NCBI GenBank assembly: GCA_025454475.1
Contig: JALOOJ010000077.1
Location: 1 to 36,597 of the forward strand
Reading direction: 5' to 3'
From: Anaerolineae bacterium
GTDB lineage: Bacteria > Chloroflexota > Anaerolineae > B4-G1 > SLSP01
Length of the DNA stretch: 36,597 nucleotides
The position numbers and the translations under genes are program-made. Numbering within the stretch: position 1 is the stretch's first letter; each line of letters begins with the position of its first letter. The notes beneath the pieces are model-generated. The model was not told the DNA's origin. It did no database searches and saw only the letters and a program-made list of their open reading frames with translations. Below are positions 1-36,597 of the stretch, in pieces.

Positions 1-2
1 AT

Positions 3-677
3 GTGCGCGCACCTGAGCGAGACCTGGTCGACCGGTATTACGCATGGGTGTTACGCATCGCCGATGGCGCCGACCTGATGGCAGGCACAACCCATAAGGT
101 GTTGTTCCAGAGTGGGGCTCACAACACCATCCCCAATCGCCCTTTGGCCGAGTTGGTGGTAGCCAACATGCGCGAGATCGGCGCCCCGACCTATACCGAT
201 GAGGAGCTGGCCTTTGCTGCTGAACTCGGCAAGAGCATCGACCGCGACGAGAAGCTCACTAGCCTGCGGCGGAGCGATCTCCCCGATGCACTTGACCTGA
301 TCGATGTGGATATGAACACGCGTATCTACGATCCATTCGGTGAGGAACGCAAAGGTGGGGGAGGGTCAACTGACGTCGCAGAGGTGTCGTGGATCACGCC
401 GACCGTCGAGTTTGGCACTGCTTGCTTCATCGTTGGCTCGCCAGGCCACTCTTGGCAGAACACGGCTATCTCCGGCACCAGTATTGCCCACAAGTCAACA
501 CTTTTCGCGGCCAAGGCGATGGCCACCACCGCGTTGGACTTGCTGACTCAGCCTGAGGCGCTGGCTAGGGTTCGCGAGGACTGGGTGAAGCGGATGGAGG
601 GGCGGCTATATCAGTCACCGCTACCTGCCGAACTGACCCCGCCGCTTGGTCAGTTCGACAGTCGCCACTCGAACTGA
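3..677 (+). CDS. M20/AbgB-like amidohydrolase, C-terminal part (5' truncated by window)
   Basis: This is the C-terminal 224 residues of a metal-dependent amidohydrolase resembling the aminobenzoyl-glutamate hydrolase subunit B branch of the M20 family. Members cleave N-acyl or amide bonds with a di-metal centre. The visible signature is GSTDVAEVSW (residues 121-130 of this fragment) followed by SPGHSWQ, in which His149 is the likely last metal ligand. The upstream metal-binding Asp/Glu/His residues lie outside the window. The frame is open to the left edge, so the GTG at position 3 is not a real start. It is the first visible gene of the plus-strand catabolic operon, and the next gene begins 75 nt after its stop. 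The family is clear; the substrate cannot be told. Confidence 0.82.
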   Translation: MRAPERDLVDRYYAWVLRIADGADLMAGTTHKVLFQSGAHNTIPNRPLAELVVANMREIGAPTYTDEELAFAAELGKSIDRDEKLTSLRRSDLPDALDLIDVDMNTRIYDPFGEERKGGGGSTDVAEVSWITPTVEFGTACFIVGSPGHSWQNTAISGTSIAHKSTLFAAKAMATTALDLLTQPEALARVREDWVKRMEGRLYQSPLPAELTPPLGQFDSRHSN

Positions 678-703
678 TCAGGCTGCGCGACCAATCACAC
701 GAA

Positions 704-733
704 CCTTGCGAAGGTACACAGATCTTCGCAAGG
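704..733. promoter_or_regulatory. Perfect 10-bp inverted repeat between genes 1 and 2
   Basis: CCTTGCGAAG (704-713) and CTTCGCAAGG (724-733) are perfect reverse complements around a 10-nt centre. The arm centres are 20 bp apart, about two helical turns. The element ends just before the Shine-Dalgarno of the gene at 753. It could be a repressor operator, or in RNA a hairpin acting in processing or translation. Which of these applies is inference. Confidence 0.55.
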
Positions 734-752
734 TCAGGAGCCAGGAGACCCA

Positions 753-1616
753 ATGGAGCGTACGCTACCCACTATTCCTTTTGGACCCTATCGCCTCTCA
801 CGCCTCATCCTCGGCGCTAACCCGATCAACGGCGGGTCGCACCTGACGCGCTTCGTGAACGCGCAGATGAAGCGCTACTTCACAGCCGAGCGGATACAGA
901 CGCTTCTGCAGCAGTGCGAGGCCGAGGGTATCAATGCCTGGCAGTCCAGCCCGGGGCCGAACCTCCGGGCCTACAGAACCTACGTCGAGGCCGGAGGGCA
1001 GATGCACTACCTGGCACTGGCGTCGGAGTCCGCTGATAACCCTACGATGCTCGAGGATCTCGTCGCGGGCGGCACCGTCGGCGTTGCCCACCATGGCGAG
1101 GTAACCGATGTCTTCTGGCGCGAGGGCAAGATCGACCGTGTTCGCGAGTACTGCCGCAAGATCAGAGATTCGGGGACCCTCGTCGGCATCTCGACGCACA
1201 TCCCTGACGTCGTCGACCACGTCGTCTCGGAGAACTGGGACGTGGATTTCTTCATGTGCTGCGTCTATGAACGCCACCGCACCCGCGAGCAGCTTTTGCA
1301 GCTCCTCGGCCACGTGCCGGTACCGCTCAAGGAGGTCTATCTGGAGAGCGACCCCCCGCGGATGTACAAGGTAATGCGTGCCACCGACAGGCCTTGCCTG
1401 GCCTTCAAGATCCTGGCTGCCGGAAGGCTCTGTGATCAACCAGAGCTGGTCGAGGAAGCGTTCCGGCAAGCCTTCGACCTCATGAAGCCCACCGACGCCG
1501 TGATCGTAGGCATGTACCCGGAGTATGAGGATCAGATTGCGATCAACGCCGGGTATGTCCGGCGATTCTGCAACCTACAGGACAGCACCCAAGGAGACAC
1601 AGTATGCACATCCTGA
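753..1616 (+). CDS. Aldo/keto-reductase-like TIM-barrel protein
   Basis: A 287-residue protein whose opening (LSRLILGANPINGGSH, about residues 15-30) and alternating strand/helix pattern resemble the aldo/keto-reductase TIM-barrel superfamily. The canonical Asp-Tyr-Lys-His tetrad is not evident, so it may not be an NADPH-dependent reductase. Other recognisable stretches are GTVGVAHHGEVTD and GISTHIPDVVDHV, which look like barrel strands followed by loops. The ATG at 753 follows an AGGAGA ribosome-binding site. The end overlaps the next start by 13 nt, so translation is probably coupled to the hydroxyacid dehydrogenase. A role in sugar or sugar-acid catabolism fits the neighbours but is inferred. 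Confidence 0.6.
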   Translation: MERTLPTIPFGPYRLSRLILGANPINGGSHLTRFVNAQMKRYFTAERIQTLLQQCEAEGINAWQSSPGPNLRAYRTYVEAGGQMHYLALASESADNPTMLEDLVAGGTVGVAHHGEVTDVFWREGKIDRVREYCRKIRDSGTLVGISTHIPDVVDHVVSENWDVDFFMCCVYERHRTREQLLQLLGHVPVPLKEVYLESDPPRMYKVMRATDRPCLAFKILAAGRLCDQPELVEEAFRQAFDLMKPTDAVIVGMYPEYEDQIAINAGYVRRFCNLQDSTQGDTVCTS

Positions 1617-2191
1617 TCGGACCAAACAACTTCGAGATGCAGCAGGTGATTCCTGAGCTGCAGAGTCGTCATCCGGACGTCACCTTCACCACCTGTGATG
1701 ATCGGGATTGCGTCGATCACGAGATCGCCGCGGCTGATGCCTATTGTGGGTGGCTGACCCGCGAGATGTTCCTCGCCGCCAGAAAGCTGCGCTGGATCCA
1801 GTCCCTGAGTACCGGCGTGGATGGCTTCCTGCGCATCCCGGAGCTCAGGGATAGTGGCATCATCCTCACCAACGCACGGGGCGTGCACGCAGTCTGCCTC
1901 GCCGAGCAGACCTTCGCCATGCTCTTCAGTTTTACCCGTGGGATGAAGGCCTTCCTCGAGCATCAGCAACGCCACGAGTGGGCAGGTCGCAAGCAGCGTG
2001 ACGCGCTGGTGGAGTTGATGGGCAGCACGCTGGGCATTGTGGGCTACGGCACCGTCGGTCACGCCATTGCCGAACGGGCGCGCGCCTTCGGCATGCGCAT
2101 CCTCGCCGTAGATGTACTCCCGGCGGAGAAGCCCGATCAGGGGCTGCAGGTCTACGGCGTCAACGGGTCGCGTGGCCCACGGTGCCGCTGA
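1604..2191 (+). pseudogene. D-2-hydroxyacid dehydrogenase, N-terminal piece (broken frame)
   Basis: N-terminal two thirds of a D-isomer-specific 2-hydroxyacid dehydrogenase, which interconverts 2-hydroxy and 2-keto acids with NAD(P). It has the substrate-domain start, the ARGVHAVCLAEQ stretch (about 91-102) and the dinucleotide motif GIVGYGTVG (144-152). The acidic Asp170 after the second Rossmann strand suggests NAD. After LQVYGV (about 181-186) the family pattern is lost, and the frame ends in a run unlike the family. The rest of the protein continues in another frame from 2182. The start at 1604 has an AAGGAG site inside the previous gene. The gene is either a real pseudogene or an assembly deletion. 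Confidence 0.82.
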
Positions 2192-2538
2192 CACCTGACA
2201 CCCGCCGTATGATCGGCGCGGAGCAGTTGGCGCTGATGAAGCCCTCGGCCATCCTGGTGGGGATCTCGCGCGGTGGGATAATCGACGAGACAGCATTGGT
2301 CGACGCCCTGTCGTCGGGGCGACTCGCAGCAGCAGCGCTGGACGTCTTCGAGACGGAACCGCTGCCCAAAGACAGCCCATTGTGGGATATCCCCAACCTC
2401 ATCATCGTACCACACGCCGCCGGCGGCAGTCAGTACGAAGCCGCAGCGATCCGTGGTATCTTCAGGGAGAATGTCGAGCGGTTTGTGCGCGGTGACTTCC
2501 CCCTGCGCAATGAAGTCAGCAAACAGCGTGGCTACTGA
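2182..2538 (+). pseudogene. D-2-hydroxyacid dehydrogenase, C-terminal piece (broken frame)
   Basis: This reading frame carries the missing C-terminal part of the dehydrogenase started at 1604. It begins with VPLTPDTRRMIG and contains the catalytic Arg region (VGISRGGIID), the Glu region (ALDVFETEPLP) and the catalytic His region (VPHAAGG). From LQVYGV in the first piece to VPLTP here there are only about 29 nt. Relatives have roughly 18-20 codons between the same landmarks, so around 25-30 nt seem to be absent rather than a single base. The GTG at 2182 has no convincing ribosome-binding site, so this piece is unlikely to be a gene of its own. Confidence 0.8.
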
Positions 2539-2551
2539 CAAGGAGACGAGG

Positions 2552-3571
2552 ATGGCATTCCCGGAACTTAGCGATGCCTGGCGCATCGCGCGCTTAGTCC
2601 CGCCCACGGGGCCAGTGGATATCGTGCTGGATACCGACACCTACAACGAGGTCGATGACCAGTTCGCTGTCGTCTACGCGCTGCTGTCGCCGGAGAAGAT
2701 CCGACTGCACGCACTCTATGCCGCGCCTTTTTTCAACAACCGCTCGAGTGGCCCTGCGGACGGTATGGAGAAGAGCTACGAGGAGATCCACCGGCTCCTG
2801 GACCGACTGGGGCTAGGAGGCGACGCCAAGCGTTCCGACGCCGTCTTCCGTGGTTCGACGCGCTACCTTGGCGGCCCTGAGGATCCGATGTCGCAGAAGG
2901 CCGCGAACTGGAGCCGGCGTGGCTCGGCGCATAGCCTCGGAAACCCTGAGCGTGCATGTGAGAGCGCGGCTGCGATGGACCTGATCGCGAGGGCTATGGT
3001 CCGATCTCCCGAGGACGCTCCCCTGTATGTTGCCACCATCGGGGCCATCACGAACGTGGCCTCTGCCATCCTTATGGAGCCGGAGATCATCAGAAGGATC
3101 GTGGTCGTCTGGCTGGGCGGCCACGCGTTCCATTGGCCCGACACGAAGGAGTTCAACCTCTGGCAGGACCCCGACGCGGCGCGCGTGATCTTTGATTGCG
3201 GCGTCCCGCTCGTCCAGATCCCGGTTATGGGCGTTTGCTCCCACCTGCACACGACTATCCCCGAGCTCGATGCCCACGTCGCCGGCCGCGGTGCTATCGG
3301 CGACTACCTCGCTGAGACTGTGCGCGGTTACCATAGCGATCACTTTGCCTGGTCAAAGGTGATCTGGGACATCTCGGCTATCGCTTATCTGCTCAATGAG
3401 TCCTGGACGCCCACGTCTCTCGTTCATAGCCCGATCGTGACGGAACAGGGCACGTGGAGCTTCGATGCCCGGCGCCATCTGATCCGCAGTGCTACCCACG
3501 TACACCGGGATCCGATCTTTGCCGATCTCTTCGCTAAGCTCGATCGGGCGAAGCCCGTCAGCCGGCGCTAG
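2552..3571 (+). CDS. Inosine/uridine-preferring nucleoside hydrolase family protein
   Basis: A 339-residue nucleoside hydrolase of the IunH fold, which splits N-ribosides into base and ribose through a bound calcium ion. The N-terminal Asp cluster DTDTYNEVDD (residues 27-36) is a variant of the usual DxDxxxDD calcium site, and the late WDISAIAYL contains the probable C-terminal Asp ligand. It is slightly longer than typical members (about 310-320). I chose the ATG at 2552, preceded by AAGGAGACGAGG. The open frame extends 99 nt upstream, but that part overlaps the dehydrogenase remnant and has no ribosome-binding site. It sits 13 nt after the dehydrogenase stop. In this cluster the substrate may be a modified riboside rather than a common nucleoside. 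Confidence 0.85.
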   Translation: MAFPELSDAWRIARLVPPTGPVDIVLDTDTYNEVDDQFAVVYALLSPEKIRLHALYAAPFFNNRSSGPADGMEKSYEEIHRLLDRLGLGGDAKRSDAVFRGSTRYLGGPEDPMSQKAANWSRRGSAHSLGNPERACESAAAMDLIARAMVRSPEDAPLYVATIGAITNVASAILMEPEIIRRIVVVWLGGHAFHWPDTKEFNLWQDPDAARVIFDCGVPLVQIPVMGVCSHLHTTIPELDAHVAGRGAIGDYLAETVRGYHSDHFAWSKVIWDISAIAYLLNESWTPTSLVHSPIVTEQGTWSFDARRHLIRSATHVHRDPIFADLFAKLDRAKPVSRR

Positions 3572-3575
3572 GACG

Positions 3576-4406
3576 ATGCCCATGATCGAGCGCCTGTTAG
3601 CACCACGCCCAGACCAGCCGATTGAGCCCGAAGCGCAGGCCACGGCTGACCGGATCGCATACGACCTTCGGCAGGTAGGCATCGCTGAGGGCGGCGTGCT
3701 CCTCGTGCACAGCTCGCTAAGCGCGATGGGCCACGTCCCGGGCGGGCCCGAAACCGTGATTCGCGGCCTCCTGAGTGCGCTCGGCCCCGATGGCACGCTG
3801 TTGATGCCCGCGCTTAGCTATGAGCGGGTGACGGAGAAGAACCCGCACTTCGACGTTCTACGCACGCCCTCCAATGTGGGCGCCATTCCGGAGGCTTTTC
3901 GCTTGAGGCCAGGTACTCAGCGGAGTGTGCACCCGACACATTCCGTCTGCGCCGTCGGGCCGCGGACCTCGGAGCTACTCGACGGACACGACAGCGACAC
4001 CACGCCTTGTGGCGAGGCCTCGCCCTTTCGCAAGCTAAGGGCCGTTGCCGGCCAGATTCTGATGTTGGGTTGTGGGCTTCGGCCCAACACTTCGATGCAC
4101 GCCATTGAGGAGCTCGTTCTGCCTCCCTACGTCTTTGGGTCCCTCCTCACCTACTCCCTGACCTACGCAGATCGGCACACTGTTGAGAAGTCTTACACAA
4201 CCCATGGCTTCGATGGCTGGGCGCAACGTTACGATCGCGTCGCTGGGGTTCTGGAGGCTCCAGCCCTACGCCAAGGGAGGGTCCTCGAAGCGCGGGTCCA
4301 TCTCATCCAGGCACGCGCGCTATGGGACGCAGTCTACGCCGCGATGGTCCGCGACCCACTCCGATTCGTCGATCCGGTGGCTCGAGCGTCCGAACACAGG
4401 AGGTAG
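3576..4406 (+). CDS. AAC(3)-fold N-acetyltransferase family protein
   Basis: A 276-residue protein of the Antibiotic_NAT fold (aminoglycoside 3-N-acetyltransferase/YokD family), which transfers acetyl from acetyl-CoA to an amino group. Family landmarks are [13 protein letters not shown] (45-57), the GPDGTLLMP strand (70-78), and [12 protein letters not shown] (117-128), which contains the conserved His. It starts 4 nt after the nucleoside hydrolase stop; ATG 3576 and ATG 3582 are both possible. Its place among sugar and nucleoside enzymes suggests it acetylates an amino-sugar-like metabolite. The fold alone does not show antibiotic resistance. Confidence 0.83.
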
Positions 4407-4410
4407 CCCG

Positions 4411-5415
4411 ATGACACAACGAGTCCGTATGGCGCTCATCGGCTGTGGGAACATGGGTCGGAATCACCTGCGCGACATCCTCAAGCAACGGGATACGACA
4501 GACATCGTGGCGCTCTGCGACATCGCCCCCGAGGCAATCGCGCGAGCAGCCGGGATCTTCGCGGACGCTGAGAGCGAGCTACCTCCAGATGAACCCAAGC
4601 TAGAGAAACTGCTGGCGGACTATGCGCTTGACGCCGTGTTCATCGTCACGCCTCACGCGGTTCACTTCGAACAGGCCCGGGCATGCCTCGAGGCCGGCGT
4701 TGATGTGCTGCTCGAGAAGCCGATGGTCATGACCGCACAGGAAGCGCGCAGCCTGATCGATACCCGCGACCGTACGGGCAGGCTCCTGAGCGTAGCCTTC
4801 AACGGCAGCCTTTCGCCCGAGATCCGCGAGTCGGTACGGCTCCTGCGCTCCGGTGAGTTGGGCAAGATCCTCAGCATCAGCGCCACGATCTGGCAGCGCT
4901 GGGGACCGGGCACGAGCGGAAAGTGGCGCCAGATCCCGGAGATCTCCGGCGGCGGCTTCATGTTCGATACCGGCGCCCATATGCTCAACACCGTCGCTGA
5001 TCTGGCCGGCGAAGAGTTCGTCGAGGTCGCCGCCTGGACTGACAACTTCGGGCGCCCGGTCGAGACGCTCGCCGCGATCATCGCGCGGCTGGCCTCCGGT
5101 GCGCTCGTAACGTTCCACGGCTGCGGAGAGACGGTCACGTCGTGCGACTCGGACATCCGCGTGTTCTGCACCGATGCCATCCTCAGGACCGGTGCTTGGG
5201 GCCGGTGGCTGGAGATCCAGCGTCAGGGCGAAAGCAGCTTCACGCCCGTGACCCTACCGCCTTCGCTGGGCGCGTGGCAGCAGTTTGTCGCGGTCCGCAG
5301 CGGCGAGTTCCCCAACCCCAGCCCCCCTGAGGTTGGCTTGCGGATGGCTCGGTTGTATGATGCGATCAAGGCATCGGCGGCGCGCCAAGGCGTGCCGGTA
5401 CTGTGCAGTGGCTGA
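4411..5415 (+). CDS. Gfo/Idh/MocA family oxidoreductase
   Basis: A 334-residue NAD(P)-dependent oxidoreductase of the glucose-fructose oxidoreductase/inositol dehydrogenase family. The Rossmann motif is GCGNMG (11-16) and the catalytic-lysine motif is EKP (102-104). The family's GGxxxDxGxH signature appears as [12 protein letters not shown] (179-190), where His190 is the usual catalytic partner. The ATG at 4411 has AGGAGG a few bases upstream. The frame stays open further upstream, but that segment overlaps the acetyltransferase. It starts 4 nt after the preceding stop, so it is co-translated. It likely oxidises a hydroxyl of a cyclic sugar or polyol; the substrate is unknown. A second paralogue lies at 6111. 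Confidence 0.9.
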
Positions 5416-5442
5416 CATTAACCCGAATCCAGGAGAGATGAC

Positions 5443-6099
5443 ATGTCTGATACGATGAAGAGAGCTTTGATGGTCTGGGGCGGATGGCTTGGACACGAGC
5501 CTGCTCAGTGCGTAGAGATCTTCGCGCCCTTCCTCCGCTCCCAGGGCTACGATGTGACGATCTCGGATACGCTCGATGCGTACCTAAACAAGGAGATCAT
5601 GGCGTCCCTCGACCTCATCGTTCCCCTTTGGACGATGGGCACCATCACCAACGAGCAAGAGAAGGGGCTGCTTGAGGCCGTCGAGAGTGGCGTGGGGATC
5701 GGTGGGTGGCACGGCGGTATGGGAGACTCGTTCCGCAACAACGTCAACTACCAGTTTATGGTCGGCGGACAGTGGGTGGCCCACCCCGGCGGCGTGATCG
5801 ACTACCGCGTCAACATCACTAGACCCGATGATCCGCTCGTGGCTGGCCTAAGCGACTTCGCCATGCACTCCGAGCAATACTACATGCACGTCGACCCGTC
5901 CAACGAGGTGCTCGCGACGACGACGTTCAACGGAGAAATCTGTCCGTGGATTGACGGTGTGGTGATGCCGGTAGTATGGAAGCGCCGCTACGGCAAAGCC
6001 CGTGTCTTCTACACCTCTCTGGGCCACGTCGCCAAGGACTTCGGTGTCCCCGAGGCGCTCGAGATCGTGAAGCGCGGCCTGCTCTGGGCCAGCAAGTAG
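5443..6099 (+). CDS. ThuA-like domain protein
   Basis: A 218-residue single-domain protein of the ThuA (trehalose utilisation) family, which has a glutamine-amidotransferase-like fold. Conserved landmarks are [14 protein letters not shown] (85-98), [10 protein letters not shown] (142-151) and [12 protein letters not shown] (189-200). ThuA acts with its partner ThuB, a Gfo/Idh/MocA oxidoreductase, in the 3-keto-disaccharide route of trehalose catabolism. The gene lies between two Gfo/Idh/MocA genes, which matches that pairing. An AGGAGA ribosome-binding site precedes the ATG. No signal peptide is visible, so it is cytoplasmic. The link to a 3-keto-sugar pathway is inferred from context. Confidence 0.88.
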
Positions 6100-6110
6100 G
6101 AGGCGCGCTC

Positions 6111-7217
6111 ATGGAGAGAACCAAGGTCGGCATCGTTGGTTGTGGCAACATCAGCGGGATCTACCTCAAGAATGGACGAGAGACTTTCGATATACTCGAG
6201 ATCGCGGCGGTTGCCGATCTCATCCCCGAGCGCGCAAGGGCACAGGCTGAGGCGTTCGGCGTCGCTCGCGCGTGCACAGTCGAGGAGTTGCTGGCGGATC
6301 CTGAGATCCAGATCGTCATCAACCTAACCACCCCACAGTCGCACTTCTCGGTGGCTATGTCTGCGGTTCGAGCGGGTAAGTCGGTACATAACGAGAAGCC
6401 CCTGACGCTGACCCGCGAACAGGGCAAGCAGTTGCTACTGGCTGCGCAGGACAAGGGCGTCCGCGTTGGCGCCGCCCCGGATACCTTCCTCGGTGGGGGA
6501 CACCAGACGTGCCGCAAGCTCATTGACGACGGCTGGATCGGCGAGCCCATTGGGGCGACTGCCTTCATGCTCTGCCACGGACACGAGAGCTGGCACCCCA
6601 GCCCGGTCTTCTACTATGAGATCGGCGGCGGACCGATGTTCGACATGGGTCCCTACTACCTGACAGCGCTGATCAACATGATGGGGCCGATCCGCCGGGT
6701 CTCAGGCGAAGCCGCTATCACCTTCGCACAACGCACGATCACAAGCAAGCCGCTCTATGGCACGATCATAGACGTAGAGACCCCGACCCACATCGCCAGC
6801 ACACTGCAGTTCGCCAGCGGTGCGATCGGCACGATCATCACCAGCTTCGATGTCTGGTCGAGCCAACTCCCGCGCATCGAGATCTATGGCACCGAAGGGT
6901 CGCTGTCCGTCCCCGACCCCAACGGCTTCGGCGGCTCGGTGCTCATCCGCCGCGCGGGCGATACCGAGTGGCGCACCGTTCCCTTGAGCCACGGCTACGC
7001 GGAGAACAGCCGCGGCATCGGCGTCGCCGACATGGCCTACGCCCTGCGCTCGGGTCGCGACCACCGCGCAAGCGGGTCACTGGCCTACCACGTGCTTGAC
7101 GTGATGCAGGCTACCCTCGACGCCGCCAGAGAGGGACGACACATCCAGATCGAGAGCAGCTGCGAACGACCAGCGGCACTGCCGCTCGGACTTCGTCACG
7201 GCCTCCTCGACGCCTGA
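6111..7217 (+). CDS. Gfo/Idh/MocA family oxidoreductase (second copy)
   Basis: A 368-residue NAD(P)-dependent dehydrogenase. It has GCGNISG at the Rossmann turn (10-16), NEKPL with the catalytic lysine (94-98), and an [15 protein letters not shown] segment equivalent to the GGxxxDxGxH signature. Tyr takes the place of the usual His, which distinguishes it from the 4411 paralogue. The ATG at 6111 is 11 nt after the ThuA stop, with GGAGG in between. It is the last gene of the operon and is followed by a strong hairpin. With ThuA it could oxidise or isomerise a sugar-derived substrate; the exact reaction cannot be told. Confidence 0.9.
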
Positions 7218-7242
7218 GCGCCTCCGCACCCCGATGTGCACC

Positions 7243-7275
7243 AAGCGCCGGGAGCTAGCAGAGCTCCCGGCGCTT
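7243..7275. terminator. GC-rich hairpin between convergent genes
   Basis: AAGCGCCGGGAGCT (7243-7256) and its exact reverse complement (7262-7275) form a perfect 14-bp stem with a 5-nt loop. It lies 25 nt after the last operon stop and 18 nt before the stop of the opposing gene. The flanking A and T pairs give only two U residues on either strand, so it is a bidirectional terminator candidate without a proper U-tract. Confidence 0.7.
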
Positions 7276-7293
7276 ATCACAAGGCGCCATACC

Positions 7294-10101
7294 CTATCGC
7301 CCTCGCAACAAGCGCAACGCCAACACGATGTTCTCCGCACCCGGTGTCGGCAGCGACCTGGCCTCCCACTCCCCATCGCTAGTTCGGCTGAGGCTGCTGT
7401 CCGGCCTCTGGCGTTGCAGAGCCACCTCATCGAAGATAATCGTGTCCCTGACCAACCTCAGAGCGCCCTTGGTGAGATCGAGCCCCGTCTCGCTGCTAAA
7501 GAGCAGCAGATAGCCGTCAGGCTCGATCACTGTCTCGTTGGGGACCCTGTATGCCACCTGTGACCTGCCTCCGACGTCCGCGTCGGCGTCAACATCCAGG
7601 ACCCAGAGGCTGAGGTCAACCGGTTCTTCGGTGGGATTGTGGAGCTCGATCCAGGCGTCGCCCTCGTTGCGCACGCCATCGTGGTTCCAGTCCACGCGCT
7701 TAGGTGCCGACAGGATCTCATTGATGCGCACTAGCTCCGGCGCAGGCTCAGCGGTGGCTGTTGGCGTGGCCGTGGCCGTAGCAGTCGCCGTCGCCGTCGG
7801 CGTATCGGTCGGCGCAGCCGTTCCGACGGCCGTCGGCGTGGGAGTGGCGGTGGCTGTCGCCGTCGCGGTGGGCGTGGGCGTCTGCGTCGCCGTTGGCGGC
7901 TCCGACGTCCGCGTCGGCGTCGGCGTGTTGGTGGCGGTAGGCGTCGGCAATCCACCGATCCGCACGTAGTCCACCCGTGCCGAGGCATCACCCGCCGCCT
8001 CGTAGTACTCCACCACCAGCAGATGCGGCCCTGCCAGGAGCGCACGCTGCGCCTTGTAGACTCTATCGGCTGCACCCGCGTGCCACTCGTCGATCAACTT
8101 CTGCCCATCGACGGTCACGCGGATCCCGTCATCCGCGCTGACTGTAAACTCGTACACCCCAGCCTCGAGCGTCGCCGTACGACTCCAGCGGGCGGAGAAG
8201 TTGTCGGCAGGTAGCCCAACGTCAGGTGCGCCATTGCGCCAGTTGAAGTCGATCTTCACGTCATTGCGGACCAGAGCAGGTGCCCCGCTCAGCCCTACGT
8301 TGGCCCAGTACTCACCCTTCCAGTGAGTGTAGCTTGGCACGACCGGCTCCCAGTGCAGGCGCACCCGAGCCTGACCCACATTCTCGTAGGCTTCCAGGCG
8401 CAGGGCGTGCGCGCCGGCCGCGAGAGGGACATCGACGGAAAGCTCCCGCACAGCTCCATCACGCCACTCATCGATCACCAGCCGATCGTTGACCCACAGG
8501 CGCGCGCCGTCATCAACAATGACGTGGAAGCGATAGGTGCCCACGGCGAACTGGGCTGCACGTGTCCACCGCACCGAAAACCCGTCCACCGGGATCTGGG
8601 TTGCAGGTGAACCGGTGGCCCAGTCAAAGTCCAGGGTAACATCGTTGCGGACCAACACGGGCAGTCCCTGCAGCGAACGGTTGCTCCAGTATTCACCCTT
8701 CCAGTCAGGGTAGGCGTTGAGCCTCTCCCAGCTCAACTGGATCACGGCATCTCCGCTCGCATCGAAGTACTCCACGACTACGGTGTGATAACCCGCCGCC
8801 AACGCGACATCCGCGGAGACCTCACGAGCCGAGCCGTTAGCCCAAGCATCGATGATCCGTGTACCATCGACGAACACCCGTGCGCCATCATCCACAAGCA
8901 CGCGGAAACGGTAGGTGCCGGCGTCGAATGCCAGCGTCCGAGTCCACCGAACGGAGAACTTGTCGGCCGGGATGCCGGAAGCGGGCGCACTCTGACCCCA
9001 CACGAAGGTGATTGTGGCATCGTTGCGCGTCAAGCTAGGTGAACCGCTGAGCTGCGTATTACCGAAGTACTCGCCCCGCCACTGCGGGAAATCGCCCTGG
9101 CGCTCCCACCAGAACTGGACGCGCGCATTGCCCCAGAGTTCGTAGTAGGTAACGACGATCTTGTGGTCTCCCGCGTTGAGGGTGCGTTCGGCGGAATAGG
9201 TTACGGCCTGTGCGGCGTGCCACTCGTCGATGATCAGCTCACCGTCGACCCAGACTCTGACACCGTCGTCGGCTGTGGAATAGAAACGATAGGTCCCTGC
9301 GGCAAGCGAGACCGTCCGCGTCCAGCGGACGGAGAATCCATCGGCGAGAATGCCGGAGGCCGGCGGGTTGTTACCCCAGTCGAAGGAGAGCATGGGATCG
9401 TTCCGTACTACCGCCGGGTTGCCGGTAAGGCCCGGGGAATTGAAGTACTCCGCGCGCCAGCCAGTGATGGCGGGTGTCAACGTGGCCGCCGGCGTCGACG
9501 GCGTAGGACTGGACGTTGGCACCACAGGTGTCGCAGTCGGCGTTGGCGAAGCCGTGCTGACGGCCGTTGGAGTGGGCGTAGCCGTTCCGACGGTCGTGGC
9601 CGTGGGTACGGCCGTCGCTGCGGTGAGATAGACAACGGCATCGACCGTGGCCCGCGTGGCTGGTCCGGCCGCCTGCACCCGAACAGTGGCATACTCAGAC
9701 CACGGGCGGATCACGGGAATGCTCAGTGCCACCGTGAACATACCATCCTCGCTAACGGGCGCAGTCAAGAGGTCCGCCGCAGAACCTCCGCTTCCCGGAG
9801 GCGGGACGAGCCGTATCGTCACCACGTCGCCCGGCGCCCATCCCGTACCTTTCACTGTGAGAGGAGCGCCAACCCACGCTATGGGCGGGTCGACGCTTAT
9901 CGCCGGCCCAGGCGCGAGGATGGCGGTCTGCGTCGCGGTGACTGTCGGACCTGGCCAATAGCCCGTCGCACGCAAGACAAGCCTTACGAGGAAAAACCCA
10001 CCCAGCACCACTCCTGCAGCAACGGCTAGGGCCGCTCCCAGCAGCAGTCGCCGCTTACCGGGCGGTAGCGGCGCGGGCATATCGTTGATGACTTCGCTCA
10101 T
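7294..10101 (-). CDS. Membrane-anchored surface protein with four PA14 domains and a lamin-tail domain
   Basis: A 935-residue protein exposed outside the cell. It has a short basic N-terminus, one membrane segment (about 17-41), and a beta domain around 55-150 beginning near PPIAWVGAPLTVKGTGW. A Thr/Pro linker follows, then four PA14 repeats starting near residues 212, 340, 465 and 592, each opening with a W(R/K)(A/G)EY(F/W) motif. A second Thr/Pro/Ala linker (about 717-788) leads to a lamin-tail-type domain (VRINEILSAP to the end). PA14 domains usually bind glycans. I chose the ATG at 10101, preceded by GGGGAGGG; the frame is open 66 nt further upstream without a comparable site. It is 127 nt downstream of the aldo/keto reductase, so it may have its own promoter. 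Confidence 0.85.
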   Translation of the reverse strand: MSEVINDMPAPLPPGKRRLLLGAALAVAAGVVLGGFFLVRLVLRATGYWPGPTVTATQTAILAPGPAISVDPPIAWVGAPLTVKGTGWAPGDVVTIRLVPPPGSGGSAADLLTAPVSEDGMFTVALSIPVIRPWSEYATVRVQAAGPATRATVDAVVYLTAATAVPTATTVGTATPTPTAVSTASPTPTATPVVPTSSPTPSTPAATLTPAITGWRAEYFNSPGLTGNPAVVRNDPMLSFDWGNNPPASGILADGFSVRWTRTVSLAAGTYRFYSTADDGVRVWVDGELIIDEWHAAQAVTYSAERTLNAGDHKIVVTYYELWGNARVQFWWERQGDFPQWRGEYFGNTQLSGSPSLTRNDATITFVWGQSAPASGIPADKFSVRWTRTLAFDAGTYRFRVLVDDGARVFVDGTRIIDAWANGSAREVSADVALAAGYHTVVVEYFDASGDAVIQLSWERLNAYPDWKGEYWSNRSLQGLPVLVRNDVTLDFDWATGSPATQIPVDGFSVRWTRAAQFAVGTYRFHVIVDDGARLWVNDRLVIDEWRDGAVRELSVDVPLAAGAHALRLEAYENVGQARVRLHWEPVVPSYTHWKGEYWANVGLSGAPALVRNDVKIDFNWRNGAPDVGLPADNFSARWSRTATLEAGVYEFTVSADDGIRVTVDGQKLIDEWHAGAADRVYKAQRALLAGPHLLVVEYYEAAGDASARVDYVRIGGLPTPTATNTPTPTRTSEPPTATQTPTPTATATATATPTPTAVGTAAPTDTPTATATATATATPTATAEPAPELVRINEILSAPKRVDWNHDGVRNEGDAWIELHNPTEEPVDLSLWVLDVDADADVGGRSQVAYRVPNETVIEPDGYLLLFSSETGLDLTKGALRLVRDTIIFDEVALQRQRPDSSLSRTSDGEWEARSLPTPGAENIVLALRLLRGR
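7737..7951. repeat. Low-complexity Thr/Pro/Ala linker-coding repeat
   Basis: Imperfect short repeats rich in GCCGTCGC and GTGGC encode (on the minus strand) a Thr-Pro-Ala-Thr linker between the fourth PA14 domain and the lamin-tail domain. A shorter equivalent lies at about 9465-9627. Such stretches are prone to replication slippage, and the encoded linkers are potential O-glycosylation sites. Confidence 0.75.
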
Positions 10102-10214
10102 CTTGAGACCCTCCCCAGAATCGCTACTGTCTAGACGCCTCCAGGTGAGCGAATGTTCCGGCTGCACACATCCGGCCCATCAGAGCGGCGCCGGTGGCCA
10201 ACACCGTATCGTCG

Positions 10215-10220
10215 ATCATA
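10215..10220 (-). promoter_or_regulatory. Possible -10 element for the PA14 gene
   Basis: On the minus strand the hexamer TATGAT (5 of 6 matches to TATAAT) lies 114 nt upstream of the chosen PA14-gene start, just after the aldo/keto reductase stop. No good -35 is seen at the right distance, so this is a weak call. Confidence 0.28.
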
Positions 10221-10228
10221 GTGCATCA

Positions 10229-11209
10229 TCATGCTTGTCCCGGCCCTCGGTACCTACGGCCAAACGGGAGCCCGAAGGGCTCCGCAAACGGCCTGAACGG
10301 TACCATCGCAGCAATCTCATCGAGGCGGGCGATCACATCGGGCGACAGTGCCCCCGCTTCTGCAGATGCAACGTTCTGTTCCACCTCGGATTCGGACCGA
10401 GCGCCCATGAGCGTGCACGAGATGTGGGGATTGGAGAGGACGAACCGCAGGGCTAGCGCAGGCAACGCCATGCCCAAATCCTCAGCCAGATCGTACAGAG
10501 CCTGGAACTGCTTCTGCCGCGGCGGGCTGAGCCACCTGGCCCCCGTCGCCACCTCTGAGTAGCGGCGCGCAAGCGCGCCCTGCTGGAGCGGAGACCCGAT
10601 GACAATCCCCATCCCCAGCTCGATCGCGGTCGGCAGTACGGCGATTTCGGCCTCCCGCCACAGCAGGCTGTAGTTAAAAGCTGTCAACACAACATCGAAC
10701 TTGCCTGTACGCATTATCGGCACGATCTCATACGCCGTTGTCCCGCCAAGACCAGTGAATCGGATCAGTCCCTGGCGCTTCAGATCCTCGAGAAACGCAA
10801 GCACAGGCGCCTCATAGGTGTCCAGGTTCGGCCACCAGTCGTATTGGCCAGGGCGGTCAGGCTCATGGATCATCAGAATATCAATGGTCTCTCGATGCAA
10901 CAGGCGCAGGCTCTCCTCAACTGAGGCCATCAGGCAGTCGCGATCCTGCGGCAGAAAGGGCTGCGGGCGCCCGCCCAGCTTCGTCGAGAGCACGAGGGGA
11001 CGGTCGATCTCGGGTAGGACCCGGCCGATCACCGCCTCGCTGTCCGCGTATCCCGGGGCCGTATCGACGTAGTTAATTCCCAGTTCGAAGGCCCTCAGGA
11101 TCGCCTTCCTGCCCTGCTCGAACTCGCCGCCGACCCTGGAGACGAACAGTCCGCCCAAGGCCAGCTCACTCACCTCGATACCCGTCTGACCCAACAGCCG
11201 TGTCTTCAT
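10229..11209 (-). CDS. Aldo/keto reductase
   Basis: A 326-residue NAD(P)H-dependent aldo/keto reductase with a TIM barrel. All four catalytic residues are visible: Asp49 and Tyr54 in YVDTAPGYADSE, Lys77 in VLSTKLGG and His115 in ILMIHEPD. The pattern is closest to the D-threo-aldose/L-fucose dehydrogenase branch, but the substrate is not fixed by the sequence. The ATG at 11209 follows GGAGGCGCG. The gene lies 39 nt downstream of the lysoplasmalogenase-family gene in the same direction and may share its transcript. Confidence 0.9.
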   Translation of the reverse strand: MKTRLLGQTGIEVSELALGGLFVSRVGGEFEQGRKAILRAFELGINYVDTAPGYADSEAVIGRVLPEIDRPLVLSTKLGGRPQPFLPQDRDCLMASVEESLRLLHRETIDILMIHEPDRPGQYDWWPNLDTYEAPVLAFLEDLKRQGLIRFTGLGGTTAYEIVPIMRTGKFDVVLTAFNYSLLWREAEIAVLPTAIELGMGIVIGSPLQQGALARRYSEVATGARWLSPPRQKQFQALYDLAEDLGMALPALALRFVLSNPHISCTLMGARSESEVEQNVASAEAGALSPDVIARLDEIAAMVPFRPFAEPFGLPFGRRYRGPGQA

Positions 11210-11248
11210 CGCGCCTCCGCACCCAGTGTCGTCGATCTGGAAATCCCA

Positions 11249-11938
11249 CTACCACAACGCACTCGCACCCACGACCAACGCCAACGCAAGCTGCGCCAGA
11301 TGGTACGTAACGATCACGGCGACAGCCAGTACCTTTGAGGGGCGCACGAACCGGTTCCACGCCAGCATCAGATCGGAGCTGAAGAAGAGCGTCACGCCAG
11401 CGCTCGCAAGCAGACGGGCGCCAGTCGACCAGCTCGGGCGAAACCATGTCGCCCACCCAGAGAAGAGCGTCAGACTCAACACAACGCCATACACGACCAC
11501 CGGCGCGCGGAGCTCTGGCGAGCCGCGGTCACGCGCACCACAGACGATCCTCGGGAGCACGCAGAGATCCAGAGCGATGATGACGATGACAAGCCAGAGC
11601 GAACCAACGGGTGGCAACGTCGGCGAGAGACCCAGAACATAGCATAGCTGGGCTACCAGAAAGGCGCCGAGCCCGAGTGGAAACCAGCGGTCTCCCGGCA
11701 GCATCAGCAGGATGTCACCCAGGAGCGAGAATGTTAGCGCAGCCACAAACCACCATGCAAGCCAGCCGCCGCCGGTCTGCAGCGCAAGCAGCCACGTCCC
11801 GACAATGATGGCAACCAGCGTGGCGGGCTTCGCAGCGTATTCCAGCCGCCGGCTTTCGCGCGTGACCGCAATCCAGTCCACGACCGCAAGGACCAGACCC
11901 AGGCCCAAGGCGAACGCGGGCAGAGCGATAGGTGCCAT
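11249..11938 (-). CDS. YhhN/lysoplasmalogenase family membrane protein
   Basis: A 229-residue integral membrane protein with about seven to eight hydrophobic segments. It matches the YhhN/TMEM86 family, whose characterised members hydrolyse the vinyl-ether bond of lysoplasmalogens. Conserved polar landmarks are EYAAKPATL (about 33-41), SLLGDILLMLPGDRWF near the middle, FFSSDLMLAWNRF and a late YHLAQLAL; their Asp and His residues are the supposed catalytic ones. The ATG at 11938 lies 1 nt after the stop of the upstream zinc-ribbon gene, indicating translational coupling. Plasmalogens occur mainly in anaerobes, so the true substrate here may be another ether lipid. Confidence 0.82.
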   Translation of the reverse strand: MAPIALPAFALGLGLVLAVVDWIAVTRESRRLEYAAKPATLVAIIVGTWLLALQTGGGWLAWWFVAALTFSLLGDILLMLPGDRWFPLGLGAFLVAQLCYVLGLSPTLPPVGSLWLVIVIIALDLCVLPRIVCGARDRGSPELRAPVVVYGVVLSLTLFSGWATWFRPSWSTGARLLASAGVTLFFSSDLMLAWNRFVRPSKVLAVAVIVTYHLAQLALALVVGASALW

Positions 11939-11939
11939 A

Positions 11940-13031
11940 TCAGACCTCCAGGGGAACTGCGGCCTGCTTGCGGTTGTAGGCCCACACCCGAGTCACGGGC
12001 ACCGCGGCACCTGCGCCGATGGGCAACGCCGCTAATGCCAGGATCAGCCCCAAGACCAGAAGCGGCGGAAACATCAAGGACGCTAGCGCGAGAATGAGTC
12101 CCGCCGCGAAAACCGCTATGGCCACGGCACCGATAGTGAGCGAAATGCGTTTCGCCCGCTCCATCGATCCACGCTTCGCGCCATAGACCTGCCCCGTCTG
12201 GCCATGAATCAGCACGCGTTGTGGGATACCATCGTCGTCGAGATAGGCCGTCGCCAGAACCGGCAGAAGCATCAAGGTCCACGCTAGGTTGGCGTAAACG
12301 GGCGCCCAGCGGTATTCGCGGATGTGATCCGCACCTGCCGCCGTCCGGCACTCCTGCGCGGCGCGCTGCTGCAGCGCGACCGCCGCCTCAGGCCACGCCG
12401 TCTCAGGGATCCGATCGGGCGCTCGCACGATGGCATCGGCAAGGGTGCCTGGGTGGTAGGCTAGGGCGCCCGCCAGCCGAAATGTGCCCAGGACCCTCTG
12501 CAATGCCACCTGACTGTCGAGCGCTGGCACCGCTACATTGTCGAAGTGCCGCTGCAGTCTGCCCACCCGGGGCTCCCAGCGTGCCCGGGTCTCGCGCACC
12601 TCCGCCGTCTGCCAACCCGCACCGTCGGCATACCGCTCCTGGTGACTCACGACGTCGTAATCGAACCCGACCTCGGCATCCCACTCCGCAGTCACATCGG
12701 CGTCGACCAACCACATGGGCAAATAGAGCCGCTGTAGTCGCTGCTGCAGCGCAGCCGCAGTGAGATCCGGCGGCGGGAAAGGGATTCCGGCGGCGAACGC
12801 CGCTACCTGTTGCGCCAGCGTCGTCCCACCCACGCTGAAAGGGACCACGAGCTCAGGGGACGCACCGTAAAGGGAATCCGACGCATCGTCATCAAGCTTG
12901 ACCATGCCCGTGCTGCCACAATGCGGGCATGCTTGCAACGCCGTCTCGCCGGGTGCCAGATAACGCCAGTCGCACCGGTCGCAGACCATGCCCATCCGCG
13001 TCTCGCCCCAGCCCCCCGTGCGCTCAGACAT
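11940..13031 (-). CDS. Zinc-ribbon membrane protein B (uncharacterised)
   Basis: A 363-residue protein of unknown function. It starts with one zinc ribbon, Cys17/Cys20 and Cys35/Cys38, followed by a large soluble region. Near 240-300 comes a segment that includes the motif IHGQTGQVYG, and the C-terminus carries two or three membrane helices. The upstream neighbour has the matching INGQTGAIAG motif before its own C-terminal helices, so the two are diverged paralogues. The first ATG overlaps the upstream stop by 8 nt, a coupled arrangement; ATG codons at residues 13 and 15 are less likely. It may form a membrane complex with its paralogue, which is inference. Confidence 0.75.
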   Translation of the reverse strand: MSERTGGWGETRMGMVCDRCDWRYLAPGETALQACPHCGSTGMVKLDDDASDSLYGASPELVVPFSVGGTTLAQQVAAFAAGIPFPPPDLTAAALQQRLQRLYLPMWLVDADVTAEWDAEVGFDYDVVSHQERYADGAGWQTAEVRETRARWEPRVGRLQRHFDNVAVPALDSQVALQRVLGTFRLAGALAYHPGTLADAIVRAPDRIPETAWPEAAVALQQRAAQECRTAAGADHIREYRWAPVYANLAWTLMLLPVLATAYLDDDGIPQRVLIHGQTGQVYGAKRGSMERAKRISLTIGAVAIAVFAAGLILALASLMFPPLLVLGLILALAALPIGAGAAVPVTRVWAYNRKQAAVPLEV

Positions 13032-14331
13032 CGTCCATTGCCTTCGCCTTATTCAACGTGATCACGCCGAAGACCGCACCAACGATCAGCAGCACCAACG
13101 CCACGACCAGGACGCCTCCCCCCACGGCGAGCGATGGCGGAACCACAGCGCCCAGCACCGAGGCCAACACGCCCAGCAGCCCAAGCAGGAGTCCGGGAGC
13201 GACCATCGCCGCCACTGCCAGCCAGACCTTGGTCCAGTCCACAGGTCGCTGCCCAGCAATGGCGCCCGTCTGCCCGTTGATCATCACCTGGAAGGGTTGC
13301 CCTCCATACCGGTAGGCGAGCACATAGGCCGGCACCAGCACGTACCGCCAGCTCTCATCGCTGAAGTCCAGGGACATCGTGAAGCTGCGGACCTGTGAAG
13401 TCGACGCTTGGGCGTAGCATGCCTTCCGCGTCTGATCACGCATCTTCTCGCGCGCAGCTGCCCACGACGCCTCCAACGGCACATCATAGGCCTGCGCCAG
13501 CAGCCCGGCGAGGTACGAGGGCGAATAGGGAACCAGCTCACGTGTGTCGAAGTCCTGGATATTCTGCAGCAACAAGGAGCTCAGCTTACCGGAACCCGCG
13601 ACAAGCAGGTCATCGAACGCCTGCGTCACGCTGCCCGACTCCCAGCGCCAGACCGTCCTGGTGCGTGTCTTCCATGTCTTGTCCGACGCATCATAATAAC
13701 GATCCGTCACTTGATGCCCCACCTGAGCGCGCCACGAGGCCGACGTCTGCGCATCGAAAGTCCAATAGGGCACATAGACGCCGACGAGGTCGGTCACCTT
13801 CCCCGCGTCCCTGAGAGATCGCGGCGTCATCCAGCTACTCCCCAGCCACTCCCGCGAGATGGCATGACAGCGCTCCGGGTCGACGCGAAACGGGATTAGA
13901 AATCGCGGGCGCAGGTGATCGTCCGGGGCGTCCTGTTGCAAGACCTGATGCGATCCGCAGAATGGACACGTGTTGGTCAGCCGTCCCGGCGGCAATGATG
14001 TCTCCGAACCGCAGCTCTGGCAGCGCAACGTCTTGCGCTCCGTGCCCCACCCCTCTGCCTCGCGCGCCGCCGACACCGTCGCCACGGTGAACTCAAACTC
14101 CTGCGCGCGCTTGCCAACCACCGGCGTAGCGGGCGGCTCGTAATAGCCGCAGTGCGCGCAGCGCAGGCCGCCGTCCGTCACGCTGAACGCGGTCGTCGCC
14201 TGGCATCGCGGGCACTTGAAGTCGACCATCGAAGCTTCGGCCTCGCGTACCTGGACCTGTGGCGCGTAGACCTCTATCCCAGGCAGCGCCGACGCCACAC
14301 TTACGTACCCATCAGGAGGAAAGGCAGCCAT
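13024..14331 (-). CDS. Zinc-ribbon membrane protein A (uncharacterised)
   Basis: A 435-residue protein with two zinc ribbons at the N-terminus: Cys40/43 with Cys58/61, and Cys104/107 with Cys122/125. A soluble region of about 220 residues, rich in Trp and Tyr, follows. Then come the INGQTGAIAG motif near residue 365 and two C-terminal membrane helices. It resembles proteins annotated as TFIIB-type zinc-ribbon-containing, which is a fold description and not a function. It is first of a minus-strand run that continues into its paralogue with an 8-nt overlap. A 43-nt hairpin lies 37 nt upstream of its start. Location is membrane-associated, with the ribbons probably cytoplasmic. Confidence 0.78.
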   Translation of the reverse strand: MAAFPPDGYVSVASALPGIEVYAPQVQVREAEASMVDFKCPRCQATTAFSVTDGGLRCAHCGYYEPPATPVVGKRAQEFEFTVATVSAAREAEGWGTERKTLRCQSCGSETSLPPGRLTNTCPFCGSHQVLQQDAPDDHLRPRFLIPFRVDPERCHAISREWLGSSWMTPRSLRDAGKVTDLVGVYVPYWTFDAQTSASWRAQVGHQVTDRYYDASDKTWKTRTRTVWRWESGSVTQAFDDLLVAGSGKLSSLLLQNIQDFDTRELVPYSPSYLAGLLAQAYDVPLEASWAAAREKMRDQTRKACYAQASTSQVRSFTMSLDFSDESWRYVLVPAYVLAYRYGGQPFQVMINGQTGAIAGQRPVDWTKVWLAVAAMVAPGLLLGLLGVLASVLGAVVPPSLAVGGGVLVVALVLLIVGAVFGVITLNKAKAMDDV

Positions 14332-14368
14332 CCATCACGCTCCCTGCGAACTGATGGGCTTAGGGTAC

Positions 14369-14411
14369 CATCGGCCTCACAATCAGCAAGTCCCTGACTG
14401 TAAGGCCGATG
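14369..14411 (-). promoter_or_regulatory. Leader hairpin upstream of the zinc-ribbon operon
   Basis: Two 18-nt arms (14369-14386 and 14394-14411) are inverted repeats with 16 of 18 matches and a 7-nt loop. On the plus strand the two mismatches are C-A and A-C. On the minus strand both become G-U pairs, giving an uninterrupted 18-bp RNA helix. That asymmetry suggests the structure works in the minus-strand transcript, in the leader of the gene starting at 14331. No U-run follows it, so it does not look like a terminator. Function unknown. Confidence 0.6.
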
Positions 14412-14535
14412 CCCCTTCCAAGCGATCCCAAGTGCCCGCTCGATCGAGGGTCACCCCGTGGCGCGAACGACGCTTGCGACGCATCCTACATCGGCAGCCA
14501 GATGCTGGGCAACGTTTCGCGCCACCTTGTCCCCC

Positions 14536-14544
14536 TGCTATAAT
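14536..14544 (+). promoter_or_regulatory. Extended -10 promoter of the amidase gene
   Basis: TGCTATAAT is a perfect -10 hexamer preceded by the TGN extension. Only a poor -35 (TTCGCG) is found at 17-bp spacing. Transcription would start near 14551, giving a leader of about 60 nt before the amidase ATG. Confidence 0.72.
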
Positions 14545-14613
14545 CGGGGCCGTTTGATCAGCGCGGGGATCTTGCTGACGGTCCCGCGAAGGTTACTACT
14601 CGTGGGGGTGCCG

Positions 14614-16113
14614 ATGGGAGAGCAGACGTTGTCTGAACTGCAGCAAGCTATGTCGTCAGGAGAGCTCACCAGTCGCGCTCTGACGGAGGCCTACTTGGCT
14701 GCTATCGCGAGGCTCGACAAGAAAGGGCCCGCGCTCAATGCGATTATTGAGCTCAACCCGGAGGCTCTGGAGATCGCCGAAGCCCTGGATGCTGAGCGCC
14801 AGAGCAGCGGGCCGCGGGGCCCCCTTCACGGAATTCCGGTGGTGCTCAAAGACAACTTCGATACGGCAGACAAGATGATGACGACGGCGGGCTCGCTGGC
14901 CCTCGAGGGATCGATCGCGTCAGAGGATGCCACAGTCACGGCGAGGCTCCGAGCAGCCGGCGCCGTCATCCTCGCCAAGGCCAACCTGAGCGAATGGGCC
15001 AACTTCCGGTCGACGCGCTCCACGAGCGGCTGGAGTAGTCGTGGTGGACAGACGCGCAATCCCTACGCTTTGGACCGCAATCCCTGTGGCTCGAGCTCTG
15101 GATCGGCTGTTGCTGTGGCAGCCAACCTCTGTGCCATCGCCGTCGGTACCGAGACTGACGGATCGATCATCTGCCCATCGCACACGAACGGTGTGGTGGG
15201 CATCAAGCCGACGGTGGGGCTGATCAGCCGCGCCGGGATAATTCCCATCAGCCACACCCAGGACACCGCCGGCCCGATCGCGAGGACCGTCGCGGATGCA
15301 GCCGTACTCCTGGGAGCACTCACGGGCGCGGACCCGATGGACAGCGCTACGAACGCAAGTGTTGGGCACTTACTGAACGATTACGCGCCCTTCCTGAATC
15401 GCGATGGGCTGCGCGGCGCACGCATTGGCGTCGCACGCAAGAGCTTCGGCCTCGACCGCCGCGTCGACGCCATCATCGAAGATGCTATTCGCGTGATGGC
15501 CCGGCTTGGCGCCACAATCGTTGACCCCAGCGACGTCAAAGCGCCCGACGACCTCGACAAGGCGGAGACTGAGGTACTGCTCTATGACTTCAAGGCCGAC
15601 CTCAATGCTTACCTGGCTCGTCTCGGTCCAAACCTCGCCGTGCATTCCCTGTCTGAGCTCATCGCGTTCAATGAGGCACACAAAGACACCGTTATGCCCT
15701 ACTTTGGTCAGGAACGCCTCATTCTGGCCGAAGAGAAGGGGCCACTCGATAGCGAGTCCTACCTGACAGCGCTGGCGACATGCCACCGGCTTGCGCGTAC
15801 CGAGGGCATCGACGCAGTCATGGCCAAACACCAACTCGACGCCATCGTCTTCCCCTCGGGCGGACCTGCATGGCTGACCGACTGGGTCAACGGCGACCAC
15901 TACACGGGCGGCGGCTCCCCGCCGGCTGCCGTGGCCGGCTACCCGGAGATCACGGTGCCTGCCGGCGCGGTCTTCGGGCTGCCTGTGGGGATCTCGTTCA
16001 TCGGAGGACCGTTTCAGGAGCCCACGCTGATCAGGCTGGCCTACGCGTTCGAACAGGCAACGCAGGCGCGCCGTCCGCCCGAGTTCCTGCCCAGCGCGGA
16101 TTTTCGGCGATAG
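14614..16113 (+). CDS. Amidase (amidase-signature family)
   Basis: A 499-residue amidase-signature enzyme that hydrolyses a carboxamide to an acid and ammonia or amine. The Ser-cisSer-Lys triad can be placed: Lys79 in VVLKDNFD, the cis-Ser within GSSSGSA (159-165), and the nucleophile Ser184 in GTETDGSI. The C-terminal substrate-pocket domain is intact and the length is usual for the family. I chose ATG 14614, preceded by GGGGGT and downstream of the promoter at 14536-14544. The longer open frame from 14458 would begin upstream of that promoter. It appears to be a single-gene unit; the next gene has its own promoter about 120 nt later. The substrate is not determinable. Confidence 0.92.
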   Translation: MGEQTLSELQQAMSSGELTSRALTEAYLAAIARLDKKGPALNAIIELNPEALEIAEALDAERQSSGPRGPLHGIPVVLKDNFDTADKMMTTAGSLALEGSIASEDATVTARLRAAGAVILAKANLSEWANFRSTRSTSGWSSRGGQTRNPYALDRNPCGSSSGSAVAVAANLCAIAVGTETDGSIICPSHTNGVVGIKPTVGLISRAGIIPISHTQDTAGPIARTVADAAVLLGALTGADPMDSATNASVGHLLNDYAPFLNRDGLRGARIGVARKSFGLDRRVDAIIEDAIRVMARLGATIVDPSDVKAPDDLDKAETEVLLYDFKADLNAYLARLGPNLAVHSLSELIAFNEAHKDTVMPYFGQERLILAEEKGPLDSESYLTALATCHRLARTEGIDAVMAKHQLDAIVFPSGGPAWLTDWVNGDHYTGGGSPPAAVAGYPEITVPAGAVFGLPVGISFIGGPFQEPTLIRLAYAFEQATQARRPPEFLPSADFRR

Positions 16114-16228
16114 CCGCGGCACCTCCCCGGCAGAGCGCATCCTCAGGGACCGTCACGTGTTATCTAGGCTGACGTGTTGCACATCATCGCTGCAGGTGGG
16201 GTGCGGCCTTAGCGCGTCAGCGGCTCTG

Positions 16229-16237
16229 TGTTACAAT
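16229..16237 (+). promoter_or_regulatory. Extended -10 promoter of the MFS-SCP2-ADH-AOR operon
   Basis: TGTTACAAT consists of the TGN extension and a -10 hexamer with 5 of 6 matches. The best -35 at 17 bp (TTAGCG) is weak. The start of transcription would be near 16244, inside the 14-bp palindrome that directly follows. Confidence 0.62.
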
Positions 16238-16251
16238 GCGCCACGTGGCGC
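16238..16251. promoter_or_regulatory. 14-bp perfect palindrome overlapping the transcription start
   Basis: GCGCCACGTGGCGC is a perfect palindrome abutting the -10 hexamer and spanning the predicted start site, a classic repressor position. Its CACGTG core also occurs at 16154-16159 upstream of the promoter. The binding protein is not in the window. Confidence 0.6.
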
Positions 16252-16278
16252 GGTACCGGTGGCGGCCTCGTGTATAGC

Positions 16279-16293
16279 CACCGAGACTCGGTG
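16279..16293. promoter_or_regulatory. 15-bp inverted repeat before the MFS ribosome-binding site
   Basis: CACCGAG and CTCGGTG are exact reverse complements around a single A. The element ends where the GAAGAGGA ribosome-binding site begins. It may be a second operator; as RNA the loop would be too small, so a DNA site is more likely. Confidence 0.45.
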
Positions 16294-16307
16294 AAGAGGA
16301 ACCTACT

Positions 16308-17570
16308 ATGGAAGCGACCGAAGAACTAGCGTTGGGCACCAAGTTCCGTGCACGCAGCAATGGCTATCTGGTTTTCCTCGTGATATTCATGGGCCTGGTC
16401 GCGGTCATGGACCAGTACATCTCGACTGTCAAGAGCACCGCCTTACCCTATATCATTGAGGAGTACGGCATCACCGCATCGCAGTTCTCCTGGAATGAGG
16501 CCGTCTACCTCATAGCCACCTTCTTCATCTTCCTGCTCAACGGGCTCAACGACATCATTGGTCGGCGCCTTTCTATCCTCGTGCTTGCACTGATGATGGG
16601 GCTGTCCTCCATAGCCATCGTGCTCTTCACACCCACATTCCAGTCTTTCATGATCTTCTATACCATCGCGATGTTCACGACGGTTTCGAATATGTGGACG
16701 ATCCCGATCAGCGAGGAGTCACCCGCAGAGAAGCGGGCCAAGTACGTTTCGCTCGTCTACGTCATCGGGCTGATCCCACTCCAGGCGCTACTGCCGCCCC
16801 TGCTGTTGAACGTCCTGAAGCTGGACTGGCGCTGGATGTACGGCGCGATGTTCGTGCTCATGCTGCCGCTGCTTGTGATGTGGCAGCACATGAAGGAGAC
16901 AGGGCGGTACAACCTGATCCGTCGACAACGCAACGAGGGCACCCTCAAGCGTCACCTTTTCGGCGTCGGTGTGATCAACCGCCGAGATCTACGGTATATC
17001 GCCATCTCCTCATCGATCTGGCTGGCGTGGCTCGTCTATTCCGTCCTCTACTACTGGGCGGGCTACTACTTCATGACCGTCAAAGGTTACACACTGTCAC
17101 AGTGGTCTCTCGTCCTCCTGGGGACACTGCTGATGGCGATGACGGGTGGTGTTGCCGCCGGGCGGATCATGGATCGGGTCGGCAGGAACACCGCGCTCGT
17201 CGCCGGGTGCGTGATCCTCGCGCTGCTCACGGTCGGCATCGCTCTGGCGGATGGCATCTTGCTGCCCATCGTCACCGCAGTCTCGGGCTTCTTCACCTCA
17301 TTCACCTACACGTGGATCGTGGTGTATGTGCCCGAAGTCTTCCCAACAGAGCGCCGCGGCGCCTGTATGGGATGGACCACAACCGTGGCCCGGGTCTCCT
17401 ACGTGTTAGGGCCGGCCCTCGCCGCGGTGCTGCTGAGAGTTTCGCCGACGATGGAGTGGTTCTGGGTCGCTGCAGGCGCCATTATACTGATCCCAATCGC
17501 GATCATCCTGGGCGTCAAGCCCTACGAAACCAAGATCAAGGAACTCGAGCTGATCGCGGTCGAGCGCTAG
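16308..17570 (+). CDS. Major facilitator superfamily transporter
   Basis: A 420-residue inner-membrane carrier with about twelve hydrophobic segments. The family loop between helices 2 and 3 is recognisable as LNDIIGRRLSI, and its counterpart in the second half as GRIMDRVGRNTA. A central cytoplasmic loop (about 195-225, rich in Arg and Lys) separates the two halves. The late VPEVFPTERRGACMG segment is a pattern common in sugar and aromatic-acid symporters. The ATG at 16308 follows GAAGAGGA. As first gene of the unit with SCP2, alcohol dehydrogenase and AOR, it probably imports the alcohol or aldehyde substrate, or a precursor. The substrate is unknown. Confidence 0.88.
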   Translation: MEATEELALGTKFRARSNGYLVFLVIFMGLVAVMDQYISTVKSTALPYIIEEYGITASQFSWNEAVYLIATFFIFLLNGLNDIIGRRLSILVLALMMGLSSIAIVLFTPTFQSFMIFYTIAMFTTVSNMWTIPISEESPAEKRAKYVSLVYVIGLIPLQALLPPLLLNVLKLDWRWMYGAMFVLMLPLLVMWQHMKETGRYNLIRRQRNEGTLKRHLFGVGVINRRDLRYIAISSSIWLAWLVYSVLYYWAGYYFMTVKGYTLSQWSLVLLGTLLMAMTGGVAAGRIMDRVGRNTALVAGCVILALLTVGIALADGILLPIVTAVSGFFTSFTYTWIVVYVPEVFPTERRGACMGWTTTVARVSYVLGPALAAVLLRVSPTMEWFWVAAGAIILIPIAIILGVKPYETKIKELELIAVER

Positions 17571-17571
17571 A

Positions 17572-17600
17572 GCCGGCAATCCCTGGAGACCCAGGCCGGC
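17572..17600 (+). other. Bulged hairpin in the MFS-SCP2 gap
   Basis: GCCGG (17572-17576) plus CCTGG (17582-17586) pair with CCAGG and CCGGC (17591-17600), leaving a 5-nt bulge and an AGAC loop. It begins right after the MFS stop and could adjust mRNA stability or read-through. It lacks a U-run. Confidence 0.4.
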
Positions 17601-17624
17601 ACGTTAGGCACTAAGGAGCCCACA

Positions 17625-18035
17625 ATGGCGATTCCCTTCCCGTCGGATTCATGGATTAAGGCACTCAGCGCCCACCTGAACGGCAGCGAATCCTATCAGA
17701 GATCCGCAGCGAACTGGGAGGGCGACTTCACCTTCGTTGTAGAGCCCGATGCCGCCTATGCGGATACCAGTTATCTGTATCTGGCGCTGAACCACGGCAA
17801 AAGCGCCGGAGGGCGGGCTCTCAACGTCCCGGACGAGGTCGTTACGGAGTACACGATCCGCGCACCCTATGGCACGTGGCGTAAGGTCGTCGAGGGAAAA
17901 CTCGATCCCATCCAGGGGCTGATGACCAAACAACTCAAGCTTCAGGGGAACATGATGATGATCATGCGCTACCCCAAAGCAGCTCAAGAGATCATCGCCT
18001 GCACCAAGTTGATCCCCACGGAGTTTCCCGGGTAG
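17625..18035 (+). CDS. SCP2-type sterol/lipid-binding domain protein
   Basis: A 136-residue stand-alone protein resembling the sterol carrier protein 2 fold, which holds a hydrophobic ligand in a beta-sheet tunnel. Visible support: a central five-strand pattern, the YTIRAPYGTWRKVVEG segment (about 75-90), and the ending motif LKLQGNMMMIMRYPKAAQEI (about 102-121), typical of the family's last strand and helix. It has no signal peptide. An AAGGAG site precedes the ATG. It sits between the transporter and the dehydrogenase, so it may carry or present a hydrophobic substrate to them; this is inference. Confidence 0.8.
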   Translation: MAIPFPSDSWIKALSAHLNGSESYQRSAANWEGDFTFVVEPDAAYADTSYLYLALNHGKSAGGRALNVPDEVVTEYTIRAPYGTWRKVVEGKLDPIQGLMTKQLKLQGNMMMIMRYPKAAQEIIACTKLIPTEFPG

Positions 18036-18086
18036 AGCCTATCCGCCCCAGATCAGACGCGCCATCGCGGCGAACGGAGGTGTACC

Positions 18087-19418
18087 GTGTGGTACTTCAC
18101 GTCTCCCCAGATCATCTTCGGAGAAGGCGCCCTCAGCGCGCTCGACGATCTGAAGGGCCACCGCGCGCTGATTGTCACCGACGGCACGCTGGTCAACCTC
18201 GGTCTAGTGGCCGTAGTTACAGCACACCTGGATAGGGCCCGCATAGCCTACGCCGTGTTCGACCGAGTGGAGCCCGATCCCAGCCTCGATACCGTGCGCG
18301 CAGGGTCAGCGGTCGCCCACAACTATCAGCCCGACTGGATTGTCGGCCTCGGCGGCGGATCGGCCATGGATGCAGCCAAGGCCATCTGGGTAACCTACGA
18401 GCATCCGGAACTCGACCCCGCGGAGATAAACCCCATCACTGAGCTGGGCCTGAGGAGGAAGGCGCGCCTGATCACGATTCCGACGACGAGTGGAACCGGC
18501 GCGGAGGTCACCTGGGCTATCGTTCTCACCGACACGGCGTCGGGCCGCAAGCTCGGCCTGGGGAATCGCGAGAACGTGGCCGATATCGCGATCGTGGATC
18601 CGAGCCTCGCCGTGGGTATGCCGCGCTACCTTACTATCGACACCGGGCTCGATGCCCTCACCCACGCCATCGAGGGCTACACGTGTACGTGGCACACGGA
18701 TCTGACCGACGGCATCTGCCTTCAGGCTACGCGCCTGGTTCTTGAGTACCTCCCGCGGGTCGCCGTGGACGGCAAAGACCTGGAGGCACGTGAGCGCATG
18801 CACAACGCGGCCACGCTCGCGGGGTTGGGCTTCGGAAACGCCCTCGCCTCGATGGCGCACGCCACAGGCCACGCGATAGGCGCGCGCTTCCACGTGCCGC
18901 ACGGCAGAGCGGTCGGCATGATGTTGCCATACACCATCGAGTACATCGCTGCAGAAGCGCCCGAGCGATTTGCGGACGTGGGAACCACGATCGGACTCGA
19001 AGCGGGTACACCTCACGCCTCCGCTCGCGCCCTGGCCGATCATCTACGGTCCTTTTCCCGCGGGTTGGGCCAGGCCACGTCTGTCGCCGAGATGGGCATC
19101 AGTTGGACCGATTACGAGGCAGCCCTCGAGCAGCTTGTCGACGACGCGTTCAACGACGCCTCGATCATGACCGCCGCTCGAGCCAGGGTACCTGGGCACC
19201 ATCCTCCGCGTAGACCTGACCGAGGGCCGAGTTTGGGTCGAGCCTCTCAATCGTGCCTACGCGCATGCCTTCATCGGCGGCAGCGGGCTGGCGGCACGCT
19301 ATATGCTCGACATTCTGGATGGGCCCGAGCGGATCAATGTCGATCCACTCGGGCCCGACAACCCTCTGATGCTGATGACAGGCCCCGTGGTCGGCACGAG
19401 CGTGCCTTCTGCGGGTAG
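18087..19418 (+). pseudogene. Iron-containing alcohol dehydrogenase, C-terminus lost
   Basis: Group III (iron-dependent) alcohol dehydrogenase that interconverts an alcohol and aldehyde with NAD(P). It has GGGSAMDAAK (89-98), PTTSGTGAE (132-140), metal ligands Asp189, His193, His258 and His272, and catalytic His262. Homology runs to about residue 366 (FNDASIMTAAR). The frame then reads out of phase through the first 230 nt of the AOR gene and ends at 19418. The family's last helix of about 15-20 residues is missing. The start is GTG at 18087 with GGAGGT upstream. Most of the active site is intact, so a partly functional protein with an artificial tail is possible, as is an assembly deletion. 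Confidence 0.85.
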
Positions 19419-21012
19419 GTTCAGCGTCTGCGCCCTGTCGCCCCTCACCAGGATCTGGGGTGAGGCCAACTCGGGGGGCTTCTTCGGCCCCGAACTACGC
19501 TTCGCCGGCTACGACGGCCTCATCGTCACCGGCATCGCCCCATCCGCCACGTGGCTCTCGATAGTCGATGGCGACGCCCAACTCAGGGATGCCGCGGAGC
19601 TCTGGGGACTCGATACGTACGAGACACAGACGCGAGCCCGCGCAGTCCTTGGCGATTCCCGCGCGCGCGTTGTATGCATCGGCCCGGCAGGCGAACACCT
19701 CGCCAAGATGGCTGCAATGATCAATGACCACGGACGGGCTGCAGGAAGGACCGGGATGGGCGCTGTGATGGGCTCCAAACGGCTGAAGGCCATCGCCGTC
19801 CGCGGCTCGGCCCAAGTCCCGGTCGCCGACGCAGAAGGCTTACGCGTGGCTACCCGAGACATCCTCCGTCTGACCAACGAGGATATGGCTGCTCTCTCAC
19901 TGCGGATGGCAGGCACCGCCGGGTACTGGGACATGGGCATGATGTATGGCGATACGCCTATCCGCTACTTTCAGCAGGGCGAGTGGGACTCGGCGGGCAA
20001 TCTCTCCGGCGTGACGATGGCCGAAACGTACCAGAACCGCAACGTCGCGTGCTACCGCTGCCCAATCGCGTGTGGTCGAGAGACCCGCGCCCCGCGCTAT
20101 GGCCTGGATAGGGTCGATGGGCCCGAGTACGAGACCGTCGCCGCGCTCGGATCACTCCTGCTCATCGACGATCTGGAGGCCGTGATCTACGCCGGGCATC
20201 TTTGCAACGCGTATGGGCTCGACACGATCAGCACTGGCGTCACCATCGGCTTGGCGTGTGAGCTCACGGCTCGTGGCGTGCTGACACCGGACCAGGTCGG
20301 CGGACTGGACCTCGCATATGGGAATCCTGCCGTGGTTCACCAACTCATCCCGATGATCGCTCGGCGCGAGGGACTCGGCGCCCTCCTCGCCGAAGGGTCA
20401 CAGGCCGTCGCCGAAGCCTTTGGCGTCCCTCACCTCGCTGCGACCGTCAACGGTCTCGAGGTACCGATGCATGACGCCAGAGCCTTCAGCGGAATGGCGG
20501 CAGTCTATACGCTGTCGCCCCGCGGTGCGTGCCATATGCAGGGCGACATGTATGGCGTAGACATCGGCCAGGGACCACCCGTCGAGCTTGGGGTCGTGCC
20601 AGGCGACCGCTTTGAGAGCAGCGAGGAGAAGGGGCACACCTCGGCGCGCCAGATGGCATGGCGAAGCGTCTACAACGCGCTGACTCTCTGCCAGTTCCAG
20701 AACCCCGGCCCGGAGCCGCTGACCCGCGCGCTCAACGCCATCACGGGCTGGGCGCTCGCGCCCGAGGACCTGCTGACCATCGGCAAGCGTATCCTCGCCC
20801 TGAAGCGCCTCATAAACCTACGGTGCGGTCTGATGCGGAAGGACGAAAAGCTGCCACCACTTCTCACCAAGCCCCTCGATGGCCCAACCGACGGCTTCGT
20901 GCCCGACCAACTACCGCTCATCACAGGGGCTTACGCCGAGCTCGGTTGGGACCTGGACACCGGTCAACCATCTGCGGACACCCTCAGTACCCTCGGCCTT
21001 GAGCCCGCGTGA
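19303..21012 (+). CDS. Aldehyde:ferredoxin oxidoreductase, tungsten type (start codon lost)
   Basis: A tungstopterin enzyme that oxidises aldehydes to acids and reduces ferredoxin. From ATG 19303 it has 569 residues, but family-like sequence begins earlier, at GYLGTILRVDLTEGRV near 19186. Between the in-frame stop at 19168-19170 and 19303 there is no ATG, GTG or TTG. The 4Fe-4S ligands are Cys250, Cys253 and Cys257 (CYRCPIAC) and Cys463 (LCQF). The pterin-binding segments such as GRAAGRTGMGAVMGSKRLKA are present. Starting at 19303 would remove the first beta strands, so activity depends on whether the upstream break is real. It is paired with the alcohol dehydrogenase for alcohol-to-acid oxidation. 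No pterin-synthesis gene is in the window. Confidence 0.88.
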   Translation: MLDILDGPERINVDPLGPDNPLMLMTGPVVGTSVPSAGRFSVCALSPLTRIWGEANSGGFFGPELRFAGYDGLIVTGIAPSATWLSIVDGDAQLRDAAELWGLDTYETQTRARAVLGDSRARVVCIGPAGEHLAKMAAMINDHGRAAGRTGMGAVMGSKRLKAIAVRGSAQVPVADAEGLRVATRDILRLTNEDMAALSLRMAGTAGYWDMGMMYGDTPIRYFQQGEWDSAGNLSGVTMAETYQNRNVACYRCPIACGRETRAPRYGLDRVDGPEYETVAALGSLLLIDDLEAVIYAGHLCNAYGLDTISTGVTIGLACELTARGVLTPDQVGGLDLAYGNPAVVHQLIPMIARREGLGALLAEGSQAVAEAFGVPHLAATVNGLEVPMHDARAFSGMAAVYTLSPRGACHMQGDMYGVDIGQGPPVELGVVPGDRFESSEEKGHTSARQMAWRSVYNALTLCQFQNPGPEPLTRALNAITGWALAPEDLLTIGKRILALKRLINLRCGLMRKDEKLPPLLTKPLDGPTDGFVPDQLPLITGAYAELGWDLDTGQPSADTLSTLGLEPA

Positions 21013-21089
21013 CGATCCGGTCACCCACGCGATCCTGCCACCCAGACTCCCAGTCTCCACGCCGGTTCTCTGCCCCTCGGGCCCCTGGT

Positions 21090-21509
21090 TCACTCGCCGA
21101 TGATCTTGATCAACACCCGCTTGCGCCTGCCACCATCAAACTCACCATAGAAGATCTGCTCCCACGGGCCGAAATCCAGGCAGCCCTCCGTCAGCGCCAC
21201 GACGACCTCTCGCCCCATCACCTGCCGCTTTAGGTGAGCGTCACCGTTGTCCTCACCCGTCCGGTTGTGCTGATAGGCGCTCGTCGGCTCGTGAGGTGCC
21301 AACCTCTCGAGCCATGCCTCGTAATCCCTATGGAGACCAGGTTCATCGTCGTTAATGAACACGCTGCTCGTGATGTGCATTGCGTTGCAGAGCAGCAGCC
21401 CCTCCCGGATGCCACTCTCCTCGACGCACTGCACCACGTGCGGCGTGATGTTGACAAACGCCCGCCGCGAGGGAATGTTGAACCAGAGCTCCTTACGATA
21501 GCTTTTCAC
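21090..21509 (-). CDS. yjbQ: YjbQ/UPF0047 family protein
   Basis: A 139-residue protein of the YjbQ family. Some members have weak thiamine-phosphate synthase activity, and the cellular role is uncertain. Conserved points include the [10 protein letters not shown] loop, [16 protein letters not shown] with its His and Asp, and the terminal [16 protein letters not shown]. These place the usual metal-binding histidines. The start is GTG at 21509, supported by AGGAGGCGTCC directly upstream. It lies 103 nt downstream of the M81 gene in the same direction and converges on the AOR gene, with only a weak short hairpin in the 77-bp gap. Confidence 0.9.
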
Positions 21510-21612
21510 GGACGCCTCCTATCGAACCCACAGGTGAAGTCGAAGGTCCCACTCCCTGCATGTCATCCCGCGCTATCGGCTATCGCCCCAGTTCGCGGTC
21601 ACTGATGCTCAG

Positions 21613-23085
21613 TCACCACCGGGCTTCCCAAGTTGCATCTGGGTCCAGTGGATACATCGGCCTGCTGACCCGCCGGTACTCGAGCTGCGTCACGTCGCAG
21701 TTGGTCACACCAGGGCTGATCGCCAGGATCGAGCGCGGACTGATGGCCTCCAGCGGCGACGTGAGGTAGCCCCGTTTGGGCACGACGATCTTATAGGCCA
21801 GCGGATCGATCCCCAGGCTCTGGAATTGCGCGGGCTCCTCGTAGCTGTGGCGCTCGGACGTGACGATGATATCTACCCCATCTACCGTGAGCACAATTGT
21901 TGTGCCCCGATGAACCAGTCGGTGTGGGTCGCGAACGCCGCCTCGGTAGTAGCTGCCGTCACTGATCAACCGCACCCGGCCCGTCACAGCGAGCGGCTTC
22001 CCGTGCTCCGTGTCGAGCTTACCGCCGAGCGAGACGCTCACCTTCTGGCCCACGCCGGCTGCGATACATGCTTCGACTGCCGCTGCGTCCCAGATAGAAC
22101 CCACGACGACGTCCGTCGCTCCATGCGCCAGCAGACTCGCGAGCACCGAGGTGACATCGGTCGTGCCGCCTGCACCGGGGTTATCACCTGAGTCGGAGAG
22201 GAACACGGTCGTCTCTGCCGCAACCATCGCCTTCTCCACCGCCTCATCAATGGGATAGGCCTCGGTGCCAAAGTCAAAGTCCGCACGCCGGTCCCAGAAG
22301 ATCGATGCCAGTCGATTCGCCTCCGACTGAGCCAGTGCCGCATCGCCATCGGCCACGACCACCGCAGCCACGCCAATGTCGGGGACATCGGCCCAACAGT
22401 GACCATTCATAAGCGACGCCGATACTATCTCGGGCCTACGCTCCAACTCAGCAACCAGGCGCATCATCTCGCCCATCGTGCCAACCGTGTCCTGTGCCTT
22501 CTCGCCCGGCAGTAGGAATGGGATCTTGGCGAAGCCCGTCGTCAAATGCCGGCGTTCCTTGAGAATCTGCAAAAGCATCGACGCGGCCTTCTGCCCGGTC
22601 TCATAGGCGTCAACGTGCGGCGCCGTGTGGTACGCCACCATCGCGTTGACGACCTGCGCCGTCTCACGGACTATGTTGGCGTGCATGTCGAGCGCAGCCA
22701 CGATCGGCGCTGACGCTCCGAGTTTCTGCCTCAGCTCACGCAGGACCACGTTTTCGCAGTAGTCCACGCCCTCAGCACGCATCGCCCCATGGAGGTAAAG
22801 GCACGCTCCGTCCACATCGTGGGCCTGCTCGAGGATCCTGTCCTTGAGAGCCTCGAATGTCACGCGCTCTACAACGCCGCCGGGCATAGCATGCGCTGTA
22901 ATGGTTGGCACTAGCTCTACGTTCGGTGACTGCTCGAGCGTCGCGACGATGCCCGCGAAGGCGCCTCGCCGATTGGATGGGTTGAGCGTCTCCGCGCCAT
23001 ACCGCGGGCGGAAGTCCGCCAGCCGCGTCAGGAACGGCGTGAATGTGTTGGATTCGTGGCCGAAGCCACCTACCAGGATACGCAC
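21613..23085 (-). CDS. M81 family metallopeptidase (MlrC-like)
   Basis: A 490-residue zinc protein of the M81 family, named after MlrC, which opens linear microcystin peptides. Typical motifs are GHES (9-12), LHGAM (98-102), DMHANI (133-138), HTAPHVD (153-159) and the later SDSGDNPGAGG. The start is GTG at 23085. It shares one base with the stop of the upstream gene (TAGTG) and has GAGGTGG upstream. The frame is open 78 nt further, but that part lies within the neighbour. Bacteria without microcystin often carry this family beside transporters and amidohydrolases, so the substrate here is likely another small peptide or amide. Confidence 0.9.
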   Translation of the reverse strand: MRILVGGFGHESNTFTPFLTRLADFRPRYGAETLNPSNRRGAFAGIVATLEQSPNVELVPTITAHAMPGGVVERVTFEALKDRILEQAHDVDGACLYLHGAMRAEGVDYCENVVLRELRQKLGASAPIVAALDMHANIVRETAQVVNAMVAYHTAPHVDAYETGQKAASMLLQILKERRHLTTGFAKIPFLLPGEKAQDTVGTMGEMMRLVAELERRPEIVSASLMNGHCWADVPDIGVAAVVVADGDAALAQSEANRLASIFWDRRADFDFGTEAYPIDEAVEKAMVAAETTVFLSDSGDNPGAGGTTDVTSVLASLLAHGATDVVVGSIWDAAAVEACIAAGVGQKVSVSLGGKLDTEHGKPLAVTGRVRLISDGSYYRGGVRDPHRLVHRGTTIVLTVDGVDIIVTSERHSYEEPAQFQSLGIDPLAYKIVVPKRGYLTSPLEAISPRSILAISPGVTNCDVTQLEYRRVSRPMYPLDPDATWEARW

Positions 23086-23912
23086 TATGCCACCTCGTCC
23101 CCAAACGTGACCTGCGTCCAACGCTCGGGGATGTGCATGTTGATAGTGCCGTGCCTGTTCCACGACCAGTCGACGGAGACATTGCTGCCATCCGCGTCGT
23201 GGAAGTGCTGGCAGCGCGATGCTCCGATGCGCCAGACGTCGCCGGACTTGGGCGGTGTATTCGAGTTGCCCAGCGCCTTTAACCCCTCCCAGGGAAGTGC
23301 AAACTCGACGGTCCAGCCCTTGTCTACGATCTCGGGGCAGTTCAGGCTCCCGTCAACCTGAACGGCATGTCTTAGCCCGGGCAGCTCCCACGCCTTCTCG
23401 CCGATACGGCCCAGCCGCTCGTTCATACGCGGGAGGAAATAGAGGAAGTCCTCGACAGAGAAAAAGGCGTTCAGGCGCTCCACGTCACGACGCTCGACCA
23501 CGGGCGCCAGCCAGGTCCAGAACACCTCGTAGATGGTGTTGATGGGGTTGACGCCCAACTCGTAGTACACGCCGTTGCCGTCCACAAAGATCTCGGCATC
23601 GCTGTCATTGTGGTAGACGTGGTCGTGGTGCTCGACATGCGTCCCCCAGATCTCGTGGTCTTCGTACCGGTACGCTGCATAGAGATAGGTGTCGTCCCAT
23701 ACCAACGCGATCCGGGAGTCCAGCGAGACCGGTGCGCCAGTATCCATCTTCACAAACGGCGCGGACCAGGTCACCCGCTGCCACACAGGCTCATTCAGCT
23801 TGCCGTCGACCACGATCGGCTCTGCCGTTCGCAGGCAGCGATACGTCGCCACGGGAGGCAAACCATCCAGCGGGCCCTCGGGTAGGTTCAGAGTTCGGGG
23901 CATCTTGATCAT
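23085..23912 (-). CDS. Carbohydrate-binding (CBM9-like) domain protein
   Basis: A 275-residue protein with one beta-sandwich domain of the CBM9/DOMON-like type. It opens with the signature IVVDGKLNEPVWQRV (about 33-47), followed by ALVWDDTYLYAAYRYED, and later WTVEFALPWEGLKAL. In such proteins this fold binds sugar ends or haem. No signal peptide is evident, so it may be cytoplasmic, which is uncommon for carbohydrate binding. I chose ATG 23912 with an AGGAG site. The frame stays open into the ligase gene without another site. It is coupled to the M81 gene by a 1-nt overlap. Function in this operon is unknown. Confidence 0.78.
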   Translation of the reverse strand: MIKMPRTLNLPEGPLDGLPPVATYRCLRTAEPIVVDGKLNEPVWQRVTWSAPFVKMDTGAPVSLDSRIALVWDDTYLYAAYRYEDHEIWGTHVEHHDHVYHNDSDAEIFVDGNGVYYELGVNPINTIYEVFWTWLAPVVERRDVERLNAFFSVEDFLYFLPRMNERLGRIGEKAWELPGLRHAVQVDGSLNCPEIVDKGWTVEFALPWEGLKALGNSNTPPKSGDVWRIGASRCQHFHDADGSNVSVDWSWNRHGTINMHIPERWTQVTFGDEVA

Positions 23913-23925
23913 CGCAGTGCTCCTC

Positions 23926-24750
23926 TCAGAGTCGTGTTGTCCAGGCAGGATTCCCATACTTCTCGACGAGCAGAGCCTCCATATGTCGCCGCTCGTCGCT
24001 CGTGAGAGGGCTCTCGACCAACGTGAGGTCCAGCACCTCGCTGACGGCCTCGATGACGGCCGCTGCCGCTTCCTTCCACGATACTGCAAGCCCAAGGGCG
24101 TCGCGGAGCGTCATCGCGAGTGAGCGAGTACGCGCTGGGTCAGGTCGCTCGGACAAGTAAGCGCTGATATCCCCGACATCGCCCACCAGCGGCAGTGAGC
24201 CGTGCTGTAGGATCGCGCCCCGCACGCGCATCTGCGAGCTGCCGACCAGCTTACGTCCGCCCACAGTGATCTCATAGTCGGACGGAATCTCAAAACAGAC
24301 CGGTGTCCTGGGGCGCGACACTCGCTGCTTGACGCTGCGGTCGCGCCCCTTGGCTTCAGCGCTCGTCAGGCCGAGATGCGCGAGTGCGCAGAGCAGTACA
24401 GCACTCATTCCCTGGTAACTCTCAGCGATGATTCCGGAGAACCTTGGCTCGTCGTCACTAACCACGGCGGCGTACGTCAGCTCGTCGCGGTTCAGCACTG
24501 CTGTGCCGCCCGTCATCCGACGCACAAGGTCGATGCCGTCCCGCTGTAGCGCCACGACGTCGGCGTCAACATACGGTTGGCCGCGACCGAGCGTCAATGC
24601 AGGGGGCAACCAGCCGTAGAGCCGCAGCGTTGGCGGCGCATTGCCCGCCGCGACGGCGCGGAGCACCGCTTCATCGATCGCCATATTGAGCGCGCCGGGC
24701 CGGGGGTGCGGCTCCAGGAGGAGACGCCAGGTGGCCGGGGGATAGCGCAT
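23926..24750 (-). CDS. Lipoate/biotin protein ligase family (LplA-like)
   Basis: A 274-residue protein of the BPL/LplA/LipB catalytic fold, which attaches lipoate, octanoate or biotin to a carrier domain. Landmarks are LRLYGWLPPALTLGRGQ (42-58), RRMTGGTAVL (77-86), GGRKLVGSSQ (164-173) with the catalytic Lys167, and QHGSL (182-186). It lacks a distinct C-terminal accessory domain, as in LipM/LipL-like single-domain enzymes. It begins 9 nt after the beta-CASP gene stop and ends 13 nt before the CBM9-like gene. No lipoyl-dependent complex is encoded here, so its target lies elsewhere. Confidence 0.87.
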   Translation of the reverse strand: MRYPPATWRLLLEPHPRPGALNMAIDEAVLRAVAAGNAPPTLRLYGWLPPALTLGRGQPYVDADVVALQRDGIDLVRRMTGGTAVLNRDELTYAAVVSDDEPRFSGIIAESYQGMSAVLLCALAHLGLTSAEAKGRDRSVKQRVSRPRTPVCFEIPSDYEITVGGRKLVGSSQMRVRGAILQHGSLPLVGDVGDISAYLSERPDPARTRSLAMTLRDALGLAVSWKEAAAAVIEAVSEVLDLTLVESPLTSDERRHMEALLVEKYGNPAWTTRL

Positions 24751-24759
24751 AGCGACCGG

Positions 24760-26157
24760 CTAAACCTCTACCTTGTCCCCTCGACCGGGCACCACCACAC
24801 GCCGATACCCCAGCTTGGTCAGCCCTTGGGCCAATGACTTCGCCGGCTCCGGATCTCCATGGACGACGAACGCAGTCTGGACAACGTCTGCGCCCACCGC
24901 AGCCCAGGCGAGCAAATCGTCACGATCGGCGTGTGCGCTGTACCCATAGAACGTATGCACCTCGGCGCGCAAGGCATACGACTCACCGAAGATCCGCACC
25001 CGCTCCTCACGATCGGCGATGCGCCGCCCCAGAGTGTAGGGAGCCTGCCATCCCGCAATCAGGACTGCGTTCCGTGGGTCCTCGATAGCGTGCAGGAGAT
25101 GGTGCTGCACGCGTCCCGCCTCTGCCATGCCCGACGCGCTGATGATGATCATTGGGTTAGGGGCATCGTTCAGCGCCTTCGACTCCTCAACGCTGCGGAT
25201 ATACCGCAGCCGGTAGAAGCCAAAGGGATCGCGCTCTCCGCTCTCAGCAATGAACGCCTGTGTCTCCCGGTCGTAGTAGTCGGGGTGTGTCCGGAAGGCC
25301 TCGGTCACGTTGACGGCGAGCGGGCTATCCACGTAGATAGGTATCTCCGGGATCAGCCCTGCGTGGGTGAGCTGGTGCAGATCGTAGACGATCTCCTGAG
25401 TACGGCCAACGGCAAACGCCGGAATGATGATGCGTCCCTCGCGCACAGCCACGTCGTTGACTACCCGCGCAAGGTCGCGCTGGATATCCTCGATCGGCGG
25501 GTGCAGCGTGTCGCCATACGTGCTCTCCAGCATCAGAACGTCCGCAGGTGGCATCGGCGTTGGATCGCGCACGATGGGCAAGTCGGGTTGCCCCAGGTCG
25601 CCTGAGAACAGCAGGCGCACGGTCTTGCCTTCCTCAACGGATTCCAGGAGCACCATAGCCGATCCCAGGATGTGCCCTGCGTCGAAGAGAGTGACGCGGA
25701 TGCCACGCGCCACTCGGACCGTCTGGCCATAGCCAACCCCAACAAAACGCCCCAACGTCCGTAGCGCATCGTCCTCGGTGTACAGGGGTGCAACCGGAGG
25801 CTGCCCCCGTTTCGAGCGCTGCCGGTTCACATACTCGACGTCGTACTCGTGGATGCGCCCTGAGTCCGGCAACATCGATTCACAAAGCGACTCCGTTGCG
25901 TTCGTCGTGTAGATGGGACCGGCGAAGCCTTGTTTGACGAGGTTGGGCAGATTGCCCGAGTGATCAATGTGCGCGTGGGAGAGGACCACCGCATCCAACC
26001 GCCGGACACCGAAGGGGAGCTTCTGATTGCGCTCGTAAGCTTCCTGTCGCTTGCCCTGGTACAGCCCGCAGTCGAGGAGGATAGACTTGCGGTTCGTGCG
26101 CACCAGGTACATCGACCCCGTCACAGTGCCGACGCCGCCGTGGAACGCGATCTTCAT
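24760..26157 (-). CDS. Beta-CASP metallo-beta-lactamase fold hydrolase (RNase-like)
   Basis: A 465-residue metallo-beta-lactamase fold protein with a beta-CASP insertion, the architecture of CPSF73/YSH1-type ribonucleases. The zinc motif is HAHIDH (61-66). The Asp of FSGDLGQ, ESTYGDTLH, and the GRTQEI and SASGMAEAGRVQHH beta-CASP motifs are all present. The final His region GYSAHADRDDLLAW is followed by VVHGDPEPA. It probably processes or degrades RNA in the cytoplasm. The ATG at 26157 has GAGGT upstream and lies 8 nt after the RNase D stop, so two RNases are encoded in tandem. It has no N-terminal KH or C-terminal DNA-binding extension. Confidence 0.9.
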   Translation of the reverse strand: MKIAFHGGVGTVTGSMYLVRTNRKSILLDCGLYQGKRQEAYERNQKLPFGVRRLDAVVLSHAHIDHSGNLPNLVKQGFAGPIYTTNATESLCESMLPDSGRIHEYDVEYVNRQRSKRGQPPVAPLYTEDDALRTLGRFVGVGYGQTVRVARGIRVTLFDAGHILGSAMVLLESVEEGKTVRLLFSGDLGQPDLPIVRDPTPMPPADVLMLESTYGDTLHPPIEDIQRDLARVVNDVAVREGRIIIPAFAVGRTQEIVYDLHQLTHAGLIPEIPIYVDSPLAVNVTEAFRTHPDYYDRETQAFIAESGERDPFGFYRLRYIRSVEESKALNDAPNPMIIISASGMAEAGRVQHHLLHAIEDPRNAVLIAGWQAPYTLGRRIADREERVRIFGESYALRAEVHTFYGYSAHADRDDLLAWAAVGADVVQTAFVVHGDPEPAKSLAQGLTKLGYRRVVVPGRGDKVEV

Positions 26158-26165
26158 GTGCTACC

Positions 26166-27335
26166 TCACCGCTGTGTCAGCTGCAGTATGTCCGGGCCAT
26201 AGGTCTTCTGACGCCAAGGGCCTATACCCGGTAGCTCTCGAAGCCCCGCCATATCCGCGGGCGGGTGCTTGGCAAGCTCCCAGAGCGTTGCGTTTGGCAA
26301 GATGACGTCGGAGTCAACCCCGCGCACTTGCGCGACCTCCTTACGCCAGGCTTTGAGCGTGTTGAACCGTTCCACAACATCCTCGGGAAGCCGTGACGAT
26401 TCGGGCTGGTCTGGCACCTCGGATAACCCCTTCACGCTCAGGACCTTCAGGAGTTCCGTGCCGAAGCGGCGAATCTGTCCCGGGGTCAACCCGCAGTCGG
26501 CCAACTGTTCCCGCGTCCGCGGCTGAACGCTCGCAAGGCGCATCAGGCTCGCGTTCGAGATGACCTTGACCGGCGGGTGATCCATTGCCTCCGCAGTGTG
26601 CTCGCGCCACATGAAGAGGTGGTAGAGCTTTCTCTGGTCTGCCGGATGTAGCGCGTGAACTCCCTTGATACGCCAGAAATGCCGCACCGTGCTGTCATCA
26701 GGGGGTATCTCAACCGTGGAGGTCAGGTAATCGAAGATCTCCTGTGCCTCTTCCCAGCGTCCAGTGGTCTCCAGTTCAGTTTTCTGAAGATCGCGAAGCG
26801 GCAACAGGTAATAGCTGTCCATCCAGGCATAAGTGAGCGCGTCAGCATCGAGAGGGCGCTTACCCCAGTCGTAACGCTGGTATCTCTTGTTGGCCTGGAC
26901 ATCGAAGAACGAGGCGAGGATATCTGCGAGCCCCACTTTGGGCCAGCCCAGAACACGAGCTGCCCACATAGTGTCATAGATCCTGCGAGTGGCGAAGCCG
27001 AAGTCTCGCTGCATCACCATCAGGTCGTAATCGGCAGCGTGAAAGACCTTTTCCACGTCAAGGGAGTGGAAAAACGGCGCTAAGGGTGCCAAGTTCTCCA
27101 ACGCCAGCGGATCCACCAGGTAGTTGACACCCGGGATAGAGATCTGGATCAGGCACACCCGCTCGTGGTAGGTATATAGGCTGTTGGCTTCGGTGTCCAC
27201 CGCCGCTCGTGGCTGGGTCATCAGTGCGTCAACCATAGCCACTAGGTCTGCATGTGAATCGACAACCTCAGGAAAGTAGTTCGGGTCGCCGGGACGGGGA
27301 GCTTCATTGTGCTGAGACACGGGTCTTGACATCAT
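26166..27335 (-). CDS. rnd: Ribonuclease D (3'-5' exonuclease with HRDC domains)
   Basis: A 389-residue DEDDy exonuclease that trims RNA 3' ends, especially tRNA precursors. The catalytic set is visible: VDTEA (Asp and Glu), FHAADYDLM (Asp), and YAWMDSYYLLPL with the Tyr and final Asp. Two C-terminal helical HRDC-like domains follow, the second containing LRELPGIGPWRQKTYG. The open frame extends to 27362, but a strong promoter overlaps that stretch. ATG 27335 or 27332 would lie at or near the 5' end of the mRNA, so translation is probably leaderless. It heads an operon with the beta-CASP protein. Confidence 0.9.
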   Translation of the reverse strand: MMSRPVSQHNEAPRPGDPNYFPEVVDSHADLVAMVDALMTQPRAAVDTEANSLYTYHERVCLIQISIPGVNYLVDPLALENLAPLAPFFHSLDVEKVFHAADYDLMVMQRDFGFATRRIYDTMWAARVLGWPKVGLADILASFFDVQANKRYQRYDWGKRPLDADALTYAWMDSYYLLPLRDLQKTELETTGRWEEAQEIFDYLTSTVEIPPDDSTVRHFWRIKGVHALHPADQRKLYHLFMWREHTAEAMDHPPVKVISNASLMRLASVQPRTREQLADCGLTPGQIRRFGTELLKVLSVKGLSEVPDQPESSRLPEDVVERFNTLKAWRKEVAQVRGVDSDVILPNATLWELAKHPPADMAGLRELPGIGPWRQKTYGPDILQLTQR

Positions 27336-27341
27336 GAGCGC

Positions 27342-27369
27342 ATTATCATCGCACCATCGCATTTGTCAA
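27342..27369 (-). promoter_or_regulatory. Sigma-70-type promoter of rnd
   Basis: On the minus strand a perfect TTGACA (27369-27364) and GATAAT (27347-27342, 5 of 6 matches) are separated by 16 bp. The predicted start of transcription, near 27335, coincides with the ATG chosen for rnd. The -35 lies just after the xseA stop. Confidence 0.78.
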
Positions 27370-27373
27370 CAAC

Positions 27374-28597
27374 TCAAGAGTCAACGGTCGCGGCGGCCTC
27401 ACCGTCCCTGAATCGCAGAGACAATGGCGCACCGGGCGTGACCCCGGTCACGGAAGTCACTACATCGCCCGTATCGCGACGGCGCACAATCGCGTACCCA
27501 CGGCTTAGCACGGCATCCGGGTTAAGCGCTCCGAGCCGTGCCTGAAGGCCAACTACCTCGCGCTTCGCCGAATCCAGACGGTGTCCAATCGCCATCTCCA
27601 GTCGCGATGCAAGGTCATCAACTCTCTGCCGCGCGCCCGTGAGCCGTACCGCAGGCGAAAGGAACTGCAGCGTGCGCCGGAGATGGCCAAGTTGCTCTCG
27701 GCGTACCCGGGTCTGCTGCATAGCTGCGCGCCACAGTCGCGTCTCCGCCTGAAGAAGCGCAACTCTCAAGTCAACGACGTCTGGCGTCGCAATCTCAGCC
27801 GCCGCCGAAGGGGTTGGCGCTCGGCGGTCCGCAGCGAAGTCCGCCAACGTGAAGTCCGTCTCGTGTCCGACGCCGGAGATCACTGGCAGCCGTGAGGCCG
27901 CGATCGCCCGCGCCACACGCTCATCATTGAAGGCCCACAGGTCCTCAAGCGATCCCCCACCCCGTACCAGAAGGATGACGTCGACCTCTTCACATGCGTT
28001 GAGACGCGCCAGGGCCGTCACGATCTGGGCCGGCGCCGCCTCTCCCTGGACCATTGTCGGTGACACGAGTACGCGCGCCAACGGATAACGTCGCGTCAGC
28101 ACATTGAGGACATCGCGCAGGGCCGCACCGGTGGGCGACGTCACAACCCCGATGCAGCCCGGGTAAGATGGCAGGGGCCGCTTCCTGGACTCGTCAAAGA
28201 GTCCCTCGGCCTCAAGCTGCGCTTTGAGGCGCTCGAACTCCTGGTACAGGGATCCTCGCCCTGCCGGCTGCACAAGGTCCACATAGAGCTGGTAGCGCCC
28301 ACCCTGTTCATAGACACCGATCCGCCCATGCACCACGACTTGGTCACCGGCGCCCGGCAGCGTCAACATCGCCTGCGCCTGGCTACGCCAGATGACTGCG
28401 CTGATCTGCGCCCCCGAGTCCTTAAGTGTCAGGTAGACGTGGCCTGAGCTGGCACGCGTTAGGTTAGAGACCTCACCCTGCACCCATAGGCTCTGGAAGA
28501 CCGGATCGCCCTCGATGACGGCCCGGATCCGACTGGTGACCTCGCTGACCGTCAGCGGATGGTCGGCGTGCGTGAAGAGGCTCGGTTGATCCCACAT
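27374..28597 (-). CDS. xseA: Exodeoxyribonuclease VII large subunit
   Basis: A 407-residue large subunit of exonuclease VII, which degrades single-stranded DNA from both ends. It has an N-terminal OB fold (VQGEVSN, about 39-45), the catalytic core with IGVVTSPTGAALRDV and LLVRGGGSLEDLWAFND, and GVGHETDFTLADFAADRRAPTP split around the active site. A coiled-coil region of Arg-rich helices and the terminal GYAIVRR segment follow. The ATG at 28597 has GGGGG upstream and begins 14 nt after the small membrane gene. The small subunit gene xseB, which usually follows, is not present before the rnd promoter. Confidence 0.93.
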   Translation of the reverse strand: MWDQPSLFTHADHPLTVSEVTSRIRAVIEGDPVFQSLWVQGEVSNLTRASSGHVYLTLKDSGAQISAVIWRSQAQAMLTLPGAGDQVVVHGRIGVYEQGGRYQLYVDLVQPAGRGSLYQEFERLKAQLEAEGLFDESRKRPLPSYPGCIGVVTSPTGAALRDVLNVLTRRYPLARVLVSPTMVQGEAAPAQIVTALARLNACEEVDVILLVRGGGSLEDLWAFNDERVARAIAASRLPVISGVGHETDFTLADFAADRRAPTPSAAAEIATPDVVDLRVALLQAETRLWRAAMQQTRVRREQLGHLRRTLQFLSPAVRLTGARQRVDDLASRLEMAIGHRLDSAKREVVGLQARLGALNPDAVLSRGYAIVRRRDTGDVVTSVTGVTPGAPLSLRFRDGEAAATVDS

Positions 28598-28611
28598 CGC
28601 ATCCCCCGCGC

Positions 28612-28818
28612 TCAGAAGATCAAAAGCAGGACCATCGCCAGTTGCAACCCTCCCCCTGCCGCCAGCAGAAGGATCGCTGTCGATTGGGGCATCGGCAGAA
28701 GGCTTATCCCACCAAACAACCCGACGACGTAGGTCGTCGCGCCCATTATGAACAGCAGCCGCTCCATGGGAGCGAGCCGAACCGGCGTTCGTGACCGATT
28801 ATCCCGCCTACGTGCCAT
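28612..28818 (-). CDS. Small two-helix membrane protein (hypothetical)
   Basis: A 68-residue protein with a strongly basic start (ARRRDNRSRTPVR) and two hydrophobic helices, about 21-42 and 46-68. It ends in the membrane without a tail. It is not recognised. The ATG at 28818 is preceded by AGGAGG, with only 4 nt between, and the stop lies 14 nt before xseA in the same direction. Strong initiation signals and codon phase support a real gene. The arrangement suggests an operon with xseA, though the product's role is unknown. Confidence 0.62.
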   Translation of the reverse strand: MARRRDNRSRTPVRLAPMERLLFIMGATTYVVGLFGGISLLPMPQSTAILLLAAGGGLQLAMVLLLIF

Positions 28819-28919
28819 CAGGCCTCCTGTCGCTAACCACCGAACGCGCCCATCTTACATCAGGATCTCAGAACCAGAAAGCCCTCGAAGTGCCCGGAAC
28901 ACCCGAAGAGTACGCTTCG

Positions 28920-28928
28920 TGCTATAAT
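28920..28928 (+). promoter_or_regulatory. Extended -10 promoter of the DHH/CBS/CCA fusion gene
   Basis: TGCTATAAT, identical to the amidase promoter core, with no recognisable -35 (CACCCG at 17 bp). The start would be near 28935, giving a leader of about 25 nt before ATG 28960. The alternative GTG at 28939 would be nearly leaderless. Confidence 0.7.
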
Positions 28929-28959
28929 CTCAACTGCAGTGCTTTCTTCTGAGTCCTTT

Positions 28960-31641
28960 ATGCAGATAATCCTGACGCACGAGAACGCCGACTTTGACGC
29001 GATCGCCAGCCTGCTGGCAGCGCATCGGCTCTATCCTGGCGCGCTTCCTCTGCTGCCGCACCGCGTCAATCGCAACGTAATGGCATTCCTCTCACTTTAC
29101 GGTCCTGGGCTCCCATTCCTTCAGCAGGACGAGCTGCCGCGTGCACGCGCCGTGCAGCGCGTGATACTGGTCGATACCGCCAAGCTCACACCAGTGCGTG
29201 GCGTCGACCCGGTCGACGCACAGGTCCTGGTCATCGATCACCACCCCACACCCGAAGTATCACAGCCGGCGTGGCAATTCCAGGTGGAGGCGCTGGGCGC
29301 TACGACGACGCTGCTCACCGAGGCAATCTCGACCCGGCTTGTCCCGATCTCGCCCGCGGAAGCCACGCTGATGCTCGCCGGGATCTACGAGGATACTGGT
29401 AACCTGACGTACGCCTCGACAACTCCCCGCGACCTTCGGGCGGCAGCATGGCTGATCGACCAGGGTGCGGATCTGGAAATCGCGAACGAGTTCCTTGAGC
29501 ACCCCCTCACTCCAGCGCAGCAGGCCATCTACGAAAGCCTGGGCGCTCATATGGAGACGCTGGTGATCGGCGGTCATCCCGTGATCCTGAGTTGGGCGGT
29601 GTCGCCGCCGGACACCGAGGAGGAGATCTCGACGCTCGCCCACAAGCTGCGCAACCTCCTTGAGCCAAGCGCACTCTTCATCCTGGTGCAGATCGGCGGC
29701 AATGTGCAGATGGTCGCTCGCAGCGCCACCGATGACATCAACGTCGCCGCAGTGGCAGAGCGCTTCGGCGGCGGCGGCCACGATCGTGCGGCCGCTGCGT
29801 TGATTCGCAATCAGTCGGCCTTTGGCCTGGCTAACGAGCTGCGTGACTTGCTTCCCGGTTTTGTGCAGCCTCGGGTCAAAGTGCGCGATCTGATGTCCCA
29901 CGGCGTGCGCACTGTTGCCCCCGACGAACCTGTTGAGCAAGTCGCGAAGCAGATGCTGCAGACCGGCCACGAGGGCTTTCCTGTTGTCGACAGTGCTAAC
30001 CAGGTCGTCGGGCTCATCACCCGTAATGCAGTCGACCGGGCGACGCAGCATCGCTTGCAGGGCCACGCGGTTCGAAGGGTCATGCAGCCCGGATCCGTCA
30101 CCGTCTCGCCCGATGATTCTGTGGAACACGTCCGGGCGCTGATGATCCAGACCGGTTGGGGGCAGATCCCTGTAACGCAGGATGGTAGCCTAATCGGCGT
30201 GGTCACCCGCACCGATATGATCCGGCTGTACGCAACTCCCAGAAACGCCGAGAGGCAGCGTATCGCCCACCTGATGGAGCAAGCGATTGCCGCTCCCTTG
30301 CTCAGCCTTATCCGCAGGATCGGCGCGGAGGCTGCTGAGACCGGCTCCGTGATCTACTTCGTCGGTGGTCTCGTCAGGGACCTTCTCCTTGGCCAAGACA
30401 TCGTCGACGTCGACCTCGTCGTCGAGGGTGATGCGATCGATCTGGCGCGCACGATGTCCGAGCTCTACGGCGGCGATGTCCGAAGCCACGCGCGGTTCGG
30501 AACCGCCAAGTGGCTGCTTCCAGACGACATATGGGAAGCTGTCGGCCGTGACACACACCGCGCAGATAGGCCGGATGCCGAGAGGCAGGGACGCAGTGGA
30601 CGCGGAACGCTGCCCTCGTTCATCGATATGGTGACCGCGCGAACCGAGTTCTACGAGCACCCCACCGCGCTGCCTATGGTCGCCCGCAGCTCGATCAAGC
30701 AGGATCTTCACCGTCGCGATTTCACCATCAACACGCTTGCGATCCGCCTGGATCCCCAGCAATGGGGCGAGATGCTCGATTTCTACGGTGGTCGGGCCGA
30801 CCTGGAGTCCGGCATCATTAGGGTGCTGCACAGCCTTAGCTTCGTGGACGACCCCACGCGCATTCTGCGAGCGGCGCGGTTCGAAGCCCGTCTCGGGTTT
30901 CGGATCGACGAACGCAGCGCGGCCCTGATCTCTGAGGCGATCCCTCTGCTTGGCCGCATCAGCGGCGAGCGCATCCGTCACGAGCTGGATCTCATCTTCC
31001 AGGAGGCCCGGCCCGAGGACGCGCTGGACCGTCTCGAGTCGCTGGACGTTCTCAGAGAGATATGCCCCGGACTGGTCAGTGATACGTGGCTAGCCGAGCG
31101 GTTCGCCAAGCTGCGCGAGTCCTTCGATGGCAACCTGTGGGACATAGACCTGTCGACTACACGGCATGTGCTGTATTGGGCGCTCTTCACCCACAGGCTT
31201 GAGGAAGGCATGTTCGAATTCCTTCGACAACAGCTCAGGCTCCCGTCTCACCTGGCCGAGCTCCACGCCGAGCAGGCTTCGCTGCGCGAGATGCTGGCGT
31301 TGCTTGCCCCCACCGAGAGCCCTGGAGAGATCGCGGTTAGATTGGACTGCTTCGCGCTTGAGTCGCTGGCGCTGGCTTGGCTCACGACGGATGACCCCGG
31401 CTTGCAGGACAGACTCACGACCTACGCTCGAACGTGGCGCCACGTGGAGGCACACCTGGACGGCGACGATCTCAAGCGTCTGGGGTTCAGACCCGGCCCA
31501 CTCTTCCGCGAGATCCTTCAGGGCCTACGCGTGGCTCGGCTGAACGGCGCACTCCGCACCCGCGACGAGGAAATCGCGTGGGTGACGACGCGCTTCACCC
31601 CAGACGCCACGCGCTCGACGGCATCGACGGAGGCAAGATAG
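28960..31641 (+). CDS. DHH phosphoesterase-CBS-CBS-CCA/poly(A) nucleotidyltransferase fusion
   Basis: An 893-residue multidomain protein, most likely acting on tRNA 3' ends. Order: DHH/DHHA1 phosphoesterase (1-300: NADFD 9-13, VDTAK 71-75, DHH 93-95, GGGGHD near 270), two CBS domains (306-365 and 369-425), and a class II nucleotidyltransferase head with GGLVRD (469-474) and DVD (483-485). RRDFTINTLA (585-594) and the RNA-binding helices follow, with RILRAARFEARLGF near 640. A roughly 25-residue insertion, Arg/Asp-rich, precedes the third head strand. CBS domains usually bind adenosyl nucleotides, so activity may respond to energy state. I chose ATG 28960, which starts exactly at the family N-terminus (MQIILTHENADFD). 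The next gene begins 2 nt later. Confidence 0.9.
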   Translation: MQIILTHENADFDAIASLLAAHRLYPGALPLLPHRVNRNVMAFLSLYGPGLPFLQQDELPRARAVQRVILVDTAKLTPVRGVDPVDAQVLVIDHHPTPEVSQPAWQFQVEALGATTTLLTEAISTRLVPISPAEATLMLAGIYEDTGNLTYASTTPRDLRAAAWLIDQGADLEIANEFLEHPLTPAQQAIYESLGAHMETLVIGGHPVILSWAVSPPDTEEEISTLAHKLRNLLEPSALFILVQIGGNVQMVARSATDDINVAAVAERFGGGGHDRAAAALIRNQSAFGLANELRDLLPGFVQPRVKVRDLMSHGVRTVAPDEPVEQVAKQMLQTGHEGFPVVDSANQVVGLITRNAVDRATQHRLQGHAVRRVMQPGSVTVSPDDSVEHVRALMIQTGWGQIPVTQDGSLIGVVTRTDMIRLYATPRNAERQRIAHLMEQAIAAPLLSLIRRIGAEAAETGSVIYFVGGLVRDLLLGQDIVDVDLVVEGDAIDLARTMSELYGGDVRSHARFGTAKWLLPDDIWEAVGRDTHRADRPDAERQGRSGRGTLPSFIDMVTARTEFYEHPTALPMVARSSIKQDLHRRDFTINTLAIRLDPQQWGEMLDFYGGRADLESGIIRVLHSLSFVDDPTRILRAARFEARLGFRIDERSAALISEAIPLLGRISGERIRHELDLIFQEARPEDALDRLESLDVLREICPGLVSDTWLAERFAKLRESFDGNLWDIDLSTTRHVLYWALFTHRLEEGMFEFLRQQLRLPSHLAELHAEQASLREMLALLAPTESPGEIAVRLDCFALESLALAWLTTDDPGLQDRLTTYARTWRHVEAHLDGDDLKRLGFRPGPLFREILQGLRVARLNGALRTRDEEIAWVTTRFTPDATRSTASTEAR

Positions 31642-31643
31642 CC

Positions 31644-32276
31644 ATGCTCACCTACCCCTCGTTTCAGGCCCTGCGCCTCGCCGACCAGATAGTCGACACG
31701 GTTGCCGAGAGGGTCCCGGGATTCCAGGGCCGCCTCGGTTCGCGCTGGTACTGGCGCCTCAATGGTGGCATCCTTGTCACGCTGGCGCTGGACTTCCGGG
31801 TCACCGAACAGCGCTGGGACGTACTCCGCGGCGAGGCAACGACACCCCACGTCGGGCTCTTCAGCGCCGCTGACTTCCCCTTCGGCATCTACGGCACGTT
31901 GGCCGAGTCGCCGCCCTTTATCCACGATCTGGACGGCAGCGCAGAGTGGTCAAATCGGCTCTACTTTCAGATGGGCCAGCTGATCGACGATGCCTCCGGG
32001 TGGATGGAGACGCTGCGAGCCACGGCGCTCGATCCCCAGATTAGCCCGCGCGCTACGTTCCCGGCCCTGACCGAGCTCGAGCGGGCGATGGTAACCTACG
32101 CCAACAACCGGCTGCAGGGGCGTTTCACCCTGACCGCCCTGCACGACGCTTTCAGCGATGCCATCTCGTATCGCGCCCTCGGCAACCTGGCGCGCCGTTG
32201 GGAAGCAGCCGGACTTCTCACAGCGCAGCCCCGCCGGGTGACGATCGCGCTGCAGGCCCTCGTTGAGCAGGGATAA
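31644..32276 (+). CDS. Uncharacterised 210-residue protein
   Basis: A 210-residue protein that I do not recognise. It has a predominantly alpha/beta N-terminal half with many Trp and Phe residues (SRWYWRLNGG, FPFGIYGTLAE). The C-terminal helical part (about 145-205, LERAMVTYANNRL onward) resembles a winged-helix arrangement. No signal peptide or membrane segment is seen. The ATG at 31644 has GGAGG upstream and starts 2 nt after the fusion gene's stop, so the two are translationally coupled. The link suggests a role in RNA or nucleotide handling, but nothing in the sequence proves it. A 7-bp GC hairpin follows the stop. Confidence 0.7.
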   Translation: MLTYPSFQALRLADQIVDTVAERVPGFQGRLGSRWYWRLNGGILVTLALDFRVTEQRWDVLRGEATTPHVGLFSAADFPFGIYGTLAESPPFIHDLDGSAEWSNRLYFQMGQLIDDASGWMETLRATALDPQISPRATFPALTELERAMVTYANNRLQGRFTLTALHDAFSDAISYRALGNLARRWEAAGLLTAQPRRVTIALQALVEQG

Positions 32277-32282
32277 CGTGGG

Positions 32283-32300
32283 CCGGGACGCCTGTCCCGG
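32283..32300 (+). terminator. Short GC hairpin after the 210-residue gene
   Basis: CCGGGAC (32283-32289) and GTCCCGG (32294-32300) pair around a GCCT loop, 6 nt after the stop codon. Only two T residues follow, so it is a weak intrinsic terminator or a processing end. Confidence 0.5.
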
Positions 32301-32308
32301 TTGAGAGG

Positions 32309-32516
32309 AGCTTTCTGAAGCCCTGGCTTTCTGAAGCCCTAGCTTTCTGAAGCCTTAGCTTTCTGAGGCCCTAGCTTTCTGAAGCCTTAGCTTTCTGAAG
32401 CCCTAGCTTTCTGAAGCCTTAGCTTTCTGAAGCCTTAGCTTTCTGAAGCCTTAGCTTTCTGAAGCCCTAGCTTTCTGAAGCCTTAGCTTTCTGAAGCCTT
32501 AGCTTTCTGAAGCCGT
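32309..32516. repeat. Tandem array of thirteen 16-bp units
   Basis: Thirteen contiguous units of AGCTTTCTGAAGCCYT fill the region between the 210-residue gene and transketolase. Position 15 is C in units 1, 2, 4, 6 and 10, T in 3, 5, 7, 8, 9, 11 and 12, and G in 13. Unit 2 starts with G and unit 4 has A11 changed to G. Each unit holds GCTT-TCTG-AAGC, and each junction AAGC-CYTA-GCTT, so short inverted repeats occur every 8 bp. The unit length is not a multiple of three, so it is non-coding. It is more AT-rich than the surroundings. Confidence 0.93.
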
Positions 32517-32522
32517 AATCCA

Positions 32523-32531
32523 TGATAGACT
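32523..32531 (+). promoter_or_regulatory. Possible extended -10 of transketolase
   Basis: TGATAGACT comprises the TGN extension with a -10 of 4 matches. It sits just past the last repeat unit, so the corresponding -35 region falls inside unit 13. A start near 32538 would leave about 26 nt before the ATG. Weak call. Confidence 0.35.
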
Positions 32532-32563
32532 GACACCACACCTGAATCATCTGGAGGACGGAT

Positions 32564-34570
32564 ATGCCGAAGACTGATCTCGATCAGCGATGTATCAATG
32601 CCCTGCGCGTGTTAGCAATGGATGGGGTCCAGAGGGCCAACTCAGGCCACCCCGGCATGCCCATGGGCATGGCGGATGTGGCCTACACCCTTTGGTCGCG
32701 CCACATGAAGCACAATCCACAGAACCCAAAATGGCCCAACCGCGACCGATTCGTCCTGTCGGCGGGTCACGGCTCGATGCTTCTCTATAGTCTTCTGTAC
32801 CTCACAGGCTACCCCATCTCGATGGACGACCTCAAGCAGTTCCGCCAGTGGGGTAGCAAGACAGCGGGACATCCCGAGTACGACATCGCATTGGGCATCG
32901 AGACAACGACCGGTCCCCTCGGTCAAGGATTCGGAAATGGCGTCGGTATGGCGATTGCTGCCCGGCATATGGCCGCGCGGTTCAACCGGCAGGGGTTCCG
33001 GCTCTTTGATCACTGGATCTATGCCATAGTCTCGGACGGAGATCTGATGGAAGGCGTCTCGCAGGAGGCGGCCTCGCTTGCGGGACACTTGGGCCTCGAC
33101 AACATCATCTACTTCTACGACGACAATGAGATCTCCATCGAGGGATCCACGGACCTGGCATTCACCGAGGACGTGCCGACGCGCTTCAGGGCCAACGGCT
33201 GGCACGTCCAGGTCATCGATGGCCACGACATGGACGCGATCGACATCGCCATCCGTGCGGCGAAGGCCGCCAAAGGTCAGCCGCATCTCATCGTCTGCCA
33301 TACCCACATCGCGTATGGCAGCCCGAACATGCGCGATAGCGCCGAGGCCCACGGGGCGCCCCTTGGCGAGGCCGAGGTCCAGGCGACCAAGGAAGCGCTT
33401 GGCTGGCCCTCAATGGAGCCCTTCTGGGTCCCCGATGACGTCATCGCAGCTTATCGTGTCACGGTGCCCCAGGGCGAGCGCGCGGAGGCCCTCTGGCACG
33501 ACCAGATGAACAGTTACGAACAGGCCTTCCCCGAGGAGGCAAAGGAGCTACACCGTATCCTCAGTGGCAGGCTCCCCGAGAACTGGCTCACCGCGCTCCC
33601 GCAGTTCAAGCCCACCGACAAGCCCATCGCTACGCGCTCCTCGTCGGGCAAGGTGATAGAGTCGCTGGCGCCCGTGATCCCGGAGCTGATTGGGGGATCG
33701 GCGGACCTGGCGCCCTCGACCCGGACTTACCTGAGCGGCTTCGGTGACTTTTCAAGAGGGACACCCCAGGGGCGCAACTTCCACTTCGGCGTTCGCGAGC
33801 ACGGTATGGGCGCCATTCTCAATGGGATGGCCCTCTACGGGGGCATTCGACCTTACGGTGCTACGTTCCTGATCTTCTCTGATTACATGCGGCCATCCGT
33901 GCGGCTGGCTGCGCTGATGGGCCTCCCGGTCATCTACGTCTGGACCCATGACTCGATCTTCGTGGGCGAAGATGGTCCCACGCACGAACCCATCGAGCAG
34001 ATCATGTCGCTGCGCCTGATCCCCAACCTCGCGACGATCCGTCCGGCCGACGCCAACGAGACTGCCGCCGCGTGGAAAGTGGCGCTCGAACGCACCAGTG
34101 GCCCAACAGCGCTGGCACTGTCGCGTCAGAACTTGCCCACGCTTGCGGAAGCCGCCGACAAGGCAATGGAGGGTGTCGCGCGAGGCGGATACATCCTCAG
34201 TGACTCGCCGCTCGACCGCGTCGACATCATCCTGATCGCCACCGGGTCCGAGGTGGCTGACGCGCTTGCAGCCCAGAAGCTCCTTCAGGAGAAGCGCATC
34301 GGCGCACGCGTCGTCAGCATGCCCTGCTGGTTGCTCTTCGACGAGCAGCCCCTCTTCTACCGGCTGAACGTACTGCCGAGCCACGTGATCAGGCGCCTGG
34401 CGATCGAGGCCGGCACACCCATTGGGTGGGAACGCTACGTGGGCAGTTACGGCGCTGTGATGGGCATCAACCGCTTTGGGGCATCGGCGCCCGCAGGCCG
34501 TCTCAAGCAGGAATTCGGATTCACGGCGGAGCGCATCGCGGAGCAGGCACAGAAGCTCATGGCGGAGTAG
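32564..34570 (+). CDS. tkt: Transketolase
   Basis: A 668-residue thiamine-diphosphate enzyme of the pentose phosphate or Calvin pathway, moving two-carbon units between sugar phosphates. It has the N-terminal substrate region [12 protein letters not shown] (27-38), the cofactor motif [15 protein letters not shown] (about 156-170) with the DDN of [12 protein letters not shown], and the second-domain stretch [20 protein letters not shown]. The C-terminal domain is complete, and the length is the family norm. The ATG at 32564 follows GGAGGACGG. The gene lies after the tandem array and is followed by a hairpin and the DUF2723 gene, to which it is probably coupled. Confidence 0.96.
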
Positions 34571-34575
34571 AATCC

Positions 34576-36597
34576 TTGGCTCGTCGTCCAGAGCGCTCGA
34601 GGGCAAGCCTGGATCACACCAGGCTTGCCCATGACCGACTGTGGTTGGCAGGCCTTTGGCTGTTGGCGTTCCTTCTCTACGCCGCTACCACTACTCTGGA
34701 CGTTCTCCCCGCAGATAGTGGTGAGTTCCAGCTTATCGCCGCCGGATGGGGCATCGGCCATCCGCCTGGATATCCCCTCTACACTATGGCCGCGGCGATG
34801 TGGCTGCGCATCATCCCCGTCGGCGCCCTCCCCTTCCGCGCCAGTCTGTTCAGCGCAGCGCTCGCCGCGACAACGCTCACGATCCTGGCACGAGCCGTCG
34901 AGCTCTGGGCCGGCACGTTGGGTGCAACGCGACGCCACGCCCGGCTCGGCGGAGCCCTCGCCGCCCTCGCCCTGGGCACCGCCTCGACCTACTGGGCGCA
35001 GGCGACCACCGCGAACATACGCATGCCAACGATGTTATTCGTCGCATGGGGTTATCTCGCGCTGGCGCATTACCGGGACGCGCGGGGGAATGCCAATCGT
35101 TGCCGGCGCGCACTGCTCGAGCTGGGAATCACGGCAGGCCTCGGTGTGGGACACCACCCATCCCTGGCCTTCATCGCCGCGGGCTGGGCGGCCTACCTCC
35201 TCTTCGAATCGCCGGGGACGTTCCTCCGTCCCCGCCAATGGTACCGGGCCGCGTTTGCTGCCGCAGCCGTCTGGTTCCTTCCGCAGCTCTATCTACCGCT
35301 GCGCGGGGCGATGCAGAACGTGCCGCTGAATCCCGGCGGCCTTTCCTCGTGGAAGGGATTCTGGGACCACGTGCTGGCGCGCGGCTTTGGTGGCGACATG
35401 CTGGCCTATGCGACATCCCACGATCTGGCGCTGCGGCTGCCGCTGTTACCCACGCTCTTCCGCATGCAGTTCCCAACGCTCGTGCTCGTGGCGATGGCGC
35501 TCGGCTGGGCTTGGGTGCTCCGACGCGACCGCTCGACCGCCCTCTCGCTCCTCATAGCGTGGCTGGCGCAGACCTTCTTCACGATCACCTACCGCGCTCC
35601 CCAAACCGTTGAGTACCTGATGCCGGCCTATGTGCCGATGGCGATGGTGCTGGGCCTGGCGGCTGCGTCCCGCCCCGCACGGGGCCGAGGTGCCGCGCAA
35701 CGGCTGTTCGCCACCGTCGTTGGCCTCATCACACTCATCCTGGGCCTGCAGCTACCGGGCCACGTCCGGGACTTCGCGGCGCTCGCCCACGACACGTCGA
35801 TCCGCGCTCGCGTCGAGCCGCTCTTGCGGCAAGCCCCTGCGGGCGCCACGATCCTCGCCGACTGGCACTGGGCCACGCCGCTCTGGGTGCTCCAGGCTGT
35901 CGAGGGACTCTCACCCGATGTCACCGTTTCGTACGTCTACCCGGAGGATGGCCGCGACTATGACGAAGTCTGGCGCGCGCGTGCGGAGGCAGCTTCGGGC
36001 GCGCCCCTCTTCACAACGCACGCCTACACCTGGGAAGGGTGGACGGCTGCTCCGGTGGGAGGAGGCTATCGGCTCTACGCCCAGCCCCTGCTGAGCCTGC
36101 CGTTCGAGCTTGGATTCACGAGCATCAATGCGGACCTGGGTCCGATCCGGCTGCTGGGCGCCCGCTTCGGAGCGGCCCGCTTCGGAGCGGCTAGCGCCAA
36201 GCCCGGCGCCACGGTGGAGCTCCAACTGGCGTGGCAGGCCAAGGACCCGGCGGCGGACGCCTCCTTTGCGACGCGTCTTTGGGACAATGACCAAGCGCTG
36301 CTATCCGCGTCCGATCTGGCCCTCGGTGCCGACACGGAGACCGAAGGCATCCACTTCGCCACGCTGACACACCAGCTGCCCATTGATCGGTGCAGTCCCA
36401 TCGTCCACCCAACGGTGAGCATCTACACCGCGACCGACACAGGCTACCTGGACCTCGGCGCACTGTCGCTCCCGGCATTCGAGGTCGATTGCAGGTACCC
36501 GACGCTGCCAACCGAGCGCTTCTGGCCCGGCGTCGTGTCCGGGCAGGGACCCTTCCTGAGGGGCATCGATTACGATGTCCGCCAAGCTAGCGCGACG
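34576..36597 (+). CDS. DUF2723/O-mannosyltransferase-like membrane protein (3' end beyond window)
   Basis: A frame that stays open to the right edge (674 residues), so the C-terminus is missing. The N-terminal part matches the DUF2723 glycosyltransferase-like family: ADSGEFQL (46-53) and GWGIGHPPGYPLYT (57-70) are the signature after the first membrane helix. About ten hydrophobic segments are visible to residue 395, followed by a soluble extracytoplasmic region including DWHWATPLWVLQAVEG and a beta-sandwich-like domain near the end. These proteins are thought to glycosylate exported substrates using polyprenyl sugars. The best start is TTG 34576, with GGAG inside the last tkt codons; TTG 34645 after the hairpin is the alternative. 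The ATG at 34631 is out of frame. Confidence 0.82.
   Translation, partial: MARRPERSRASLDHTRLAHDRLWLAGLWLLAFLLYAATTTLDVLPADSGEFQLIAAGWGIGHPPGYPLYTMAAAMWLRIIPVGALPFRASLFSAALAATTLTILARAVELWAGTLGATRRHARLGGALAALALGTASTYWAQATTANIRMPTMLFVAWGYLALAHYRDARGNANRCRRALLELGITAGLGVGHHPSLAFIAAGWAAYLLFESPGTFLRPRQWYRAAFAAAAVWFLPQLYLPLRGAMQNVPLNPGGLSSWKGFWDHVLARGFGGDMLAYATSHDLALRLPLLPTLFRMQFPTLVLVAMALGWAWVLRRDRSTALSLLIAWLAQTFFTITYRAPQTVEYLMPAYVPMAMVLGLAAASRPARGRGAAQRLFATVVGLITLILGLQLPGHVRDFAALAHDTSIRARVEPLLRQAPAGATILADWHWATPLWVLQAVEGLSPDVTVSYVYPEDGRDYDEVWRARAEAASGAPLFTTHAYTWEGWTAAPVGGGYRLYAQPLLSLPFELGFTSINADLGPIRLLGARFGAARFGAASAKPGATVELQLAWQAKDPAADASFATRLWDNDQALLSASDLALGADTETEGIHFATLTHQLPIDRCSPIVHPTVSIYTATDTGYLDLGALSLPAFEVDCRYPTLPTERFWPGVVSGQGPFLRGIDYDVRQASAT
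34601..34630. terminator. 12-bp perfect hairpin after transketolase
   Basis: GGGCAAGCCTGG (34601-34612) pairs fully with CCAGGCTTGCCC (34619-34630) around ATCACA. It is 30 nt after the tkt stop but inside the DUF2723 frame if that gene starts at 34576. There is no U-tract, so it may be a terminator, attenuator or mRNA-stability element. Confidence 0.55.
36160..36189. repeat. 15-bp perfect tandem duplication within the DUF2723 gene
   Basis: GCCCGCTTCGGAGCG occurs twice in a row. It keeps frame and duplicates five residues, giving ARFGAARFGAA near the start of the C-terminal beta domain. Confidence 0.8.

Follow-up and report, generated by a model that had tools for sequence, protein, structure and literature searches.

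Three adjacent genes, coding for an SCP2-fold small protein, an iron-containing alcohol dehydrogenase (ADH) and an AOR-family protein, form a conserved cassette whose probable role, to which we give roughly a 60% chance, is the oxidation to carboxylic acids of hydrophobic primary alcohols, whether long-chain fatty, branched or isoprenoid. This assignment is drawn from sequence and gene context: the linkage of the three genes across genomes, the single AOR clade involved, the exchange of enzymes around a retained SCP2 gene and the surroundings of a distant SCP2 gene in Haloferax lead us to favour a module for the oxidation of hydrophobic alcohols in which SCP2 is the carrier, and it is from them that we infer both substrate and direction. 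The association of SCP2 with AOR or ADH is undescribed in the open-access literature that we searched, and the cassette suggests an as yet undescribed anaerobic route for oily alcohols.

The window, i.e., the whole stretch of 36,597 nucleotides analysed here, comes from a contig of a Chloroflexota MAG, on which profile matches identify four co-directional genes on the + strand: an MFS transporter (16308..17570; PF07690, E 1.6e-31), the SCP2-fold protein of 136 aa proposed as the carrier of hydrophobic substrates (17625..18035; PF02036), the ADH (18087..19184; PF00465, 6e-47, and PF25137, 2e-46) and the AOR (19171..21012; PF02730, 1e-73, and PF01314, 6e-108). MFS and SCP2 genes are separated by 54 bp and SCP2 and ADH genes by 51 bp; the AOR gene is preceded by the ADH gene and followed, on the opposite strand, by a YjbQ/UPF0047 gene. 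The preliminary description had taken the four genes as one unit, and the survey that it proposed, of SCP2 next to AOR in other genomes, upheld this for SCP2, ADH and AOR, whose order and strand are kept across Chloroflexota, and detached the transporter, which is not conserved beside the cassette in relatives. Indeed, no relative of this MFS protein was found in the 119 related loci scanned, and in four genomes (G012, G017, G019 and G021) the MFS orthologue and SCP2 lie on separate contigs; for these two reasons, we rejected the transporter as a member of the cassette and regard it as a local neighbour.

The linkage itself was followed in three ways. Among the 80 closest named SCP2 loci, 46 have the SCP2-ADH-AOR arrangement, with median gaps of 55 and 128 bp; in the 69 loci uncut by a contig end, ADH and/or AOR lie downstream of SCP2 in 61, and neither enzyme is adjacent in eight close SCP2 relatives. 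The arrangement, with order and strand conserved, is also found in several MAGs named Bipolaricaulota/Atribacteria. In a phylogenetic tree of AORs, all 46 SCP2-linked AORs fall in one clade (support 100), which also includes the AOR of the window, with its SCP2 gene upstream on the same strand. When loci were fetched by AOR instead, 14 of the 22 AORs of this clade were SCP2-linked, against none of the 36 testable AORs outside it; the remaining eight clade AORs, with enough upstream room, have no linked SCP2. Finally, in an even sample of the phylum (251 genomes), an SCP2 of the window type is present in all 21 genomes that carry a clade AOR and in 27 of the 230 others (Fisher p about 1e-17), and 20 of 22 clade AORs have it on their own strand at most 3.4 kb upstream; in 11 of the 22, it directly abuts the AOR without an intervening ADH. 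The association between SCP2 and AOR is thus far beyond chance.

The restriction of SCP2-linked AORs to one clade, and the frequency with which SCP2 directly abuts AOR, could also be read as the mark of a maturation factor or subunit of this AOR subfamily (or of its ADH). We consider this very improbable, as SCP2 is retained while the enzymes around it change. This is the case, for example, in Thermoplasmata, where SCP2-ADH-ALDH-GMC is the arrangement in 4/4 named loci whose genomes have zero AOR; in 20 further Thermoplasmata loci, ADH, ALDH and/or AOR adjoin SCP2 in 17, and ALDH does so in 13. Conversely, SCP2 persists with AOR where ADH is absent, and one locus (L172) reads SCP2-GMC-AOR, with a GMC protein nearest to cholesterol oxidases. 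No single enzyme is common to all SCP2 contexts, and the retention of SCP2 in archaeal genomes without AOR led us to disfavour a chaperone role dedicated to AOR only. A more distant SCP2 (28% identity only to that of the window) lies on the Haloferax mediterranei plasmid pHME132 between a Zn-ADH and a long-chain acyl-CoA ligase, in a single stretch that comprises alkyl sulfatase, ALDH, Zn-ADH, SCP2, long-chain ligase and acyl-CoA dehydrogenase genes. This set, which suggests the catabolism of alkyl sulfates and long-chain alcohols, a function that is likewise predicted, resembles our cassette in combining SCP2 with an alcohol dehydrogenase and an enzyme that oxidises aldehydes, but it lacks AOR, and its Zn-ADH and NAD(P)-type ALDH are both non-homologous to the enzymes of the window.

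The SCP2 protein of the window scores 39.8 bits with the family profile PF02036, whose cut-off is 21.3, and its AlphaFold2 model (pLDDT 93.8) has the SCP2 fold, its best Foldseek matches being the Thermus thermophilus SCP2 structures 2cx7/1wfr with a TM-score (query) of 0.82–0.83. It belongs to the same sequence subfamily as this protein (TT1886; E 1e-26) and has the same fold (TM 0.82), with about 32% identity. The genome has four PF02036 matches, among which only that of the window adjoins an AOR. One has to keep in mind that SCP2-fold proteins may bind other molecules, such as quinone precursors in the case of UbiJ. In loci of genus g15 (L109, L113, L124 and L126), the same SCP2 has other neighbours, namely genes for DUF1015, an ABC1 (UbiB-like) kinase and patatin. 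Together with the existence of UbiJ, an SCP2-fold protein of the quinone pathway, these loci are what could be invoked for an unrelated lipid or quinone role of SCP2, its linkage to the oxidoreductases then resulting from the horizontal transfer of a neighbourhood. We find this hardly conceivable: the passive transfer of one neighbourhood is disfavoured because a tight co-directional linkage is found repeatedly, in two domains and several phyla, with replacement enzymes that are not homologous. The ABC1 kinase is found near SCP2 only in the g15 loci, and no quinone biosynthesis gene, as in a UbiJ-type context, adjoins the SCP2 of the window.

As for the enzymes, the ADH of the window has the N- and C-terminal domains of the iron-dependent family, a GGGS motif and the metal-ligand positions D189/H193/H258/H272; the next ADH homologue within the genome is 33% identical. 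The AOR passes the cut-offs of both AFOR_N and AFOR_C (PF02730, 247 bits; PF01314, 362 bits), its best solved match is the tungsten AOR of Pyrococcus furiosus (1aor, 414 bits), and the 4Fe-4S cysteines and active-site Glu and His (C288, C291, C295, C494, E313 and H448 in Pf numbering) are kept in it and in all 46 linked AORs. It is thus an AOR-family protein by sequence, with a predicted tungsten and ferredoxin-linked activity. Although it is a full-length homologue of the P. furiosus enzyme, with which it shares both AFOR domains and the Fe-S and active-site residues, its clade is a distinct one, marked by signature positions of its own and associated with SCP2 and, frequently, with ADH. AorABC of Aromatoleum combines an AOR catalytic subunit with adjacent small Fe-S and FAD subunits; the catalytic subunit is common to both systems, but no AorA-like Fe-S or AorC-like FAD subunit adjoins the AOR of the window. 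The interconversion of alcohols and acids by AOR and ADH occurs in acetogens and other anaerobes and involves the same two reaction types; here, however, three genes make up a conserved cassette, and an SCP2 partner of the acetogen pair is undescribed in the literature searched.

The enzymes could also suit small or aromatic alcohols, SCP2 being then a general aldehyde buffer or a protein partner that carries no lipid. Indeed, the closest solved relatives of the window ADH are the ADH domains of AdhE, and it is nearest to AdhE and lactaldehyde-reductase types, which act on short substrates; the Thermoplasmata ALDHs score best, under the cut-off, with betaine- and phenylacetaldehyde-dehydrogenase models; and the P. 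furiosus AOR accepts small and aromatic aldehydes. We nonetheless hold such a substrate to be quite unlikely in view of the lipid-binding fold of SCP2, close to that of T. thermophilus, and of recurrent neighbours such as long-chain ligase, acyl-CoA dehydrogenase, patatin, cholesterol-oxidase-like GMC and alkyl sulfatase. A minority of loci have genes for acyl-CoA ligase, acyl-CoA dehydrogenase or thiolase near the cassette: a FadD-like ligase lies directly 3' of AOR in L233, the ligases of L137 and L141 score above the cut-off of the long-chain-fatty-acid-CoA ligase model, and acyl-CoA dehydrogenase and thiolase genes are near the cassette in L145 and L147, as is a patatin gene in L074 and L173. 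The pathway for a hydrophobic substrate advanced in the preliminary description is, thus, strengthened for SCP2, ADH and AOR by their conserved linkage, by swaps between enzymes of the same reaction type and by some lipid-related neighbours, the MFS transporter having no part in it.

In the favoured oxidation module, the lipid pocket of SCP2, as its fold suggests, would accommodate the alcohol, the aldehyde or the acid, which are poorly soluble; the ADH, as expected of its family, would use NAD+ to oxidise the alcohol to its aldehyde, and the AOR, likewise, would turn the aldehyde into the acid while reducing ferredoxin. The AOR step, being strongly exergonic, would draw the uphill ADH step forward and limit free aldehyde, and the acid would become an acyl-CoA for beta-oxidation, for which genes are present near the cassette in some relatives. 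Both AOR and ADH can, in principle, work in either direction, and the cassette could run the other way, with AOR reducing a fatty or isoprenoid acid with reduced ferredoxin, ADH making the alcohol and SCP2 carrying the product; making lipid alcohols is an example of what such a direction could serve. The similarity of the ADH to the reductive AdhE domain and the absence of beta-oxidation genes from most cassette neighbourhoods go in this direction, which we judge rather unlikely: AOR gives way to an NAD(P)-type ALDH, with a GMC protein adjacent to it, in Thermoplasmata, and ADH to a GMC protein in L172, all of these being normally oxidising enzymes, and ligase and acyl-CoA dehydrogenase neighbours indicate breakdown.

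A broader proposal, which we put forward tentatively, is that of a general module defined by its substrate, in which a single SCP2 subfamily supplies hydrophobic alcohols to enzymes of alcohol and aldehyde oxidation that are themselves interchangeable. Its version with a tungsten AOR would let Chloroflexota of sediments and hot springs, and other lineages, oxidise fatty or isoprenoid alcohols from membrane-lipid debris anaerobically, with a yield of reduced ferredoxin. Genes of the AOR family, most of them with no assigned substrate, abound in uncultured anaerobes, and the carrier-linked subfamily gives one large AOR clade a concrete class of substrates that can be tested. It also suggests how anaerobes could obtain reduced ferredoxin from the lipid alcohols of buried organic matter, and it makes the SCP2 subfamily a possible genomic marker of hydrophobic-alcohol oxidation in bacteria and archaea.

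The copy of the window departs from its relatives at the ADH/AOR junction (19180..19187). The ADH frame reads on, out of frame, through unrelated sequence as far as 19418; that of the AOR is open from 19171, with its first ATG/GTG/TTG at 19303, within the N-terminal domain (AFOR_N). In relatives, exactly 33 ADH residues separate the FND/LND motif from the stop in 39/39 loci printed (28 distinct sequences), and a separate AOR start follows the ADH stop in the junctions that were read. Compared with them, some 22 terminal ADH residues, the ADH stop and the AOR start are absent from the window, which holds neither a complete ADH C-terminus nor a complete AOR reading frame with a start codon. Either a genuine lesion or an assembly slip could account for this abnormality; as the junction is damaged, the cassette copy of the window may be non-functional as assembled.

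Two candidate peculiarities of the AORs were also set aside: the changes D338N and D489N are common in other AORs too and are not pterin-site changes specific to the clade, and the TGA codons of the G024 and G049 AORs were rejected as selenocysteine codons, the open frame reaching at least query residue 600 before the stop.

The window corresponds to contig C205 of a 4.8 Mb genome assembled in 369 contigs (G000), whose closest named relative, judged by SCP2, is a Thermoflexales MAG (Chloroflexota). Downstream of an amidase gene, four genes follow one another on the + strand, all with matches above curated Pfam cut-offs: an MFS transporter (16308-17570), an SCP2 protein of 136 residues (17625-18035), an iron alcohol dehydrogenase (ADH, from 18087) and a protein of the aldehyde:ferredoxin oxidoreductase family (AOR, frame 19171-21012), whose metal we take to be tungsten, as is usual for the family. 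Downstream, on the opposite strand, is a YjbQ/UPF0047 gene that also follows the cassette in G001, a genome of the same genus.

The junction between ADH and AOR is damaged or misassembled in this contig. The ADH lacks a stop at its expected end and reads out of frame as far as 19418, and the first start codon in the AOR frame, at 19303, falls within the first domain. In relatives, the distance from the FND/LND motif to the ADH stop is exactly 33 residues in each of the 39 loci compared, which comprise 28 distinct sequences, and the junctions that were read show an intergenic stretch and then an AOR start of its own; what is missing at 19180-19187 of the window, by comparison with these relatives, is the end of the ADH (~22 residues) with its stop codon, and the start of the AOR. 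Either a small deletion in the organism or a short segment dropped by the assembly would account for this; the biology of the cassette is, therefore, based here on intact relatives.

Many related genomes carry homologues of SCP2, ADH and AOR as a group, with order and strand conserved. Scanning one genome per species with an SCP2 alignment yielded 215 relatives, and among the best 80 that were kept, 46 showed the SCP2-ADH-AOR arrangement, the others being SCP2-AOR (3), SCP2-ADH without a nearby AOR (12), SCP2-ADH reaching a contig end (9), neither enzyme (8) or cut (2). Their hosts are mostly named Chloroflexota, with several Bipolaricaulota or Atribacteria and four Thermoplasmata. As this set was picked by SCP2 similarity, we turned for an unbiased test to an even sample of the phylum (251 genomes), searched separately for SCP2 and for close AORs. 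The survey for SCP2 next to AOR, proposed in the preliminary description, bore out the association: SCP2 is present in 21/21 AOR-bearing genomes versus 27/230 others (Fisher p 1e-17), and for 20 of 22 AORs it is encoded co-directionally no more than 3.4 kb upstream, the two exceptions being in genomes G068 and G056. For 11 of the 20 linked AORs, SCP2 directly abuts AOR, with no space for ADH.

The transporter does not share this conservation. The preliminary description had treated MFS, SCP2, ADH and AOR as one unit; SCP2-ADH-AOR is indeed conserved in order and strand, but the window MFS has no homologue within the relatives' cassette neighbourhoods, and its orthologues lie on contigs other than that of SCP2 in four genomes holding both. 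Three related loci (L115, L123, L138) carry a different MFS after AOR.

The linked AORs also form a group of their own. In a tree of 102 AORs, built by a quick method that leaves the placement of long-branch rows uncertain, all 46 SCP2-linked AORs fall inside one clade of 61 (support 100), and, among AORs retrieved independently of SCP2 and with upstream room, SCP2 is found beside 14/22 clade members versus 0/36 others. The Fe-S cysteines, E313 and H448 (Pyrococcus furiosus numbering) are conserved; the clade is set apart at 15 positions, among them position 452, an invariant Asp that lies four residues from His448 in the active site.

What SCP2 may carry is suggested by its fold and by its neighbours. 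The AlphaFold2 model of the window SCP2 is confident (pLDDT 93.8), and among solved structures it comes closest to SCP2 of T. thermophilus (TM 0.82). Lower-ranking matches are SCP2 of human and yeast, UbiJ and the SCP2-like domain found in alkyl sulfatases, one of these sulfatases having been solved with 1-dodecanol (2cfz). Lipid-type genes adjoin a minority of loci: a FadD-like ligase directly after AOR (L233), ligases above the long-chain-fatty-acid-CoA ligase model cut-off near the cassette (L137, L141), acyl-CoA dehydrogenase and thiolase upstream of SCP2 (L145, L147), and patatin phospholipases next to the cassette or SCP2 (L074, L173). Against this background, a small or aromatic substrate seems improbable to us. 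In L233, where the order is SCP2-ADH-AOR-ligase, the acyl-CoA ligase is followed by an FrhB/FdhB protein with a 4Fe-4S domain, a possible outlet for reduced ferredoxin.

The enzymes around SCP2 can be exchanged. In locus L172, a GMC oxidoreductase takes the place of ADH; of the NCBIfam models, it scores highest against cholesterol oxidase (564 bits, under the 850 cut-off), and cholesterol oxidases are its best solved relatives. Four named Thermoplasmata loci have the order SCP2-ADH-ALDH-GMC, ALDH being an NAD(P)-type aldehyde dehydrogenase, and AOR is absent from all four genomes. Across an even sample of the Thermoplasmata class, SCP2 of this kind occurs in 34/150 genomes; ADH, ALDH and/or AOR adjoin it in 17 of 20 further loci of the class, with ALDH in 13 of these 17 and SCP2-ADH-AOR in one. 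Haloferax mediterranei has a more remote SCP2, 28% identical to that of the window, on its plasmid pHME132 (L251). The genes of this stretch encode alkyl sulfatase, MFS, ALDH, Zn-ADH, SCP2, long-chain acyl-CoA ligase and acyl-CoA dehydrogenase, and together they may make up a pathway for surfactants or fatty alcohols. Since SCP2 with alcohol and/or aldehyde oxidation is all that these contexts have in common, no single enzyme being found in every one, the link between them would appear to be the substrate. In the reading we consider most likely (probability of about 0.6), a hydrophobic primary alcohol is oxidised to the acid, with SCP2 as putative carrier; that the cassette works in the reverse, reductive direction is rather unlikely. 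Searches through the full text of open-access papers brought up no account that pairs SCP2 with AOR; the component families are already known, and what appears undescribed in that literature is the conserved arrangement, along with the exchange of its enzymes.

Several other arrangements were seen along the way. Locus L227 combines AOR, an AdhE-like ALDH-ADH fusion, SCP2, ADH and a second AOR in a single stretch. Immediately upstream of SCP2 lies a ~680-residue family that matches nothing in Pfam above cut-off in five loci (L101, L103, L108, L110, L112) and a second unknown family (~660 aa) in two (L100, L107), and in genus g15 (L109, L113, L124, L126), the same SCP2 adjoins DUF1015, ABC1 kinase and patatin genes instead of ADH/AOR. 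G000 holds about 10 AOR-family matches over eight contigs, one of which, C235, has two AOR-type genes on opposite strands ~0.5 kb apart. Elsewhere in the window, we noted an aminoglycoside 3-N-acetyltransferase family protein (3489-4406) adjoining GFO/IDH/MocA oxidoreductases, a big protein that combines four PA14 stretches with a lamin-tail domain (7294-10167), an M81/MlrC-type protein weakly related to microcystinase MlrC (21613-23163; 168 bits versus a cut-off of 999), and a single protein joining DHH/DHHA1, CBS and poly(A) polymerase/CCA-adding domains (28939-31641).
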